From assembly GCA_024998565.1 (NCBI GenBank), contig JACOEM010000002.1:186001-250000 (forward strand): a DNA stretch of 64,000 nucleotides. Direction: 5' to 3'. Made by a program: the position numbers and the translations under genes. Within the stretch, counting starts at the first letter, position 1; each line of letters starts with the position of its first letter. Below the pieces are notes generated by a model. That model was not told the origin of the DNA. It saw only the letters and a list, made by a program, of their open reading frames with translations, and did not search any database. This document shows positions 1 through 64,000 of this stretch, piece by piece. The DNA comes from Nitrospira sp. Its GTDB lineage: Bacteria; Nitrospirota; Nitrospiria; Nitrospirales; Nitrospiraceae.

Positions 1-897
1 CCTCGTGGCGGCGACGGGCAATTCAGCGGCAAGCAGGGCCAGGTGGTCCTCATCCACGTGCCGGATATCAAGGATGCGGCCAGCGTCAAAGGCCAGTTCC
101 TTGGGCGCAAGGTGACGCTCTTTCCGGACCCTTCTTCCGGCGGCGGTGTCGGGTACATCGGTTTACTGGGTATCGATTTGCAGGATGAGCCCGGTGCGCA
201 TGAGCTCACGATCGATGCCCAATTGGGTGAGCAAACGCGCCATTTTTCCTATCAGGTGTTGGTGCTGAAGGAGAAGTTCTCCGTCGAACATCTGAAGTTG
301 CCGAAAGACAAAGTCGATCTCGACGAGACAGCAGCTGCGCGCTGGAAGGCCGAACAGGAGCAGGTTCGCAAGGCGTTGGCTGAGGAGTCTGCCATGCGGC
401 TCTGGCAGGCCGGGTTCATCGAACCGGTCCATGGTAAGCGGACAGGAATTTTCGGCAGTGTTCGTATCATGAACGGTCAAGCCAGAAACCCGCACAACGG
501 AGAAGATATCGGCGCGCCGATGGGCACCGACGTGATGGCCAGCAATGACGGTGTCGTCCGGCTGATTGTGGACCATATCTTTTCAGGCCGCGGCATCTTT
601 GTGGACCACGGTCTGGGCCTGTACTCGATGTACTTTCACCTCTCCGACGTGCTGGTGAAGGAAGGTGACTTAGTCAAGGCCGGGCAGATCATCGGCAAAG
701 TCGGCGCCACCGGTCGCGCTACCGGTCCGCATCTTCATTGGGGCATGAAGGTCAATGGCGCCCGCGTGAACCCCTACGCGCTGCTCGAATTACCCTTTCC
801 CCAGAACCCTGCCGTTGCACGACCTGTGTTGGCCGCCCCGACGCATCCCGCACAGGTCGAATCAAGCGCCCCCGCAGTCGGCGGAGATACGCGATAA
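1..897 (+). CDS. M23 family metallopeptidase, 3' part (5' end outside window)
   Basis: The reading frame is open from the first base of the window, so the true start lies upstream; 298 codons plus stop are visible. The C-terminal half is a peptidase M23 (lysostaphin/LytM-like) domain, a zinc endopeptidase fold that normally cleaves peptidoglycan cross-bridges in the periplasm. The zinc ligands are visible: His165 and Asp169 of the fragment in the HNGED motif, and the HLH pair at 244-246 within GPHLHWG. The N-terminal portion is a beta-rich segment of the kind seen before M23 domains in exported proteins, but the signal peptide is not visible. A Pro/Ala-rich tail of about 35 residues follows the domain. 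It converges on the kinase operon that ends at 969. The domain is secure; substrate and regulation are unknown. Confidence 0.9.
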   Translation, partial: PRGGDGQFSGKQGQVVLIHVPDIKDAASVKGQFLGRKVTLFPDPSSGGGVGYIGLLGIDLQDEPGAHELTIDAQLGEQTRHFSYQVLVLKEKFSVEHLKLPKDKVDLDETAAARWKAEQEQVRKALAEESAMRLWQAGFIEPVHGKRTGIFGSVRIMNGQARNPHNGEDIGAPMGTDVMASNDGVVRLIVDHIFSGRGIFVDHGLGLYSMYFHLSDVLVKEGDLVKAGQIIGKVGATGRATGPHLHWGMKVNGARVNPYALLELPFPQNPAVARPVLAAPTHPAQVESSAPAVGGDTR

Positions 898-968
898 CGC
901 GACCCGCTGCCGACGTGCCGTCCCATCTGGTGGCGGAGCGATTCTCAGGATCCGTGAGCCGTTTCTAC

Positions 969-3398
969 TCAGGTCTGTTTGGACAACGTTGGATCAAGCG
1001 CGGCGCTCACTGCCTTTATGAGCGAGTCGGGGGTATAGGGCTTGGGCAGAAATGTGGTCCGTGCATCAAGCTGTTCCAGCCTCGATCCCTCGCGATCTGA
1101 ATAGCCTGAGGTGAGGATGATGTTGATCTCCGGTTGCAGCGTCCGGAGTTCGGCGGCGAGTTGTATCCCACCCATGCCGGGCATCACCATATCGCTAACC
1201 AAGAGTGAGATTTTTCCTCCCCGTTGGCGAACCAGCTGGAGCGCTTCCTCGCCGGTTCGTGCGGCCACTACCGTATGATGTTGTCCGGCCAGCACCGTCT
1301 GTGCCAGGCCTCGCACCATGTCGTTGTCCTCGACCAGGAGAATAGTTTCCGACTGTTCAATGATGTTCCTGGGTTGAGCGGCGGGGCGGGGCGACTCGGA
1401 ATCCTCCTCAATACACGGCAGATAGATCGTAAATGTGGTGCCGTGCCCAGGCTCGCTCTCAATTCCAACGGTCCCTCCGCTCTGCCGGACGATTCCGTAG
1501 ACCGTGGACAATCCGAGGCCGGTGCCTTTGCCCAGCTCCTTCGTGGTGAAAAACGGCTCAAACACGTGAGCGACCGTGTCGGCATCCATCCCGCATCCTG
1601 TGTCCCGGACGGCCAGCGTGACGTACGGGCCAGGGGGGAGCGGATCGGGCCAGAGCGGGTCGGAGTGCGCAATTGACACCGATTTTGTCTCCACGTCCAG
1701 GCGGCCTCCCTGCGGCATCGCATCACGAGCGTTGACCACCAAATTCATCACGACCTGTTCGATTTGACCCGGATCCGCCTTGACTCGTCCAAGCGCAGGA
1801 TCCAAGGTGAGGGCGAGTTGAATGTCTTCGCCGATGACACGTTTCATGAGCTCGACGATGTCGGTTACCCGGTCGTTCAGGTTGAGCGGTTGGCGTTCCA
1901 CAATCTGGTGACGCGTGAAGGCCAACAATTGCCGGGTAAGAACAGTGGCTTTATTGCCGGCCTCCCTGATTTGTGCCATGCCGCGCTGCGTCCGGGTGGT
2001 TTGTCCCGGTTCATCCGTCAAGAGCTCAGCCCAGCTATTGATAATCGTCAGAAGATTGTTGAAGTCGTGTGCAATTCCGCCGGCCATGCGTCCCAGGGCT
2101 TCCATTTTCTGCGCCTGGCGAAGCTGGCGTTCGAGATCCTTTCGGTGCAGGAATTGAGAGATCATGGCTCCCAACTCGGAAGCGCGTTCCAATCGAGGCG
2201 AGCTGGGCCGCAGCCGTTCGCAGGTGAGAAATTCCATGATCCCCAGGATCTCTTTCCCTGTGTGAATGGGGAACGCGATTCCTCCGTGGAGGTGGGCTTC
2301 TTGCGCCGCCTGAAGGATCGGACCGTCGGCCTCGTTGAGAATATCCGGGCAGAGAGTGGCAGCCCCTGTCTTCCAGACCCGGCCAGCCAAACCGGCTCCC
2401 TGTCGCAGGTTAAGTCCCCGATAGATTCGGGCGAAGTTCTCGGCAGGGAGGCCCGGTTGATGCCACAGGGCATTGCAGTGCAAGGTCTTGTCTTGTGAAT
2501 GCACCAGCCACAATGCGCCCAGTGTCCAGCTTTGGAGCTCGCACATGGTGCGAAGAATTGTAGGGATCGCTTCACCGAGAGAGGCGGATTCCTCAAGGGC
2601 GAGGCCGACCGCGAGTTGAACGGCATGCATCGTTTCGGCTTGCCGTCGTTCGGTGATATCGGCCTTGGCGCCGATCATGCGGTAGGGGCGGCCCTCGTGG
2701 TCACGGAGCACATACCCGTGATCGATGACATAGGCAAAGGTGCCGTCGGCTCGACGAAATCGATATTCGGCTGTCCACAGGTTCTGGTCCGACTGGAGCA
2801 CTTGAGCGAGGTTGGCGAGGACTGCGGCCTGATCCTCGGGATGAATCTGCTCGGCCCAGGGAATGTGACCTCGCCGGAGATTCGCAGGGGCCGGACCATA
2901 CACCGATAGGTGGGCCTCGTTGAACCACGTCACGCCGGACGTGATCTCCCAGTCCCAGATGCCGTCGCGGGTGGCGAGGCAGGTCAGATGGAAGCGCTCC
3001 TCGCTTTTCCGCAGCGCTTGTTCGACGCGGTGCCGGCCCATGGCATAACGGATGGCGCGTCGGAGCGCGTCCCCCGTCAGCCGGCCTTTCACGAGATAGT
3101 CCTGTGCGCCGTGCAGAAGAGATTTCTCAGCCACCACGTCGTTATCCAGGCCTGTGAGCACGATGACCGGCGCGTCATGCGCTTGAGCCCGCACCCGATC
3201 GAGCGTCTCCAGGCCTTGGCTATCCGGAAGCGACAGGTCGACCAGGACGGCATCCACCGGGCATTCCGCCAGTTTTTTTATGCCCGTTTGGAGTCTGTCC
3301 GCCCAGTTGAGTGTAACAGCGTCCGTCGACCGTTCGCAGAGCGCCTGTTGGATCAGCTCGGCATCATCTTCGTTGTCCTCGATGAGCAACACATGCAT
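969..3398 (-). CDS. Hybrid sensor histidine kinase with receiver domains at both ends (REC-PAS-GAF-HisKA-HATPase-REC)
   Basis: This 809-residue soluble signalling protein has no membrane segment. Domain order: receiver 1-120 with predicted phospho-acceptor Asp54; PAS/PAC about 130-255; GAF about 265-395; dimerisation domain with the phospho-accepting His444 in GGIAHDFNN; HATPase_c to about 660 with N box (NLVVNARDA) and GTGLGLS; C-terminal receiver about 685-800 with Asp736 in SDMVMPGMGG. The HDFNN-type H box and terminal receiver are typical of NtrB-like hybrid kinases. It is the last gene of a minus-strand operon, 3 bases after the response regulator. The N-terminal receiver suggests it takes phosphate from the upstream kinase, and the C-terminal receiver suggests passing or storing it. 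No DNA-binding output domain is present, so the final target is unknown. Confidence 0.92.
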   Translation of the reverse strand: MHVLLIEDNEDDAELIQQALCERSTDAVTLNWADRLQTGIKKLAECPVDAVLVDLSLPDSQGLETLDRVRAQAHDAPVIVLTGLDNDVVAEKSLLHGAQDYLVKGRLTGDALRRAIRYAMGRHRVEQALRKSEERFHLTCLATRDGIWDWEITSGVTWFNEAHLSVYGPAPANLRRGHIPWAEQIHPEDQAAVLANLAQVLQSDQNLWTAEYRFRRADGTFAYVIDHGYVLRDHEGRPYRMIGAKADITERRQAETMHAVQLAVGLALEESASLGEAIPTILRTMCELQSWTLGALWLVHSQDKTLHCNALWHQPGLPAENFARIYRGLNLRQGAGLAGRVWKTGAATLCPDILNEADGPILQAAQEAHLHGGIAFPIHTGKEILGIMEFLTCERLRPSSPRLERASELGAMISQFLHRKDLERQLRQAQKMEALGRMAGGIAHDFNNLLTIINSWAELLTDEPGQTTRTQRGMAQIREAGNKATVLTRQLLAFTRHQIVERQPLNLNDRVTDIVELMKRVIGEDIQLALTLDPALGRVKADPGQIEQVVMNLVVNARDAMPQGGRLDVETKSVSIAHSDPLWPDPLPPGPYVTLAVRDTGCGMDADTVAHVFEPFFTTKELGKGTGLGLSTVYGIVRQSGGTVGIESEPGHGTTFTIYLPCIEEDSESPRPAAQPRNIIEQSETILLVEDNDMVRGLAQTVLAGQHHTVVAARTGEEALQLVRQRGGKISLLVSDMVMPGMGGIQLAAELRTLQPEINIILTSGYSDREGSRLEQLDARTTFLPKPYTPDSLIKAVSAALDPTLSKQT

Positions 3399-3401
3399 GT
3401 G

Positions 3402-3842
3402 TCACCTCTTCAGCGTCGGGACTCGCGAGACCAGCGTCCAATAGAGTTCGAACTCTTTCACGACCGACAGGAACCTGCTGAAGGTGACAGGCTTTCGAAT
3501 GTACGAGCAGGCGCCCTGTTCAAACGACCGCACGATATCCTCCTCGCGCTCACTGACGGTCAGCATGACGACCGGGAGCGGACGAAATCGGGGGTCGGAC
3601 TTAATTTCAATCAGCACCTCGAGTCCGGTTTTCTTCGGCATGTTGATATCGAGGAGCACCAGGCCGGGGAACGGGCATTGGCTGAAAGGACCTTCACCCC
3701 GCAAATAGGCCAGCGCTTCTTCGCCGTCCCGCACGACGGCCACTCGATTGGCCATGTTCACGGTCTCGAAGGCTTCCCTGATCAACAAGATGTCGTCTTC
3801 GTTGTCTTCTGCGATGAGAATATCAAAGGGCCGCATGGTCAT
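3402..3842 (-). CDS. Single-domain response regulator, Rcp1-like
   Basis: This 146-residue protein is only a CheY-like receiver. The acidic pair is in IAEDNEDD (about 10-17), the phospho-acceptor is Asp65 in LLDINMPKKTG, and the conserved lysine is in the YIRKP motif near 117. The KKTGLEVL signature is typical of Rcp1-type regulators that partner phytochrome-like or PAS kinases. Its start overlaps the stop of the upstream kinase by 4 bases (ATGA-type junction at 3839-3842), indicating translational coupling. The likely role is a phosphate shuttle between the membrane kinase encoded upstream and the hybrid kinase encoded downstream. It has no effector domain. Confidence 0.93.
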   Translation of the reverse strand: MTMRPFDILIAEDNEDDILLIREAFETVNMANRVAVVRDGEEALAYLRGEGPFSQCPFPGLVLLDINMPKKTGLEVLIEIKSDPRFRPLPVVMLTVSEREEDIVRSFEQGACSYIRKPVTFSRFLSVVKEFELYWTLVSRVPTLKR

Positions 3843-6592
3843 CGTTGCACCTTCCTCGGACTAGACTGGTTGACGCCAAATGTGATGAAAAATTCTGATC
3901 CGCCGCCTTCGCGGGGTTCCACCCAGGCACGGCCGCCGTGTCGTTCGGCTACTTGCCGAACGATGGCCAGTCCTGCGCCGGTCCCCTCTATCTCGCGTCC
4001 GACAGCCCGTCGGAAGAGTTCGAATATCCGATCGCGTTGCTCAGGCGCCACCCCAGGGCCACGATCCCGCACGACCAGGCCGATGAGTTCGGTTCCTTCA
4101 AGATCCATCCCGGAATGGGGGGCAATCTCAATGTCAGGAGGTTGCCCGGCGGACGAAAATTTGAGCGCATTCGCGATCAGATTATAGATGCCCTGGACGG
4201 CCCAGGTGGTATTGACTCGCAGGCGAGGAAGGGGGGACCGAATCGTGATGCTGGCGCCGGTTTCTTTGATGCGCTTCTCCAGCCGGCGTAGGACTTCGTG
4301 CACCAGCCGTTCCGCGTCGATGTCGTCGACGGGCGGATCCATGCGCTGCGCGCGGGAGAGATCCAGAATATCTGTGAGCAGTTGATCGAGGCGTTGCGTA
4401 GCTCGAACGATGCGCCGCAGAAAATCCTGGCCTTTCACATCGAGCCGGTTGGCATAACGTTCCTGGATGAGGACAGAAAAACTTTCAATAGCCCGTAGCG
4501 GTTCCTTTAGATCGTGGGAGGTCACGTACAGGAGCGTTTCAAGATCCTTGTTCTTCTTGAGGATCATGGTCTCGGACTGGCGCAGCTGAGTGATATCCCG
4601 GTTGGTTTCCAGGACAAGGCTCCGGCCGTTGGTTTTGAGCAATCCCCAGCGGCTGGCCACGAGCACGTCCCGCCCGTCTTTCGTGCGATGGTGAATCTCG
4701 CCGGTCCATTCTCCGGTCTGTTCCAATTCCGCCTGGATTGTGCTGAGGGGAGCGGGTAGGCGACTCTGCAGCAGAAGATTGCTGCTGTGCCCCAAGGCTT
4801 CCGATCGAGTGTAGCCGTACAGTTGTTCACACCCGCGATTCCATTCCACGATGCCCTGGTCGAGCTCCCAGGCGAAAATCGGTTCGTACGACAATTCGAT
4901 CAGCCTGCGTTGCTGGGTCATCATCTCTTCAGTCTGCTTTCGCGCCGTGATGTCGCGAGCGATGGTGGAAACGGTGGTGACGAGGCCGTTGGCATCCATG
5001 ATGGGGGACACGGTTAAGGACACCTGGATACAACTGCCGCCCTTCCGTTTTCGTATGGTTTCGTACTGTTGCACACGGGTTCCTGTTTTGATCAGTTCGA
5101 TCAGCGAGGTTTCTTCGAGCTGACGGTCCGGCGGAATGAGACAAAAAATCGATTGACCGATGATTTCCTCCCCGGAATATCCGAACATCAGCTCGGCGCT
5201 CTTGTTCCAGGTCAGAATGCGCCCGTCGAGCGATTTGCTGATGACGGCATCGGAAGAGGATTCCACAATAGCAGCGAGCCTGGCCTGGACCTCCTGGCCC
5301 TGCTTACGATCATGCGTATCGGTGTAGGTTCCCACCCACTTCAGGACGCGGCCGTCCCGGTTCAGGATCGGCACCGCATGGGCATGGAACCAGCGGTAGA
5401 CACCGTCCGCCCGCTTAAAACGCAGTTCAGCGTCGAGGGGTTGGATACGATCCACTGCATCGCGCCATTGTTCGGTGATTCTCGGGCGGTCTTCGGGGTG
5501 GACGTGCTGGAGACATCCGCTGCTGAAGGGCTCGTCTGCGGACCGTCCCGTATAATTCATCCACTGCGGGCTGAGATAGTCGCAGGTGCCGTCAGGAAGG
5601 CACGTCCAGATCGGCAGAGGAAGCGATTCGACCAGTTCACGAAACCGGCTTTCGCTGGCGATCAACGCCTGATGAATCTGGTTGCGGTGCGCCAATTCCT
5701 GCTCGAGACGCTGATTGGTGTCCTCAAGCGCGGCGGTCCGTTCTTTGACGAGGGTCTCCAGCGTCTGATGACTCTGTCGAAGGTCCGCATCGGCTTTTCG
5801 GCGTTCCGTGATGTCGACGAGGGTGGAGCGGCTGGCGATGAACCGGCCGTCGGGATCCTTGATGGCCGTGGCGCTCAGCAGAATCGGCAGCAGGGTACCG
5901 TCTTTGCGACGGACCTCGAATTCGAGATCCCGTACGACTCCTCTCTCGATGAAACGTGGGAATTGTTGACGAAACAGTTCGACAGACTCGGGGGTGAGAA
6001 GGTCTTGGAAGCGCATGATTCCGATGACCTCGTCTTTACGATAGCCCAACCAGTCGAGTTCTGTTTGGTTGATGCCGACGAACAGGCCTTGTGAGTTCAG
6101 TGAATGGTATCCGCAGGGCGCATGGTCGTAGAGATCCTGCACATCCTGCGCGTTTTTCAGCAGCAGGTTTTCTTTCAATTGCAGGGCCTTGTGTTCCGCG
6201 TCCAGAGCGGCCGTCCGGATGAGGCGTTCCGTCGCCCCCCGGTACTGGACGATCAGATGGGCGATGACTGCAAACATGCCCAATGCCGCGGCGCGATTCA
6301 GGAGAGGCATCCATGAGGGCATGCTGGTCATAGGGCCGGACAGGGCCAGACACACCAATGTGAGGATGGCGCATACTCCCGCCGTGAGGTAGGGAATCCA
6401 TGCGACAGGAGACTGGTACGTGAGGATCAACGGGATGAGGTAGAGAACCCAGACAGGAACACCGAGGGGCGTCACCGCGTCGAGGAAGAAGATGATTCCG
6501 ATTGAGACGGCAATGAGGCTAAGAATAGCCCCTCCACGAGGGAATAGATCACTCGTGCTTGACTCGGGCGCCTCGTTCTCGGCTATAGCCAC
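3839..6592 (-). CDS. Membrane-anchored multi-PAS sensor histidine kinase
   Basis: This 917-residue sensor kinase starts with GTG, preceded by a GAGGAG ribosome site four bases upstream. Four hydrophobic segments lie between about residues 20 and 117, forming a compact MASE-like membrane sensor. A coiled stretch is followed by four PAS/PAC modules at about 150-265, 315-430, 435-550 and 560-670. The kinase core has His693 in TSHDLKEP, the N box NLIANALKF near 804, DRGPGV near 843 and GTGAGLA near 870. The SHDLKEPLR type of H box matches phytochrome-like kinases that signal to Rcp1-type regulators, which fits the overlapping downstream gene. It is the first gene of the operon. The input signal cannot be read from sequence. 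Confidence 0.92.
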   Translation of the reverse strand: MAIAENEAPESSTSDLFPRGGAILSLIAVSIGIIFFLDAVTPLGVPVWVLYLIPLILTYQSPVAWIPYLTAGVCAILTLVCLALSGPMTSMPSWMPLLNRAAALGMFAVIAHLIVQYRGATERLIRTAALDAEHKALQLKENLLLKNAQDVQDLYDHAPCGYHSLNSQGLFVGINQTELDWLGYRKDEVIGIMRFQDLLTPESVELFRQQFPRFIERGVVRDLEFEVRRKDGTLLPILLSATAIKDPDGRFIASRSTLVDITERRKADADLRQSHQTLETLVKERTAALEDTNQRLEQELAHRNQIHQALIASESRFRELVESLPLPIWTCLPDGTCDYLSPQWMNYTGRSADEPFSSGCLQHVHPEDRPRITEQWRDAVDRIQPLDAELRFKRADGVYRWFHAHAVPILNRDGRVLKWVGTYTDTHDRKQGQEVQARLAAIVESSSDAVISKSLDGRILTWNKSAELMFGYSGEEIIGQSIFCLIPPDRQLEETSLIELIKTGTRVQQYETIRKRKGGSCIQVSLTVSPIMDANGLVTTVSTIARDITARKQTEEMMTQQRRLIELSYEPIFAWELDQGIVEWNRGCEQLYGYTRSEALGHSSNLLLQSRLPAPLSTIQAELEQTGEWTGEIHHRTKDGRDVLVASRWGLLKTNGRSLVLETNRDITQLRQSETMILKKNKDLETLLYVTSHDLKEPLRAIESFSVLIQERYANRLDVKGQDFLRRIVRATQRLDQLLTDILDLSRAQRMDPPVDDIDAERLVHEVLRRLEKRIKETGASITIRSPLPRLRVNTTWAVQGIYNLIANALKFSSAGQPPDIEIAPHSGMDLEGTELIGLVVRDRGPGVAPEQRDRIFELFRRAVGREIEGTGAGLAIVRQVAERHGGRAWVEPREGGGSEFFITFGVNQSSPRKVQR

Positions 6593-6811
6593 ATCGCTCC
6601 TCTACAGGAGTCCTGAATCTCATAAGGAGCCAGTATGACAAGAGGCTATCGCAATCGACGCTACTATGCACCTAATTACCTCATGCGAGTAGAGTCAATC
6701 CGACCTAGGCATTTACCTAGGTGCGGTATCTGCGTATAAGAAGACTGCCGGATTCTCGGAGGATGACCGTACGGGCACCGGCCGGAAGTCTTCCCGGAAC
6801 CAGGACGGGGC
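6593..6811. other. 219-base intergenic region between two minus-strand transcription units
   Basis: This gap holds the upstream region of the kinase operon and the downstream end of the galU-to-HD unit. It contains the clustered ACCTA repeats and palindrome described separately (6670-6722). Around 6741-6797 imperfectly complementary arms (GAAGACT... and ...AAGTCTTC) could form a hairpin downstream of the HD gene, but there is no run of T on the minus strand after it, so an intrinsic terminator is not claimed. No convincing -35/-10 pair for the kinase operon was found. Confidence 0.5.
6670..6722. promoter_or_regulatory. Clustered ACCTA repeats with a CCTAGG palindrome upstream of the sensor-kinase operon
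   Basis: ACCTAATTACCT occupies 6670-6681. ACCTAGG (6703-6709) and its inverted copy CCTAGGT (6716-6722) flank a six-base AT-rich centre. The palindromic half-sites, repeated spacing and AT-rich spacers are what an operator for a dimeric helix-turn-helix regulator looks like. It lies 80-130 bases upstream of the GTG of the membrane kinase (on the minus strand), a sensible activator position. The cognate regulator is not known, and no response regulator with a DNA-binding domain is encoded nearby. Confidence 0.4.
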
Positions 6812-8233
6812 CTAGAAATTCGTTTCCATGCTCGACGGGGTCTTATTCAGCACGGTTGCCGCGGCGCGGGAGAGGGCCGCGTCTTGATCGTGGTCGAGGG
6901 CGTAGATGCGGAATTGCACGAGGCGGGTGGGGAGCAGATCCAAAAACTCTTCCAGCGGTTCAGTTGAGACACCTTTCGTGCCGGGATCGAAGACGAGCAG
7001 GGGGATGCCGCGCGTATCCTTGGGATCCGGGCGCGGATCGAGCGGGGCCATGTCGACGCGAAACGGCAATGTCTGCAATTTTGCCGGCAACGCCTTCTGA
7101 ATCTGCTGCTGGAATTGCTGGTGGCTGGGGAAATCCATGCCTCGCTCGATGCCCTTCTCCTTGAGCACCGTGCTGTAGGCCATTTTCCACTTCACGTCGC
7201 GCCCCAGGATATGCGCCCACTCCTGATGTAAACGACGCAGGCTGCTTTGGCCGGCTTTCTTCCATCGTCTGACGTCCTCCAACAATGACCAGTCGGTCAA
7301 GGTCAGATATTCATCCATGTGCTTGGCCGGGTTGGACGGGAACAACAGTTTCATCGTGTCCCCGAAAATGTCGCGCAGATGAATGTCGATGGCGCGGGTC
7401 GTGCGGTGATAATACACGTTCGAGTACAGATACATTCTGGTGTTCAAAAACATCTGCAGGGCCGGCAGCCCCGTCTTATGAATCGTGAAGCCCTTGTCGG
7501 TGACGATGGTGTAGTGAATCAAGCGGGTCAGGTCCACCGGCCCCACCGCGACGCCGCACATGTAGGCGTCGCGCAGCACGTAATCGAGATTGTCGGCTGT
7601 GTAGCTGCCTGAAATGACCGGCTGGAGCATATTGATCCAGCGCGGAATGCGGGAGTTATCTTTGCCTTTCTCCTTCAGGATCACATGCGCAATGTGATCC
7701 GGATTCAACTCTTCTCCGCGATCGAACGGGCCCGACGGACTACGGCGGATTTTTTTGATGAGGGGGCCCAGGTGCTCGCGCACAATGATCTGGCCGAGCT
7801 TTTCATGCGTGAGACCGAAACCATGCAAAAAGTTGTCGTCGAAGAAATGGCAGAACGGACCATGTCCGATGTCATGCACCAGCGCCGTAATGCGGAGGAA
7901 TTCCTCGACGAAGGCCGCCGAGGGAACGTCGGGGACCGCCTTCTTCAAGAAGGGATAGAGATGGCGCGCAAAGCGGCCTGCCACATGCATCGTCCCGAGT
8001 GAATGCACGAATCGCGTATGTTCCGCCGAGGGGTAGACCCAGCGCGCGCTTTGGAGCTGGTAAATGTAGCGCAGTCGCTGCACCCATGGAGAATCGATCA
8101 GATCTTTTTCCGTGCGTTCCGAGGGATCCGGCGTCGCGTACGGTACCGTGAACGACACATATTCGTGAATCGGATCGGCAATGAGAGCTGATCCGTCGTA
8201 GGGTGCGGGGGGATGTGCAGTTGGTAGCTTCAT
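6812..8233 (-). CDS. HD-domain phosphohydrolase (COG1078-like)
   Basis: This 473-residue cytosolic protein resembles the dNTPase/YdhJ branch of HD-domain hydrolases. Metal-binding residues are visible: His72 and His77 in EHTRFVHSLG, the His120-Asp121 pair in LVHDIGHGPFCH, and a later Asp in the SYTADNLDY segment near 215. Family members hydrolyse nucleotides or dNTPs, but the substrate here is unknown. The start lies 21 bases after the DUF2062 stop, so it is probably the last gene of the galU-lon-thiL-DUF2062-HD unit. The protein is longer than a minimal HD protein, with a C-terminal alpha/beta region of about 150 residues that I cannot assign. Confidence 0.85.
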   Translation of the reverse strand: MKLPTAHPPAPYDGSALIADPIHEYVSFTVPYATPDPSERTEKDLIDSPWVQRLRYIYQLQSARWVYPSAEHTRFVHSLGTMHVAGRFARHLYPFLKKAVPDVPSAAFVEEFLRITALVHDIGHGPFCHFFDDNFLHGFGLTHEKLGQIIVREHLGPLIKKIRRSPSGPFDRGEELNPDHIAHVILKEKGKDNSRIPRWINMLQPVISGSYTADNLDYVLRDAYMCGVAVGPVDLTRLIHYTIVTDKGFTIHKTGLPALQMFLNTRMYLYSNVYYHRTTRAIDIHLRDIFGDTMKLLFPSNPAKHMDEYLTLTDWSLLEDVRRWKKAGQSSLRRLHQEWAHILGRDVKWKMAYSTVLKEKGIERGMDFPSHQQFQQQIQKALPAKLQTLPFRVDMAPLDPRPDPKDTRGIPLLVFDPGTKGVSTEPLEEFLDLLPTRLVQFRIYALDHDQDAALSRAAATVLNKTPSSMETNF

Positions 8234-8254
8234 GGGGTCTACTGAGGAGTGATC

Positions 8255-8734
8255 TTAGCGCAGGCCTGACGAAGGGGGCAACGGTTGATGACCGTCCGCC
8301 GGGTTTGTGCTCCGGTGTTTGGAGAGCAAGAGATAGGCGAGCGGATAGGCCAACAGGCCGCCCGCAATACTCAGGACCATCCCGCCGACGAAGAACGGCC
8401 AGGCGTAAGGCATGACCTGGTGATAAATCCCCATGAAAGACAAATCGCTCCAGTCGAAGGACGGAAAATCATGCACTCCCAATAGGGTGGCGCCGGTCCA
8501 ATAGGTGCCTCCGAGGATGGGAATCAGCGTCCAGGGGTTGTTGAGGAATGCGCCGGCCAGCAGCGCCACCACGTTCAGTCCAAATGCCCAGGCGCAGAAC
8601 CCCACCATCACCATATGGAGACCATAGGCCGGGGAAAAGCCGATGAAGACGCCGATGGCAAAGGCCAGCGCCGTCCGGTGCGGTGTTTCATCGAGATGGA
8701 GAACTTGGCGAAACAACGAGCGTACGTCTGCCAT
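8255..8734 (-). CDS. DUF2062 membrane protein
   Basis: This 159-residue integral membrane protein of the DUF2062 family has at least three hydrophobic helices. The conserved core is visible in ALAFAIGVFIGFSPAYGLH and in the FLNNPWTLIPI motif. The frame is open further upstream to 8878, but that part overlaps thiL. The ATG at 8734 has a good AAGGA ribosome site five bases upstream and lies 23 bases after the thiL stop, so I take it as the start. The family is widespread but without an established reaction; some members are fused to glycosyltransferases. It sits in a probable operon between thiL and the HD-domain gene. Confidence 0.85.
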   Translation of the reverse strand: MADVRSLFRQVLHLDETPHRTALAFAIGVFIGFSPAYGLHMVMVGFCAWAFGLNVVALLAGAFLNNPWTLIPILGGTYWTGATLLGVHDFPSFDWSDLSFMGIYHQVMPYAWPFFVGGMVLSIAGGLLAYPLAYLLLSKHRSTNPADGHQPLPPSSGLR

Positions 8735-8757
8735 CGATGTCCTTATCCCGGAGACCG

Positions 8758-9807
8758 CTAAGAGGGCCGCAGAAAATGTTCGTAACTGGTGACCGGCAGC
8801 GGTTGCGTGGTTCCTGCTTCGGTCCGTAAGCGCAGACCGAGCCGCTTGGGTGTGATCGAGCCGATACAGGTGAAGCAAAAATCGGTGTTCGCCGCCAGCC
8901 GTTCGAATTGTTCTTGCTTGCGGCGCGGAACGGTGAACAGAAGCTCATAGTCTTCACCGCCCTGTAACCCGACCTGCTGAGGATCACGGCCGCAAGTCGA
9001 GGCATAGGCCAGGCAGGCCGGAGAAATCGGGAGTGAGCCGGCAAGCACTTCCGCTCCGACGCCGCTCTCTTCGCAGAGGTGTCGAAGGTCACCGGTCAGA
9101 CCATCGGACAGGTCGATCGCCGCACCCGCGAGTCCATGTTTCACCAGCCATCGGCCTTCCGCAATGCGGGCGGACGGCCGGTGGTGACGCGCGAGCAGAA
9201 AGCGGGCGTGTGCGGGACGTAGTTTTGCCGCTCCGATGCGGGCCGCAGCTGTCAGGAGGTCCAGCCCTGCGCGGGAGTCGCCGAGTGTGCCGGTCACGTA
9301 CAGCCGGTCGCCGACGCGGGCGCCGCTGCGCAGGAGCGCGCGTCGAGGTTGTACGGTTCCGGTGAGCGTGATGCTGAGAAACAGGCCGGACTTGGAGGCG
9401 GACGTGTCTCCGCCGACCAGGCAGACCCGATAGGGATCGGCGGCTTGCATCATGCCGCGATACAGCCGCTGAATCTGTGCTGTCGAACAGGTCGGCGGAA
9501 TCGCAATGGCGACCAGCATGAAGCGGGGGGTTCCACCCATCGCGGCGATATCGCTCAGGTTGGCGATGGCCGCTCGATATCCAATGTCTTCAAAGGAGGA
9601 TGTGCCGGGATCGAAGTGGACACCTTCCGCCAGGAGGTCCGTGGTGATGAGTGTCCATTCGTCGGACGAGGTTTTGAGAATGGCCGTGTCATCGCCGATC
9701 CCTTTGAACACCTGCCGGTCCGGTCGGGCGGCCTGCGCGTGCAGGAGCCGGATCAGGCCGAACTCGCTACCGACAGGGTTGGTCCGGCGGGATCGGCCTG
9801 ACGGCAT
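8758..9807 (-). CDS. thiL: Thiamine-monophosphate kinase
   Basis: This 349-residue enzyme phosphorylates thiamine monophosphate to thiamine pyrophosphate with ATP, the last step of cofactor synthesis. It belongs to the PurM/ThiL fold. Visible signatures are the N-terminal GSEFGLIRLL, the ATP/magnesium loop GIGDDTAIL (about 37-45), LITTDLLAEGVHF, the AIANLSDIAAMGG helix and CLVGGDTSAS. Length fits the family. The ATG begins one base after the lon stop codon, so the two genes are almost certainly co-translated. A functional link with lon is not obvious. Confidence 0.95.
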   Translation of the reverse strand: MPSGRSRRTNPVGSEFGLIRLLHAQAARPDRQVFKGIGDDTAILKTSSDEWTLITTDLLAEGVHFDPGTSSFEDIGYRAAIANLSDIAAMGGTPRFMLVAIAIPPTCSTAQIQRLYRGMMQAADPYRVCLVGGDTSASKSGLFLSITLTGTVQPRRALLRSGARVGDRLYVTGTLGDSRAGLDLLTAAARIGAAKLRPAHARFLLARHHRPSARIAEGRWLVKHGLAGAAIDLSDGLTGDLRHLCEESGVGAEVLAGSLPISPACLAYASTCGRDPQQVGLQGGEDYELLFTVPRRKQEQFERLAANTDFCFTCIGSITPKRLGLRLRTEAGTTQPLPVTSYEHFLRPS

Positions 9808-9808
9808 A

Positions 9809-12304
9809 TCAGAGAATCAACGATGGTGAAGCCGTCGGAAGGTGGAGCCTTTTCCGGGGCGAGCCGGTCGTCCGCTTGGATGTGATCGCGCGCGCTGATT
9901 TCTTGACCGGAGTCTTCGGAGCTGATGCGCGCGGTTTGCCGGACGATGGTCGTCGCAGGGCCGCCTTGATGACATCGTCGACCGTATCGACGAAGATCAT
10001 CTCGATGCCCTTGAGGATATGTTTGGGAATTTCCTCCAGGTCCTTCTTGTTGCGCTTCGGTAGGACGACGGTCGAGAGTTTTGCCCGTTTGGCCGCGAGG
10101 ATTTTTTCCTTCAGGCCTCCGATCGGCAGCACGCGCCCGCGCAAGGTGATTTCGCCGGTCATCGCGAGATCGCGCCGTACGGGGATCTTGGCCAGCGCCG
10201 AGGCGATGGCCGTGGCCATGGTAATGCCGGCCGACGGTCCGTCTTTCGGTGTGGCGCCGGCCGGCACGTGAATGTGAATGTCGTTCTTGGCGAAGATGTC
10301 GGGGCTGATGCCCAGGGTCTTTTCTCTCGAGCGAACATAACTCAGGGCCGCCTGCGCGGATTCTTTCATGACGTCGCCGAGATGCCCGGTGAGGGTGAGT
10401 TGCCCCTTGCCCTTCATGACGGTCGCTTCGATGTACAGCACGTCGCCGCCGCTTTCCGTCCAGGCAAGGCCTGTGGCGACGCCGATTTCGTCTTTTTCAA
10501 GTTCCGCCTCCGGAACGAACTTCGCCACACCCAGAAACTTGTTCAAATTGGTCTGGTCGATGATCTGACACTCGGATTTGCCCTCGGCGACCTTCTTGGC
10601 TACTTTCCGCATGAGGTTGGCGATTTCCCGTTCGAGGTTCCGGACTCCGGCCTCGCGCGTATAGTGCGAGATGATGTGGCGGATGGCCGGCTCGTTCACG
10701 CGGATATGTTTTTCGGTAATGCCGTGCTCGTTCATCTGTCTGGGAATTAAGTACTTCTGCGCGATCCCGAGCTTCTCTTCTTCCGTATATCCCGGGATGT
10801 CGATGACTTCCATGCGATCCCGTAACGCGGGCAGAATCGGATCCATGAGGTTGGCCGTCGTGACGAACATGACTTCGGTCAGGTCGAAGGGCACTCCGAG
10901 ATAGTGATCGGTGAAGGTGCTGTTTTGTTCGGGATCCAGCACTTCCAGCAGCGCGGCCGAAGGATCGCCGCGGAAATCCATCCCGACTTTGTCGACCTCG
11001 TCGAGCATGAACACGGGATTGTTCGTGCCGGCCTGTTTCATGCCCTGGATAATCCGTCCCGGCAGTGCGCCGACGTAGGTCCGGCGATGCCCTCGGATTT
11101 CAGCCTCGTCGCGGACTCCGCCCAGACTGATCCGGACGAACTCGCGGCCGAGTGCGCGGGCGATGGATTTGCCGAGCGAGGTTTTGCCGACGCCGGGCGG
11201 TCCCACGAAACAAAGGATGGGCCCCTTCATTTTCTCTTTGAGCTTGCGCACGGCGAGGTATTCGACGATGCGTTCTTTCACCTTTTCCAAGTCGTAGTGG
11301 TCCTCGTTCAGGACCTTCATCGCGGCTTTCAGGTCGAGATTGTCTTTCGATTTCTTATTCCACGGGAGCTCGACCATCCATTCCAGATAGGTCCGGACCG
11401 TGGCCGATTCCGCCGTGTCCGGATGCATTTTTTCCAGCCGCTTGAGCTGCTTTTCGGTTTCCTTGAGGACCTTCTCGGGCATTTTGGCGTCTTTGATGCG
11501 CTTGCGGAATTCCGCCACTTCCTCCGCCCGTTCGTCCAACTCGCCGAGTTCTTTCTGGATGGCTTTCAGCTGTTCGCGCAAGAAGTATTCGCGCTGGGTC
11601 TTGTCCATCTCCCCTTTGGCTTGCGCCTGGATCTTCTGCTGCATGGAGAGGACATCGATTTCCTTGGACAGGATTTCGCTGATCTGGCGCAGCCGTTGAA
11701 TCGGGTCCACGATCTCCAGGACGGCCTGCGTGATGTCGACCTTCAGTCCGAGATTGGAGGCCACCATGTCGGCGAGCCGGCCGGGGTCTTCCAGATTTTC
11801 GATGACCACCATCACGTCGGGAATCAGCACCTTGCCGAGGCTGACGATCTTCTCGATCTGCTCCTTGACCGTGCGCATGACGGCCTCGGTCTCCAGCGTG
11901 GATCCGGCCTGCTTCGTCTCAACGAGTTTCTCGATGCGGACCGAATAGTAGGGGTCGTTTTGGATGTATTCTTCGATCCGTCCCTTGGCGAGTCCCTGGA
12001 CTAAAATCTTAATCCGTTCGTCGGGCAGCTTGAGCATCCGCATGATGATGCCCACGGTGCCGACGGTATGAATGTCGTCCGGTTGCGGGTTTTCCACATC
12101 CAGGGATTTCTGAGTGGCGAGGAACAACATGCGGTTGCCCGCGAGCGCGGCTTCGATCGCCTTGATCGACATCTCGCGTCCGACAAACAGCGGGAGCACC
12201 ATGTAGGGAAACACGACGATATCCCGGACGGGCAGCAGGGGCAGCTGGTCCGGCGGTTCGAGGTTCTGGTTGCTTGAGAAGTCTTGTTCTACTGCTTCAG
12301 CCAT
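9809..12304 (-). CDS. lon: ATP-dependent Lon protease (LonA type)
   Basis: This 831-residue cytosolic AAA+ serine protease degrades misfolded and regulatory proteins. The N-terminal substrate-binding domain spans about 20-215 and is followed by a coiled-coil region. The AAA+ module has Walker A GPPGVGKT at 368-375 and Walker B FMLDEVDK near 432. The protease domain carries catalytic Ser691 in PKDGPSAG and the lysine of GGLKEK (732-734). The ATG has a GGAG ribosome site. Oddly, the protein continues past the normal end with about 45 residues rich in Lys, Arg, Ser and Pro (about 785-831). No heat-shock promoter was recognised upstream; the gene follows galU by 86 bases and may share its transcript. 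Confidence 0.97.
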
Positions 12305-12390
12305 GAGGCTCCAGTCTGCTGCTGTAGGGTCTCAGTAATGGTGACGTGCTGTGGCACGGTTCGGGTGACGGTAGTCCGTCATGCCCGGGG

Positions 12391-13332
12391 CTAGTTGGTG
12401 GTGCGTGTTCGACCTTGGCCGGATCGGCTTGGGCCGCGGCGACGTATGTCGGCGGCGGTCGGTCGGAGTCGTTGTTGCAGGAACTCGCCGAACGCAGGTC
12501 CCAAGGACGGGTTCTTGAGCGCCAATTCCACGGTGGCAATGAGGAATCCGAGTTTGTCGCCCGCATCGTGCCGCTGTCCCTCGATTTCGTGGGCGAACAT
12601 CGGGGTGTGCTTGACGAGTTGCCGCAAGGCGTCGGTCAGCTGGATTTCTCCGTTCTTACCCGGAGGCGTCTTGCGGAGGATCGGGAAGATCTCCGGCGGC
12701 AGGACATACCGGCCGATGACGGCGAGATTCGACGGTGCATCGGCGGGGGCCGGTTTTTCGACCAGATCGTCGACCCGGTGCAGACCCTTGCCGAGGCCTC
12801 GGGCCGAGATGATGCCGTATCGGCTTACCTCCTGGGGCGGAACTTCCTGCACGCCCAGGACGGCGCCTTTGCGTTGCTTGTAAATATGAATGAGCTGGGC
12901 GAGGCCGGGGACCGCCGCGTCGATGATTTCATCGCCCAAGATGACGGCGAACGGCTCATCGCCGATCAGGTGCTGGGCGCAGAGCACGGCGTGCCCGAGG
13001 CCCATGGCTTCCGGCTGGCGGACATAACAGAAGTTGGCCAGATTCGAAATGTGCCGCATCTGGTTGAGCACCTGCCCCTTGCCGCTGCCCTTGAGATTTT
13101 CTTCCAGTTCCAGGGAACGGTCGAAGTGGTCTTCGATCGCGCGCTTGCCGCGACCCGTGATGACGATGATGTCTTCGATACCGGATGCGACGGCTTCTTC
13201 CACGACGTATTGAATCAGCGGTTTGTCGACCAGCGGCAGCATCTCTTTGGGAGAGGCTTTGGTGGCGGGGAGGAAGCGAGTGCCCAGTCCGGCAGCGGGA
13301 ATAATAGCTTTACGTACATCTGTTCTTGTCAT
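12391..13332 (-). CDS. galU: UTP-glucose-1-phosphate uridylyltransferase
   Basis: This 313-residue enzyme makes UDP-glucose from UTP and glucose-1-phosphate, supplying glycosyl donors for LPS and polysaccharide synthesis. The nucleotide-binding signature GLGTRFLPATK is at residues 15-25, followed by SPKEMLPLVDKP; further family motifs include PEAMGLGHAVLCA and GDEIID. The start fits the normal GalU N-terminus exactly. There is no recognisable ribosome-binding site, and a strong promoter (13339-13367) places the transcription start at or next to the A of the ATG, so the mRNA may be leaderless. It is divergent from bamA and probably heads the operon that continues into lon. The C-terminal 30 residues are basic and unconserved. 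Confidence 0.96.
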   Translation of the reverse strand: MTRTDVRKAIIPAAGLGTRFLPATKASPKEMLPLVDKPLIQYVVEEAVASGIEDIIVITGRGKRAIEDHFDRSLELEENLKGSGKGQVLNQMRHISNLANFCYVRQPEAMGLGHAVLCAQHLIGDEPFAVILGDEIIDAAVPGLAQLIHIYKQRKGAVLGVQEVPPQEVSRYGIISARGLGKGLHRVDDLVEKPAPADAPSNLAVIGRYVLPPEIFPILRKTPPGKNGEIQLTDALRQLVKHTPMFAHEIEGQRHDAGDKLGFLIATVELALKNPSLGPAFGEFLQQRLRPTAADIRRRGPSRSGQGRTRTTN

Positions 13333-13338
13333 AGGGGG

Positions 13339-13367
13339 ATAGTATGTGATGGGGTAAGTGAAGTCAA
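13339..13367 (-). promoter_or_regulatory. Sigma-70-type promoter for galU
   Basis: On the minus strand TTGACT (13367-13362) is separated by exactly 17 bases from TACTAT (13344-13339). Initiation six or seven bases downstream of the -10 falls on 13332-13333, and the galU ATG starts at 13332. No Shine-Dalgarno sequence separates promoter from start codon, so the transcript should be leaderless or nearly so. Confidence 0.7.
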
Positions 13368-13421
13368 GATTTCCTCCGGTCTTTTAGGCGCGGCGCATGC
13401 GTCGTTGCGCGGGGAAACTCC

Positions 13422-13450
13422 TTTACATTGAAAAATGTGGTCAATATAAT
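13422..13450 (+). promoter_or_regulatory. Sigma-70-type promoter for the bamA-lpx operon
   Basis: TTTACA (13422-13427), a 17-base spacer and a consensus TATAAT (13445-13450) lie on the plus strand upstream of bamA. Predicted initiation is near 13457, giving a leader of about 190 bases. The downstream genes are closely spaced for many kilobases, so this may be the main promoter for the lipid A run. Confidence 0.65.
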
Positions 13451-13648
13451 CCGAGAGTTTTTCTGCACAAGTGCGGTGGTGCTGCAACGAAAGCGGCGCA
13501 TCGGTGATGGTAACGACAACAGTTCGTGAGTGCCTGCGCAAGGCCGGTCGGCCCGGCGCACGAGCCGCGACACGGAACGCGGTGGTTTCCTATCTCGAAC
13601 TTCAGGACAACCAGTGCTTGCATTCCCAGGTGGTACGGAAGGATTGCG

Positions 13649-15973
13649 GTGACCAAGTCGGGAGGCAGGCGGTGGGTGCCGATTCTTATTCTCGCGCTGG
13701 TGGCCTTCTACGCGTTCGGTGTAGAGGCGCCTTTGTACGCTCAGGACGGTGTGCCGACGGTCACGTCGGTCACCATTCGCGGGCAGAAGCGCATTGAACT
13801 CCAGGCGATCGAGGGGCGTCTCACGCTCAAGGCCAACGATCGTTTCACGGCCGACGCGCTCCGCGAGCAGGTCAAGATTCTGTACGGCACCGGCTACTTT
13901 GAAGACGTACAAGTGGAGACGGAACCGGCCGCGGGAGGTGTGTCCGTCGGGTTTGTCGTTCGGGAAAAGCCCTTCATTACGGAGATCGTGTTTGACGGCA
14001 ACGAGGAATTGAGCGACGACAAGCTCAAGGAAAAGATCACGATCAAAAGCCAGACGTTCCTCGATCAGCAGCAGGCCAAGGAGAGCGCGGAAAAAATCCG
14101 GCTCGCCTATCAAGAGGACGGCTATTACAACTGTCAGGTCATTCCCGTCATCCAGGCGGTGGACGAGGACCGGAAACGGTTGACCTACTTTATCAAGGAA
14201 GGCACCAAGGCCAAAGTCCTCCATATCAATTTCGAGGGCATGCGGGCCGTGACCAAGGAAGAAGTCTTTAAGGTGACGGCGACACGGGAATGGATTCCCT
14301 GGTATGGACTCATCACGCAGTTGAAGGTGCCGTCCCTGCTGTCCGATGCCGGCGTGCTGAAACGCGAGGAACTGGGCAACGATATCGAGCGCATGCGGGA
14401 AGTCTATTTGAACAAGGGCTATCTGAACGTGCAGATCAGCCAGCCGACGCTGGAACTGAGCCAGGACAAGAAGTGGTTCGAAATCAACTATTCGATCGTT
14501 GAGGGCGAGCCGTTCATCGTGCAGGAAGTCGGATTTCGCGGGAACACGGTGTTCGAGGATCATGAATTACGCGAAGGCCTGAACATCAGACCGGGCGAAA
14601 TTTTTCAGCGGGCCAAGATCCGGGGAGAAATCACCCGGATCACGGATCTGTACGGCGCGAAGGGGTATGTGTTCGCCGACGTCGTGCCGAACGTGACGCC
14701 CGACAACAATTCGCGCACGGCCACGATTCTCCTCAATGTGAAAGAGGGGGAAATGATGCGGATCCGCGAGATCCACGTCAACGGCAACGATAAGACCCGC
14801 GACAATGTGGTGCGTCGCGAACTGCGGTTGGATGAGCAGGATGTGGTCGACACCCTGGCGTTGAAACGCAGTTTCCAGCGATTGAACAATCTCAATTTTT
14901 TCGAGACCGTCGAAATTCTGCCGCAGCAGGTCGATGTGGACAAGGTCGACCTCAATGTGAAAGTGAAGGAGAAGCCCACCGGCCAGTTCAGCATCGGCGG
15001 TGGATTCAGCACATTGGACAAGCTGGTGGCGATTGCGGATATCACCGAAGGAAATCTCGGCGGGAACGGCTGGTTGGGTCGAATCCGCGGGCAATTGGGC
15101 CAGCAACGATCGTTGGGATTGGTGACGTTCCGCAACCCCTACGTAAACGATTCGTACAATGCCCTGCAGCTGGATATTTATCGGTCGATGACCAACTACA
15201 TTTCCTACTTCGAGTCGAAATCGGGTGTCAGCGCGACCTGGAGCCGATGGTTGTCGGAGTATGTGAACGGGAGTATCAGTCTGTTCGGCGAGCAACTCAA
15301 GTACAGCGATCCCGAGCCAGGGCTGTGCCCGGATTTCATTCCGCTCATCTGCGGTCAGCTCGGGACGCAATCGTCGACGGGTTTTCGTACCTCGATTTTT
15401 CGCGACACGCGCGACTATTACCTGGATCCGCGCACCGGCTGGCGCTTCAGTCTCGGGGTCGACTACGGGACGCCTGCGCTGGGCGGCAGCAATCACTTTT
15501 TCAAGTATTATGCGGACGTGATCAAGTATACGCCGTTGATCTACGATACGCGGTTCTCGGTGCACGTTCGGTACGGCTCGACGGAGGGGATCGGGGGCCG
15601 GCCCATTCCCCTCACCGAGCGGTTCTTCGTCGGCGGTATCAACACCATGCGCGGATTCGTGTTCGGGCGGGCGGGGCCTGTGACGCCGAACGGATCCCTC
15701 TTGGGGTCCGCGAAGGAACTCATTTTCAACAACGATTTTATCTTCACGATTTCGTCCGAAGCGAAGTTGAACGGCGTGTTCTTCTTCGATTACGGAAATG
15801 GGTTCGACGATAACGAACCGGTGCAGTTTAACAAACTGCGGAGCGCGGCCGGGTTCGAAGCCAGGTGGATTTCTCCGTTCGGCCCCTTGCGGGCGGCCTA
15901 CGGAATCAACCTGGATCCCCGGCCGACGGAGCGAATGGGTGTGTTCGAGTTTACGATCGGGTCGTTGTTCTGA
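13649..15973 (+). CDS. bamA: Outer membrane protein assembly factor BamA (Omp85)
   Basis: This 774-residue outer-membrane protein folds and inserts other beta-barrel proteins. A signal peptide at 1-30 ends near PLYAQ. POTRA repeats fill the periplasmic N-terminal half (first one begins VTSVTIRGQKRI; later ones carry VRFRGN- and IHVNGN-type strands), and the Omp85 barrel fills the C-terminal half with the RDTRDYYLDPRTGWR and GGINTMRGF signatures. The last residue is Phe, as expected for a BAM substrate. The frame is open further upstream, but the GTG at 13649 has a GGAAGGA ribosome site and directly precedes the signal peptide. It is followed by two OmpH/Skp genes, the usual chaperone neighbours. 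Length is close to the family norm. Confidence 0.96.
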   Translation: MTKSGGRRWVPILILALVAFYAFGVEAPLYAQDGVPTVTSVTIRGQKRIELQAIEGRLTLKANDRFTADALREQVKILYGTGYFEDVQVETEPAAGGVSVGFVVREKPFITEIVFDGNEELSDDKLKEKITIKSQTFLDQQQAKESAEKIRLAYQEDGYYNCQVIPVIQAVDEDRKRLTYFIKEGTKAKVLHINFEGMRAVTKEEVFKVTATREWIPWYGLITQLKVPSLLSDAGVLKREELGNDIERMREVYLNKGYLNVQISQPTLELSQDKKWFEINYSIVEGEPFIVQEVGFRGNTVFEDHELREGLNIRPGEIFQRAKIRGEITRITDLYGAKGYVFADVVPNVTPDNNSRTATILLNVKEGEMMRIREIHVNGNDKTRDNVVRRELRLDEQDVVDTLALKRSFQRLNNLNFFETVEILPQQVDVDKVDLNVKVKEKPTGQFSIGGGFSTLDKLVAIADITEGNLGGNGWLGRIRGQLGQQRSLGLVTFRNPYVNDSYNALQLDIYRSMTNYISYFESKSGVSATWSRWLSEYVNGSISLFGEQLKYSDPEPGLCPDFIPLICGQLGTQSSTGFRTSIFRDTRDYYLDPRTGWRFSLGVDYGTPALGGSNHFFKYYADVIKYTPLIYDTRFSVHVRYGSTEGIGGRPIPLTERFFVGGINTMRGFVFGRAGPVTPNGSLLGSAKELIFNNDFIFTISSEAKLNGVFFFDYGNGFDDNEPVQFNKLRSAAGFEARWISPFGPLRAAYGINLDPRPTERMGVFEFTIGSLF

Positions 15974-16011
15974 TATCTCCCGAGTGGGTGTCTGAGAAAG
16001 GAATCGCCGGA

Positions 16012-16587
16012 ATGGGGGGACCAGTGAGTTGCAGCGGATCGAGGGGAGCCGGTCGGGCCGGGATGTGCCTGGCGCTCCTGACCCTGTCGTTGCTGGTCGG
16101 CGGATGCCGGTCGAATCATTCGACGGTGCCGACGGCAACGCGTATCGGCGTGGTGGATCCCCAGCGGGTGTTGAGCGACACCAATGCCGGGAAGAAGGCG
16201 AAGGACATGCTGGCGTCTTTCGCCAAGAACCGGCAGGCCTTGATCGAGTTGGAGGAAAAAGAGTTGCGGCGGATGGAAGAAGACTTCATGAAGCAGGGCA
16301 GTGTGTTGAGCGCCAATGCCAAGCGCGAGCGGGAAGAGCAATTCCGTCGCCGCATGTCGGAGTACCAGCAGAAGGTTACCGACCTGAATCGCGAAGTGCA
16401 GGATAAGCAGAAAGAGGTGCTGGACGGATTCCGCGAAAAAATTGAAACCTTGTCGGGTCGAGTGGCCAAACGGTTGGAACTCCAGGCCGTGTTCGATCGC
16501 GGCCGCGGCGGGCCCACGCTGTACTTCGACGAGGCGGTGGATGTGTCGTCGCAGGTGATCGAAGAATTCAATAAAACGTATCCATGA
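16012..16587 (+). CDS. OmpH/Skp family protein, predicted lipoprotein
   Basis: This 191-residue protein belongs to the OmpH/Skp periplasmic chaperone family, which holds unfolded outer-membrane proteins on the way to BamA. The chosen ATG follows an AAGGA ribosome site. A hydrophobic leader ends in LLVGGC with Cys32 as the likely lipidation site, so unlike classical Skp it is probably membrane-tethered. After the start of the mature domain (RIGVVDPQRVL), the middle (about 60-150) is a long charged coiled coil forming the tentacles, and the C-terminus returns to the small beta body. It lies 38 bases after bamA, and its stop overlaps the first possible start of the second copy. The lipoprotein call rests on the leader only. 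Confidence 0.82.
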   Translation: MGGPVSCSGSRGAGRAGMCLALLTLSLLVGGCRSNHSTVPTATRIGVVDPQRVLSDTNAGKKAKDMLASFAKNRQALIELEEKELRRMEEDFMKQGSVLSANAKREREEQFRRRMSEYQQKVTDLNREVQDKQKEVLDGFREKIETLSGRVAKRLELQAVFDRGRGGPTLYFDEAVDVSSQVIEEFNKTYP

Positions 16588-16598
16588 TGAGGGAGCCC

Positions 16599-17135
16599 AT
16601 GAACGTACGTACTTGGATCGTAGCGGGTGCGGTGCCGGTGGTGTTGGCGTGGCTGGCGCAGCCTGTGCAGGCAGCCGACCGCATCAAGGTCGCGATGATG
16701 GACCAGCAACAGGTCGTCGAGCGGAGCGTGGCCGGAAAACGCGCCCTGGAAGATCTCAAAAGTTATTCGACGACGCGCCAGAAGATCATCGATTCCGACG
16801 ACCAGGAATTGAAGGAGCTTGAAAAGGCGCTCCAGGACAGCGCGCTCACCGAAGAGGTTCGCAAGGAAAAGCAGGAACAATTCAGGGCGAAGCTGGAGGC
16901 CTACCAGCGCCGGATTCAGGACTTCAACCGTGAGGTGCAGGAGAAGCAGAAAGGCATGGTCCTTGATTTTGCGCAGCGCATCCATGCCGCGGTCTCCGCG
17001 GTGGCTCAGAAGGAAGGGTATACCGCCGTCATCGACCGGGGCAGTGAGTCCACCATTAAGATCGTCGTGTACGGCCATCCGTCGGTCGACCTGACGGAGC
17101 AGATCGTCAAGGAGTTCGACCGGCAAAACAAATAG
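16599..17135 (+). CDS. OmpH/Skp family periplasmic chaperone
   Basis: This second OmpH/Skp paralogue has 178 residues. A conventional signal peptide (1-25, ending PVQA) predicts a soluble periplasmic protein. The mature part begins RIKVAMMDQQQVVE, followed by a Lys/Glu/Gln-rich coiled coil (about 45-130) and a closing segment that ends in a charged helix. I choose the ATG at 16599 because it directly precedes the signal peptide and has a GAGGGAG site; ATG codons at 16584 and 16587 are in-frame alternatives, the first overlapping the preceding stop. Two tandem Skp-like genes, one lipidated and one soluble, suggest division of labour in delivering proteins to BamA. Confidence 0.9.
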   Translation: MNVRTWIVAGAVPVVLAWLAQPVQAADRIKVAMMDQQQVVERSVAGKRALEDLKSYSTTRQKIIDSDDQELKELEKALQDSALTEEVRKEKQEQFRAKLEAYQRRIQDFNREVQEKQKGMVLDFAQRIHAAVSAVAQKEGYTAVIDRGSESTIKIVVYGHPSVDLTEQIVKEFDRQNK

Positions 17136-17177
17136 CCGGGACGTGTAATCGTCTACGCAACACAGGAGGCGGGGCTG

Positions 17178-17633
17178 ATGTCAGTGATGGACAATGTTGA
17201 GATTCAATCGATCCTTCCCCACCGGTATCCGTTCTTGCTGGTCGATCGCATTCACGAACTCGATCCGGACCGCCGGATCGTCGGCATTAAGAATGTGACG
17301 ATCAACGAACCGTTTTTTCAGGGGCATTTCCCCGGTCGTCCGGTCATGCCCGGGGTGTTGATCCTTGAGGCTCTGGCCCAGGTCGGCGGGGTATTGGCCT
17401 TCAAGTCGCTCGGGCCGGTCGGCCGACCGGTCGTGTATTTGACCGGCATCGACGGGGCGAAGTTCCGGAAGCCGGTGGTCCCGGGTGACATTCTCCGCTT
17501 GGAAGTGGATGTGCTGAAGAAACGCGCGCCGTTCTGGAAGATGCAAGGCAGGGCCTTTGTCGAGTCCGAGCTGGTGTGCGAAGCGGAAGTCACGGCCATG
17601 GTGACGGATGAGAAGGCGGCCGGGGGCAAGTAA
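17178..17633 (+). CDS. fabZ: 3-hydroxyacyl-ACP dehydratase FabZ
   Basis: This 151-residue hot-dog-fold enzyme dehydrates 3-hydroxyacyl-ACP in fatty acid elongation. The catalytic His50 lies in FFQGHFPGRPVMPG and Glu64 in LILEALAQ; the N-terminal LPHRYPFLLVDRI segment is typical. A GGAGG ribosome site precedes the ATG. The position immediately before lpxA is the common arrangement in Gram-negatives, where FabZ and LpxA compete for hydroxyacyl-ACP and balance phospholipid against lipid A. The family's usual length is matched. Confidence 0.97.
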   Translation: MSVMDNVEIQSILPHRYPFLLVDRIHELDPDRRIVGIKNVTINEPFFQGHFPGRPVMPGVLILEALAQVGGVLAFKSLGPVGRPVVYLTGIDGAKFRKPVVPGDILRLEVDVLKKRAPFWKMQGRAFVESELVCEAEVTAMVTDEKAAGGK

Positions 17634-17702
17634 CCGAAGACCGTGTATCGGCCGGCAGCCCGGCGTTGAACAGCATAGCAGTCGATGGTGAGGAGGTCTT
17701 GA

Positions 17703-18512
17703 GTGAACATACATCCGACCGCGGTGGTCCATCCCAAAGCGGTGCTCGCAGACGATGTGGAAGTGGGCGCCTATTCCGTCGTCGGTGAACACGTCCGGAT
17801 CGGCGCAGGTACTCGCGTATTGTCCCACGTGTGCATCGATGGGTGGACCGACATCGGAGAGCGGTGCGAATTACATCCTTTTGTCTCGGTCGGCGGACCG
17901 CCTCAACATATGCAGTACAAGGGCGAGCCGACCAAAGTCGTGATCGGTCACGACAATATTCTGCGAGAGTACGTCACGGTCAACCGGGCGACGGTGCAAG
18001 GCGGAGGAGTCACCAGTATCGGCGACTCCAACTTCCTGATGGCGTATGTCCATGTCGCGCATGATTGCCACCTGGGTAATCATCTCATTCTCGCGAATGC
18101 GGCGAGTTTGGCCGGCCATATCACGATCGGCGATCACGCCATCATCGGCGGCCTCTCGGGCATCCACCAGTTCGTGCGGATCGGCGCCTATGCGATGGTC
18201 GGCGGCTGCTGCGCCCTCGGCCAGGACCTGCCGCCGTTCATGCGGGCCGCCGGCGGGTATCGCGCCCGGATGTACGGGCTGAACTCCATCGGTCTGCGAC
18301 GGCATGGTTTCTCCTCCGAGCGCATCGCGGCGCTCAAGAAGTCCTACGAAGTCCTGTTTCGTTCCGGGCACCGGGTGGCGGAGGCCGTTAAGCTGGCGCG
18401 TGAGAGCTTCAGTGCCAGCCCGGATGTCATGCAGGTGGCCGCGTTTATGGAAGGGACCAAGCGAGGGATCTGCCGGTCGGTCGGCAAGGAACAAGAGGGC
18501 GAAGAGGAGTAG
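17703..18512 (+). CDS. lpxA: Acyl-ACP--UDP-N-acetylglucosamine O-acyltransferase LpxA
   Basis: This 269-residue cytosolic enzyme transfers a hydroxyacyl chain to the 3-position of UDP-GlcNAc, the first step of lipid A synthesis. Hexapeptide repeats of the left-handed beta helix run from about residue 2 to 190. The catalytic His120 is in VHVAHDC, equivalent to E. coli His125, and the C-terminal helical domain follows. The GTG start has a GAGGAGG site five bases upstream. The neighbouring Gfo/Idh gene (19481) raises the possibility that the acceptor is the 3-amino analogue and the acyl link an amide, but this cannot be decided from sequence. Confidence 0.96.
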   Translation: MNIHPTAVVHPKAVLADDVEVGAYSVVGEHVRIGAGTRVLSHVCIDGWTDIGERCELHPFVSVGGPPQHMQYKGEPTKVVIGHDNILREYVTVNRATVQGGGVTSIGDSNFLMAYVHVAHDCHLGNHLILANAASLAGHITIGDHAIIGGLSGIHQFVRIGAYAMVGGCCALGQDLPPFMRAAGGYRARMYGLNSIGLRRHGFSSERIAALKKSYEVLFRSGHRVAEAVKLARESFSASPDVMQVAAFMEGTKRGICRSVGKEQEGEEE

Positions 18513-18515
18513 CAC

Positions 18516-19358
18516 GTGGCGAAGCAAGTGGCCGAGCAGAGACACGCATCCGATGGGCAGCGGATCGGGCTGATTGCGGGCAACGGCCGGTTTCCGATCA
18601 TTTTTGCCGACAATGCGAAGCGGCTCGGATATTCCGTATCCGCGGTGGCGCATGAGGGGGAAACCGACCCGGAACTCGCTCGGCACGTCGATCACATCCA
18701 CTGGATCAAGATCGGCCAGTTCGGCAAGTTGATCGAGGTGCTCAAGGGTGACGGTGTGCAGCGCGCAGTCATGCTGGGCGGCATCAAGAAGACGCACGTC
18801 TTTTCCACGGTCCGGCCGGACTTTCGCGCCTTGGCGCTGGCCGCCAAATTGATTCATCTCAAGGACGACGACATCCTTCGCCGGGTGGCCGAGGAGATCG
18901 AACAGGAAGGTATTCAGATCTGTGAATCCACCTTCGGTCTGGAGGGGATCCTTGTCGAAGAAGGCACGTTGACGAGGCGCGAGCCGAGCAAAAAGGAATG
19001 GGAAGACATCCGGTACGGTTGGGATGTCGGGAAACAGATCGGAGCGCTGGATATCGGCCAGTGCGTCGTGGTGAAGGATCGGGTGATTGTGGCCGTCGAA
19101 GCCGTGGAAGGAACCGATGGCGCCATCCGCCGGGGCGGTGAACTGGCGCATGGCGGCGCCGTGGTGGTGAAACGGTGCAAGCCCCAGCAGGACCTCAGGT
19201 TCGATCTTCCTGCTGTCGGTCCGCGCACCATCGAGGTGATGGAGTCCGTGAAGGCGTCGGTCCTGGCGTTGGAAGCGGGACGCGGGATTCTCCTGGACCG
19301 TGACGAAACGATCGCGAAGGCGAACCGTGCCGGCATCGCGATTATCGGAATGACGTAA
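18516..19358 (+). CDS. lpxI: UDP-2,3-diacylglucosamine pyrophosphatase LpxI (DUF1009)
   Basis: This 280-residue enzyme hydrolyses UDP-2,3-diacylglucosamine to lipid X and UMP, doing the job of LpxH by an unrelated fold. The N-terminal Rossmann-like part begins IGLIAGNGRFPIIFA, and the family segments MLGGIKKTHVF, LHGDDDI-like LKDDDILRRVA and DIGQCVVVKDRVIVAVEA are visible. Start is a GTG three bases after the lpxA stop. LpxI is the expected variant in alpha-proteobacteria and several deep-branching phyla, and no lpxH is seen in the window. Confidence 0.94.
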   Translation: MAKQVAEQRHASDGQRIGLIAGNGRFPIIFADNAKRLGYSVSAVAHEGETDPELARHVDHIHWIKIGQFGKLIEVLKGDGVQRAVMLGGIKKTHVFSTVRPDFRALALAAKLIHLKDDDILRRVAEEIEQEGIQICESTFGLEGILVEEGTLTRREPSKKEWEDIRYGWDVGKQIGALDIGQCVVVKDRVIVAVEAVEGTDGAIRRGGELAHGGAVVVKRCKPQQDLRFDLPAVGPRTIEVMESVKASVLALEAGRGILLDRDETIAKANRAGIAIIGMT

Positions 19359-19480
19359 CCGGCTGTGGAAACACTCGATTTGTGCACCCTACGCAGCGAT
19401 CAGCGCCCGTAACGTGTCAGGTTGAATAGAATACGCAGGATGCGAAGAAAGGCTTTCCGGATGAGACAGGATCGGGCGCG

Positions 19481-20470
19481 ATGAAACAGCTTCGAGCCGG
19501 CGTGATCGGCGTCGGTCACCTGGGGCAGCACCATGCCCGCCACTATGCGACCCTCCCCGGCGCAACGTTGGTCGGTGTGTGCGATGCCTCGCCGACCCGC
19601 GCCAAGTTGATCGCCGATCGGCACGGTGTCCAGTTCTGGGCGAACCTCGACGACCTGCTGAAGCACGTCGATATCGTCAGTGTGGCCGCTCCCACCTCTG
19701 CGCATTTTTCCGCCACCAAAGCCTGTCTGGAAGCGGGCAAGCACGTGCTGGTCGAAAAACCGATCGCCGTGACCTCGGCGGAAGCCCGTGAACTGGTCGA
19801 ACTGGCCGCGCGCCGCGGGTGCCTGTTACAGGTCGGACATAGCGAGCGGTTCAATCCGATCATGCAGCGCATGCGCCCCTTCATCGAACGTCCGGCCTTT
19901 ATCGAATGTCACCGGCTGAGTGCCTTCGGCGAACGGGGGACCGACGTGGATGTCGTGCTGGATCTGATGATTCACGATCTGGATCTGGTGTTGTCGTTCA
20001 ACCCGGGGCCGGTCGAAGAGGTGCGGGCGGCCGGGGTACCGGTGCTCTCGTCGAACATCGATATCGCCAATGCCCGCATTGCCTTTGCGAGCGGCTGTGT
20101 TGCGAACGTGACGGCGAGCCGCGTCTCGACCAACAAGATGCGCCGGTTGCGTGTCTTCCAGCGCGACCGTTACGTCTCGATCGATTTTCAAACCCGTCAG
20201 GCTGTCGTGTCCCGTCGCGTGCAGGCGGCCGGCGCCAAGCCGACCATCGATGTCGAATCCTATCAGGCCGGAGATGAGGAGCCGTTGCGGCTCGAGTTGG
20301 ACTCATTCATTCACGCGGTGAATACCGGGACCCGTCCCGTCGTGTCCGGTGAAGACGGGGAAGCGGCGCTGAATCTGGCGACCCTGGTCCTGGAAGCCAT
20401 CGGCCGGTTTACGCAACGCCATTCGGCGGATGAGGCTGCGGCGGTGGCCTTCGGCCGGGAGAATGTGTAA
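19481..20470 (+). CDS. Gfo/Idh/MocA family NAD(P)-dependent oxidoreductase, GnnA-like by position
   Basis: This 329-residue cytosolic dehydrogenase has an N-terminal Rossmann domain (GVIGVGHLGQHHARHY, about 7-22), the family EKP motif in VLVEKPIAV near 95, and the conserved GHSERFNP segment; the C-terminal half is the alpha/beta substrate domain. It lies between lpxI and lpxB. In Acidithiobacillus and Leptospira a Gfo/Idh enzyme, GnnA, oxidises UDP-GlcNAc at C3 so that the aminotransferase GnnB can make the 3-amino sugar used by LpxA. A GnnA role is therefore plausible, but no gnnB-like aminotransferase is present nearby, so other sugar-nucleotide substrates are possible. The 122-base gap before it contains no clear promoter. 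Confidence 0.83.
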   Translation: MKQLRAGVIGVGHLGQHHARHYATLPGATLVGVCDASPTRAKLIADRHGVQFWANLDDLLKHVDIVSVAAPTSAHFSATKACLEAGKHVLVEKPIAVTSAEARELVELAARRGCLLQVGHSERFNPIMQRMRPFIERPAFIECHRLSAFGERGTDVDVVLDLMIHDLDLVLSFNPGPVEEVRAAGVPVLSSNIDIANARIAFASGCVANVTASRVSTNKMRRLRVFQRDRYVSIDFQTRQAVVSRRVQAAGAKPTIDVESYQAGDEEPLRLELDSFIHAVNTGTRPVVSGEDGEAALNLATLVLEAIGRFTQRHSADEAAAVAFGRENV

Positions 20471-20509
20471 CGGGATGACCTTTGTGCCGATCTGCACGAG
20501 ACGAGCAGC

Positions 20510-21643
20510 ATGCCGCGCATCTTAATCGTCACCGGAGAAGCGTCCGGCGATCTCCATGGGGCTCACTTGGTCAAGGCGCTCAAGGAGCTGTCTCCGGATC
20601 TTCAGATCGTGGGTGTCGGCGGCGCGTCGATGCGGGCGGCAGGCGCCGAATTGGTGAAGGATATCCCCCAGCTGGACGTGATGGGGCTCATCGGCCTCTC
20701 TGCGGTCAAAACGATGCTACAGCGGATTTCGCGTATCCGGACGCTGATCAAGGGTGAACGCTGGGATCTCGTCGTGTTGATCGACAACCCAGGCCTCAAT
20801 TTTCATTTTGCGCGAGTGGCCAGGGCCTGCGGTCTCAAGGTGCTCTACTACATCGCGCCGCAAGTGTGGGCCTGGCGGCGCGGGCGGATGCGCTGGATTC
20901 AGCAGCGCGTCGATCATGTGCTCGCGATTCTGCCGTTCGAGGAACCGCTCTACAAAAAGGCCGGCGTGCGGTGTACGTTTGTCGGCAATCCGCTGCTCGA
21001 CGAAGTCGCGCCGTCGTACGATCGGCAGGCCTTGCGCCGGCAGTTCGGATTGTCGGATGCGGGCCCGGTGATCGGCCTGTTCCCGGGCAGTCGAAAAGGC
21101 GAACTGCTCGAGCATATTCCGCTGCTTTTGGAGACGGTGAAGCGCCTTGCCGAGCGGCATCCGTCCATACAGTTCATCCTGGCCCAGGCGTCATCGATTC
21201 AGGACCAGTTCCTTGCGGATCTTTTAAAAGAGAGCCCGGTTCCCATTCGGGTCTTTCACAATCAGGCCAGTGAAGTCATGGCGGCCTCGGACCTGCTGGT
21301 CGTCAAGTCGGGTACGTCCACCTTGCAGGCTGCGGTGGTGGGAACGCCCATGATTTTGTTCTATCGAGCCTCTTCCTGGCTCACCTACCGGTTGGCGCGT
21401 CTCCTGATTCGGGTGCCCTGGATCGGTCTCGCGAATCTGGTCGCCGGACGGGGGATCGTGCCGGAACTGATTCACGATGAGGCGACGCCGGAGCGGCTCG
21501 TACAGGAAACCGAACGGCTGCTGGCGGATACCCGGGCCTATGAAGACATGAAGGCCGCGCTCTTATTGGTCCGCCAGGCGTTGGGCACACCCGGCGCGTC
21601 TCGTCGTGCCGCAGAAGCCGTCTTGGCCGAGTGTCGGGCATGA
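20510..21643 (+). CDS. lpxB: Lipid-A-disaccharide synthase
   Basis: This 377-residue GT19 enzyme joins UDP-2,3-diacylglucosamine and lipid X into the lipid A disaccharide at the inner membrane. The N-terminal signature GEASGDLHGAHL is at about 8-19, with VLIDNPGLNFHFA and the YYIAPQVWAWRRGR segment downstream, and the donor-site motifs LFPGSRKGEL and VVKSGTSTLQAA in the C-terminal half. The ATG lies 39 bases after the Gfo/Idh stop. Its stop overlaps the msbA start by four bases, so the disaccharide synthase and its exporter are translationally coupled. Confidence 0.96.
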   Translation: MPRILIVTGEASGDLHGAHLVKALKELSPDLQIVGVGGASMRAAGAELVKDIPQLDVMGLIGLSAVKTMLQRISRIRTLIKGERWDLVVLIDNPGLNFHFARVARACGLKVLYYIAPQVWAWRRGRMRWIQQRVDHVLAILPFEEPLYKKAGVRCTFVGNPLLDEVAPSYDRQALRRQFGLSDAGPVIGLFPGSRKGELLEHIPLLLETVKRLAERHPSIQFILAQASSIQDQFLADLLKESPVPIRVFHNQASEVMAASDLLVVKSGTSTLQAAVVGTPMILFYRASSWLTYRLARLLIRVPWIGLANLVAGRGIVPELIHDEATPERLVQETERLLADTRAYEDMKAALLLVRQALGTPGASRRAAEAVLAECRA

Positions 21644-23376
21644 AACAGTATCTTCGCTTACTTACATATCTGAATCCCTACCGGTTTCGACTGGGGGCGG
21701 CGTTTCTCTGCGCGCTGCTCGTAGCCGGACTCTCCGCCGCCTATGCCTGGCTGGTGCGCCCGGTCCTCGACGGCCTGTTCATCAGCAAGGATGAAAGCCT
21801 GCTGCTCGTGCTTCCCATCGCGATTCTGGCGGTGGCGGTGCTCAAGGGTGTGTTCAACTACGGACAGAACTATCTGATGAACTATGTCGGGAACCAGGTC
21901 ATCGGCGACATCCGAGAGCAGCTCTTTTCAAAACTTGTTCGACTGCCGGTCCATTTTCACGACACGAATACGTCGGGCCGGTTGGTCTCGCGGGTCATTA
22001 ACGATGTGAACCAAATGGCCAACGCCGTGGCCGGGGTGCTGAAAGATCTGTTTCAGCAGGGGCTGACGTTTTTGGCCATGATCGGCGTGATTATTTACCA
22101 GAACTGGAAACTGGCGGCGGTGTCGATGATCGTGGTGCCGCTTTCCGTGGTGACCATGGCGAGAATGGGAAAACGGTTGAGGAATCTGGCGACGCGCGGC
22201 CAGGAACGTATGGGCGACATGGCTTCGACGCTGCAGGAAACGCTGGCCGGCATCCGCATGGTGAAATCGTTCGGCCGGGAAGAGGAAGAGGCCAAGCGAT
22301 TTCGTTTGAGCAACGACGCCTTCATCCATACCACGATGAAAGCCATTCAGGTCTCCTCGCTCGGTTCCTCCCATATGGAGGTCATCGGTGTGCTCGGGGT
22401 TGCGGGAATCATCTGGTACGGCGGATATCTGGTCATCCACGATGAGATGACTCCCGGCGCCTTCTTCTCGTTCCTGGCAGCCATGTTCATGGCCTACACG
22501 CCGATCAGACGATTGTCCGGCGCGAACAACACGGTTCAGCAGGCGCTGGCGGCCGCAGAGCGGGTGTTCGATGTGCTGGATTTGCCGACGGAGCAGGAGG
22601 CCAACGGCGGCCGGACTGAGCTGCCGTCCATTTCCAGTTCTCTCGAATTCAGGCAGGTGGCGTTCCAGTACGAAGGCCAGAGCGAGCCTGCGCTGAGCGG
22701 TATCGATCTGACGATCCGGGCGGGCGAGATCATCGCCTTTGTGGGCAGCAGCGGGAGTGGAAAGACCACGCTGGTGAGCCTGTTGCCGAGGTTCTACGAT
22801 CCGACCGGCGGGCAGATTCTGATCGACGGGGTGGACCTGCAGACCTGCAGTTTGCGGTCGGTGCGCGGGCAGATCGGCATCGTCTCGCAGGAAGTTGTGC
22901 TGTTCGACGATACGGTGCGCAACAATATCGGTTATGGGCGGCAGGGAGCCACGCCCGACGATGTGATGCGAGCGGCCCAGCTGGCCTATGCGCATGAGTT
23001 CATTGTCCGGATGCCGGCCGGGTATGATACGTTGATCGGAGAGCGCGGGCTCAAGCTCTCCGGTGGCGAGCGGCAGCGCCTGGCGATCGCGCGGGCGATC
23101 CTCCGCGACCCGCCCATCCTGATTCTGGATGAAGCGACTTCGGCGTTGGACACCCAATCGGAGCGCATCGTGCAGATGGCCCTGACCAATCTGATGCATA
23201 ACCGAACGACCCTGGTCGTGGCGCACCGGCTGTCGACCATTCAGAATGCCAGCCGCATCGTGGTGTTGGACCGGGGCAGGGTGGCGGAAGTCGGCTCGCA
23301 CGAAGAGCTCCTGCGGAAGGGCGGCATGTACAAGCGCCTGCATGCGATGCAGTTTGCCGATGCGATCTCGGAGTAG
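21640..23376 (+). CDS. msbA: Lipid A export ABC transporter, ATP-binding/permease protein MsbA
   Basis: This 578-residue half-transporter flips core-lipid A across the inner membrane. The N-terminal ABC exporter membrane domain (about 15-305) has six hydrophobic segments. The nucleotide-binding domain carries Walker A GSSGSGKTT near 372, signature LSGGERQR near 475 and Walker B ILILDEATSALD. I choose the ATG at 21640 (ATGA overlap with the lpxB stop) over an in-frame GTG nine bases earlier. Position between lpxB and waaA supports the lipid A assignment over a generic multidrug exporter. Confidence 0.93.
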   Translation: MKQYLRLLTYLNPYRFRLGAAFLCALLVAGLSAAYAWLVRPVLDGLFISKDESLLLVLPIAILAVAVLKGVFNYGQNYLMNYVGNQVIGDIREQLFSKLVRLPVHFHDTNTSGRLVSRVINDVNQMANAVAGVLKDLFQQGLTFLAMIGVIIYQNWKLAAVSMIVVPLSVVTMARMGKRLRNLATRGQERMGDMASTLQETLAGIRMVKSFGREEEEAKRFRLSNDAFIHTTMKAIQVSSLGSSHMEVIGVLGVAGIIWYGGYLVIHDEMTPGAFFSFLAAMFMAYTPIRRLSGANNTVQQALAAAERVFDVLDLPTEQEANGGRTELPSISSSLEFRQVAFQYEGQSEPALSGIDLTIRAGEIIAFVGSSGSGKTTLVSLLPRFYDPTGGQILIDGVDLQTCSLRSVRGQIGIVSQEVVLFDDTVRNNIGYGRQGATPDDVMRAAQLAYAHEFIVRMPAGYDTLIGERGLKLSGGERQRLAIARAILRDPPILILDEATSALDTQSERIVQMALTNLMHNRTTLVVAHRLSTIQNASRIVVLDRGRVAEVGSHEELLRKGGMYKRLHAMQFADAISE

Positions 23377-23407
23377 GGACACAGGCGAAGGCGGGGTTGG
23401 GAGTTCA

Positions 23408-24120
23408 ATGACAACTGATCGATCAGCGCCGGCTCCTCAGCCGCAGCCGTTGCAGAAGCGGATCGTCAATGCGCTCAAGGTCGCGGTAGTGCCGCCCGTC
23501 GGCTACCAGATCATTCAGATGCTGCGACGCACGATGACCTGGCGGACCGAAGGATCTGAGCATGTAAACCGCTTGTTCGCAGAAGAGAAGCGGGTGATTC
23601 TGGCCTTCTGGCATGCTCAACAACTGATGATGCCGCTGGCCATTCCGGGACTCGAAGCCCATGTGTTGATCAGTCAGCATCGCGACGGCGAACTGATCCG
23701 CCGCATCGTGGCCCGGTTCGGGTTGGACGCCGTTCGCGGGTCCAGCACGAGGGGCGGCGCCGAAGCGTTTCGACAGCTGATTCGCCTTGGGCGGTCAGGC
23801 GGCAATCTCGTGTTGACGCCGGACGGACCGAAGGGGCCGCGGCAAGTTGCCAAGGTGGGTGTGGTGCAGTTGGCGCGCGCCACCGGCCTGCCGATTATCC
23901 CGATGGCCTTCGGCTGCTCAAAAAAAAACTCTTCGCGAGCTGGGACCGGTTCATCATGCCCTATCCGTTCTCGCGGGGCCTGTTTCTCCTGGGGCCGCCG
24001 ATCAGCGTGCCGCCCGACGCCTCGGCCGACGACCTCGAGCGTGTCCGCCGGGAGTTGGAAGAGACGCTGAACCGCATGACGATCGAGGCCGATGAGGCCG
24101 TCCTGCGGGCTGGTCCGTAA
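23408..24120 (+). CDS. DUF374 lysophospholipid-acyltransferase-like protein, needs a -1 frameshift
   Basis: The gene encodes a COG2121/DUF374 protein of the LPLAT superfamily, probably adding a secondary acyl chain to lipid A or a related lipid at the inner membrane. The first frame (23408-23929) gives 174 residues with FWHAQQLMMP, DGELIRRIVARFGLDAVRGSS and VLTPDGPKGPR. It then meets nine A residues (23920-23928), after which the family-typical C-terminus (SWDRFIMPYPFSRG, then LERVRRELEETLN) continues in the -1 frame for 63 residues to a TAA at 24118. The stop overlaps the waaA ATG (TAATG), which supports the shifted frame as the real end. The zero frame instead runs to 24070 with an unrelated tail. 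Programmed slippage, true mutation or sequencing error cannot be separated here. Confidence 0.8.
23920..23929 (+). other. Slippery A9-C site, putative -1 frameshift or transcriptional slippage
   Basis: Nine A residues follow the TC of a serine codon. In the zero frame the heptamer A AAA AAC occupies 23923-23929, which fits the X XXY YYZ pattern of -1 frameshift sites. Resuming in the -1 frame starts at CTC (23929) and restores the conserved DUF374 C-terminus. RNA polymerase slippage adding one A would give the same protein. No strong downstream pseudoknot was identified by eye. Confidence 0.6.
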
Positions 24121-25475
24121 TGTGGTATCTGCTCTACAATAGTCTTCTGCTCCTGGTCTCCCCGATTATCCTGTTCGTCTTATTGGCCAAGCAGCGTTGC
24201 CGTCGCGGGTTGCCTCAGCGGCTGGGACTGCAGGCGGAGCCGCCCGCCCCTGAGCCTGACGACAGGTCGGGTTGTATCTGGATTCACGCCGTGTCGTTAG
24301 GCGAGGTGGTGGCGGTGGCGCCGCTCGTGCGGGATTTGCGTCGGCGGTACCCTGAGATGAGGTTGGTCGTTTCGACCGTAACCGAAACCGGGCGTGAAGC
24401 GGTGGAGCAGCGGCTGGAGGGCGTGGCCGAGCACCGGTACGCGCCGCTCGATTTTCCCTGGGTCGTCAATCAGGCCATCGACCGTCTCAAACCGAGTCTC
24501 TATATTTTCGTCGAGACGGAACTCTGGCCGAATATCCTGCGGAGCTTGCGGCGGCGCAATGTGCCGTCGATTATGGTCAACGGACGATTGTCCACCCGCT
24601 CTTTCGAGCGGCAACGTCTGCCGGTCATCCGTGATTTCTACCGGACCATGCTGAACATGATCAGCTGTTGCCTCATGCAATCGGAGCGGGACGCGCAGCG
24701 TATGATCGAGTTAGGGGCCGAGCCGTCACGGGTCCGATGCACCGGCAACATCAAGTTCGATCAACCGGTTCCCCAGGCCGGGGCCAGCGGCACGGCCCTG
24801 TCGAAGGCGGCGCTCGGGCTGACCGACCGGGAACTGTTGCTGGTGGCCGGGAGCACACATCCCGGCGAGGAAGACGCGATCGTCAATGCCTATCGGATCC
24901 TGAGTCCCGAGTTCCCCGAGCTCCGCTTGGTCCTGGCCCCTCGCCATATCGAACGGGCGACGCAGGTGGAGCAGATGATCCACGCGAAAGGCCTCACGGT
25001 GAGTCGGCGGAGCACGGGTGGCCTAGCCCCGATGGCGGGCACTGGCGCGCGGGTGCTCGTCCTGGACACGCGAGGGGAATTGGCCCTGCTGTATCGAGAC
25101 GCGGTGGTGGCCTTTGTCGGGGGTACTCTGGCGCCGGTAGGCGGACATAATCTCTTGGAGCCGGCGGTCTGGGGGAAACCGGTGCTGTTCGGGCCGCATA
25201 CCGACCATTGTGCCGAAGTGGCGGCGCTTCTCATGAATGCGCAGGGAGGACGGGTGGTGCAGGACGAACAGGAGCTTGCGCAAGGCCTTCGAGCACTCCT
25301 TCGCGATCCCGCCGCCTTGCAGCGCATGGGGCAGGCGGCGCAGCGGGTCGTGGCGGACAACCAGGGCGCGCTCCAACGCAGCGCGGAGATCATCGCGACG
25401 TTTCTGCCGGGCCGAGCAGCATCGAAGGACGCGCGAGTTGAACAGAGGCAAGAGCTGTCGAGTCGGCAATCGTAA
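24120..25475 (+). CDS. waaA: 3-deoxy-D-manno-octulosonic acid (Kdo) transferase
   Basis: This 451-residue GT30 enzyme transfers Kdo from CMP-Kdo to lipid A at the cytoplasmic face of the inner membrane. An N-terminal hydrophobic anchor (about 3-23) is followed by HAVSLGEVVA with the catalytic base Glu62, then VETELWPNI and GNIKFDQP. The C-terminal GT-B half holds GGTLAPVGGHNLLEP, the diagnostic donor-site motif. The start overlaps the stop of the DUF374 gene (TAATG). Whether one or more Kdo residues are added cannot be told. Confidence 0.96.
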   Translation: MWYLLYNSLLLLVSPIILFVLLAKQRCRRGLPQRLGLQAEPPAPEPDDRSGCIWIHAVSLGEVVAVAPLVRDLRRRYPEMRLVVSTVTETGREAVEQRLEGVAEHRYAPLDFPWVVNQAIDRLKPSLYIFVETELWPNILRSLRRRNVPSIMVNGRLSTRSFERQRLPVIRDFYRTMLNMISCCLMQSERDAQRMIELGAEPSRVRCTGNIKFDQPVPQAGASGTALSKAALGLTDRELLLVAGSTHPGEEDAIVNAYRILSPEFPELRLVLAPRHIERATQVEQMIHAKGLTVSRRSTGGLAPMAGTGARVLVLDTRGELALLYRDAVVAFVGGTLAPVGGHNLLEPAVWGKPVLFGPHTDHCAEVAALLMNAQGGRVVQDEQELAQGLRALLRDPAALQRMGQAAQRVVADNQGALQRSAEIIATFLPGRAASKDARVEQRQELSSRQS

Positions 25476-26557
25476 TGGCGGCGACCATGTCGAGAGGGCT
25501 GCGGTCCTGGTTGCGGTGGCTCGGGTATCCCTACGAACTCGCGGCTCGGTTTCGGCTGTGGTGTTACATACAAGGTTGGTTCCCCACGCGCCGGTTGCCT
25601 CGTCCTGTCATCAGCGTGGGGAATCTCACGGTCGGCGGAACAGGCAAGACACCGGTCGTCATGTACCTGGTGGAGCGGCTGACGGCGCAGGGAAAGCGCG
25701 TGGCGATTCTGAGCCGAGGGTATCGGCGGCGCAGCAGGGCTCCGCAATTGCTGGTTTCAGACGGGCAACGGATTCTTGCGGGGCCGGACGAAGCCGGGGA
25801 TGAGCCCTATCTGATCGCGCGTCGCTGTCCTCAGGCCGTTGTGGCCGTGGGGGCGGACAGATATGCGCTCGGCCAGTGGGTGTTGGAGCAACTTCCGGTA
25901 GATTGTTTTGTGTTGGACGACGGGTTTCAGCATGTCCAACTCCATCGCGATCTAAACTTGCTGCTGGTGGATGCGACGGACTCGGCGGGTCTGCGGGCGG
26001 CGTTGCCGGTCGGACGTTTACGGGAGCCCCTCTCGGCGGCCGCGCGCGCCTCGGCCATTCTTATCACCCGGGTCGATGAGGATCAGGAAGGAGAGTCGGT
26101 GCGGCGTCTGTTGCTCGACGCCTGCGGCTCACTTCCGTCGCTGGTGCGTGTGGGATTCCGGGCGGAGGAGTACCGGCGCGTGGGGGCGGACGAGCGGCGT
26201 CCGTTGAATGCGTTTCGCGGCAGGTCGGCTCTGCTCTTCAGTGGGATCGGCAATGCGGAATCCTTTCGTGCGTTGGTGGCCGGAGTGGGTATTACCGTGG
26301 TTGAGATGCTGGCATTTCCCGATCATGTGCACTATACCCGTGGCGTGATGGACACCATTCGAGCCAAGGCGAAAGCCTGTGGCGCCGATTTGTTGGTGAC
26401 GACGGAGAAAGATGCCGACAAGGTGGCGCCGTTGTTAGCTGCGGAAGATGTCTGCTGGGCCGTGCGGCTTCGCACGGAAATCGTGTCGGGACAGGAAGAT
26501 GTGGAGCGATTGCTGCGATTCGACTCGGCACCGGACGGAGCGGGGGGGCATGCGTAA
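25475..26557 (+). CDS. lpxK: Tetraacyldisaccharide 4'-kinase
   Basis: This 360-residue inner-membrane-associated kinase phosphorylates the 4' position of the lipid A disaccharide. The N-terminal amphipathic region is followed by the P-loop GNLTVGGTGKT (49-59), then SRGYRRRS, the DDGFQHVQLHRDLNL segment and the TTEKDADK motif near the C-terminus. The ATG overlaps the waaA stop by one base (TAATG). Enzymatically it acts before WaaA, so the gene order does not follow the pathway order. Confidence 0.96.
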   Translation: MAATMSRGLRSWLRWLGYPYELAARFRLWCYIQGWFPTRRLPRPVISVGNLTVGGTGKTPVVMYLVERLTAQGKRVAILSRGYRRRSRAPQLLVSDGQRILAGPDEAGDEPYLIARRCPQAVVAVGADRYALGQWVLEQLPVDCFVLDDGFQHVQLHRDLNLLLVDATDSAGLRAALPVGRLREPLSAAARASAILITRVDEDQEGESVRRLLLDACGSLPSLVRVGFRAEEYRRVGADERRPLNAFRGRSALLFSGIGNAESFRALVAGVGITVVEMLAFPDHVHYTRGVMDTIRAKAKACGADLLVTTEKDADKVAPLLAAEDVCWAVRLRTEIVSGQEDVERLLRFDSAPDGAGGHA

Positions 26558-28238
26558 GGAAGGGATCCGTCGGATCGTTGTCCGCGGGCCCAATTGGCTC
26601 GGGGATGCCGTCATGTGCGAACCGGCTTTGAGCCAGGTACGCACTCTGTTTCCGCAGGCCGAGATCACTTTGCTCGTGAAGCCCGGCATTGCGGATCTGC
26701 TGGCGCAACATCCGGCGGTGAACCGGACCCTGGTGTATGACGATCGGGGACGGCATGCGGGGCTGATCGGGAAATGGACCCTTGCCGGCGTGCTGCGCCG
26801 CCACCGATTCGACCTGGCTATCCTGTTTCAGAATGCGTTCGAGGCGGCGCTGATCAGTTTCCTCGCGGGCATTCCGAGACGATTCGGCTACGCGACGGAC
26901 GGGCGAACGCTGTTGCTGACCGACCCGGTGACCGTGCCGCCACGCAGCGCGCAACGGCATCAGGTCGAGTACTACTGGGATCTCCTCAAACCCCTGGGCG
27001 GACAAGGGCCCGCGCCTGCGCCTCGTCTGTTTGTCACGCCGGACGAATCGGCGTTGATCGCCGGACGGTTGGCGGATGCCGGAATCGGGCCTTCGGATCT
27101 GGTGATCGGCGTGAACCCCGGCTCGACCTATGGCCACGCGAAGCGCTGGTTGCCGGATCGGTATGCCGAGGTCGTGAATCGTGTGGTGAAGGAGGCCCAG
27201 GGGCAATCGGGTGCCAGAGTCGGCGTGGCGATTCTGGGAGCCAAGGGTGAGGAGCCGCTGGGAAAAGCCATCGCCGACCAGATCAAGACCCGCACGGTCG
27301 TCTGTTCCGGCCAGACCACGGTACGGGAATTGATGGCGCTCGTGAAACGCTGCCAGTTGTTTCTCACGAACGACACGGGGCCCATGCACGTCGCGGCGGC
27401 CTTCAAGGTTCCGCTGGTGGCTGTGTTCGGCCCGACCGATTGGAAAACCACGTCGCCGTTCGGCGTCGACGCCAAGCTGGTCCGGCAGCCGGTGTCCTGC
27501 GCGCCCTGTCTCTTGCGGGAATGTCCCATCGATCACCGGTGCATGACCGGGGTGACGGTGGAGCAGGTCTACGATGCAACCGTGCAGCACCTGCCGCTGG
27601 TGGCTCCTCCTTCGGCAGTCGACCTCGCGCCGTCGCCGGGTGTCACTTCCCCGTCGCTGGCGGGTGTCACGGTGTTTCTCGATCGTGACGGCACGTTGAA
27701 CGTCGATACGGGTTATGTGAAGTCTCCGGATGATTTCAGGGTTCTGCCCGGCGTGGGAGCGGCGTTGGCCAGGTTGAAAGCGGCCGGCGCGCGTCTGGTT
27801 GTCGTCACGAATCAGTCGGGGCTCGGGCGGGGATATTTTTCATCCAGAGATCTCGAAGCGATTCACAGCAAGTTGCGGCTCGTGCTGGCGGAGGACGGGG
27901 TGACGCTCGACGGATTGTATTTTTGTCCCCACCATCCCGACGATCACTGCAACTGCCGCAAACCGGCCAGGGGCATGATCGACCGTGCCCATGCCGAATT
28001 GCAGGTAGATCTGAGCCGCTCCTATGTGATCGGCGATAGTGCTCGCGATATCGAATTGGCTAAACAGGTGGGGGCGCAGAGCCTGCTGGTCATGACCGGC
28101 CCGTCGGGTGCGGAGGCTTTGGCCGACTTGACGGCGCGCGATCTGCCTCCTGACTATGTGGCTGAGGGGTTGTCGCAGGCGGTGGACTGGATCGTGGCCC
28201 ATGCGACGCACAGGCCCGCCGTCGATGTGCAGCGCTGA
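26550..28238 (+). CDS. waaF-gmhB: Fusion of ADP-heptose:LPS heptosyltransferase II and D,D-heptose 1,7-bisphosphate phosphatase
   Basis: This 562-residue bifunctional protein combines two LPS-core activities. Residues 1-350 form a GT9 heptosyltransferase of the WaaF type, with RGPNWLGDAV at the N-terminus, VNPGSTYGHAKRW, TNDTGPMHVAAAF and the CLLRECPIDHRCM cysteine cluster. After a Pro/Ser linker, residues about 372-545 are a HAD phosphatase of the GmhB type: DRDGTLN nucleophile motif, VTNQSGLGRG, the zinc-binding CPHHPDDHCNC and RKPARGM. GmhB makes D,D-heptose 1-phosphate, needed for the ADP-heptose that WaaF then uses, so the fusion links donor synthesis and transfer. The ATG overlaps lpxK by 8 bases. 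Confidence 0.94.
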   Translation: MRKEGIRRIVVRGPNWLGDAVMCEPALSQVRTLFPQAEITLLVKPGIADLLAQHPAVNRTLVYDDRGRHAGLIGKWTLAGVLRRHRFDLAILFQNAFEAALISFLAGIPRRFGYATDGRTLLLTDPVTVPPRSAQRHQVEYYWDLLKPLGGQGPAPAPRLFVTPDESALIAGRLADAGIGPSDLVIGVNPGSTYGHAKRWLPDRYAEVVNRVVKEAQGQSGARVGVAILGAKGEEPLGKAIADQIKTRTVVCSGQTTVRELMALVKRCQLFLTNDTGPMHVAAAFKVPLVAVFGPTDWKTTSPFGVDAKLVRQPVSCAPCLLRECPIDHRCMTGVTVEQVYDATVQHLPLVAPPSAVDLAPSPGVTSPSLAGVTVFLDRDGTLNVDTGYVKSPDDFRVLPGVGAALARLKAAGARLVVVTNQSGLGRGYFSSRDLEAIHSKLRLVLAEDGVTLDGLYFCPHHPDDHCNCRKPARGMIDRAHAELQVDLSRSYVIGDSARDIELAKQVGAQSLLVMTGPSGAEALADLTARDLPPDYVAEGLSQAVDWIVAHATHRPAVDVQR

Positions 28239-28255
28239 GCAGCTCTGGTGGCCGA

Positions 28256-29299
28256 ATGACCGATTCCGTACGCCGACTTTTGCTTATCAAACCGAGTTCG
28301 CTGGGCGACATCGTCCATGCGATGCCGACCCTGGCGGCGTTGCGCGAGCGCTTTCCTCAAGCCCGGGTCACTTGGCTGGTCAAGCGACAATGGGCGCCGC
28401 TGGTGGAAGTCATGGCCGGGGTCGATCAAATCTGTTCCGTGTCGGAGGGGCTCAGGGGCTGGTTGGGGCGGGTGCCCGATCTCCGGGCGGCCGGCTTCGA
28501 TCTGGTCGTCGATCTCCAGGGTCTCTTCCGGAGCGGGGCGATGGCCCGGTTGACCGGTTGCGACCATCGGATCGGGTTTGCCAATGCGCGGGAGGGCAGC
28601 CCCATGTTCTACACCCAGCGGGTGGCGGTGCCTTCCGTGCCGATGCATGCCGTCGATCGTTACCTGCTGGTTGCCGAGGCGCTGGGCGCGACACGACCTA
28701 CGCAGCCGCGATTCGAATTCGTCGAGCGATCGAAAGACCGTGGGGCCGTGGAGACCATGTTGGCCCGGGCAGGAATTGTCGCTCAGCAACCCTGGGTCGC
28801 CATGAACGTGTCTGCGCGTTGGGAGACCAAGCGTTGGCCCGCGCAACATTTTGCCGTGGTCGCGGACCGGCTTTCTGAGGCGCATGCGCTGCCTGTGGTC
28901 CTGATCGGCGGGCCGGCCGAGCGGCCGGAGTCGCTCGCGGTGACGGCGCTCATGCGTACGAAAGCGATTGATCTGACAGGACAGACCCCTGTAGGCTTAC
29001 TCCCCGGTTTGTTGCGTCGCGCGTCTGTGTTGGTGACGAACGATTCCGGGCCGATGCACATCGCCGCGGCGGTGGGGACGCCGGTGGTGGCCCTGTTCGG
29101 CCCGACGGATCCCGTCAGAACCGGGCCCTATGGCATGGGCCATGTTGTCCTGTCGCATGCGGTGGAATGCAGACCCTGTTTTCGCCGTGACTGTACCCGT
29201 GCGGTGTCCCTCGAATGTCTGACCGCCGTGCGACCGGAACAGGTCGTTCGTGCGGTCGAACAACAACTTGAGCGATCACGCAAGCCAGGATCATTGTGA
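28256..29299 (+). CDS. waaC: ADP-heptose:LPS heptosyltransferase I
   Basis: This 347-residue GT9 enzyme adds the first L,D-heptose to Kdo2-lipid A. Motifs: IKPSSLGDIVHAMPTL at the N-terminus, VDLQGLFRSGAMA, the acceptor-site GFANAREGS, NVSARWETKRWP and TNDSGPMHIAAAVGTPVVALFGPTDP with the closing C-x2-C-type cluster PCFRRDCTR. The DIVHA and RWETKRWP variants favour the WaaC branch over WaaF. It lies 17 bases after the fusion gene and overlaps the next glycosyltransferase by four bases. Confidence 0.92.
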   Translation: MTDSVRRLLLIKPSSLGDIVHAMPTLAALRERFPQARVTWLVKRQWAPLVEVMAGVDQICSVSEGLRGWLGRVPDLRAAGFDLVVDLQGLFRSGAMARLTGCDHRIGFANAREGSPMFYTQRVAVPSVPMHAVDRYLLVAEALGATRPTQPRFEFVERSKDRGAVETMLARAGIVAQQPWVAMNVSARWETKRWPAQHFAVVADRLSEAHALPVVLIGGPAERPESLAVTALMRTKAIDLTGQTPVGLLPGLLRRASVLVTNDSGPMHIAAAVGTPVVALFGPTDPVRTGPYGMGHVVLSHAVECRPCFRRDCTRAVSLECLTAVRPEQVVRAVEQQLERSRKPGSL

Positions 29300-30399
29300 A
29301 CATCATCATTGCGGAATCCAGCACGGCGGTCGGCGGGCAGGAACTGGCCGTTCTGCTCCACGCGGAGCGCCTGTTGAAACGCGGCCATCGCATTCGATTG
29401 GTCCTGGAGCCGCGCAGCCCCATCATGGCCATGGCGAGAGAGCGAGGGCTTCCGGTGGAGCCGTTTGTGATGCGGCAATGGCGCCTGCCGCTGTCGATTC
29501 TGGCCTTTCGCGCGTTGCTCAAGCGGGAGCGTCCCGAGATCGTTCATGTCAACAGTTCGCGTGACAGCTGGATTGCGGCATTGTCGTCACGCTTGCTCGA
29601 TCCGCGCCCCAAGGTCATTCGCACGCGGCATATTTCGGCGCCGCTCAATAACAATGTCACCACGCATTTGCTGTATCGGCGTCTCTTCGACATGGTCATC
29701 GTGACCGGGAGCGAACGGAACCGGCAGGACCTCATTCATCGAGACGGATTGGCGCCGGACCGTGTCGCTTCGTTTCCCATCGGCTTGGATGTGGAGCATT
29801 TTTCTCCGGCCAAACCTCAACACGATATCCGGGCCGAGCTGGGGATTCCCGGCGGGCATCTGTTGGTCGGGATGATTTCCTATCTGCGGGACTATAAAGG
29901 CCACCGGTATCTTGTGGAGGCGGCCGCCAAGGTGCTGAAGCAGCACCAGGGAGTGGCCTTCCTCATCGTGGGTGAAGGGCCGGAAGAGCAGAACATCCGC
30001 GCGCAGATCGACCGTCTCGGCTTGACGGCCGACGTGCGCATGTTGGGGTTTCGCGATGACCTCCTGGATGTGTTCCGGTCCTTGAATCTCTTTGTGATTC
30101 CCACGGTCGAAGGCGATACCATTCCTCAGGTGTTGATGCAGGCCCTGGCGATCGGACTTCCGGTTGTCTCGACGACCACCGGATCGATTCCCGATGTGCT
30201 GGCCGACGGGGAATCGGGGTTCATCGTCCCGCCGCGGGATGCCGATGCGTTGGCCGACCGGATCGGCCGCCTGCTGATCGATTCCGAACTTCGCGCCGCG
30301 ATGGGGCGGCGGGGCCGCCAGACGGTGGTGCAGTCCTATTCGATCGACCGGATGGTGGATGAACTGGAGCGCGTCTATCGGCGGGTGATCGCATCATGA
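29296..30399 (+). CDS. Glycosyltransferase family 4
   Basis: This 367-residue GT-B glycosyltransferase has N-terminal acceptor-domain features (SSTAVGGQELAVLLHAERL) and a Glycos_transf_1 C-terminal domain: SYLRDYKGHRYLVEA, FLIVGEGPEEQN, then VIPTVEGDTIPQVLMQALAIGLPVV replacing the usual EGFG region. GTG start in a GTGA overlap with waaC. Immediate coupling to waaC suggests it adds a hexose to the inner-core heptose, but donor and linkage cannot be assigned. The T-x-P-x-V variant (DTIPQVLMQALA) resembles a subgroup often found in LPS core loci. Confidence 0.87.
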   Translation: MNIIIAESSTAVGGQELAVLLHAERLLKRGHRIRLVLEPRSPIMAMARERGLPVEPFVMRQWRLPLSILAFRALLKRERPEIVHVNSSRDSWIAALSSRLLDPRPKVIRTRHISAPLNNNVTTHLLYRRLFDMVIVTGSERNRQDLIHRDGLAPDRVASFPIGLDVEHFSPAKPQHDIRAELGIPGGHLLVGMISYLRDYKGHRYLVEAAAKVLKQHQGVAFLIVGEGPEEQNIRAQIDRLGLTADVRMLGFRDDLLDVFRSLNLFVIPTVEGDTIPQVLMQALAIGLPVVSTTTGSIPDVLADGESGFIVPPRDADALADRIGRLLIDSELRAAMGRRGRQTVVQSYSIDRMVDELERVYRRVIAS

Positions 30400-32537
30400 T
30401 GGAACGATGGGCGGAAGCTCGCGCCTCAATCCGAAAAAGCGTGCTGTTCTGGTGGATTCTCTTCGTCGTGATGCAAATGGCGGAGCGGATGTTTCTGCTG
30501 CGCGACGCGCTCGAGCAGGAAGCTCCCAGACTGCCGCTGCTGCTCAAAACCCTCATCGTCGGTGTGCGAGGCGACTTCATTACGGCGACCTTCGCGTTAG
30601 TGCTGGCCGGGGTCGGGGCCGGAGGGTGGGCCATGCTGCGGCACGGTTGGAACGGCCTGAGACGCGCGACGCAATCCTTCCTTCTGACGTTTCGGTCCGC
30701 GCTGCATGTCGGGTGTGTGCTGACCGGCTTGTTGTTGTTTGTCCTGCTGTGCGTGGATATGGGGTACTACGGGTTCAACCGGCAGCATATGGACTTCGTG
30801 TTCCTCGAATATATCGGCGACCTGTTTGCGCCTGCGGCGACACCGGGCGCCACCAATGTGCAGGCCATGCAGCAAACCAGCGCCGAAATAGGCGCGGCAG
30901 GTAAGTGGGCGGCACGGCTCGCGCTCTTTCTGGGCATCCAGGTTGCGGCCATGGGGCTGTGGTGGTGGAGTTTTTCTCTGGCCCTTGTGCCGGCGCTGGA
31001 TCGCTGGCGGCCGGGCTCGGGGTTTCAGGCGAATACCTTCCTCCTTGTCGCACTGGTGGCCGGCGGAGCCGGGTTTCACCATTCCGGCCCCTACGGGATC
31101 CGGATCGCACCGATCGGAAGCATGGTCTATTACACCTTGGCGCAGAATCCGATCCTCTTTGCGGCCGAGGCCCTGCGAATCGCGGTGGTATCACGGGGGT
31201 CGATGGAACAGCGGGCAAATGCCGAGACGATGCCCTATGAGGTGGCCGTTCAGACGGCGCAGCGATTGCTCGGCCCCGGGGAAGCGTTCGTCGATCAACG
31301 GTATCCCCTGGTCAGAACCATGGCCGCTTCCTCGGACGGTGTTCGGTTGCCCGGGCAGGCGAACATCCTGTTGGTGTTTCTCGAAGGGCTGGATCGCCGG
31401 TATCTCGAACAGAAGTACGGCGAGGTTCAGGGGACACCGTTTTTGGATCGCCTGAAGCAGGACAGCGTCTATTTCGAGAACTTTTTCTCCAACGGCGTTC
31501 AAACGTCACGGGGACTGTTTGCGACCCTCTGCAGCGCGTTTCCGCGACAAGGGGCCGCTGCGATGAAAACGCGCTATGCCCACGATTACCTCTGTCTGCC
31601 GTCGTTGTTACAGCGTCAGGGTTACCGAACGGAGATGGTGATCGGGCAGCATCGGGACCTGAACCGGCTTCAGTCATTCGTCGCGCGCAATGGTTTGCAG
31701 CAGCTGATCGACGAGGGGGATTTTCCCAAAGACGCGGAACGGATGGGCCTCGGCATCGTGGACGGCGCCTTGTTCGACCTCTGTTACGAACGCATCAAGC
31801 AACGCCAGGCGGAGGGAAAGCCGTTTTTTCTGACGACCCTCACGTTGTCGACCCACCATCCCTTCGCGGCCCCGCAGAACCATCCCGAGGTGCGTCTGCT
31901 GCAGGAACAGGTGCCGGACAAGTATGTCGGCGCTCTCCGATATACGGATCACGAGTTGGAGCGGGTGTTCACCAGACTCGTTCGCGAGGGACTCTTGCGG
32001 AATACGGTCGTCGTCGTCCTGGGTGACCATGGCCGGCACGAGCCGGTGGGGAGTAGCGACATCGAGCGAAAGGCGGGTCATTTTGCCTCGCCGCTGTTGA
32101 TCTGGATGGACGAGTCGCTGCGCACTCCATCCACCTATCGCCCGCGGACGGTATCGACCATTGCCAGCCAGGTCGATGTGGCTCCGACCCTGCTGGCGCT
32201 CAACGGCATACTGCCTGCCCTGGGGGCGTTTGCCGGACGTGACCTGACCTGTCTGTTGGTGCGGGATTGCCTGCCGGACCAGGTGGCCTATCTCACCAGT
32301 GTCTACGACAATCTGGTCGGCCTGGCCAGCCCGGACGGGCTGCTATTGTATTCGTTCTCGACCGAGTCGTTTCAGGAGGCCACGCTCAATTTCGAAGCGC
32401 TCTCCGAGCACGAGTCGGGCCGGCGACGTCGGCTTGCTGCTCGCGACCTGGAGTTGATGGCCCTCTACGAGGTCGCGAATGTCGCGCTCGATTCGAATCG
32501 CCTCTGGTCCTGGCGCGAGTTCGGGGCACGATTATGA
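30396..32537 (+). CDS. LTA-synthase-like membrane phosphotransferase (sulfatase superfamily)
   Basis: This 713-residue protein has about five membrane helices in residues 1-270 and an extracytoplasmic alkaline-phosphatase-fold domain from about 320 to 640. Catalytic features are visible: metal ligand Glu330 in VFLEGLD, nucleophile Thr370 in NGVQTSRG, THHPF near 485, and Asp544-His545 in LGDHGRHE. Relatives transfer phosphoglycerol or phosphoethanolamine from phospholipids to glycans (LtaS, OpgB). In this core-LPS setting it probably decorates core sugars or periplasmic glycans. The start overlaps the GT4 stop (ATGA); a second ATG three bases on is possible. Substrate is unproven. Confidence 0.85.
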   Translation: MMERWAEARASIRKSVLFWWILFVVMQMAERMFLLRDALEQEAPRLPLLLKTLIVGVRGDFITATFALVLAGVGAGGWAMLRHGWNGLRRATQSFLLTFRSALHVGCVLTGLLLFVLLCVDMGYYGFNRQHMDFVFLEYIGDLFAPAATPGATNVQAMQQTSAEIGAAGKWAARLALFLGIQVAAMGLWWWSFSLALVPALDRWRPGSGFQANTFLLVALVAGGAGFHHSGPYGIRIAPIGSMVYYTLAQNPILFAAEALRIAVVSRGSMEQRANAETMPYEVAVQTAQRLLGPGEAFVDQRYPLVRTMAASSDGVRLPGQANILLVFLEGLDRRYLEQKYGEVQGTPFLDRLKQDSVYFENFFSNGVQTSRGLFATLCSAFPRQGAAAMKTRYAHDYLCLPSLLQRQGYRTEMVIGQHRDLNRLQSFVARNGLQQLIDEGDFPKDAERMGLGIVDGALFDLCYERIKQRQAEGKPFFLTTLTLSTHHPFAAPQNHPEVRLLQEQVPDKYVGALRYTDHELERVFTRLVREGLLRNTVVVVLGDHGRHEPVGSSDIERKAGHFASPLLIWMDESLRTPSTYRPRTVSTIASQVDVAPTLLALNGILPALGAFAGRDLTCLLVRDCLPDQVAYLTSVYDNLVGLASPDGLLLYSFSTESFQEATLNFEALSEHESGRRRRLAARDLELMALYEVANVALDSNRLWSWREFGARL

Positions 32538-32589
32538 TCGTGGGGGGCACAGTTTCTTGTTCGTCGTTGTTCGATAAGGATCTGCTGCT

Positions 32590-33387
32590 GTGAATCACAT
32601 TCCGGTGTCGGCCGTGGTCATTGCCTACAACGACGAGCCCAATATGCGGGCGTGCCTGGAGTCCATCACGTGGGCGGATGAAATCATCGTGGTGGACTCT
32701 CACAGTACCGACGCCACCGAGCGGATCAGCCGGGAGTTCACCGACAAGGTCTACCAGCATGACTTTCACGGATTCGGACGCCTACGGAACGAGGCCCTGA
32801 CCCATGCCACGCACGATTGGGTGTTCAGTCTGGATACCGATGAACGGGCGACGCCGGAGTTACGCGACGAGATCCGGCGCGTGCTGGCTGCCGGCCCGGA
32901 GGCCGATGCCTACTTCGTTCCCCGCAAGAATTACTTTCTCGGGCGCTGGATCAAACATTGCGGCTGGTTTCCCGACTACCGGCAGCCGCAGTTGTTTCGC
33001 AAGAGCCGGCTGCGTTATCGGGAGGAGCTCGTCCATGAAAGCTTCGATCTGGACGGGAAAATCGGCTACCTGACCGCCGCGGCCCTGCAGTACCCGTTCA
33101 GGGATATCGACCATTACTTAGCCAAGCAGGAGCGCTATTCCGATCTCATGGCACGGCGCATGGTCGAGCAGGGGCGCCCGTTCTCATGGCATCAGCTGGT
33201 CTCACATCCCTGTTTTACCTTTCTCAAAATGTACGTCGGGCGGAAAGGCTGTCTGGACGGGGTGCCCGGACTCATCTTGTCCGGACTCTATGCCTACTAT
33301 ACGTTCATCAAGTACGCGCGTTTCTGGGAGTTGCAGTCACGGGCGCTGCCTAAGGGCAGCCAGGCGGCGACGGTGAAGCAGGGCTAA
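32590..33387 (+). CDS. Glycosyltransferase family 2, WaaE/KdtX-like (copy 1)
   Basis: This 265-residue GT-A enzyme starts with GTG after an ATAAGGA site. The nucleotide-binding half has VVIAYNDEPNMRACLESI, VVDSHSTDAT and the DxD-type DTDERAT. The remainder holds NYFLGRWIKHCGWFPDYRQPQLFRK and the C-terminal YVGRKGCLDGVPGLILSGL segment that is typical of the WaaE/LgtF-like LPS-core glucosyltransferases. It is clearly paralogous to the next gene. It probably adds a beta-linked hexose to an inner-core heptose. Cytosolic, membrane-associated at most. Confidence 0.87.
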   Translation: MNHIPVSAVVIAYNDEPNMRACLESITWADEIIVVDSHSTDATERISREFTDKVYQHDFHGFGRLRNEALTHATHDWVFSLDTDERATPELRDEIRRVLAAGPEADAYFVPRKNYFLGRWIKHCGWFPDYRQPQLFRKSRLRYREELVHESFDLDGKIGYLTAAALQYPFRDIDHYLAKQERYSDLMARRMVEQGRPFSWHQLVSHPCFTFLKMYVGRKGCLDGVPGLILSGLYAYYTFIKYARFWELQSRALPKGSQAATVKQG

Positions 33388-33389
33388 GC

Positions 33390-34187
33390 ATGACGGTCAC
33401 CGACGATGGAGCGGGACGCAGAACCATGACGATTGCGGCGGTAGTCATTACTAAGGATGAAGAAAAGAATATTGCCGACTGTCTCGAGTCCCTGCGCTGG
33501 GCCGACGAACTCATCGTCGTGGATGCGGAAAGCCGGGACCGGACGGTGGAGCTGGCAAAGCAGTACACCCCGAAAGTGTTTGTCCGCCCCTGGCCCGGGT
33601 ACGGTCCGCAAAAAAACTTCGGCATCGATCAAGCGACGGCGGAGTGGATTCTCGTGGTGGATGCCGACGAGCGCGTGACCGGTGGATTGCGACGGGAAAT
33701 CGACGCGTTACTGGCGACGGCCCCGGCGGCCGATATCGGAGGGTATGAGATTCCCCGGCGGAATTTTTTCTACGGGAAATGGATTCAGGGCGGCGGGCTC
33801 TATCCGGACTATCAGCTGCGGTTGTTCCGAAACACCGCCGGCCGGTACGACGATGTGAAGCTGCACGAAAACTTCACGCTCAGCGGGCGTCGGGAGCGGC
33901 TTCGGGAGCCCTTCGATCACTACAGCATGCCCACCGTGAACCATCACATCCGTAAGATGATGCGGTATACGACGCTTGGTGCCGATGAGAAACTCAAGCG
34001 GGTCACCCAAATCAGCGGCTGGGTCATTGCCACGCACCATCTCGGTACGATTCTCAAAACCCTGTTCTCACGCGGCGGGTATCGCGACGGGGTGCACGGA
34101 TTGGTGGTGGCGATGTTTGCCGGTCTCCACACGTTCGTCAAATATGCCAAGGCCTGGGAGCGTGTGAACGTCAGGCGGGACGCATGA
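33390..34187 (+). CDS. Glycosyltransferase family 2, WaaE/KdtX-like (copy 2)
   Basis: This 265-residue paralogue follows copy 1 by two bases. It shares VVITKDEEKNIADCLESL, VVDAESRDRTVELA, DADERVT, NFFYGKWIQGGGLYPDYQLRLFRN and the terminal SRGGYRDGVHGLVVAMFAGLH. An in-frame ATG at 33426 (residue 13) directly before the conserved core is an alternative start; the first 12 residues are not conserved. Divergence between the copies is substantial, so they probably act on successive acceptors. Donor sugar is unknown, glucose being the family norm. Confidence 0.87.
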   Translation: MTVTDDGAGRRTMTIAAVVITKDEEKNIADCLESLRWADELIVVDAESRDRTVELAKQYTPKVFVRPWPGYGPQKNFGIDQATAEWILVVDADERVTGGLRREIDALLATAPAADIGGYEIPRRNFFYGKWIQGGGLYPDYQLRLFRNTAGRYDDVKLHENFTLSGRRERLREPFDHYSMPTVNHHIRKMMRYTTLGADEKLKRVTQISGWVIATHHLGTILKTLFSRGGYRDGVHGLVVAMFAGLHTFVKYAKAWERVNVRRDA

Positions 34188-34236
34188 TCGATCCATCCCT
34201 GCCCGGCATGAACCTGGCGGAGGTCCCGTTTTCCTG

Positions 34237-35340
34237 ATGCGTATCGGGATCGACGCGGCGTCAATCGTGGGGGACAAGGGCGGCGTCGGCTGGCATACGT
34301 ATCATCTGCTCCGGTCGCTGCTGGCTTTGGATGAGCAGGTCGAGTATGTCGGATATCTCCGGCCCGGGGCCCTGCAGACAGGCCGGCTCGAAGGCTGGCC
34401 CGTGCACGATCGTTTGCGGTGGGTGGAAGCGCCACGGTGGCTGATGCCATGGCGGGGGGCCTGGGACAGTCTCGATCTCTATCACGGCCCCAACTTCAAG
34501 ATGCATACGACGGGACGATCGGGCGGTATCGTCACTATCCATGATCTGTGGCTGGCCCGCCATCCGGAATATTCGAGGAAGTTGTTTGGGCAGGCCGGGT
34601 CATCCCGGCGAGCGATCGCCACGGCCAACCGGGCGCGACGGGTCGTGACGGTATCGGAGTTTTCGGCCCGTGAGATAGAAGCCTTGTATGGAATTCCGCG
34701 TGAACGGGTGGTGGTCATCCATAACGGCGTGACCGAGGCATTCTCGCCGGTGCAGGATGAGCGGGGGATGGAAGCGTTGAGGGCACGGTGGGCGATCCCA
34801 GCCGCCGGATTTATTCTGTTCGTCGGCGGGGCGGATCCACGAAAAAATCACCGTGCTTTTCTGCAGGCCGTGGCGCAGTCGCGTTCGCAGCTCGGAGGGC
34901 GGGCCATTCTGCTCGTGGGAGATCCGGAGCATCCGCAGGGAAGTTACGTTGCGACGGCCCGGTCGCTCGGGTTGGAGCAGGACGTGCGTTGCACCGGTCG
35001 TCTCGATCGTGAAGATCTGCGCCGGCTGTACTCTTACGCCGACGTGTTTGTTTTTCCGTCGCTCTATGAAGGCTTCGGCATGCCGGTGCTGGAAGCGATG
35101 GCCTGCGGCGCGCCGACGATTACCTCCTCGACCTCGTCTCTCCCTGAAGTGGCGGGTGATGCGGCGGTGCTGGTGGATCCGGAGGATGTCGAGGCGTTAG
35201 GTACGGCGATGGTGAACGTGTTGTCGGATCAGGCGCTGCGACAGCGTCTTCGGACGCGTGGCTTCGAGCGCGCGCGACTGTTTACCTGGCAACGCGCGGC
35301 GTGGCGGACCAGTGCCTTGTATCGTGAACTCTGTGCCTGA
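34237..35340 (+). CDS. Glycosyltransferase family 4
   Basis: This 367-residue GT-B enzyme begins [20 protein letters not shown]. Middle motifs [22 protein letters not shown] and [12 protein letters not shown], and donor-site motifs [11 protein letters not shown] and [19 protein letters not shown], mark the mannosyltransferase-like GT4 subgroup (DUF1972/WbaZ-type neighbours). Residues Glu in EGFG and the second Glu form the E-x7-E pair. It resembles the GT4 at 39768 and may share donor type. It is the last gene before a 279-base repeat-bearing gap. Confidence 0.87.
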
Positions 35341-35619
35341 GGCAGGCTGTTGAAAAGTCCCACCAGCGTCGTGCTCAACGTCTGTGAATCGTGAAGCGTC
35401 TCCCGTCGGAGGCAGAGCATATGGCTGGTGGCGTATAGCTGAGAGTAAAGACGCCCGCTCTCGATTTCTGGCCATATGCTATGAGCTATATGCCATAAGC
35501 TCTTTTCGGCGGACGAGAGACGAACGACGCTTCACGAGCGACGGACGGATGTGCGATCCTCGACGTTGCCTGACGTTATAGGAACAGTGTTGCAGCGAGC
35601 TGCTAAGAGCGACGGCGAG
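35341..35619. repeat. Intergenic region with a truncated palindromic-repeat end and inverted repeats
   Basis: The left end (35342-35361) resembles the terminal repeat of the element at 51024-51258 (GCAGG-TG--GAAAA-GTCC). Further in, a 12-base exact inverted repeat lies at 35389-35400 and 35526-35537 (TCGTGAAGCGTC). The centre (about 35470-35505) is low complexity with alternating GCTAT, ATGCC and CATA units that could fold back. No credible open frame or promoter was seen. I read it as a degenerate copy of a dispersed intergenic repeat. Confidence 0.45.
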
Positions 35620-36663
35620 ATGGATCTTCAGAACATTCTGATCATCAAATTGCGGCACATCGGCGATGTGCTCCTATCGACGCCGGTGTTGCGCGGACTG
35701 CGGACTGCCTTTCCCAGGGCGCACCTGACGATGCTGGTCAATCGTGGAACGGAAGGGGTATTGGCCAATAATCCCGACGTGAACGAGGTGTTGTGTCTCG
35801 ACAAGGGATCCTGGGACGCGCAGCTGAAGTTTGTGCAGATGCTGCGCCGGCGAGGCTTTGACGGCGTCGTCGATCTGACCGATGGCGATCGCTCGGCCGT
35901 TATCAGTCTGGCGACCGGTGCGTCCGTCCGTATCGGCTTTAACTCTGAACATCGCTGGCGAGGGCTCTTGTACAGCACCGTGGCCAGACCACGCCCGACG
36001 GATCAGCATCGCGTGGACTACGATCTCTGCGCTCTGCGGGCTCTGAGTCTCGATCCGAAGCCGGGCACCCCCGCATTGTACCCGTCGCAGGCAGATGAGC
36101 AGGCGGTGGAGACCTGGATGCAGGAGGCCGGGCTCTTGTCTGCGCAATCCTCTCAATTGTTGATATTGTTGCAACCGGGGGCGCGCTACTCGCTGAAAGT
36201 CTGGCCGCATGAACGGTTCGCCCAGCTGGCCGATCGTCTCGCCGACAGGTTTGCCTGCCGGATTCTTCTGGGCGGCGATCAGCGTGAACGCGAGATCGCC
36301 GAGCAGGTCGCCCGCAAGACGCGTTGCGCGCCCATTGTGGTGGCGGGAAAGTTTTCGCTCCTGCAGTTTGCCGCGTTGGTCAAACGTTGTGCGTTGTTCG
36401 TCGGAAACGACGGAGGCGCGATGCACATCGCCGCAACGATGGGCACACCGGTCGTGGCGCTTTTCGGGCCGACCTATCCGCAACGGTGGGGGCCGCGCGG
36501 CGGACCGTCGCAGGTGATCTACAAAGGCCTCGATTGTCGTGCCTGTTATCATCCGACCTGCTTGCGCGGGGACGAGAGTTGTATGCAACAGATTGCAGTG
36601 GATGAGGTCTTTACGGCGGCCGGCCGGATGTTGGAACGCACGCCGGCGAGGGCAGAGACATGA
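35620..36663 (+). CDS. Third LPS heptosyltransferase-like protein (GT9)
   Basis: This 347-residue GT9 protein has the N-terminal ILIIKLRHIGDVLLSTPVL, the VDLTDGDRSA segment in place of the usual DLQG, QPGARYSLKVWP, GNDGGAMHIAATMGTPVVALFGPT and a terminal CRACYHPTCL cluster. It resembles WaaQ/RfaQ-type transferases that add a branch heptose. I choose the ATG directly before the conserved core; the frame is open 69 bases further upstream with no conserved residues. Its stop overlaps the next GT2 start by four bases. Unlike waaF and waaC it sits apart, after a repeat element, which suggests outer-core or polymer work. Confidence 0.88.
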   Translation: MDLQNILIIKLRHIGDVLLSTPVLRGLRTAFPRAHLTMLVNRGTEGVLANNPDVNEVLCLDKGSWDAQLKFVQMLRRRGFDGVVDLTDGDRSAVISLATGASVRIGFNSEHRWRGLLYSTVARPRPTDQHRVDYDLCALRALSLDPKPGTPALYPSQADEQAVETWMQEAGLLSAQSSQLLILLQPGARYSLKVWPHERFAQLADRLADRFACRILLGGDQREREIAEQVARKTRCAPIVVAGKFSLLQFAALVKRCALFVGNDGGAMHIAATMGTPVVALFGPTYPQRWGPRGGPSQVIYKGLDCRACYHPTCLRGDESCMQQIAVDEVFTAAGRMLERTPARAET

Positions 36664-37559
36664 GCGACGAACTGGTCAGCGTGGTCATTCCGGTGTTTAA
36701 CGGTGCGCCGTTTGTCGCCAAGGCCGTAGCCAGCGTGCGGGCGCAGGGACATGGTGCCGTGGAAATCCTGGTAGTGGATGACGGATCGACAGACGGAACG
36801 CAGGAGGTGTTGAAACGTCTCGAGCACAGCGACGGCATTCGATGGTTTCAGCGCAGCCACGGCGGGCCGGCCCGTTCCCGCAACTACGGCATCGCCGCCG
36901 CGCAGGGGCAGTTCATCGCGCTGCTGGATTGTGACGATGTCTGGTTGCCGGGCAAACTCGCCGCCCAGTTGGCGATCATGCGTGCCCGGCCGGACGTGGG
37001 GATGGTGCATACGGACTTCGAGGTGCGCTTTGAGGACGGCACCTTGGAGGAGCGTGTGTCGGCGCGGTCGAGCCGTGAGCCGATGGTGCAGGCGTTTGCC
37101 GGCGGTCATGTCGCGCTGCCGTCCACACTCCTGATCCGGAAAGCGGTGCTCGATCAAATCGGGAGTCTGGATCCTGAACTGTACGGGTCGGAAGATTCCG
37201 ATCTCACGATCCGGCTGTTTCGGGTAACCAGGTTCGAGTGCATCGATGAGGTGTTGGTGCACAAGCTCCAGCGGGGGCACGGCTATCGAGACATGGCCTT
37301 CGATGAGCAGACCCATCGAGAGCGGGTCCTCGCCAGTCGAGATCGCTTTCTCATGCGCCTTGAGGGGTTCACTCCCCTGACGGCGGAGCAACGCGCCGCA
37401 TTGGACCGGGAATGGGCGAACTACTATCTATTAAAAGGGGCGGCGGCAGAACGGGCCGGCCGTCGGGGTGACGCGCGCCGGCATTATTGGTCGGCGATCC
37501 GCAAGGCCCCGACCCGTATTCGATGTTATACGCGCTGGCTGCGCGCGCTGAAGCCGTAA
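36660..37559 (+). CDS. Glycosyltransferase family 2 with a TPR-like C-terminal helix pair
   Basis: This 299-residue GT-A enzyme has SVVIPVFNGAPFVAKAVASV, VVDDGSTDGT, the GGPARSRNYGI acceptor helix, LLDCDDVW (DxD variant) and the GSEDSDLTIRL catalytic region near 180. The last about 50 residues (NYYLLKGAAAERAGRRGDA and following) look like a TPR hairpin of two amphipathic helices. The same arrangement occurs in the minus-strand GT2 at 38639, suggesting paralogy. It starts in an ATGA overlap with the heptosyltransferase. Donor unknown. Confidence 0.86.
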   Translation: MSDELVSVVIPVFNGAPFVAKAVASVRAQGHGAVEILVVDDGSTDGTQEVLKRLEHSDGIRWFQRSHGGPARSRNYGIAAAQGQFIALLDCDDVWLPGKLAAQLAIMRARPDVGMVHTDFEVRFEDGTLEERVSARSSREPMVQAFAGGHVALPSTLLIRKAVLDQIGSLDPELYGSEDSDLTIRLFRVTRFECIDEVLVHKLQRGHGYRDMAFDEQTHRERVLASRDRFLMRLEGFTPLTAEQRAALDREWANYYLLKGAAAERAGRRGDARRHYWSAIRKAPTRIRCYTRWLRALKP

Positions 37560-37625
37560 CGCCGACGCCGGGTCTGTTTCTCAAGTCTCGCGGCGATCGC
37601 CTGTAACCCAATTGCCAGAGGGGCT

Positions 37626-38642
37626 ATGGAAACCATCAGTTGCGACCTGTGCGGGGAGGCGTCAAACACAGCCCTCTTCAGCCAGTACGATCTCACCCAT
37701 CACGTCACCGACGATTTATTTACGGTCGTGCGCTGTCAGGGCTGCCGCCTGCTGTTTTTGAATCCTCGCCCCACTCGCGAGGAGATCGGCGGGTACTATC
37801 CGGACACCTATTATCCCGAGGCCGCGCCTCGGCAGGCCGGCGATCTCCGCCGCACAGCCAAACGATGGTCGGGAAACATCCGGCGATGGATTGCCCAGGA
37901 TTTCTATGGTTATCCGGCGTCGGAATCGGCCCGTCGGTGGCAATGGGCGCGCCGGCTCCTGTTATGGCCTGAGTTCCTGTGGCGCCGTTGGCGGGGGCGA
38001 GGGCTGCTTCCATGGGTTGGGCAGGGGCGGGTGTTGGATGTCGGGTGCGGTTCGGGAGGCAATCTGGCGGTCCTGCAGGAGCAAGGATGGAACGTGTCGG
38101 GGGTGGATGCCAGCGCGGTGGCCGTGGCGCAGGCGCAGGCTCGTTTCGGCGACCGGGTCCGTCAGGGCGATCTGGCCTCGATGGCCTATCCGGAACGGAC
38201 GTTCGATACGGTCCTGTTCAGTCATGTCCTGGAGCATGTACACGCTCCGCTGCCGCTTCTTAGGGAGGTCTGGCGGATTTTGGATTGGGAGGGGCGGGTC
38301 GTAATCCTCTGTCCGAATGCCGGCAGCCTGGAAGCCAGAATGTTTGGACGATGGTGGTTTCCGTGGGAACTGCCGCGCCATCTGTACCACTATGAGCGCG
38401 CCACGCTGACGCGCGTGTTGGAGGCAGCCGGGTTCCGGATTGAGTCGGTCCGCACCGGTTTGGGATCGCTCTACTTTATGGCAAGCCTGGACCGGTGGTG
38501 TGAAGAGCGGTTCAAGCGCGCGGTGCCCTGTCGCCGGCTGATTGAGAAAGTGCTCATCCGCCCGTTCTGTTTCTGTGTCGGGCAACTAGGGCATGGGACT
38601 GAGTTGAAGGTGTCTGCCAGGAAAGATCGGAGCGCAGGCTAG
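37626..38642 (+). CDS. Class I SAM-dependent methyltransferase with N-terminal zinc-ribbon-like cysteines
   Basis: This 338-residue cytosolic protein starts with a four-cysteine knuckle, Cys6/Cys9 and Cys37/Cys40, followed by NPRPTREEIGGYYP. This N-terminus is typical of polysaccharide-locus methyltransferases. The SAM-binding core has VLDVGCGSGGN near 137, and FSHVLEHVHAPLPLLREV marks motif IV-V of the Methyltransf_11/23 group. Near the end it has hydrophobic aromatic segments. It probably methylates a glycan or sugar nucleotide. Its stop lies in a CTAG shared with the stop of the converging GT2. Confidence 0.84.
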   Translation: METISCDLCGEASNTALFSQYDLTHHVTDDLFTVVRCQGCRLLFLNPRPTREEIGGYYPDTYYPEAAPRQAGDLRRTAKRWSGNIRRWIAQDFYGYPASESARRWQWARRLLLWPEFLWRRWRGRGLLPWVGQGRVLDVGCGSGGNLAVLQEQGWNVSGVDASAVAVAQAQARFGDRVRQGDLASMAYPERTFDTVLFSHVLEHVHAPLPLLREVWRILDWEGRVVILCPNAGSLEARMFGRWWFPWELPRHLYHYERATLTRVLEAAGFRIESVRTGLGSLYFMASLDRWCEERFKRAVPCRRLIEKVLIRPFCFCVGQLGHGTELKVSARKDRSAG

Positions 38643-39550
38643 ACGAAATACGATCTGACCAGACGCGACCAGGTTTTGACGTTGAGCGGTTCGTGGCGCA
38701 GGGCCGACTGGAACGCCTGACGAGCGGCGGTGGGCGTGTTGGCCCGCAGGTGGTGTTTGCCCAGGTCGGCATAATAGATGGCCCAATCGTGCGAGAGGGC
38801 ATCGCCTTCGGGGGTGCCGGGTCGGCAGGAGGCAGCGTGTTTTTCAAGGAATCGATGCCGACCGTCCAGTGCGCGTAGCGAGGGGATATCGCGCGACGCA
38901 TTGTGTCCGTAGAGCCGGTGCCGATAGAGCGGTTTGGGAAGATGAATGAATCGGCCCGGACCGTAGAGCCGGATGATCAGATCGATGTCCTCCCAAATCG
39001 AAAGGGCCGCATCGTAGCCGCCCACGGCATCGAAACAGGTCTTGCGGAAAAGCGAGCCCGATGTGGCGGCGTCGTGTCCGCCCCGCAGCAATTGCGTGAT
39101 GCTGCGCTGCTGTTTCATCGCGGCATCGTATTCAAGCATCTCGTTCCGTTCATTGACCTGGTACCCGTCGCAGTGCACGAGTGTTGCCTGCGGAGCGCTC
39201 TCGAGGATGCCGAACGTGGCTTCCAGGAAGGTGGGCTCCCACAGATCGTCCTGATCGAGAAATGCCAGATAGGGGGTTTGGGCCAGACGCGCGCCGGTAT
39301 TCCTGGCGGCGGCCTGTCCGCTGTTCTGTGAGTGACGCACGTAGCGGACCTGCGGGATGGCTTGCACCAACGCGCCCGTACTGTCCGTCGAGGCATCGTC
39401 CACGACGATGATCTCTGAGGCGGCCAGGGTTTGCGCGCGCACGGAATCGATGGCCTCTTTCAGATATCTGGAGGTGCCGTTGTAGGCGGGAATGACGACG
39501 CTGATCTGTGCCACGGGCCTGAGTTCCTTGGAGGTGTCAATCGGTAACAT
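38639..39550 (-). CDS. Glycosyltransferase family 2 with a TPR-like C-terminal tail (minus strand)
   Basis: This 303-residue GT-A enzyme is the only gene on the minus strand between 13.6 and 64 kb. It carries SVVIPAYNGTSRYLKEAIDSV, VVDDASTDSTG, SGQAAARNTGA, FLDQDDLW and IWEDIDLIIRLYG. The tail (AIYYADLGKHHLRANTPTA and following) resembles a TPR hairpin as in the GT2 at 36660. The inverted orientation implies its own promoter in the 217-base gap 39551-39767, where I see no strong match. It may have been rearranged from the neighbouring paralogue. Confidence 0.85.
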   Translation of the reverse strand: MLPIDTSKELRPVAQISVVIPAYNGTSRYLKEAIDSVRAQTLAASEIIVVDDASTDSTGALVQAIPQVRYVRHSQNSGQAAARNTGARLAQTPYLAFLDQDDLWEPTFLEATFGILESAPQATLVHCDGYQVNERNEMLEYDAAMKQQRSITQLLRGGHDAATSGSLFRKTCFDAVGGYDAALSIWEDIDLIIRLYGPGRFIHLPKPLYRHRLYGHNASRDIPSLRALDGRHRFLEKHAASCRPGTPEGDALSHDWAIYYADLGKHHLRANTPTAARQAFQSALRHEPLNVKTWSRLVRSYFV

Positions 39551-39767
39551 AGGCAGTGAACGCAGTCAACCGGCGCTGCTGCGGAACGATCCAGGGGACA
39601 TCGAGCCGGCTGCCTTGACTTGCCGGGTAGGCTGTGATTCCATGCGCGCCGATTGCGTGCGGGGGCTTGTTCGTGATGCCGATGCATCCGATCGTTCGTG
39701 TGCTGGCCCCTGTGCGTGATCGCGAGCCGGTCCTGTCCTCCATCATAGGTCTATTCCGCGCAATATT

Positions 39768-40847
39768 GTGAAGATCGTCATTGCCGCATGGCATCTCAAG
39801 AATCTCAACGTCGGGATCGGGCGATATGCCCGGGAACTGATTGAGGCCCTGGGGCGCGTCGATCAGACGAATCACTACGAGATTCTGATCCCTCACGCGG
39901 AACATCCGTTCACCGCGCGTCCGAATATGCGATATCGCGTGATCCGGTTCCCGCTGTTCCGTCGCCGTTTCTGGGAGCAGGTGGCTCCGCTCCTGGTCGG
40001 CCCGTACGATGTGCTCCACTTCCCGTACGATTCCTGCGTGGCCTGGAAACGCGGAAAGTTCGTGGCCACCATCCATGACGTCAAGCCGTTGCTGTTTCCG
40101 GTGCTGCGTGCCCGTACCAATCTCAATAGTCGCATCGAACAGTGGCTGGTCGGGGATCGCTGGAAGAAGCTCGATCACGTCATCACGATCTCCGAACATT
40201 CGCGGCGCGATCTCCTGGCGCACGTTCCGCTTCGCCCCGAGCAGGTGACCGTGACCTCTCTGGGCCTCGATGCCGAGCGGTTTCGGCCCGCCGAGCATCG
40301 GGGGGAGCGCAAGCCCTACGTGTTCTGTGTGGCCGGAGCCGACCCGACCAAGAACGTCGGCGTCCTCATCGACGCGTTCGCGACACTTCCTGAGATGCTG
40401 CGCAGCCGGTTCGATCTGCTCCTGGCGGGTGATGTCTGCAAACGCCCGGATATTCGCGCGGCCGTCGAGAGCCATGGCCTCAGCGCGCATACGACACTGG
40501 TCGGCGTGGTGTCGGACCGGGAACTTATTGACTACTATCAGCAGGCCACGCTGTTTGTGTTTCCTTCGCTGTACGAAGGTTTCGGCCTGCCGGTGTTGGA
40601 GGCGATGGGGTGCGGATGCCCGGTGATCTGTTCGAACGCCTCTTCGCTGCCTGAAGTGGCTGGTGATGCGGCGGTGCTGTTCGATCCGCGTGACGGCGGT
40701 CGATTGGCCCTTGAACTCTCCCGTGTCCTGGCGTCACCCGCGCTACGAGATGAATTGAGGGCTCGCGGAGTGGCTCGGGCGCGCGAATTCTCCTGGGATC
40801 GCACCGCGGTTGAGACGGTGGCGGTCTATCGACGTCTGGCAGGCTGA
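39768..40847 (+). CDS. Glycosyltransferase family 4
   Basis: This 359-residue GT-B enzyme starts with GTG (39768). Motifs: IVIAAWHLKNLNVGIGRYAREL, LHFPYDSCV, ATIHDVKPLLFP, ITISEHSRRDLL, GADPTKNVGVLIDAFATL and [21 protein letters not shown] with the E-x7-E pair. It is similar to the GT4 at 34237, including the [16 protein letters not shown] end, so both probably use GDP-mannose or a related donor. It is the first plus-strand gene after the inverted GT2. Confidence 0.87.
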   Translation: MKIVIAAWHLKNLNVGIGRYARELIEALGRVDQTNHYEILIPHAEHPFTARPNMRYRVIRFPLFRRRFWEQVAPLLVGPYDVLHFPYDSCVAWKRGKFVATIHDVKPLLFPVLRARTNLNSRIEQWLVGDRWKKLDHVITISEHSRRDLLAHVPLRPEQVTVTSLGLDAERFRPAEHRGERKPYVFCVAGADPTKNVGVLIDAFATLPEMLRSRFDLLLAGDVCKRPDIRAAVESHGLSAHTTLVGVVSDRELIDYYQQATLFVFPSLYEGFGLPVLEAMGCGCPVICSNASSLPEVAGDAAVLFDPRDGGRLALELSRVLASPALRDELRARGVARAREFSWDRTAVETVAVYRRLAG

Positions 40848-40972
40848 GTCAGTGACCCTCGATGGGCGAGCCGGATCGGCGGCAACACGGATGGTGCTCG
40901 ACAGGTTGCAGTTCCTGTGTTGTCATGGGTCTCAGACCGGTTCTTGCCCGATGTCGAGGGGATGCACACGAT

Positions 40973-42175
40973 ATGGCGGAAGAGACGTGCGATGTTTTAA
41001 TCGCCGGGGCCGGAGTGATCGGCGTGGCCATCGCGAGGGAGCTCAGGCGTCGGTATGGCGTCAAGGTGGTCGTGCTGGAGAAGGAATCCACGGCCGGCCG
41101 GCATGCGAGCGGTCGCAACAGCGGGGTGCTGCACGCGGGCGTGTATTACAAGGCGGGGACACTCAAGGCCCGGTTGTGTGTGGAGGGGAACCGGCGGTTG
41201 CGGGCCTATTGTCGGCAGCAGGCCATTCCGCTCAACGAGCATGGCAAGGTGATTGTGGCGCGGACGGAAGCGGAGTTGCCGGCCCTGCGTGAATTGTACG
41301 CACGATCCCAGGCCAATGGAGTTCGTGCGAGCCTGCTCGATCAACAGGCGCTCAAAGAGGTGGAACCTTGCGCGAAGACCATACAGCAGGCCCTGTATGT
41401 GCACGATACCGCGGTGGTCAACCCTCGGCTGGTCATGGCCGCCATGGTGGCGGATGCCGAGCGCGAGGGCGTAGCGTTTCGTTTCGGCTGCGCCTGGCAA
41501 GGGCGGGACGGCGATGGGGTAGCGCTCACCGATCGAGGCCGTGTGACCTACGGACATTTCGTGAACTGCGGCGGGCTCTTTGCCGACCGAATTGCGCATG
41601 CCCACGAAGTCGGTCTGCACTTCAAAATCTTACCGTTTCGCGGACAGTTCTATCAGCTGCGTCCCGGGTCCGCAATGCAGGTCCGTGGCAACATCTATCC
41701 GGTCCCGGACCTGCGGAACCCTTTCCTGGGCGTGCACTTTACGCGACGGCCTGAAGGCGATGTGACGATCGGACCTTCGGCCCTCCCGCTGCTGGGTCGT
41801 GAGCAGTATCGGGGCCTGGCCGGGGCCACGCTCGGCGGGACTGTCACGATGCTGGCCTATTTGATGCGACTCTTCGGTCGCAACCGTGACCATTTTCGCT
41901 CGATTGCCTGGACCGAGATGATCAAGCTGACGCGCACGGGGTTTTTTCGTGAGGCGGAAGATCTCGGACGAGGGTTTGAGAAAGCCGATTTGCTGCCGGG
42001 GCAAGCGCCCGGCATTCGGGCGCAGTTGGTCGATACGAGAACGGCGGAACTGGTCAGCGATTTTGTGATTGAGCCGGGGGCGCGCTCCACGCATGTGTTG
42101 AATGCCGTCTCGCCCGCATTTACCTCGTCACTGCCGTTTGCCGAGCACGTCGTCGACACGATGAGGCTCGCCTAG
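40973..42175 (+). CDS. FAD-dependent oxidoreductase, L-2-hydroxyglutarate oxidase (LhgO)-like
   Basis: This 400-residue flavoprotein of the DAO superfamily has the dinucleotide-binding VLIAGAGVIGVAIARELRRR at the N-terminus and the LhgO signature RNSGVLHAGVYYKAGTLKA around 45-65. Later segments NCGGLFADRIAHA and GVHFTRRPEGDVTIGPSA are also family-typical. LhgO oxidises L-2-hydroxyglutarate to 2-oxoglutarate at the membrane, feeding electrons to quinone. I choose the ATG directly before the flavin fold; in-frame ATGs at 40862 and 40925 add unconserved residues. Its place within a glycan locus is odd, and a sugar-acid substrate cannot be excluded. Confidence 0.82.
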   Translation: MAEETCDVLIAGAGVIGVAIARELRRRYGVKVVVLEKESTAGRHASGRNSGVLHAGVYYKAGTLKARLCVEGNRRLRAYCRQQAIPLNEHGKVIVARTEAELPALRELYARSQANGVRASLLDQQALKEVEPCAKTIQQALYVHDTAVVNPRLVMAAMVADAEREGVAFRFGCAWQGRDGDGVALTDRGRVTYGHFVNCGGLFADRIAHAHEVGLHFKILPFRGQFYQLRPGSAMQVRGNIYPVPDLRNPFLGVHFTRRPEGDVTIGPSALPLLGREQYRGLAGATLGGTVTMLAYLMRLFGRNRDHFRSIAWTEMIKLTRTGFFREAEDLGRGFEKADLLPGQAPGIRAQLVDTRTAELVSDFVIEPGARSTHVLNAVSPAFTSSLPFAEHVVDTMRLA

Positions 42176-42348
42176 CCCGGACTCTTCATGAATGCCTGCT
42201 CAGGCGTCCGATCCTCGCGCCCGGTGAGGCCTTTCTCGTTCGGCTTCCTCCATGGACTGCGCGTGCACCTGCGTCGGCCTCACGTGCGAGAAGCCTCGGC
42301 GGGGTTCCATCTCGAACGCCTCGCGACGGCATTCATGAAGAGTCCGGG
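42176..42348. repeat. 173-bp MITE-like palindromic element with exact 21-bp terminal inverted repeats
   Basis: Positions 42176-42196 are the exact reverse complement of 42328-42348 (21 of 21). The inner arms stay partly complementary for about 45 further bases on each side (blocks such as AGGCGT-CGA, CCCG--GAGGC and TTCTCG match in inverted order), so the whole element could fold into one long hairpin. It begins one base after the LhgO-like stop codon (42173-42175). No transposase, and no clear target-site duplication, was seen. The rest of the gap, to 42531, holds no convincing gene or promoter; a 79-codon frame at 42188-42427 lies across the palindrome and is not believed. Confidence 0.75.
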
Positions 42349-42531
42349 TTGGCGTTTCCCCGGCGGTATGAGCGAATTTTCTGGTCTGAACCCGTGGCGA
42401 GACGTTAAGATTCAAGTCGATGGATGATCGAGGCAGACGGTATGCGAAAGCATCTATGCCGGGTGCCGACCGCGTGATATAAGTTGACTTGTCCGTGCGC
42501 TCAAGCCGTCTTCTTGCCTTGGGGGGTGATC

Positions 42532-43266
42532 ATGAAGGGTGTCGTACTTGCCGGAGGGCTCGGCTCGCGATTGCTGCCGCTCACGAAGGTGACGAACAAA
42601 CATCTCCTGCCTGTCTATGACAAGCCGATGATTTATTATCCGATCCGGACGTTGGTCAACGCGGGCATTACGGAAGTGATGTTGGTGACGGGCGGGAACA
42701 GCGCCGGGGATTTCCTGAAGTTGTTGGGGAACGGGCGCGACTTCGGCCTCAAGCATCTCAGCTATACGTATCAGCAGGGGGAAGGCGGTATCGCCGATGC
42801 GCTACGGTTGGCGGAGCATTTTGCCGACGAAGGCCCGATCTGCGTGGTGCTGGGCGACAATTTGATCCAGGGCAATATTGCCAAGGCGGCTGAGGCGTTT
42901 CGTGCGCAAAGGAAGGGTGCGAAGATCCTCCTCAAGGAAGTGAAAGATCCGCAACGGTTCGGCGTGCCGTATCTCGAAGGGGACCGGGTGCTGAGCATCG
43001 AAGAAAAACCGGCTCATCCCCGCTCATCTTATGCGGTGACCGGGATCTACTTTTACGATGCGCGCGTGTTCGAGATCACCCGGACGTTGAAGCCTTCCGG
43101 CCGTGGTGAACTCGAAATTACGGACGTCAACAATGCGTATATCGCCTCCGGTGAATTGACCTGGAACGTCCTGGACGGCTGGTGGACGGATGCCGGCACG
43201 ATCGAATCGTTGTTGGCGGCCAATCAACTCGTCGCGCAGACCGGGGCGAACAGGATGGAGTTCTAA
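42532..43266 (+). CDS. rmlA: Glucose-1-phosphate thymidylyltransferase (short form)
   Basis: This 244-residue enzyme makes dTDP-glucose from dTTP and glucose-1-phosphate. Signature GGLGSRLLPLTKVTNKHLLPV is at the N-terminus, with YYPI, GDNLIQGN, KEVKDPQRFGV and EEKPAHPRSSYAVTG. It is the short (~240-residue) variant of the RmlA/RffH family. I take the ATG at 42532 (GGGGGT ribosome site) because the 16 codons upstream are unconserved. Its stop directly abuts the rmlB start. Confidence 0.93.
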   Translation: MKGVVLAGGLGSRLLPLTKVTNKHLLPVYDKPMIYYPIRTLVNAGITEVMLVTGGNSAGDFLKLLGNGRDFGLKHLSYTYQQGEGGIADALRLAEHFADEGPICVVLGDNLIQGNIAKAAEAFRAQRKGAKILLKEVKDPQRFGVPYLEGDRVLSIEEKPAHPRSSYAVTGIYFYDARVFEITRTLKPSGRGELEITDVNNAYIASGELTWNVLDGWWTDAGTIESLLAANQLVAQTGANRMEF

Positions 43267-44295
43267 ATGCGTATTCTCGTGACGGGCGGGGCCGGCTTTA
43301 TCGGGTCGCATCTGGTGCGTTGCTTGATTCAGAGCGGCCGCCATTCGGTCGTGAACCTGGATGCGCTCAAGTATTCCGGCAATCTGGAAAATCTCGCCGA
43401 TCTGGCCGGCCACCCGCAGTACGCCTTTGTGCATGCCGACATCTGCGATCAGAAAGCCGTGCATGCCACACTGCAGGCATACCGCATCGAGGGCATCATC
43501 AATTGCGCGGCGGAAACCCACGTCGACCGGTCGATTCTCGATCCCGGAGCCTTTGCCCGCACGGATGTCGTGGGCACGGGTATCCTGTTGGAGGAAGCGC
43601 GTCAGGCCGGGGTGCAACGGTTTCTGCAGGTCAGCACCGATGAGGTCTATGGCAGTGTCGAACAGGGCAGTTCCACGGAGGGAGATCGTCTGGAACCGCG
43701 GAGTCCCTATTCGGCGAGCAAGGCCGGAGGGGATCTGCTGGTGCTGAGTTATTGGACTACGTACCGGTTTCCGGTCGTGGTCACGCGCGGCAGCAATACC
43801 TATGGCCCGAACCAGTATCCGGAAAAATTCATTCCGCTGTTTGCGACCAACGCGATCGACGGAGAGCCGCTCCCGTTGTACGGGGATGGGAGGCAATGCC
43901 GGGACTGGTTGTCGGTCTACGACCATGCGGCAGGGATTCAGCATGTGTTCGAACAGGGGGAGCCTGGGACCGTCTACAATGTCGGGGGCGGGAATGAGCG
44001 GGAGAATATCATGGTAGCCGAACAGATCGTGGCGACGCTGGGGAAGTCCCGCTCGCTGATTCGTTTCGTGCAGGACCGCCCGGGGCACGATCGTCGTTAT
44101 TCGATCGATTGTCGCCGCCTGCGCGCCTTGGGCTGGTCGCCCCAAGTGCCGTTTGAAGACGGGCTGAGGCAGACGGTCGATTGGTATCGCACGCATGAGA
44201 GCTGGTGGCGGACGATCAAGTCCGGAGAGTTCAAGGCCTATTATCGACAGCAGTACGCGAAACGGTTGCAGCAGGGAACGGCGTGCGGATCGTAA
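43267..44295 (+). CDS. rmlB: dTDP-glucose 4,6-dehydratase
   Basis: This 342-residue SDR enzyme converts dTDP-glucose to dTDP-4-keto-6-deoxyglucose. It has the NAD-binding TGGAGFIGSHLVR, NCAAETHVDRSI, the STDEVYGS active-site segment, the YSASKAG catalytic YxxxK, and the substrate-binding RGSNTYGPNQYPEK and GQCRDWL-like GRQCRDWLSVYDH. The ATG follows the rmlA stop without a gap. It overlaps rmlD by 13 bases. The enzyme gives the branch point to many deoxysugars, not only rhamnose. Confidence 0.95.
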   Translation: MRILVTGGAGFIGSHLVRCLIQSGRHSVVNLDALKYSGNLENLADLAGHPQYAFVHADICDQKAVHATLQAYRIEGIINCAAETHVDRSILDPGAFARTDVVGTGILLEEARQAGVQRFLQVSTDEVYGSVEQGSSTEGDRLEPRSPYSASKAGGDLLVLSYWTTYRFPVVVTRGSNTYGPNQYPEKFIPLFATNAIDGEPLPLYGDGRQCRDWLSVYDHAAGIQHVFEQGEPGTVYNVGGGNERENIMVAEQIVATLGKSRSLIRFVQDRPGHDRRYSIDCRRLRALGWSPQVPFEDGLRQTVDWYRTHESWWRTIKSGEFKAYYRQQYAKRLQQGTACGS

Positions 44296-45134
44296 TCACC
44301 GGGGCGCAGGGACAGTTGGGCACGGATCTCCGGCAGGTGTTGCAGGAGCATCAACTGACGTTGCTCGATCTCCCGACGTTCGATCTGACGCATCCGGACT
44401 GCGGTCGCGTCGTCATCGAGGCCGCGCCTGACGTCGTGATTCATGCCGGCGCGCATACGGATGTGGACGGGGCAGAACGGAATCCGGCCCTGGCGCTGGC
44501 CGTGAATGCCGAGGGGACCGAGCGAGTGGCTCGCGCGGCCGCCCTGGTCGGCGCGAGGCTCATCTATATTTCCACCGACTATGTGTTCGACGGCCGGGGC
44601 ACACGTCCCTATGTCGAGACCGATCCGACCAATCCCGTCAGCGCCTATGGCGAGTCGAAACGGGCGGGTGAGCAGCGGGCCTTGGCCTGTTGTGAGAACA
44701 CCCTCGTGGTGCGTACCGCCTGGCTCTACGGCCTGTACGGCCGGAATTTCGTCAAAACCATATTGCAGCTGGCGGCCGAACGGCCTTGTTTAAAGATCGT
44801 GGCCGATCAGCGCGGTTGTCCGACATTTGCCGAAGATCTTGCGAGGATGATCGGGAAGCTCCTGGCGCATCCGGCACAGGGTGTGGTGCATGTGACGAAT
44901 GCCGGGGACTGTACCTGGCATGAATTTGCCACCGAGATTGTCCGCTTGTCCGGGCGCTCGGTTCCGGTTGAGGCGATCACGACGGCCGACATGCCGAGAC
45001 CGGCGAAGCGACCGGCCTATTCGGTCTTATCGGCAGAGCGGCTCCATCATCTCGGGTTCACCATGCCATCCTGGCAGGATGGATTGCAGCGATTCATGAA
45101 GGCCCTGCCGGCAGTGTCCTCAGCGGTTTCTTAG
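44283..45134 (+). CDS. rmlD: dTDP-4-dehydrorhamnose reductase
   Basis: This 283-residue SDR reductase makes dTDP-L-rhamnose. It has the N-terminal VITGAQGQLGTDL, HAGAHTDVDGAE, STDYVFDG, the YGESKRAGE YxxxK motif and RTAWLYG. I choose the GTG at 44283 because it directly precedes the Rossmann fold; it overlaps rmlB by 13 bases, implying coupling. No rmlC (3,5-epimerase) is found in the window, so the step between RmlB and RmlD must be encoded elsewhere or the product differs. Confidence 0.93.
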   Translation: MRIVITGAQGQLGTDLRQVLQEHQLTLLDLPTFDLTHPDCGRVVIEAAPDVVIHAGAHTDVDGAERNPALALAVNAEGTERVARAAALVGARLIYISTDYVFDGRGTRPYVETDPTNPVSAYGESKRAGEQRALACCENTLVVRTAWLYGLYGRNFVKTILQLAAERPCLKIVADQRGCPTFAEDLARMIGKLLAHPAQGVVHVTNAGDCTWHEFATEIVRLSGRSVPVEAITTADMPRPAKRPAYSVLSAERLHHLGFTMPSWQDGLQRFMKALPAVSSAVS

Positions 45135-45164
45135 CAGGCACGCTTCGTATGCACCCTCGTAGCT

Positions 45165-45187
45165 GAGTGTGTCAGTAAGACACATTT
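45165..45187 (+). terminator. Small hairpin after rmlD, weak terminator or operator
   Basis: TGTGTC (45168-45173) and GACACA (45179-45184) pair around a five-base loop, and A/T and G/T pairs extend the stem outward. The following bases are moderately T-rich (TTTCTT). It lies about 35 bases after the rmlD stop and just upstream of the next promoter, so it could end the rml transcript or act as an operator. Confidence 0.35.
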
Positions 45188-45188
45188 C

Positions 45189-45217
45189 TTGTGCAACCCC
45201 CGCGATTTCTCTATACT
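45189..45217 (+). promoter_or_regulatory. Sigma-70-type promoter upstream of the O-antigen ligase gene
   Basis: TTGTGC (45189-45194), a 17-base spacer and TATACT (45212-45217) match the sigma-70 pattern. Predicted initiation is near 45224, followed by a long leader. It is the best promoter match between rmlD and gmd. Confidence 0.55.
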
Positions 45218-45482
45218 GCGGTCCCGCAGAGCCCTCGTAGCGCTTCTCGTGACGATGCCCGGTGAACCAGGCCGGTGAGTTCGGGCCTGTGCGCGTGCCT
45301 GCTCAGTCAGATCGGTAAACGGGTGATCCACTTCACGCATGAATACCGACATGCTGATCCGAAGCCATTGGAAGCTGAGAGCGGGTGCTCTTGGGCATGA
45401 GCCGTCTGCGCGTCCGGCCTGAGAGGGTGGAGTATGGATACAGTTCGTTGTGCCTCTTTCTGTGACATGCGACTCTGATGGA

Positions 45483-46829
45483 ATGAATGTTGTGACGTCG
45501 CCGCCAGTCGACTCCGCTCTCCGGTCAGTTCACACGGACGCGCGATCCGTTTCCGGCCATGCACTCTTCTGGGCATTCCAAGGGTATGTGATGATCGCGG
45601 TCGCCTGCTCGAGTTTTTTCCCGATGCTGTTTCGCCATCAGGAACATGCCGTCATCGTGCTGGTCGTGCTTTCGCTGGGGATGTGTGCGATCGAGCGGGT
45701 GAGTCCCTGGATCAAAAATCCGCTGGATCTTCCCCTGTGGCTCTTCATGATCTGGGTGCTCTGCACCGTGCCCTTCGCGACCGACTCCGCATACAGCTTT
45801 GCCGAATGGAAAAAGTTCGTAGCGCAGGCCGGGGTCTTCTATTGGTCTTTGCTCGTATTGGATCGCTGTCGACGGGAGAACTTGCCGCAACAGATTCTCT
45901 GGGCGCTGGCTCTCACCGGCGCGGCGCTTGCCGCCTATGCGTTGGTTGATTTCGTCGATCGGGGCGGCACGTGGAGAGATCGGTACATCCGGGCCCATGC
46001 GTTCGGGTCGGATTATAACTGGCTCAGTACCTACATGGTGATGACGATTCCCGTGGCCGGCAGCCTCGTCGTCCTGGGTCGCCTGGTCTGGTTTCGGGCG
46101 GCACAGGTCTTAGCGCTTGCGCTGATGGGGGGCGCGCAGCTGTTTTCCTATACGCGTGGCGGATGGCTTGGTCATGCAGCTCAGGGTCTCGCATTTGCAA
46201 CGATGGTGGGGGGCCGGCGTCTGGTTTTATGGGTGCTGGGAATCCTCGCGGTAGCGGGCGCGGGTCTGCTGGTTGCGTCGCAGGCCGGATTTCAGCGCGA
46301 TACGGTGGCCGCCAGCACAGTGGACACCCGGTTGACGGTGTGGGCCATCGGGTTGCGGCAGGTGGCGACGCATCCCGTAGTCGGAATCGGGTACGGGAAT
46401 AATTCGTTTGTGAAAAAATTCCCTGAATACTCGTCGGAGGCACAGGCACAGGTGTCTGAAGGGACGCGCATTATTCCGGCCATGCACAATACCTTTCTCA
46501 TGGTTGCGCTGGGGAGCGGCCTTCCCGCGCTGCTCAGCTTTGTCTGGATCTTTGTCGCTCTCCTGCGCCGGCTCATTCCGATTCCCTGGCGGGCGGCATG
46601 GAACGACAGGTGGTCGGTGCTGGCTGCGGGTATCGGGTTGGCCGTCATCGGCTTCGCCGTGCGCAATCTCTTCGACTATATGTTTATGGGCAGCCTGGCG
46701 CACATATTCTGGCTGCTGGCGGCGGTCGGCATCACCGTGACAGGGTCGGCCTGGCAAGGGGTGGGATCCGGTCGGCAGCCGGGCAGCGATCAGGATGCGG
46801 CCATTTCGCAGCAGCAGCCGTCTGCATAG
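45483..46829 (+). CDS. O-antigen ligase/polymerase family membrane protein (Wzy_C)
   Basis: This 448-residue protein has about ten to twelve membrane helices and a periplasmic loop at about 275-350. The loop contains the Wzy_C signature: RLTVWAIGLRQVATHPVVGIGYGNN near 300, and HNTFLMVALGSG near 345. Members either ligate polymer to lipid A core (WaaL) or polymerise repeat units (Wzy); the two are hard to separate by sequence. An in-frame GTG at 45450 is an alternative start. It stands alone between rmlD and gmd with its own promoter. A Gln/Ser-rich tail ends the protein. Confidence 0.87.
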   Translation: MNVVTSPPVDSALRSVHTDARSVSGHALFWAFQGYVMIAVACSSFFPMLFRHQEHAVIVLVVLSLGMCAIERVSPWIKNPLDLPLWLFMIWVLCTVPFATDSAYSFAEWKKFVAQAGVFYWSLLVLDRCRRENLPQQILWALALTGAALAAYALVDFVDRGGTWRDRYIRAHAFGSDYNWLSTYMVMTIPVAGSLVVLGRLVWFRAAQVLALALMGGAQLFSYTRGGWLGHAAQGLAFATMVGGRRLVLWVLGILAVAGAGLLVASQAGFQRDTVAASTVDTRLTVWAIGLRQVATHPVVGIGYGNNSFVKKFPEYSSEAQAQVSEGTRIIPAMHNTFLMVALGSGLPALLSFVWIFVALLRRLIPIPWRAAWNDRWSVLAAGIGLAVIGFAVRNLFDYMFMGSLAHIFWLLAAVGITVTGSAWQGVGSGRQPGSDQDAAISQQQPSA

Positions 46830-46883
46830 GCGGCGTGTCGGCTCACGTCCATGGCGTCGGTGTGGACCTGTGCTGTAGCTTGA

Positions 46884-48002
<1,119 letters not shown>

Positions 48003-48953
48003 GTGATCGACACACACGCGCGCATTTATGTGGCCGGGCACCGGGGGATGGTGGGATCGGCGATTGTGCGGGCGCTCGAGGCCCGGGGATATGACAATCT
48101 ACTTCTCAGGACCAGCAAGGAATTAGATTTACGCGATAACAGGCGCGTCGCCGAATTTTTTGCAGAGACCAAGCCCGACTACGTGTATCTTGCCGCGGCA
48201 AAGGTGGGGGGGATTCTCGCCAACAGCACATTCCCCGCCGAATTCATCTATGACAATTTGGCGATTCAGACCAATGTCATCCATCAGGCCTATGTTCACG
48301 GCGTCAGGAAATTGCTGCTGCTGGGCTCATCCTGTATCTACCCGAGAGATTCTCCTCAACCGATGAAGGAGGAGTACCTCCTGACCGGTCCGTTGGAGCC
48401 CACTAACGAGTGGTATGCCGTGGCCAAGATCGCAGGCATCAAGATGTGCCAGGCGTATCGACGGCAGTATGGGTGCGATTTCATTGCCGCCATGCCTACG
48501 AACTTGTATGGCCCGAACGATAATTTCGATCTTCAGACGGCGCACGTCCTGGCGGCATTGCTGCGGCGCTTCCATGAGGCGCGTGAGCAGGGCACCCCTC
48601 CCACCCTGTGGGGCACCGGGGCTCCGCGGCGTGAGTTTCTCCACGTGGACGACTGCGCGGATGCCTGCCTGTTCCTGATGGATCGCTATTCCGATGCGAT
48701 GATCATGAATGTCGGGGCCGGGCAGGACATTGCGATCGCAGAACTGGCCGCGCTGGTCGCCGAGGTGGTGGGGTATCGAGGGGACATGCAGTGGGACCGT
48801 GCCAAGCCGGACGGCATGCCGCGGAAGTTGATGGATTCCAGCCGTATCGCCGCACTGGGATGGAAGCCGGCGACGTCATTGGCGGACGGCTTGCGCCGGA
48901 CCTATCGCTGGTACCGTCAGCAGCTGGGCGAGTCTCGGGCAGGTGCGTCATGA
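48003..48953 (+). CDS. fcl: GDP-L-fucose synthase
   Basis: This 316-residue SDR epimerase/reductase converts the Gmd product to GDP-L-fucose. Motifs: [49 protein letters not shown], the [12 protein letters not shown] YxxxK and [15 protein letters not shown] start immediately after the gmd stop. Together the two genes supply L-fucose for the surface glycan. The 158-base gap that follows holds two imperfect copies of GTCATG-CGGGCGGC but no clear signal. Confidence 0.95.
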
Positions 48954-49111
48954 CGGGCGGCAGCATCAGCCGGTCTATCGGTGCGTAGGTCGGCAGGAGC
49001 GGTCATGCGGGCGGCCCCGTTGAGTGCCGGTGTCGGCGCCAAGATCTCCTCACGTCCGTTCTGCACCCAAGAACCGCCCGCCACAGTCGTCGATCGTAGG
49101 AACTTCTCTTC

Positions 49112-51010
49112 ATGTGTGGTGTAGTCGGAGCGTTGGTCCTCTCCCCCGGTTCATTCCGTATTTCAGAACCCTATTTGATGCGGATGAGGGACAGTCTGGC
49201 CCATCGGGGTCCCGACGGCGCCGGACTGTGGATCGACTCGCACGGACGGATCGGTCTGGGGCATCGCCGGCTCTCGATCATCGACTTGAGCGAGGCGGCC
49301 CGTCAGCCGATGGCGAATGAAGATGAAACCCTCTGGGTGGCGTTCAACGGGGAGATTTACAACCATGTAGAGATCCGGCGTGAATTGGAGGCGCTGGGGG
49401 GGCATCGCTGGCGGACGGACCATTCGGATACCGAAGTGATTCTGCATGCGTTCGAGACGTGGGGCATCGACTGCGTAGACAAATTCCGGGGCATGTTTGC
49501 GATCGCGCTCTGGGATGTGCGGCGGCAGGAATTGTGGTTGATTCGCGACCGTATCGGCGTGAAGCCGCTGTATTACAGCCTGCACCACGGCCGGCTGGTC
49601 TTCGCCTCCGAGATCAAGGCTTTGCTGCAGGATCCGGAGCAGCCGCGGGCGCTGCACGAGGAATCGCTCTTTCACTATCTGTCATTTCTCACGACGCCGG
49701 CTCCGCAAACCCTGTTCGACGGCATTAAGAAACTTCCCGGCGGGACCTGGCTTCGCGTGCGTGCCGATGGGACGATGGAAGAACGTCGGTATTGGGATGT
49801 GTGGGATCACACGTCCCCCCTGCTGAGGGAGACGGATGGGGCCATTGCCGCTCGGGTTCTGGAGAAATTGCGGGAGTCGGTTGCGCTTCGCAAGGTGAGT
49901 GATGTGCCGGTCGGCGTGTTTCTATCCGGGGGCGTCGATTCCAGCACCAATGCGGCCCTGTTCTCGCAAGGAGACACGCAACGCGTCAGGACATTTACGA
50001 TCGGTTATGACGGTGATTATCCGAGCTATCGCAATGAACTGAGTCACGCCCGGTTCATGGCGGAGCAGGTCGGTGCGGACCATCACGAACGGTTGCTGTC
50101 CCTCGATGATCTCATTGCGTTCTTGCCGCGCATGGTCGCACTGCAGGATGAGCCGATTGCCGATCCCGTCTGTGTCCCGGTTTTTTATGTGTCTGAACTG
50201 GCCCGCCGGCATGGCGTGATCGTCTGTCAGGTCGGGGAGGGCGCCGATGAGCTATTCTGGGGCTATCCCTCCTGGAAAACATCCAAGATGCTCGAGGAAT
50301 GGAACCATTGGCCGGTGCCGGCGGTGCTCAAACGTCTCGGCCTTCACGGATTGCAATGGTGCGGGTATGGTGAGAGCATTCACTACGAACGGCTGCGACG
50401 CGGGATCCTCCATCAACCCGTGTTCTGGGGCGGCGCCGAAGCGTTTCCGGAGGCCTTGAAGCAACGTCTGCTCTCGCCGCGCTTGCAGCGACGATTTCGA
50501 CACCTGACGTCCTGGGAAGCCATCCGGCCGATCCATGAACGGTTCCGCGCCAAGGCCTGGGAGCAGGGCCCGCTGCAATGGATGAGCTATCTCGATCTCA
50601 ATTTCAGACTACCCGAGTTATTGCTGATGCGCGTCGACAAGATGAGTATGGGGGCGAGTCTGGAAGCGCGGGTGCCGTTTCTCGATCATGAGTTCGTGGA
50701 ATTGGCCATGAGTGTTCCCGAGGCGGTCAAGACCAGAGGGGGCGTCGTCAAGACGCTGCTCAAACAGGCGGTGCGCGGGGTGATTCCGGACGCGATCATC
50801 GATCGGCCGAAGCAGGGGTTTGGCGTGCCGGTGCAGGAATGGATGCAGGGCCGCCTGGGTACGTTGATGCAGGACACACTCGCCGATTTTTGCGACCGCA
50901 CCGATATCCTGGACAAGGCCGCGGTGCTGGATCTGGTTTGCCGGCAGCGCGATCCTCGCAGCTGGTATCTCTTTAATCTGGCGCTGTGGTGGAAGGCGTA
51001 TCTTGCCTAA
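49112..51010 (+). CDS. asnB: Asparagine synthase (glutamine-hydrolysing)-like amidotransferase
   Basis: This 632-residue class II amidotransferase has Cys2 as the glutaminase nucleophile (MCGVVGAL), followed by HRGPDGAG and the FNGEIYNH segment; the synthetase half has the PP-loop LSGGVDSS near 270 and the GEGADELFWGY motif near 380. AsnB homologues in polysaccharide loci often amidate uronic or nonulosonic acid carboxyls, and the nearby nonulosonate genes fit such a role; ordinary asparagine synthesis is the alternative. The start is fixed by the obligatory Cys2. It is followed by a repeat-bearing gap and the heparinase-like gene. Confidence 0.88.
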   Translation: MCGVVGALVLSPGSFRISEPYLMRMRDSLAHRGPDGAGLWIDSHGRIGLGHRRLSIIDLSEAARQPMANEDETLWVAFNGEIYNHVEIRRELEALGGHRWRTDHSDTEVILHAFETWGIDCVDKFRGMFAIALWDVRRQELWLIRDRIGVKPLYYSLHHGRLVFASEIKALLQDPEQPRALHEESLFHYLSFLTTPAPQTLFDGIKKLPGGTWLRVRADGTMEERRYWDVWDHTSPLLRETDGAIAARVLEKLRESVALRKVSDVPVGVFLSGGVDSSTNAALFSQGDTQRVRTFTIGYDGDYPSYRNELSHARFMAEQVGADHHERLLSLDDLIAFLPRMVALQDEPIADPVCVPVFYVSELARRHGVIVCQVGEGADELFWGYPSWKTSKMLEEWNHWPVPAVLKRLGLHGLQWCGYGESIHYERLRRGILHQPVFWGGAEAFPEALKQRLLSPRLQRRFRHLTSWEAIRPIHERFRAKAWEQGPLQWMSYLDLNFRLPELLLMRVDKMSMGASLEARVPFLDHEFVELAMSVPEAVKTRGGVVKTLLKQAVRGVIPDAIIDRPKQGFGVPVQEWMQGRLGTLMQDTLADFCDRTDILDKAAVLDLVCRQRDPRSWYLFNLALWWKAYLA

Positions 51011-51419
51011 TGCGCTCAAATTAGCAGGATGCGGAAAAAGTCCGCCAGCGGCGTTCTCGCAAGACACCGCCGCCTCACGTCTCGGCGGCGTTCACAAACG
51101 TGACGCGCGTTATTCCGCGCGTCGTGAACCTCAGAGGCTCACCGTACGGCCACGGGACAAGAGCCTGTCTTGGCAAGCTCGGGGTGGGCGGGTATGAGTG
51201 TGCGATTCGCCTCTTCGCTTGCCGCGGCCTTGCCGGACGGCCTTTTTGCGCATCCTGCGGGTTATTGTTCTGCCTCCACGGCGCATGAGTTGATCGTAGC
51301 CTATGGCGCAACCATCGAGTGTGTCCGCAGCTTGCCAGAAGTCGGGTGGCGTACCAGCCAGTCGGGTTCCTTCCGCCGTCTCCTCCTCCCTGCCGAGAGC
51401 ATCGTTTGGAGTGACTCCC
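51011..51419. other. 409-base intergenic region holding a palindromic repeat
   Basis: The region 51024-51258 is the repeat described separately. The remaining 160 bases up to the chosen start of the heparinase-like gene are part of the same open frame upstream (from 51303) but show no conserved features. No promoter was recognised. Confidence 0.5.
51024..51258. repeat. 235-bp palindromic repeat element with imperfect 23-bp inverted ends and an internal hairpin
   Basis: Positions 51024-51046 match the reverse complement of 51236-51258 at 20 of 23 bases; both ends read GCAGGATGCG-AAAAAG-CCG from outside in. Inside, GTTCAC (51090-51095) pairs with GTGAAC (51124-51129), and GACGCGCG (51102-51109) pairs with CGCGCGTC (51116-51123) around a six-base loop, a very stable hairpin. 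No transposase is encoded. From memory, similar elements with GAAAAAGTCC ends are abundant between genes in Nitrospira; the truncated copy at 35342 has a related end. Confidence 0.7.
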
Positions 51420-53531
51420 ATGGGTAGCGAGGCGCCGCTCGATTTTGCGGCCCGTCTCCGGTCGAAAGTGCACCATATCGGACTGCTTGCAACGGTGCGC
51501 ATGGGCATCTGCAAGGCCCTTCGCCCTTTGCGCGTCAGACGACAGCGCGCGCACGTTTCGCGTCAGCCCTACCGGGTCTCGCGAGGGGAACTGGCAGCCG
51601 CATTCGGCGTCACTCCCGGAGACCTCTCCGCTGTGGTGGGGCGAATACGTGGCTCCCTGACGCAGCGTCTCCCGGTTTCACCGGAGAGTGTGGCGGCGAT
51701 TCGCGCGCTCTATGAACAGCAGGCACCGGGTGTGCTGGAGGCAACTGTCGAATCGGCCGACCGGATATGCGGGCATGTGTTCGACCTCCTGGGTTCCGGC
51801 CCCGTGTCATTGGGAACGACGATCGACTGGCATCGGGATTTCAAGTCCGGTTACCGCTGGAATCCCGATCAGTGCTTTCTCGACGTGGCCCATGGCCATG
51901 AAGTCGGCGTCGATATCAAGGTGCCATGGGAATTGTCACGTGCTCACCACCTTGTGCTGCTGGCGCAGACCGCCCTCCTGAGCGGAGATCAAAAGTACGC
52001 AAGGGAATGTTTGGCCCAAATGACCAGCTGGATCGACGCGAATCCGACCGCGCATGGGGTCAACTGGGCCTGTCCCATGGACGTCGCGATCCGCGCCGTC
52101 AACTGGTTGTGGTCGCTCGTCTTGTTGGCGGAGTCGCCGCTCATGACAGAGGCGTGGCTGACGGAGGTCCTCGCGTCGCTGGTGGCGCACGGCCGGTTCC
52201 TCATGGGCAATCTCGAAGTCCGCGACGACGGCGTGACGACCAATCACTACCTGGCTGATCTTGTGGGATTACTCTATCTCGGACTTTGCTTGAAGGAAGT
52301 CCGCGACGCAGAGGAATGGAAGACGTTTGCGGTTCGGGAATTGGTGCGTGAGATGGATCGGCAGGTGCTCGCCGACGGCGCGCACTATGAGTCGAGTCTG
52401 TCCTATCACCGCTTGGTGACGGAAATGTTTCTGTCGTCGGCCGTGTTGTGCCGTTGCCATGGGGTGGAGTTGCCGCCGACCTTTCATGATCGGTTGGAGA
52501 AGATGTGTGAGTTTGTCCGGGGCTATACCAAGCCCAATGGTCTGGCACCGCAGATCGGAGACGCCGATAACGGTCGCCTGCATATTCTGACCGGGTACGG
52601 GCAGGCCGATGTCCGGGATCACCGCCACCTGCTCGCCGTCGGCGCGGTGTTGTTCGATCGTCCGGACTGGTGGGTCGCGGCCGGCCCCTCGTGGGTCGAA
52701 GGGTTGTGGTTCGGTGGTCTCCGCTGTGCCGCGTGGGGGAGGGCGCAGGGCTCGGCGCAGAGCGAGAGCCGAGCCTTTCCGGAGGCAGGGCTCTATATAC
52801 TGCGCGGGCGAGCCGACTATGCCTTGCTCAATTGCAATCCGCCTGGATCGAGGGGCGTTGGAACGCACAAGCACAATGACCTGCTCGCAGTGGAGATGCA
52901 CCTTGGGGGGGAAGATATTCTTGTGGATTCGGGTTGTTTTCTCTATACTTCCGACCCGCAATCCTATAATCGATTTCGCAGCACCCTCTACCACTCAACC
53001 GTTAGGGTGGATCAGGAGGAGCAGAACCGTCTCATTCCCGGGAAGTTCTTTTGTTTGCACCCGGATAGCCGGCTGCATCGTATTCAATGGGACATCGGTG
53101 GACCGGTGGAACAGGCCGCGGCGGACCACGATGGATATGAACGGTTCTCCCACCCGGTGAGGCACCGGCGTGAGTTGCGAGCCGACTGGCTGAACGGGTC
53201 GTGGCGCGTCACGGATCATCTGTTCAGTCCCGTGAGCGATTCTCACCCGCATCGTCTTGAATGGACGTTGACCTTTGCGCCTCATTGTTCATTGCAGCCT
53301 GCGGAAAACGGATGGTCGGTGGTGACCCCCAGGCAGCGGTTCTGGCTGGACGGTCCGCGGTTGTCCGCGAATGGAACGCCTGTGGCCATCGCCCCACGCC
53401 TCGACGAGGGGAATGTGGCGGAGCAATACGGCAGGGCGCGGCGGACTCTTTTTCTTCGCTGGAGTTGGGAGGGCTCGCTTCCGGTTGAAGGAGTGTTCAC
53501 GATCGCCTCCCTGGAGTCACGTCCGACATGA
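51420..53531 (+). CDS. Heparinase II/III-like (alginate lyase family) protein
   Basis: This 703-residue protein has an N-terminal (alpha/alpha) toroid domain (about 90-400; contains WNPDQCFLDVAHG and the substrate-region segments DGVTTNHYLADLVGLLYLG and DGAHYESSLSYHRLV) and a C-terminal beta-sandwich heparinase II/III domain from about 440 with GTHKHNDLLAVEMHLGGE and VDSGCFLYT. Family members cleave uronic-acid polysaccharides by beta-elimination. No signal peptide is apparent, so location is uncertain. Such proteins recur beside asnB in exopolysaccharide loci. The ATG at 51420 is chosen near the conserved part; the frame is open from 51303. Overlap with neighbours is absent. Confidence 0.84.
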   Translation: MGSEAPLDFAARLRSKVHHIGLLATVRMGICKALRPLRVRRQRAHVSRQPYRVSRGELAAAFGVTPGDLSAVVGRIRGSLTQRLPVSPESVAAIRALYEQQAPGVLEATVESADRICGHVFDLLGSGPVSLGTTIDWHRDFKSGYRWNPDQCFLDVAHGHEVGVDIKVPWELSRAHHLVLLAQTALLSGDQKYARECLAQMTSWIDANPTAHGVNWACPMDVAIRAVNWLWSLVLLAESPLMTEAWLTEVLASLVAHGRFLMGNLEVRDDGVTTNHYLADLVGLLYLGLCLKEVRDAEEWKTFAVRELVREMDRQVLADGAHYESSLSYHRLVTEMFLSSAVLCRCHGVELPPTFHDRLEKMCEFVRGYTKPNGLAPQIGDADNGRLHILTGYGQADVRDHRHLLAVGAVLFDRPDWWVAAGPSWVEGLWFGGLRCAAWGRAQGSAQSESRAFPEAGLYILRGRADYALLNCNPPGSRGVGTHKHNDLLAVEMHLGGEDILVDSGCFLYTSDPQSYNRFRSTLYHSTVRVDQEEQNRLIPGKFFCLHPDSRLHRIQWDIGGPVEQAAADHDGYERFSHPVRHRRELRADWLNGSWRVTDHLFSPVSDSHPHRLEWTLTFAPHCSLQPAENGWSVVTPRQRFWLDGPRLSANGTPVAIAPRLDEGNVAEQYGRARRTLFLRWSWEGSLPVEGVFTIASLESRPT

Positions 53532-53558
53532 AGTTGCATTTGGAGGGTGGGATCTAAG

Positions 53559-54101
53559 TTGAAGAAGGCGTTGACCATCTGGCTGACGGGGTTGCCCTGT
53601 GCGGGTAAGACGACCCTGGCCAATATGCTCTTTCGAAGCCTGTTGGCGCAGGGCCTGAGCAATGTGGAAGTGTTGGATGGCGATGTCGTCCGCACCCATC
53701 TTTCCAAAGGGCTTGGATTCTCCCGCGCCGATCGGGATACGAACATCCTGCGGATCGGGTGGGTTTGCCAGGTGTTGACCAAGCACGGGGTCTGCAGCAT
53801 CGTAGCCGCAGTGTCACCCTTTCGAGCCGTCCGGAATGAAGTGCGCGCGATGATTGAAAAGGTAGGAGGGCCGGGATCGTTTATCGAGGTGTGGGTGCGC
53901 TGCGGGGTTGAGGAATGCATCCGGCGTGACGTCAAAGGCATGTACGCGAAGGCGTTGCGGGGCGAAATTCAGCAGTTCACCGGCGTGTCCGATCCCTATG
54001 AAGAGCCGCTCCAGGCCGACATCGTCGTGGATACAAGTCGTGAATCTCCGTCTGTATCGGTCGGACGTATCCTGGAGGTCGTCAACCGTGGCAATCTCTG
54101 A
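53559..54101 (+). CDS. cysC: Adenylylsulfate (APS) kinase
   Basis: This 180-residue kinase phosphorylates APS to PAPS, the universal sulfate donor. The P-loop is GLPCAGKTT near 11-19; LDGDVVRTHLSKGLGFSRADRD, NILRIGWV and the AAVSPFRAVRNEVR segment are classic CysC, and the C-terminal PYEEPLQADIVVDT is intact. The TTG at 53559 with a GGAGGG site 11 bases upstream is my preferred start; GTG at 53547 sits directly on that site. It appears in the middle of a glycan cluster that also encodes a sulfotransferase (60329), so it probably makes PAPS for glycan sulfation rather than for sulfur assimilation. No ATP sulfurylase is nearby. Confidence 0.92.
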   Translation: MKKALTIWLTGLPCAGKTTLANMLFRSLLAQGLSNVEVLDGDVVRTHLSKGLGFSRADRDTNILRIGWVCQVLTKHGVCSIVAAVSPFRAVRNEVRAMIEKVGGPGSFIEVWVRCGVEECIRRDVKGMYAKALRGEIQQFTGVSDPYEEPLQADIVVDTSRESPSVSVGRILEVVNRGNL

Positions 54102-54103
54102 CC

Positions 54104-55567
54104 GTGGCGGTCCTCGTCGACTCCGCCTCAAAGGGTCCGCCGGTGGTGGATAGGAGCTTCCTGTGGTTTCTGCTCCCGACGCTGCTCCAAACCGTGATAG
54201 GGGTCGGCGTCATGGTTCCGATCACGACGTATTACCTCGACCCGGCTGATCTTGGCACCGTCGCCATTCTCACCGCCCTTGCCATGCTGGTGACGCCGCT
54301 TGCCTCGACCGGTGACAACTGGGTGCTCTCGACCCATTGGCACGCGACGCCGGAGTCCGGCCGAAAAGAACTGCTGTTCAACCTGCTGTTGGCCAATCTG
54401 GGGATGAAAACCGTGTGGGTGGTGGTGTTCTGGCTGCTCTCTCCGCTGGTGTTGCCGCAGTTGATTCGAGACTATCGCCCCGAGTATCAGCAGTATTTCG
54501 GGTTGATGCTGCTGGGGTTGCTGGCCGGGACCTTGTGGGGGACGCTCAGTCCGCTGATGGTGATCGAACGGGCGCCTGTCAGCCATGCGATGAATGAATC
54601 GTTGCAGTGGGCGGCAGGGGCGACCACGACGTTAGTAGGCCTCTCGGTGATGAAGATCGGAGTCCTGGCCATGTTTCTCGCACCTATTGCTGCGGGCCTT
54701 GCCTCCGTCCTGCACGGGTGTCGTTATGCAGCGCGCCGGGTCTCTCTGCGGCCCAGCCTGCATTGGAGCAAACAGATTGTGCAAAGCGGCCTACCGGCGA
54801 TTCCGTTCAGTCTGATGGACGTGGTGGCCAACAGCATGGATCGCTTTGTTATTCAACGATGGCTGGATCTCTCGACGTTGGGCATCTATGCCCATTCACA
54901 AAGTTATCGCGGGATGTTCGTCACGGTGACAAAAGCCTATTCACGGACCATGACGCCCACGTTCCTGGAGTTATTTGCGGGAAATCCTCGCCAGTCGCAG
55001 CGACAAGTTGAAGAGACTGTGTCGCTGTGGTACCTCTGTGTGGCGGCAGGCGGCATGCTGGTCACGCTGTTTTCTGCCGAGGTGATCCATCTCCTGACGC
55101 ATGGGAAATTCGATCGGGCGGCGGAACTCGTGCCGATCTGGTTCCTGCTCATGTGTGTGCACAGCATGGCGATACCTTACACCCAATATCTGTTGACGGT
55201 CCGCCAGAGTGTCCTCCTCTCCTGGTCCTCCGTGCTGATGGGCCTGGGAACGATGGGGCTCGTCGTGGCTGCCACCTGGCTGTTCGGTGTCATCGGGGCG
55301 ACGAGCGCAGCGGTCTTTGGCGCCTTGGCGCTGCATGGGATGCGGTTTTTCCTGGCGCGCCGGTTCGGGTGTCCCTATGGGCTTGAGACGGGCGCGCTCT
55401 GGAGTATGGGCGCCGTGCTTGCCGTGTATGTGGTGACTTATCGGGTGGGGCTGCCGGTTTCGGCAAAAATGATGATGGCAGCGGCTGTCATGACGGTGCT
55501 GTGGATCAAGACGGCGCCCCTCTGGTCGTGGCAGGCCGTGGCGCGACTCTGGTCGGCGCCGAAATGA
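54104..55567 (+). CDS. Oligosaccharide flippase / polysaccharide biosynthesis membrane protein (Wzx-like)
   Basis: This 487-residue protein has about twelve to fourteen hydrophobic helices of the MOP-superfamily flippase kind. Such proteins flip undecaprenyl-linked repeat units to the periplasm. The N-terminal FLLPTLLQTVIGVGVMVP and the GLPAIPFSLMDVVANSMDRF loop near 250, with QRWLDLSTLGIYAHSQSY, are family-typical. GTG start two bases after the APS kinase stop, so probably co-translated. Together with the Wzy_C protein at 45483 it implies a Wzx/Wzy-dependent route. Substrate specificity is unknown. Confidence 0.88.
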   Translation: MAVLVDSASKGPPVVDRSFLWFLLPTLLQTVIGVGVMVPITTYYLDPADLGTVAILTALAMLVTPLASTGDNWVLSTHWHATPESGRKELLFNLLLANLGMKTVWVVVFWLLSPLVLPQLIRDYRPEYQQYFGLMLLGLLAGTLWGTLSPLMVIERAPVSHAMNESLQWAAGATTTLVGLSVMKIGVLAMFLAPIAAGLASVLHGCRYAARRVSLRPSLHWSKQIVQSGLPAIPFSLMDVVANSMDRFVIQRWLDLSTLGIYAHSQSYRGMFVTVTKAYSRTMTPTFLELFAGNPRQSQRQVEETVSLWYLCVAAGGMLVTLFSAEVIHLLTHGKFDRAAELVPIWFLLMCVHSMAIPYTQYLLTVRQSVLLSWSSVLMGLGTMGLVVAATWLFGVIGATSAAVFGALALHGMRFFLARRFGCPYGLETGALWSMGAVLAVYVVTYRVGLPVSAKMMMAAAVMTVLWIKTAPLWSWQAVARLWSAPK

Positions 55568-55609
55568 GTCGCATGGAACGCCGGTGTGTCGCCGGCCTTG
55601 GTGCAACCC

Positions 55610-55625
55610 GGCCGCGATAGCGGCC
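55610..55625. other. GC-rich hairpin between flippase and C-methyltransferase genes
   Basis: GGCCGC (55610-55615) and GCGGCC (55620-55625) pair around a GATA loop in the 98-base gap. No T run follows, so it is not a standard terminator; it might attenuate or stabilise the transcript. Confidence 0.4.
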
Positions 55626-55665
55626 GCAGCGATGCATGCGAGACAACCTTTGAAAGGAGACGGCA

Positions 55666-56997
55666 ATGGCAGGTGAGAGGTCAACTGGTTCTTCGCAGCA
55701 GGACGGCGGCACGGCGCGCACGTCCGCTCAGCTCGTCAGTGACGAGCCGGCAGGAATGGTCAGCGGCCATTTCACCCATTGCCAGAATTGCGGGCATCAG
55801 CCGCTCCTCTCGATCATGGATTTCGGCCACCATCCACCCTGCGATTCATTGGTGCGTCCGGCGCAATTGACTCAGCCCGAGCCGTTTTATCCGTTGCATC
55901 TCCTGCGTTGCGAACGATGCGGGCTGGTTCAGATCGACTATGCGGTCGATCCTGCGGAGTTGTTCTACGAGGGGTATCCCTACATGACCGGAATTACCGG
56001 CGCGCTCAAAAGTAATTTTGATGCGATGGCCGGGAAGGTCATCGAGACCTTGGGCCTGCAGCCCGGCAGTCTGGTCATCGACATCGGGTCGAACGACGGC
56101 ACGATTTTGGAGGGGTTCAAGGCGAGAGGGATGCGCGTGTTGGGCGTGGAGCCGACGGGCATCGCGAAGATTGCCAATTCGAAAGGGATTCCGACTCGGC
56201 AGGCGTTTTTCAGCGAAGACGTCGCGCGGGATATTTTACAGAAGGAAGGGCCGGCATCGCTGATTACGGCCGCCAACGTCTTTGCGCATGTGGCCAACCT
56301 CGGTCCCTGCCTCCGGGGTATTCATGCGTTGCTGGGGGATCGGGGCACGTTCATTTCCGAGTCGCACTATCTGCTTGATCTGATCGACACGTTGCAATAT
56401 GACACGATCTACCACGAGCACCTGCGCTTCTATTCGATCAAGCCGATGCAGGATATGATGAAACGGTTCGGCTTCAGCGTGGTCGATGCCGAGCGTATTC
56501 CGAATCATGGCGGATCCATTCGGGTCTATGCCGTGAAAGGGACCGAGAAAAATCCCAGCGGCCGGCTGCAAGAGCTGGTGAAGCAGGAGGAGGCCTATGG
56601 TCTCTACGAGACTGCCTTGTACACCACCTTCGCTCAACGGGTCAGGCAATCCAAATGGAAACTCATGCACCTGTTGTCGGATTTGAAGATGAAGGGGCAT
56701 CGGATTGCCGGTATCGGATCTCCAGGCCGGTCGAGCACGGTGATGAACTATTGCGGTATCGGTCCGGACTATCTGGATTACACGGCCGAGCAGGCGACAT
56801 CACTCAAGGTGGGATTGTTTACGCCGGGCACGCACGTGCCGGTGGTGGATGAGAAGCGTCTCTTTGAAGATCAACCGGAGTACGCGCTGGTATTGGCGTG
56901 GCATCTGGGCGAGACGATCCCTCGTAAATTGCGCAGCAAGGGATTGCGGTCGAAGTTTATCATGCCGTTGCCCGATCCCGTCATTCTCGACTGGTAG
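55666..56997 (+). CDS. Sugar C-methyltransferase family protein (TylCIII/NovU-like)
   Basis: This 443-residue SAM-dependent enzyme has the three-part layout of dTDP-sugar C-methyltransferases. The N-terminal zinc site uses Cys39/Cys42 and Cys82/Cys85. The SAM domain has IDIGSNDGTI near 137, and ESHYLLDLIDTLQYDTIYHEHLR-type segments follow (about 240-265), with NHGGSIRVYA. The C-terminal Rossmann-like domain contains GIGSPGRSSTVMNY. Family members methylate C3 of 4-keto-6-deoxysugars. The ATG has an AAAGGAG site. It precedes a Gfo/Idh reductase as in branched-deoxysugar pathways. The actual sugar substrate could be a dTDP- or GDP-linked keto sugar; both precursors are made by genes in this window. 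Confidence 0.88.
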   Translation: MAGERSTGSSQQDGGTARTSAQLVSDEPAGMVSGHFTHCQNCGHQPLLSIMDFGHHPPCDSLVRPAQLTQPEPFYPLHLLRCERCGLVQIDYAVDPAELFYEGYPYMTGITGALKSNFDAMAGKVIETLGLQPGSLVIDIGSNDGTILEGFKARGMRVLGVEPTGIAKIANSKGIPTRQAFFSEDVARDILQKEGPASLITAANVFAHVANLGPCLRGIHALLGDRGTFISESHYLLDLIDTLQYDTIYHEHLRFYSIKPMQDMMKRFGFSVVDAERIPNHGGSIRVYAVKGTEKNPSGRLQELVKQEEAYGLYETALYTTFAQRVRQSKWKLMHLLSDLKMKGHRIAGIGSPGRSSTVMNYCGIGPDYLDYTAEQATSLKVGLFTPGTHVPVVDEKRLFEDQPEYALVLAWHLGETIPRKLRSKGLRSKFIMPLPDPVILDW

Positions 56998-57018
56998 CGC
57001 CGGGGCCCGGAGCGTCGC

Positions 57019-58134
57019 ATGGCGAAACTCAGCGTTGGGATCATCGGGACCGGGTTCGGCGCGAAGGTCCATGGGCCTGCATTTCAAACCATTCCAGCCG
57101 TCGAGGTGATGGCGATTGCCGGGCAGGATCGTCAGAAAGCGGTGCTGGCGGGGCAGGCATTGGGCATTCCAACCGTCCATGATTCGTGGCAGCGGCTGAT
57201 CGACGATGAGAAGGTTGAGGCGGTCGTCGTCGCCGTTCCACCGTCGGCTCATTTCGATGTGGTGACGGCGGCGTTGCGGGCAGGCAAACATGTGTTGTGC
57301 GAAAAGCCGTTCGGCGTCGATGCCGGCCAGGCCGCGCGGATGTGGGAGATGGCTCGCGCGAGCGACAGGGTCTGCATGGTCGACTATATGTTTCGGACGG
57401 CGCCGGAGCGGGTTCGACTGAAGGAGTTGCTCGATGGCCACGAGATCGGGCGGATCATCAGAGTGACCGTCGAATGGACGGTCCGGGGGCGCGCCGCCGG
57501 AAACAGTGCCTGGTCGTGGCAGTTTGATCCGTCTTACGGAGGGGGCGTGTTGTTTGCGTTTGGAGCGCATGTCGTCGATTACCTTCAATGGTTGGTCGGC
57601 CCCGTCCGGAGCGTGGCCGCCCGTCTGAGCACCAGGGGGGGACCAGCGCAATCCGTTCCCAGGGATCGTCCCGTCGCGGCGGATACGTTGGACGCGATGC
57701 TGCTGCTGGAAGGCGACATTCCCGTATCGATCACGGTGTCGAATGCGACACCCGGAGGCCGCGGACACTGGCTCACGATTTACGGGGAGCGCGGGGCGTT
57801 GATCGTTGGAAATGCCAACCTGGCCGACACCGTCATCGGCACCAGGCTGTATCGGTCGGATATGGCGACCGGGGCATTGCGGGAGATCCCGGTCGCGTCG
57901 ATTACCGGTGAAGGAGTGACCGACGGACGGACCCTGCTGGTCGGTCGCGTTGCCGAGCGTTTCGCTGGTGCCATTCGGTCCGGAATCTCAGCGGCCCCCT
58001 CATTTGAAGACGGCTGGCGTGGGCAGCTTGCCATGGACGCCATACGGCTGGCCCACGACCAGCAACGCTGGACGCCGGTACGGTTTCCGACCGGGCAGGA
58101 TCAGTTCCCGAGCCCCGGCCGGCGCATTCAATGA
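57019..58134 (+). CDS. Gfo/Idh/MocA family oxidoreductase
   Basis: This 371-residue NAD(P)-dependent enzyme has the N-terminal GIIGTGFGAKVHGPAFQ Rossmann loop, VAVPPSAHFDVV, the EKPFGVD family motif near 97 and VDYMFRTAPERVR. The second half holds GGGVLFAFGAHVVDYLQWLVG, a common Gfo/Idh segment. It follows the C-methyltransferase by 21 bases and overlaps the next gene by four. In deoxysugar pathways the pair would methylate and then reduce a keto sugar, which is an inference from context. Confidence 0.87.
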   Translation: MAKLSVGIIGTGFGAKVHGPAFQTIPAVEVMAIAGQDRQKAVLAGQALGIPTVHDSWQRLIDDEKVEAVVVAVPPSAHFDVVTAALRAGKHVLCEKPFGVDAGQAARMWEMARASDRVCMVDYMFRTAPERVRLKELLDGHEIGRIIRVTVEWTVRGRAAGNSAWSWQFDPSYGGGVLFAFGAHVVDYLQWLVGPVRSVAARLSTRGGPAQSVPRDRPVAADTLDAMLLLEGDIPVSITVSNATPGGRGHWLTIYGERGALIVGNANLADTVIGTRLYRSDMATGALREIPVASITGEGVTDGRTLLVGRVAERFAGAIRSGISAAPSFEDGWRGQLAMDAIRLAHDQQRWTPVRFPTGQDQFPSPGRRIQ

Positions 58135-59471
58135 AGATTTTTGTCCTGTTGTCCAATGCGCCTCATTCCGGCGGTGAAGCGATCGAGGTCGTGGGGCATG
58201 AAGTGGTGGCGAAGGCACAGCAACTCGGACATTCGGTATGTCTCCAAGTGATCTTCCGGGACCCTCGCGGAAGCAAGGCCGCGCAGCAAGCCGAACAGAC
58301 GCTTCGCGAGGTGAAGGTTCCCGGCGTTGTGGTCTGCCCCATGCTGTATGTCGAGGATGTGGCGGATGTGTCCTCTAAACGGGGGCTGGTGTCGCGGCTT
58401 GGACGGTTGTTCACCTCGTTGACCTTGCGCCGCCTGTTTCCCGCCTCCGGTCTCGGGAGCATGGTGGAACGACGGGTGCGTGAGTCCGGTGCGGATGCCA
58501 TTCTGAGTATTTGGAGTTGGGAGGCGTTGGCTGCGACCTATCACATTTCAGGCGTTCCGAAGTTCGTGTATTACGGAAACCCGGACCATTTACCGATGCA
58601 GGCGCGACTCCGACATCCCGACTTGTTCGGGCTCCCGACGGCTTCGATGGGGGATCGTCTGTGGTTGTGGTTCGAGGGGGTGCGGAATGAACGGCGAAAG
58701 CAGCTCAATATCAGCATGATGAATGCCTGCGAGGTTACAGCCAACAATTCAGTATTGGATGCGGAGTTTTATCGGGCTCACGGGCATCCGCATTCGATCT
58801 ATTTGCAAAACATGTGGCCGGTCGTCGAACCGGCGTCGAGGCCTGCGTTGAAGCCTGATTCGCAGCCGCGCCCGATCAAAATCATCGGTAGTGTCGGCAA
58901 TCTCGGCGCGACCGGCAATACCTTCGCCCTGACGTACCTGGGGCGGGAACTCTTGCCCCGACTTGCGGCCCGATTCAAAGATCGCCCGTTTGAAATCCAT
59001 TTGCTGGGGAAAGGCACTCCGTCGGCTGCCTCGGCCGCCGCGCTCAACGATCCCCGGGTCAAGATTCGCGGGTGGGTGGAGGACATCAATGAGGAGTTCC
59101 GATCGTCGTCCGCTTTCCTGGTGCTCACGAATGTGAACGCCGACTTTCTGGTGGGCAATACCAGAATTCTGCTCGCCTGGGCCCTCGGCACCTGTGTCGT
59201 CATGCATGAGAACAGCAGCCTGGCGATGCCTGAAATCGAGCACGGGGCCAATGCTTTGTTGGGGAAGACGCCCGACGAACTGGCGGAGTTGATTGTCTCG
59301 GCAGTGGACGATGAGGCGCTTCGAAGACGAATCGGGCAGGGGGGGCAGCGAACGTTCGAGACCTATTATCGATCGGATGTGGTCGTTCCGAAAATGTTTG
59401 ATCTTGTACAGGACATGGTGGACCGATCCCGTTCGGCCTCTGCCGTGGCTAGAGGGAATGCCGCTCACTGA
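58131..59471 (+). CDS. Glycosyltransferase (GT4-like, GT-B fold)
   Basis: This 446-residue protein has an N-terminal domain with IFVLLSNAPHSGGEAIEVVG and a C-terminal GT-B donor domain: HLLGKGTPSAAS, IRGWVEDINEEFRSSSAFLVLTN-type segments, and HENSSLAMPEIEHGANALL in the position of the usual E-G-x-G-N loop. The central region with HLPMQARLRHPDLF is unusual. The match to GT4 is weaker than for other transferases here. It starts in an ATGA overlap with the Gfo/Idh gene. Donor and acceptor unknown. Confidence 0.75.
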   Translation: MKIFVLLSNAPHSGGEAIEVVGHEVVAKAQQLGHSVCLQVIFRDPRGSKAAQQAEQTLREVKVPGVVVCPMLYVEDVADVSSKRGLVSRLGRLFTSLTLRRLFPASGLGSMVERRVRESGADAILSIWSWEALAATYHISGVPKFVYYGNPDHLPMQARLRHPDLFGLPTASMGDRLWLWFEGVRNERRKQLNISMMNACEVTANNSVLDAEFYRAHGHPHSIYLQNMWPVVEPASRPALKPDSQPRPIKIIGSVGNLGATGNTFALTYLGRELLPRLAARFKDRPFEIHLLGKGTPSAASAAALNDPRVKIRGWVEDINEEFRSSSAFLVLTNVNADFLVGNTRILLAWALGTCVVMHENSSLAMPEIEHGANALLGKTPDELAELIVSAVDDEALRRRIGQGGQRTFETYYRSDVVVPKMFDLVQDMVDRSRSASAVARGNAAH

Positions 59472-59535
59472 CGGGCGTATGCGCACTTGGAGAACCAGCA
59501 ACGACTCGCCGCGCGAGTTAGATTAAGAGGGGACC

Positions 59536-60318
59536 GTGAAGAACGCGATTGCTTCTCGAATCGGAGAAGGCCTTGTTACCTTGTTACCGGAGTTCCTATG
59601 TACGGCGTTTGCCAAGCAATTAGCGGAGCGAAATCCGCAACTGTTGCTGGAGGCCCTCGGTCCGAAGCTGAACCGGACCCCATCCCTGGATACGATGCCG
59701 TTCGACTTGTCTCCCTCCGCTCCGTTGCAATTCGAAGACCTCTCCGGCCTGTTCGCCAGCACCTCGCTCGATCATGGGGTGATCGCGATGACCGTCCGGC
59801 AGACCGCGTACCTGTTCGGGTTGGTCCGTCGCTTGAAACCGCACAAGGTCATTGAAATCGGGCGATATAAGGGAGGCTCCACCCTGACGATTGCCGCAGC
59901 CATGAACGGACAGGGCGAGTTCTGGTCGATTGATCTCGGCGAAAAGGAAGCGCGTTTGCACCAGCGGGGTACTAACCGAACGTTCGACGATGAGATTCGC
60001 GATATCTGCGCGAGATTTGGTTTGTCCGTCACGTTGCTGGTCGGCGATTCACGGACGATCGAAGTCGAGACCGGCGAAGTCGACCTCGTGTTCATCGACG
60101 GCGACCACAGTTACGAGGGTGTGAAGAATGATTTCGAACGTTTCGGCCGGCGCGTGAAAGTCGGCGGCGCGGTCCTCTTCGATGATGCCTGCGATGAAGC
60201 TGTTTTTCACACGCATTCGGAATCGGTCGGAAAGTTGCTGGACGAAATCGTGGCGCAACAATCGTTCCGCCTCGTCAAGTCGGTCAACCGGTTGGCTCAC
60301 ATCGAGCGCGTCCGGTAG
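59536..60318 (+). CDS. Class I SAM-dependent methyltransferase (Methyltransf_24-like)
   Basis: This 260-residue protein has a short helical N-terminus and a SAM-binding fold from about 95: VIEIGRYKGGSTLTIAAAM, WSIDLGEKEA, VTLLVGDSRT and VFIDGDHSYEGVKNDF, then GGAVLFDDACDE. The IDGDHSYEGV motif places it with Methyltransf_24 / rhamnosyl O-methyltransferase-like enzymes. GTG start with an AGAGGGG site. It most likely O-methylates a glycan sugar. It precedes the sulfotransferase by 10 bases. Confidence 0.85.
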   Translation: MKNAIASRIGEGLVTLLPEFLCTAFAKQLAERNPQLLLEALGPKLNRTPSLDTMPFDLSPSAPLQFEDLSGLFASTSLDHGVIAMTVRQTAYLFGLVRRLKPHKVIEIGRYKGGSTLTIAAAMNGQGEFWSIDLGEKEARLHQRGTNRTFDDEIRDICARFGLSVTLLVGDSRTIEVETGEVDLVFIDGDHSYEGVKNDFERFGRRVKVGGAVLFDDACDEAVFHTHSESVGKLLDEIVAQQSFRLVKSVNRLAHIERVR

Positions 60319-60328
60319 GAGGGCATCC

Positions 60329-61456
60329 GTGCTGGTTGGTATTTTCGGCGCCGGTCGCAACGGGTCGTCGCTCCTCATGCGGCTGCTGGACGGCAGTCCG
60401 GGCCTGTGGATCTACCCGATCGAACTGAACTATTTGCGCAGTTTCGCGCCGCGTTCGCTGAGAAGCGCCGTGAAGCGGACGTTGGCCTCCTGCGCGTCGC
60501 ACCTGTCTGGGCAGGCGGATGGGACGTTCGAACAACGGCAGCGGCAGTTGTTTCGAGCCTGGGTAGCCGATCAGCTGGATGAGCTCAAGCAGACCTATCT
60601 GGATAAGCTGGTACAGCCCATTACTCCCGACGGCGTTCCACTCGAGCGCATCATGGCGCATATCACCGGCGATGCGAAGCACGACCTGGAATCCTATCTG
60701 GACGCGATCCGTCTCTGTTACGACCAGCGGACATTGCCGACGCCGCCGCTGCTGATGTTCAAGTCGATCGAAGTCTCGAATCTTTCCCGCTACCAGGCCA
60801 TGTTTCCCGGCATGAAATGTATTCATATCATGCGGCATCCCTATTCCAATTACAGCTCGCTCAAGCGCACGGACATGGTCTTGAAGCAAAAGCCGTTCTG
60901 GTTTCAGGGCGGCGACATTCTCCGGTTGCAACTGGAGTCCCGCTGGATTCCCCATGCGGAGTTCACGTTGCAGGGCCTTACAACGGAGCCGACCCGGCAT
61001 TATCTCGTTCGCTATGAGGATATCTGCGATTCGCCGACCCGCACGGTCACGGATATCTGTTCCTGGCTGGGCGTCGCGCCTCCCGAAGAGCCGACGGTCC
61101 AAACGGTCCTGGGAGGTCGGCATACCAAATCGCTGCCGATCAATTCCAGCCTGAAAGGCGTGGAGACACCCGCGGAGGTCGTGTCCGATATGGCGAAGGC
61201 CTATGGGTACGATGACATCCTGACCGAGCGCGAGCGGAATTTGATTTTGCTCCGGACCTATCAACTCGGTCGCCGGCTGGGATATTTTTCCGAACAGGAT
61301 GCCGCGCAGGTCCCGGCCAGGCTGCCGCTGTTCCTGCAATGGTTGGCTCCGGACCAATGGGAGTATATGAACGCCTCCTCGAAGTTCCGGTTGGCACGCG
61401 CCCTGATTCAGCGCCGGCTCTATCTGTGCCGGGTCCTGCTCTCGCCGCATGCGTAG
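60329..61456 (+). CDS. Sulfotransferase family protein
   Basis: This 375-residue protein begins with the 5'-phosphosulfate loop FGAGRNGSSLLMRLLDG and has the 3'-phosphate-binding MRHPYSNYSSLKRTD near 168-185, the two signatures of PAPS-dependent sulfotransferases. The middle (LVRYEDICDSPTRTV) matches the common RYEDL segment. The GTG has an excellent AGGAGGG site; the frame is open upstream but lies within the preceding gene. With APS kinase 6 kb upstream it predicts sulfation of the glycan made here, on the cytosolic side. Acceptor unknown. Confidence 0.86.
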   Translation: MLVGIFGAGRNGSSLLMRLLDGSPGLWIYPIELNYLRSFAPRSLRSAVKRTLASCASHLSGQADGTFEQRQRQLFRAWVADQLDELKQTYLDKLVQPITPDGVPLERIMAHITGDAKHDLESYLDAIRLCYDQRTLPTPPLLMFKSIEVSNLSRYQAMFPGMKCIHIMRHPYSNYSSLKRTDMVLKQKPFWFQGGDILRLQLESRWIPHAEFTLQGLTTEPTRHYLVRYEDICDSPTRTVTDICSWLGVAPPEEPTVQTVLGGRHTKSLPINSSLKGVETPAEVVSDMAKAYGYDDILTERERNLILLRTYQLGRRLGYFSEQDAAQVPARLPLFLQWLAPDQWEYMNASSKFRLARALIQRRLYLCRVLLSPHA

Positions 61457-61474
61457 CCGGCGGAATGACGCGAT

Positions 61475-62521
61475 ATGAAATTTGCCGTTCGCGATAAGAC
61501 GATGTTTCAGACGGCGTTCTCGCCTTCCCGCGAGGAGGCGCGCACATTGCTGGATTACGTGCGGTATCTGTGGGAGGAGGAGGTCGGTGCCCGCATCGCG
61601 GCGCATCCGCTGTATCGACCCTCGGACCTCTGGAAACACTGGGCGGGACAGACATTTACAGGATTCTCGCTGGACACCATTCTGTTGCAAGGCGGTCATG
61701 CATTTCCGTCCTCCGTCGAAGTCGGGTTGAGCGGAGAGGGGGCGGGAAACACATCGCGCTGGCGGCGCTGTCTCGGCGCGTTATTCGGCGGCAAGGAAGC
61801 CGCCCGCATCCGGCAAGGCCGGGATCCAGTGCAATTGCAGCGGCGGTTCCGGCAGTTTTATCCGCATGTGGCCGTGTGTCCGGAGCATGAACGCTGGTAT
61901 GCGTGGCATCCGAATCCCTATTTCCGATGTTTGGAAGCCTATGTGTTGCGGGAGAAAAAACCGCTTCCGGAACAGATGCTGGAAGTCGGCGCGGGGGCCT
62001 GTGTCAACGTGGCCTTCTATCGGAGTCTGAATCCGTCCCTGCGCACGACGATCATCGACCTTCCGGAGACGATCATGTTCGGATATTGTTTCCTGAAAAG
62101 TGTGTTTCCTGACATCCGGATTACGTTGCCCCACGAGGTTGGATCGCGGCAGGTCGATGAGCGCACGGATGTCCGGTTTCTGTTGCCGACGCAGGTCGAC
62201 TTGGTGCCGGACGACAGCATGGATTTCTGTTTCAACATGTCCTCGTTCCAGGAAATGACCATCGACACGGTGAACCATTATCTCCGTTTCATGGCGCGGA
62301 CGCTCAAGCCGGGCGGGACACTTTTGTCGGTGAATCTGGAAACATCGCGCTATCTGGAAGGGAATGCGTTGAACCACTTCGACTTTTCCCTGTACCATGC
62401 GACACCTCGGGTGCAGCCGGCCCCGTTCGGGACGGACTTGGTCGGTCATATCCCCGGGTTGCGCATGGTGCACGCGGAAGTGGCGAATTCAGCGCGGACG
62501 CCGGAGGCAGCGCGGCTCTGA
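61475..62521 (+). CDS. Putative sugar O-methyltransferase
   Basis: This 348-residue protein has a partial SAM-dependent methyltransferase fold. The SAM loop is LEVGAGACVNVAFYRSLNP near 168-186, followed by TTIIDLPETIMFGY; the DLPE motif is characteristic of a group annotated as putative sugar O-methyltransferases in polysaccharide loci. Later segments FNMSSFQEMTIDTVNHYLRF and LKPGGTLLSVNLET correspond to motifs IV and V. The N-terminal 150 residues are unassigned. It overlaps the next gene by one base (TGATG). The exact sugar methylated is unknown. Confidence 0.78.
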   Translation: MKFAVRDKTMFQTAFSPSREEARTLLDYVRYLWEEEVGARIAAHPLYRPSDLWKHWAGQTFTGFSLDTILLQGGHAFPSSVEVGLSGEGAGNTSRWRRCLGALFGGKEAARIRQGRDPVQLQRRFRQFYPHVAVCPEHERWYAWHPNPYFRCLEAYVLREKKPLPEQMLEVGAGACVNVAFYRSLNPSLRTTIIDLPETIMFGYCFLKSVFPDIRITLPHEVGSRQVDERTDVRFLLPTQVDLVPDDSMDFCFNMSSFQEMTIDTVNHYLRFMARTLKPGGTLLSVNLETSRYLEGNALNHFDFSLYHATPRVQPAPFGTDLVGHIPGLRMVHAEVANSARTPEAARL

Positions 62522-63213
62522 TGCATGTCCTGGCTGTCATTCCAGCTCGCGGGGGGTCGAAATCGATCCCCTTGAAAAACATTCGTCCGTTGAGCGGCAC
62601 GCCGCTGTTGGCGTTTACGATCCAGGCCGCCAAGCGCTCGACCTATCTTGATCGATGTGTCGTCTCCACCGACCATCCGGATATCGCCAGAGTGGCGCGA
62701 GACTACGGCGCGGAGGTCATTGAACGGCCGGCAGATCTGGCGACCGACCAGGCCCCGACCGAATGGGCCCTGTTGCATGCCCTGGAGGTGCTGGCCAGGC
62801 AAAGTTATCGGCCGGAGTTCGTGGTCACTCTGGAGCCGACCTCTCCGCTCAGGTCCACGGAATTGATCGATCGCTGCATTGCCGAGGCGATCCGGCATCC
62901 GGAAATGGATTGTGTGATGACGGTGGCGGAGACACGGAAGTGTTACGGTCGTTTGCAGGACGGCCGGTTCGACTATCTCTTTCCCGATCAGCCGCGCCGG
63001 CGGCAGGAACGCCAGCCCTTGTATGAGGAGAGCAGCACGGTGTATGTGACCAGAACCGAGGTGCTGGAACGGGACCGATCGGTGCTGGGCCGAACGCGGT
63101 ACGGGGTGGTCGTCGAGGATCCGCGCGAAGCTATCGATATCAATGAGCCCCTGGATTTTATTGTGGCGGAGGCGGTGCTGGCGCAGCGTCTCACGGAGGA
63201 GCAGCATGGTTGA
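62521..63213 (+). CDS. Acylneuraminate cytidylyltransferase family protein (CMP-nonulosonate synthetase)
   Basis: This 230-residue enzyme has the NeuA nucleotide-binding signature IPARGGSKSIPLKNIRPLSG at 7-26, LEPTSPLRSTELIDRCI and the metal-site DINEPLDF near the end. It activates a nonulosonic acid (sialic, legionaminic, pseudaminic or similar) with CTP. It overlaps the synthase gene that follows by eight bases. KdsB is a less likely reading because of the neighbour and the motif pattern. Confidence 0.88.
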   Translation: MHVLAVIPARGGSKSIPLKNIRPLSGTPLLAFTIQAAKRSTYLDRCVVSTDHPDIARVARDYGAEVIERPADLATDQAPTEWALLHALEVLARQSYRPEFVVTLEPTSPLRSTELIDRCIAEAIRHPEMDCVMTVAETRKCYGRLQDGRFDYLFPDQPRRRQERQPLYEESSTVYVTRTEVLERDRSVLGRTRYGVVVEDPREAIDINEPLDFIVAEAVLAQRLTEEQHG

Positions 63214-64000
63214 GATCGAATCCATTCCCATCGGCCCCTATCGCATCGGACCAAACCACTCGCCGTTGGTGATCGCGGAGGCAGCGGTCAATCATCAGGG
63301 CGATTTCGAGACGGCCAAACGCATGGTGTATATCGCGCATGCGATGGGTGCCCATATCATCAAGTTTCAGATTCATGTTCTGGACAACGAGATGCTTCGA
63401 GAGACCCCGCAATCGGCGAACTTTGCCGAGCCCCTTTATGTGACCCTGGATAAAACCAATCTGTCGATCGATCAGCATCGTGAACTGAAGCGACTCTGCG
63501 AGTCCCTGGGCATCCTGTATCTCTGCACGCCGTTCAGCCGGATCGGCGCGGATATGCTGGAAGAGCTCGGGGTGGCTGCGTACAAGACCGGGTCCGGTGA
63601 ATTGACCAATCTGCCGCTGATCGAACATATCGGCCGCAAGGGCAAACCGATGATCGTCTCGACCGGGATGTGCACGATCGAAGAGGTGGGAGAGACGGTT
63701 GCGTTGTTGCGGCAATTGAAGACCCCGTTTGCCCTGACGCATTGTGTTTCCGCGTACCCGACGCCCTACGATCGGGTAAACCTGGGCATGATCGCCAGGT
63801 ATCGTGAGCTCTTCTCCGTGCCGGTCGGCTTGTCGGACCATTCACGAGGGATTTATACCGGTATCGGGGCGGCCGCCTTGGGGGCCTGTCTGATCGAGAA
63901 GCATTTCACACTCGACCGGCAGCAGCCGGGACCGGATCATCCCGTGTCGATCGAACCGGATGAATTGAGTGAGCTGGTCAAGGGGGTGGATGCGGTGTTC
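63206..64000 (+). CDS. N-acetylneuraminate synthase family protein, 5' part (runs off the window)
   Basis: The frame is open from the ATG at 63206 to the last base, giving 265 residues of the NeuB TIM-barrel domain. Visible: AEAAVNHQGDFETAKRM, KFQIHVLDNEM, TPFSRIGADML, YKTGSGELTNLPLI, STGMCTIEEV, THCVSAYPTP, GLSDHSRGI and EKHFTLDR with GPDHPVS. NeuB-type enzymes condense phosphoenolpyruvate with a six-carbon amino sugar to form a nine-carbon nonulosonic acid. The C-terminal antifreeze-like domain expected beyond residue 280 lies outside. Sugar specificity cannot be decided; no neuC, legG or pseG is visible. Confidence 0.9.
   Translation, partial: MVEIESIPIGPYRIGPNHSPLVIAEAAVNHQGDFETAKRMVYIAHAMGAHIIKFQIHVLDNEMLRETPQSANFAEPLYVTLDKTNLSIDQHRELKRLCESLGILYLCTPFSRIGADMLEELGVAAYKTGSGELTNLPLIEHIGRKGKPMIVSTGMCTIEEVGETVALLRQLKTPFALTHCVSAYPTPYDRVNLGMIARYRELFSVPVGLSDHSRGIYTGIGAAALGACLIEKHFTLDRQQPGPDHPVSIEPDELSELVKGVDAVF

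Follow-up and report, generated by a model that had tools for sequence, protein, structure and literature searches.

A Palindromic Element Behind a Stop Codon in Nitrospira: a Probable IS1380-Type MITE with a Hairpin Core Apparently Shared Across Phyla

The 173-bp palindrome in the 64,000-nucleotide stretch of Nitrospira DNA analyzed here (the window; Table 1) represents an old insertion of a small mobile element dependent on the transposase of another element. It is very probably an IS1380-type MITE, the partner transposon having been lost from its own genome. On the basis of covariance-model matches, its core is homologous to the interiors of elements in several other phyla, and three further element families of the same genome, each with ends of another type, have a homologous core. 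The explanation as a whole, a non-autonomous MITE moved by IS1380 that contains a hairpin core as a re-used module, is in our view likely.

Structure and Position of the Palindrome

The earlier note had described a 173-bp palindrome with perfect 21-bp inverted ends, located directly after a stop codon and before rmlA. These features were confirmed: the terminal arms are complementary at all 21 nt (100%), the CTAG on the left contains the TAG of the upstream frame, and an rmlA-like gene follows. Near-complete self-complementarity also holds as claimed, with the qualification that it is interrupted by recurrent internal loops, which prove to be conserved. Folded as RNA, the 173 nt reach −96.1 kcal/mol, compared with −65.9 ± 4.6 kcal/mol in 200 dinucleotide shuffles (z = −6.6), none of which folded equally well. 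The end sequence, allowing up to 3 mismatches, matches twice within the window (chance mean 0.01), and the element includes no ORF of 90 or more codons.

Table 1. Coordinates of the palindrome, its flanks and neighboring genes, and a related hairpin in the window.
Feature	Position	Strand	Remarks
Whole element, family A	42176..42348	+	173 bp; the conserved motifs lie on the minus strand
Left terminal inverted repeat, 21 bp	42176..42196	+	Matched genome-wide by the end-sequence search
Right terminal inverted repeat, 21 bp	42328..42348	-	Perfect complement of the left repeat
Hairpin interior	42192..42332	-	Model R1 (from non-Nitrospira elements with the ends removed): 40.1 bits, E 4.5e-9
Upstream gene, FAD-dependent oxidoreductase (PF01266)	40862..42175	+	The element is inserted at its stop codon
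Downstream gene, sugar nucleotidyltransferase, rmlA-like (PF00483)	42532..43266	+	Starts 183 bp past the element
Left target-duplication copy, CTAG	42172..42175	.	Contains the TAG stop of the upstream gene
Right flank, TTGG	42349..42352	.	Probably a decayed second CTAG, judging from sister copies and empty sites
Family-B copy	51027..51255	-	Model R3: 66.4 bits, E 1.4e-16; about 100 nt of extra stem-loop sequence inserted

Copies, Insertion Sites, and Target Preference

A BLAST search of the 4.1-Mb genome of origin returned 32 matches to the element: 27 covering most of its length (72–100% identity, window copy included), three fragments, and its own two arms. The genome therefore holds 26 further copies or large remnants. 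Allowing up to 3 mismatches, the 21-bp end occurs at 43 places, and a reversed control pattern at none. Among 21 aligned copies from this genome, pairwise identity has a median of 87% and reaches 97% in the closest pair; the window copy shares at most 88% identity with any other. The element is present in 33 of the 61 genomes searched (its own and 60 relatives). Besides its own genome, these comprise 26 of 28 congeneric genomes, 2 of 8 from elsewhere in the family, and 4 of 24 from elsewhere in the order; the copy numbers per genome are lower bounds. A search of an annotated plasmid collection with the family-A element gave no match.

For the flank analysis, 158 loci with family members were reduced to 130 distinct elements and these to 96 independent sites. 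The 4-bp flanks were identical at 53 of the 96 sites, with CTAG on both sides at 44 and YTAR on both sides at 61. The window copy has CTAG on the left and TTGG on the right, so its duplication is not intact; we infer that TTGG is a decayed duplication. Among 13 orthologues of the site before rmlA, including that of the genome of origin, five are filled (the genome of origin, G000, and G019, G023, G008, and G006) and eight are empty (G015, G020, G026, G024, G012, G004, G003, and G021). The element has its full length at this site only in G000; the other four lack part of the 3' arm. It is short, includes no coding gene, has inverted repeats, dispersed copies, and insertion polymorphism, and belongs to a family with target duplication, all of which are characters of a MITE. 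The non-autonomous transposon suggested in the earlier note is thus supported by the genome-wide copies, the 4-bp duplications, the empty orthologous sites, and an insertion sequence (IS) with matching ends, described below. Further copies, whose absence the earlier note had named as a refutation, turned up both in this genome and in relatives.

The target also accounts for the position behind the stop codon. Of 26 copies in the genome of origin, 16 have a flanking duplication that includes the in-frame stop codon of an ORF 110 codons or longer; in the larger family-A set, an in-frame ORF stop lies in the duplication at 43 of the 96 sites (limit of 100 codons). CTAG is rare in the window (11 per 64 kb), and 6 of these 11, the insertion site among them, are ORF stops. 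Because the element prefers CTAG, which is rare and often part of a stop codon, it comes to lie behind stops, and because the target site is duplicated, the upstream gene keeps its stop.

Several side observations concern the surroundings and remnants of these elements. The sequence from the element to rmlA (42349–42531) resembles that of the empty-site genomes G015 and G020, not that of the closest relative, G019; given this likeness up to rmlA, a recombination end may lie near the element. The 2.8-Mb draft genome G077, which contains locus L172, has 267 matches to the 17-bp end, many of them within 250 bases of a contig end, which suggests that such palindromes interrupt assembly. At L106, L109, L124, L201, and L220, palindromes of about 34 bp consist of two fused ends (CTAGCCCGGAYTATTCATGAAN...CCGGGCTAG) with no interior. 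A lone end at L052 has no transposase behind it.

The IS1380 Partner

The ends together with CTAG extend far beyond Nitrospira; at least 120 stretches contain them, and the stretches listed are a sample of the species that have them. Record titles among those listed include Planctomycetota, Myxococcota, Gammaproteobacteria, Zetaproteobacteria, Eisenbacteria, Krumholzibacteriia, Armatimonadota, Acidobacteriota, and others. The 138 ends in the listed stretches comprised 60 unique elements with a partner end within 420 bp, 33 ends truncated at a locus boundary, and 28 without a partner. The right flank of the 60 two-ended elements was CTAG in 37 and CTAA in 9, the left CTAG being fixed by the search pattern.

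Matches to the IS1380 transposase family (PF13701) were found in 5 of the 12 genomes reached through 14 of the listed loci. A transposase with matching terminal repeats, for which the earlier note had advised a search, was found in another phylum: L226 contains a complete IS1380-family element of 1655 bp, arranged as CTAG, end, 465-codon frame, end, CTAG, with one mismatch per end. PF13701 matched in 8 of 41 genomes, and the genome of origin had no match. Within the same genus, G015 and G020 contain decayed IS1380 fragments with CTAG and similar ends; a complete IS with family-A ends was not found in Nitrospira, only fragments. The IS1380-type transposases of three relatives (L091–L093) are associated with different ends.

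Acting in trans, an IS1380-family DDE transposase would have recognized the terminal sequences (CCCGGAYTATTCATGAA) and inserted the element at the CTAG that includes the upstream gene's stop codon. The window copy is probably immobile now, because its genome lacks an IS1380 transposase and its right duplication has decayed.

A Conserved Hairpin Interior

The interior forms a long hairpin whose loops bear fixed motifs, CGTMGCGAG opposite CGCAGYAG and CCGCAG opposite CGAGAACG, and an apex of the form AGGCGTAC-loop-GTACGTYGAGG. Eleven elements from outside Nitrospira, trimmed by 17 bp at each end, were aligned and used to build the covariance model R1. CGTMGCGAG, AGGCGTAC/GTACGTYGAG, and CGCAGYAG are fixed in this alignment, where the fixed letters lie mostly at the loops and the apex and the arms vary. 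Double changes were seen in 30 of 41 pairs, and 84.4% of cells were paired versus 65.2% in shuffles and 35–41% when slid, although such counts overstate covariation because each element is itself palindromic. Pairing of this kind would not prove selection by itself; the conserved mismatched loops are the stronger argument.

The 45 sources searched with R1 included 26 Nitrospira family-A loci, and the model matched every one of them (best E 5.5e-19). A sequence-only model, R2, reached a best E of 2.4e-14 and scored the window copy at 22.3 bits (E 2.5e-5). R1 gave no match at the empty-site loci L244, L246, and L247, nor at palindromes with the same ends and another interior (L116, L127, L129, and L193); at L121 its match (E 0.6) lay away from the element. 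Because R1 skips these same-end palindromes, the transposon ends and the core are separable. Searches of Rfam 15 with the window region, 16 cross-phylum loci, and 11 loci of the genome of origin gave no relevant match, and a known Rfam RNA was rejected on this ground. RNAalifold returned a poor, partial structure on the Nitrospira alignment A2.

We also compared G-T with A-C mismatches within the stems. Family A has 227 G-T and 138 A-C cells (37 versus 13 columns, p = 0.0009), which favors folding of the strand that is antisense to the neighboring gene; for family B and the cross-phylum set, the column counts did not reach significance.

Related Families with Other Ends

In the genome of origin, R1 gave 73 matches at E ≤ 0.01, among them family A and three other families. 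One of these, family B, is an abundant hairpin repeat of about 120 nt with unrelated ends, in whose outer stem the letters vary yet pair; double changes were present in 27 of 37 pairs among 28 aligned copies. Family C ends in CTAGGAGYCTGTCCGA and occurs once each in L389, L391, and L394 and twice in L392. Family D, with ends CCCGCRTTATTCATGA, was found in L393 and L397 and as a single end in L394, and is flanked by CTAG on both sides in L397.

A model built from the 28 family-B copies (R3) matched family C down to E 2.8e-15 and cross-phylum family-A elements down to 2e-10. Its matches to Nitrospira family A are weak (best E 0.005), and for this reason the link between A and B within Nitrospira rests on R1. 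At E ≤ 0.001, R3 matched in 60 of the 61 genomes, with up to at least 59 matches per genome. Judging from these matches, elements with different ends appear to have re-used the core as a module.

The family-B hairpin in the window stands 16 nt behind the stop of an asparagine synthase gene (49112–51010). Elsewhere, family-B copies form clusters of one orientation at L378 (G000:C3:276500-286000), L377, and L376, with 5 in 8 kb, 3 in 2.1 kb, and 2 in 0.3 kb. A likeness to integron attC sites was considered in view of these one-orientation clusters behind stops; attC sites are characterized by the core sites RYYYAAC/GTTRRRY and accompanied by an integron integrase.

Annotated plasmid and phage collections gave no match to a family-B query. 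The apex pattern occurred in 10 viral-contig stretches, of which only L418 and L419 had real-looking elements. These family-B-like hairpins, in viral or tailed-phage-like contigs, lie at 752–869 in L418 (E 2.1e-7) and at 7842–7960 in L419 (E 1.1e-9); by eye, the L418 ORFs resemble phage packaging and structural genes.

Alternative Explanations and a Possible Role of the Core

That the palindrome arose by chance or as an assembly artefact can practically be dismissed, given the copies in its own genome and in relatives, the end matches set against zero in the control, and the occupation of the same site in five genomes. The hairpin might instead serve mRNA 3' ends as an RNA element, through stability, processing, or termination, and be kept behind stops for that reason, an account that we consider unlikely. 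Its strong RNA fold would suit such a role, as would the placement of family B: of 40 loci in 22 genomes, 22 have an ORF stop no more than 10 nt away on the gene-sense side and 2 on the other side, with the limit that several of the 40 are orthologous sites, so that not all 22 are independent events. In this placement, the gene-antisense strand carries the conserved motifs of family B. Against an mRNA role, the position of family A follows from its CTAG target, and the mismatch test favors folding of the gene-antisense strand. The orientation bias of family A is also weak: a ratio of 26:8 relative to the stop-adjacent gene in the first 65 elements shrank to 31:16 once 80 loci had been added and orthologous sites merged, and for near genes it is reversed (24:41). 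As for the RNA-level signal raised in the earlier note, a classical intrinsic terminator is unlikely, since the long stem is followed by TTGGCGTTTCC instead of a T run; the sole plus-strand terminator-like match (42213–42229) falls inside one arm, and the region has 2 such matches compared with a shuffle mean of 0.6. Another RNA role retains some room, the interior being conserved as a folded structure, despite the lack of an Rfam family. The placement and mismatch results cannot be turned into one consistent mRNA role, and the folded form may be DNA or RNA.

A more serious competitor holds that this is an ordinary IS1380 MITE with a functionless interior, in which template switching keeps the arms complementary and the shared core reflects descent and exchange of ends. 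We place it close to, though short of, an even chance. The copies, duplications, and empty sites agree with it, and the double changes in family B often go from Watson-Crick to Watson-Crick pairs with few one-sided intermediates, as arm-to-arm correction predicts. However, the mismatched internal loops, which correction would erase, are the parts best conserved across phyla and families; moreover, the same core lies between different ends, and the core model skips same-end palindromes with another inside. These points suggest that the hairpin may have a function of its own, and selection acting on the core is a real possibility, if somewhat less than an even one. More specifically, the core could be an independent, structure-selected module, spread over several phyla, placed inside unrelated ends, and occurring also as the one-orientation repeat of about 120 nt behind stops, whose folded DNA or RNA strand offers internal-loop docking sites for a putative host or transposition protein. 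We advance this tentatively, as clearly short of an even chance.

Were the core such a selected module, it might fold on itself and aid the movement or persistence of the elements, its folded strand might be read by a host or transposition factor, and it might have been recombined between different transposon ends. Palindromic repeats dismissed as transposon debris would then hold a common, testable structure across phyla. Selection would also explain the same inside in mini-transposons with different ends, and the fixed loops between free arms would present a concrete target for finding the factor that recognizes them.

Comparison with Known Systems

Both IS-derived MITEs and palindromic repeats lying downstream of genes are well documented, as described in PMC2229807 and PMC3733652. 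Within the open-licence PubMed Central text searched, no recognized description of the element or its core was found; a structured core common to several phyla and to different transposon ends was not found in that text or in Rfam.

A close likeness is to the IS1380-family insertion sequences (PF13701), with which the element shares the ends (CCCGGATTATTCATRAA) and CTAG flanks of L226. It differs from them in being about 173 bp long without a transposase, whereas the IS has 1655 bp and a 465-codon frame, and its interior is unrelated to the IS ends.

REPs with GTAG/CGTC tags, according to PMC3733652, are likewise palindromic, high in copy number, mostly downstream of genes, and present in several phyla. 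They are described there as 20–40 bp long with stems of 5–13 bp, whereas the hairpins here measure about 120–200 nt and have several fixed internal loops. Assignment to the REPs was rejected, the element being 173 bp and the related core repeat about 120 nt instead of a 20–40 bp unit.

MITEs such as Correia/NEMIS and RUP, according to PMC2229807, resemble the element in their length of 100–200 bp, inverted ends, target duplication, long stem-loop, and movement in trans; RUP is linked to IS630 and has TA as its target. The ends differ from those found here, where the target is CTAG. In comparison with these MITEs, the interior structure of the present element is conserved across phyla and common to families with different ends.
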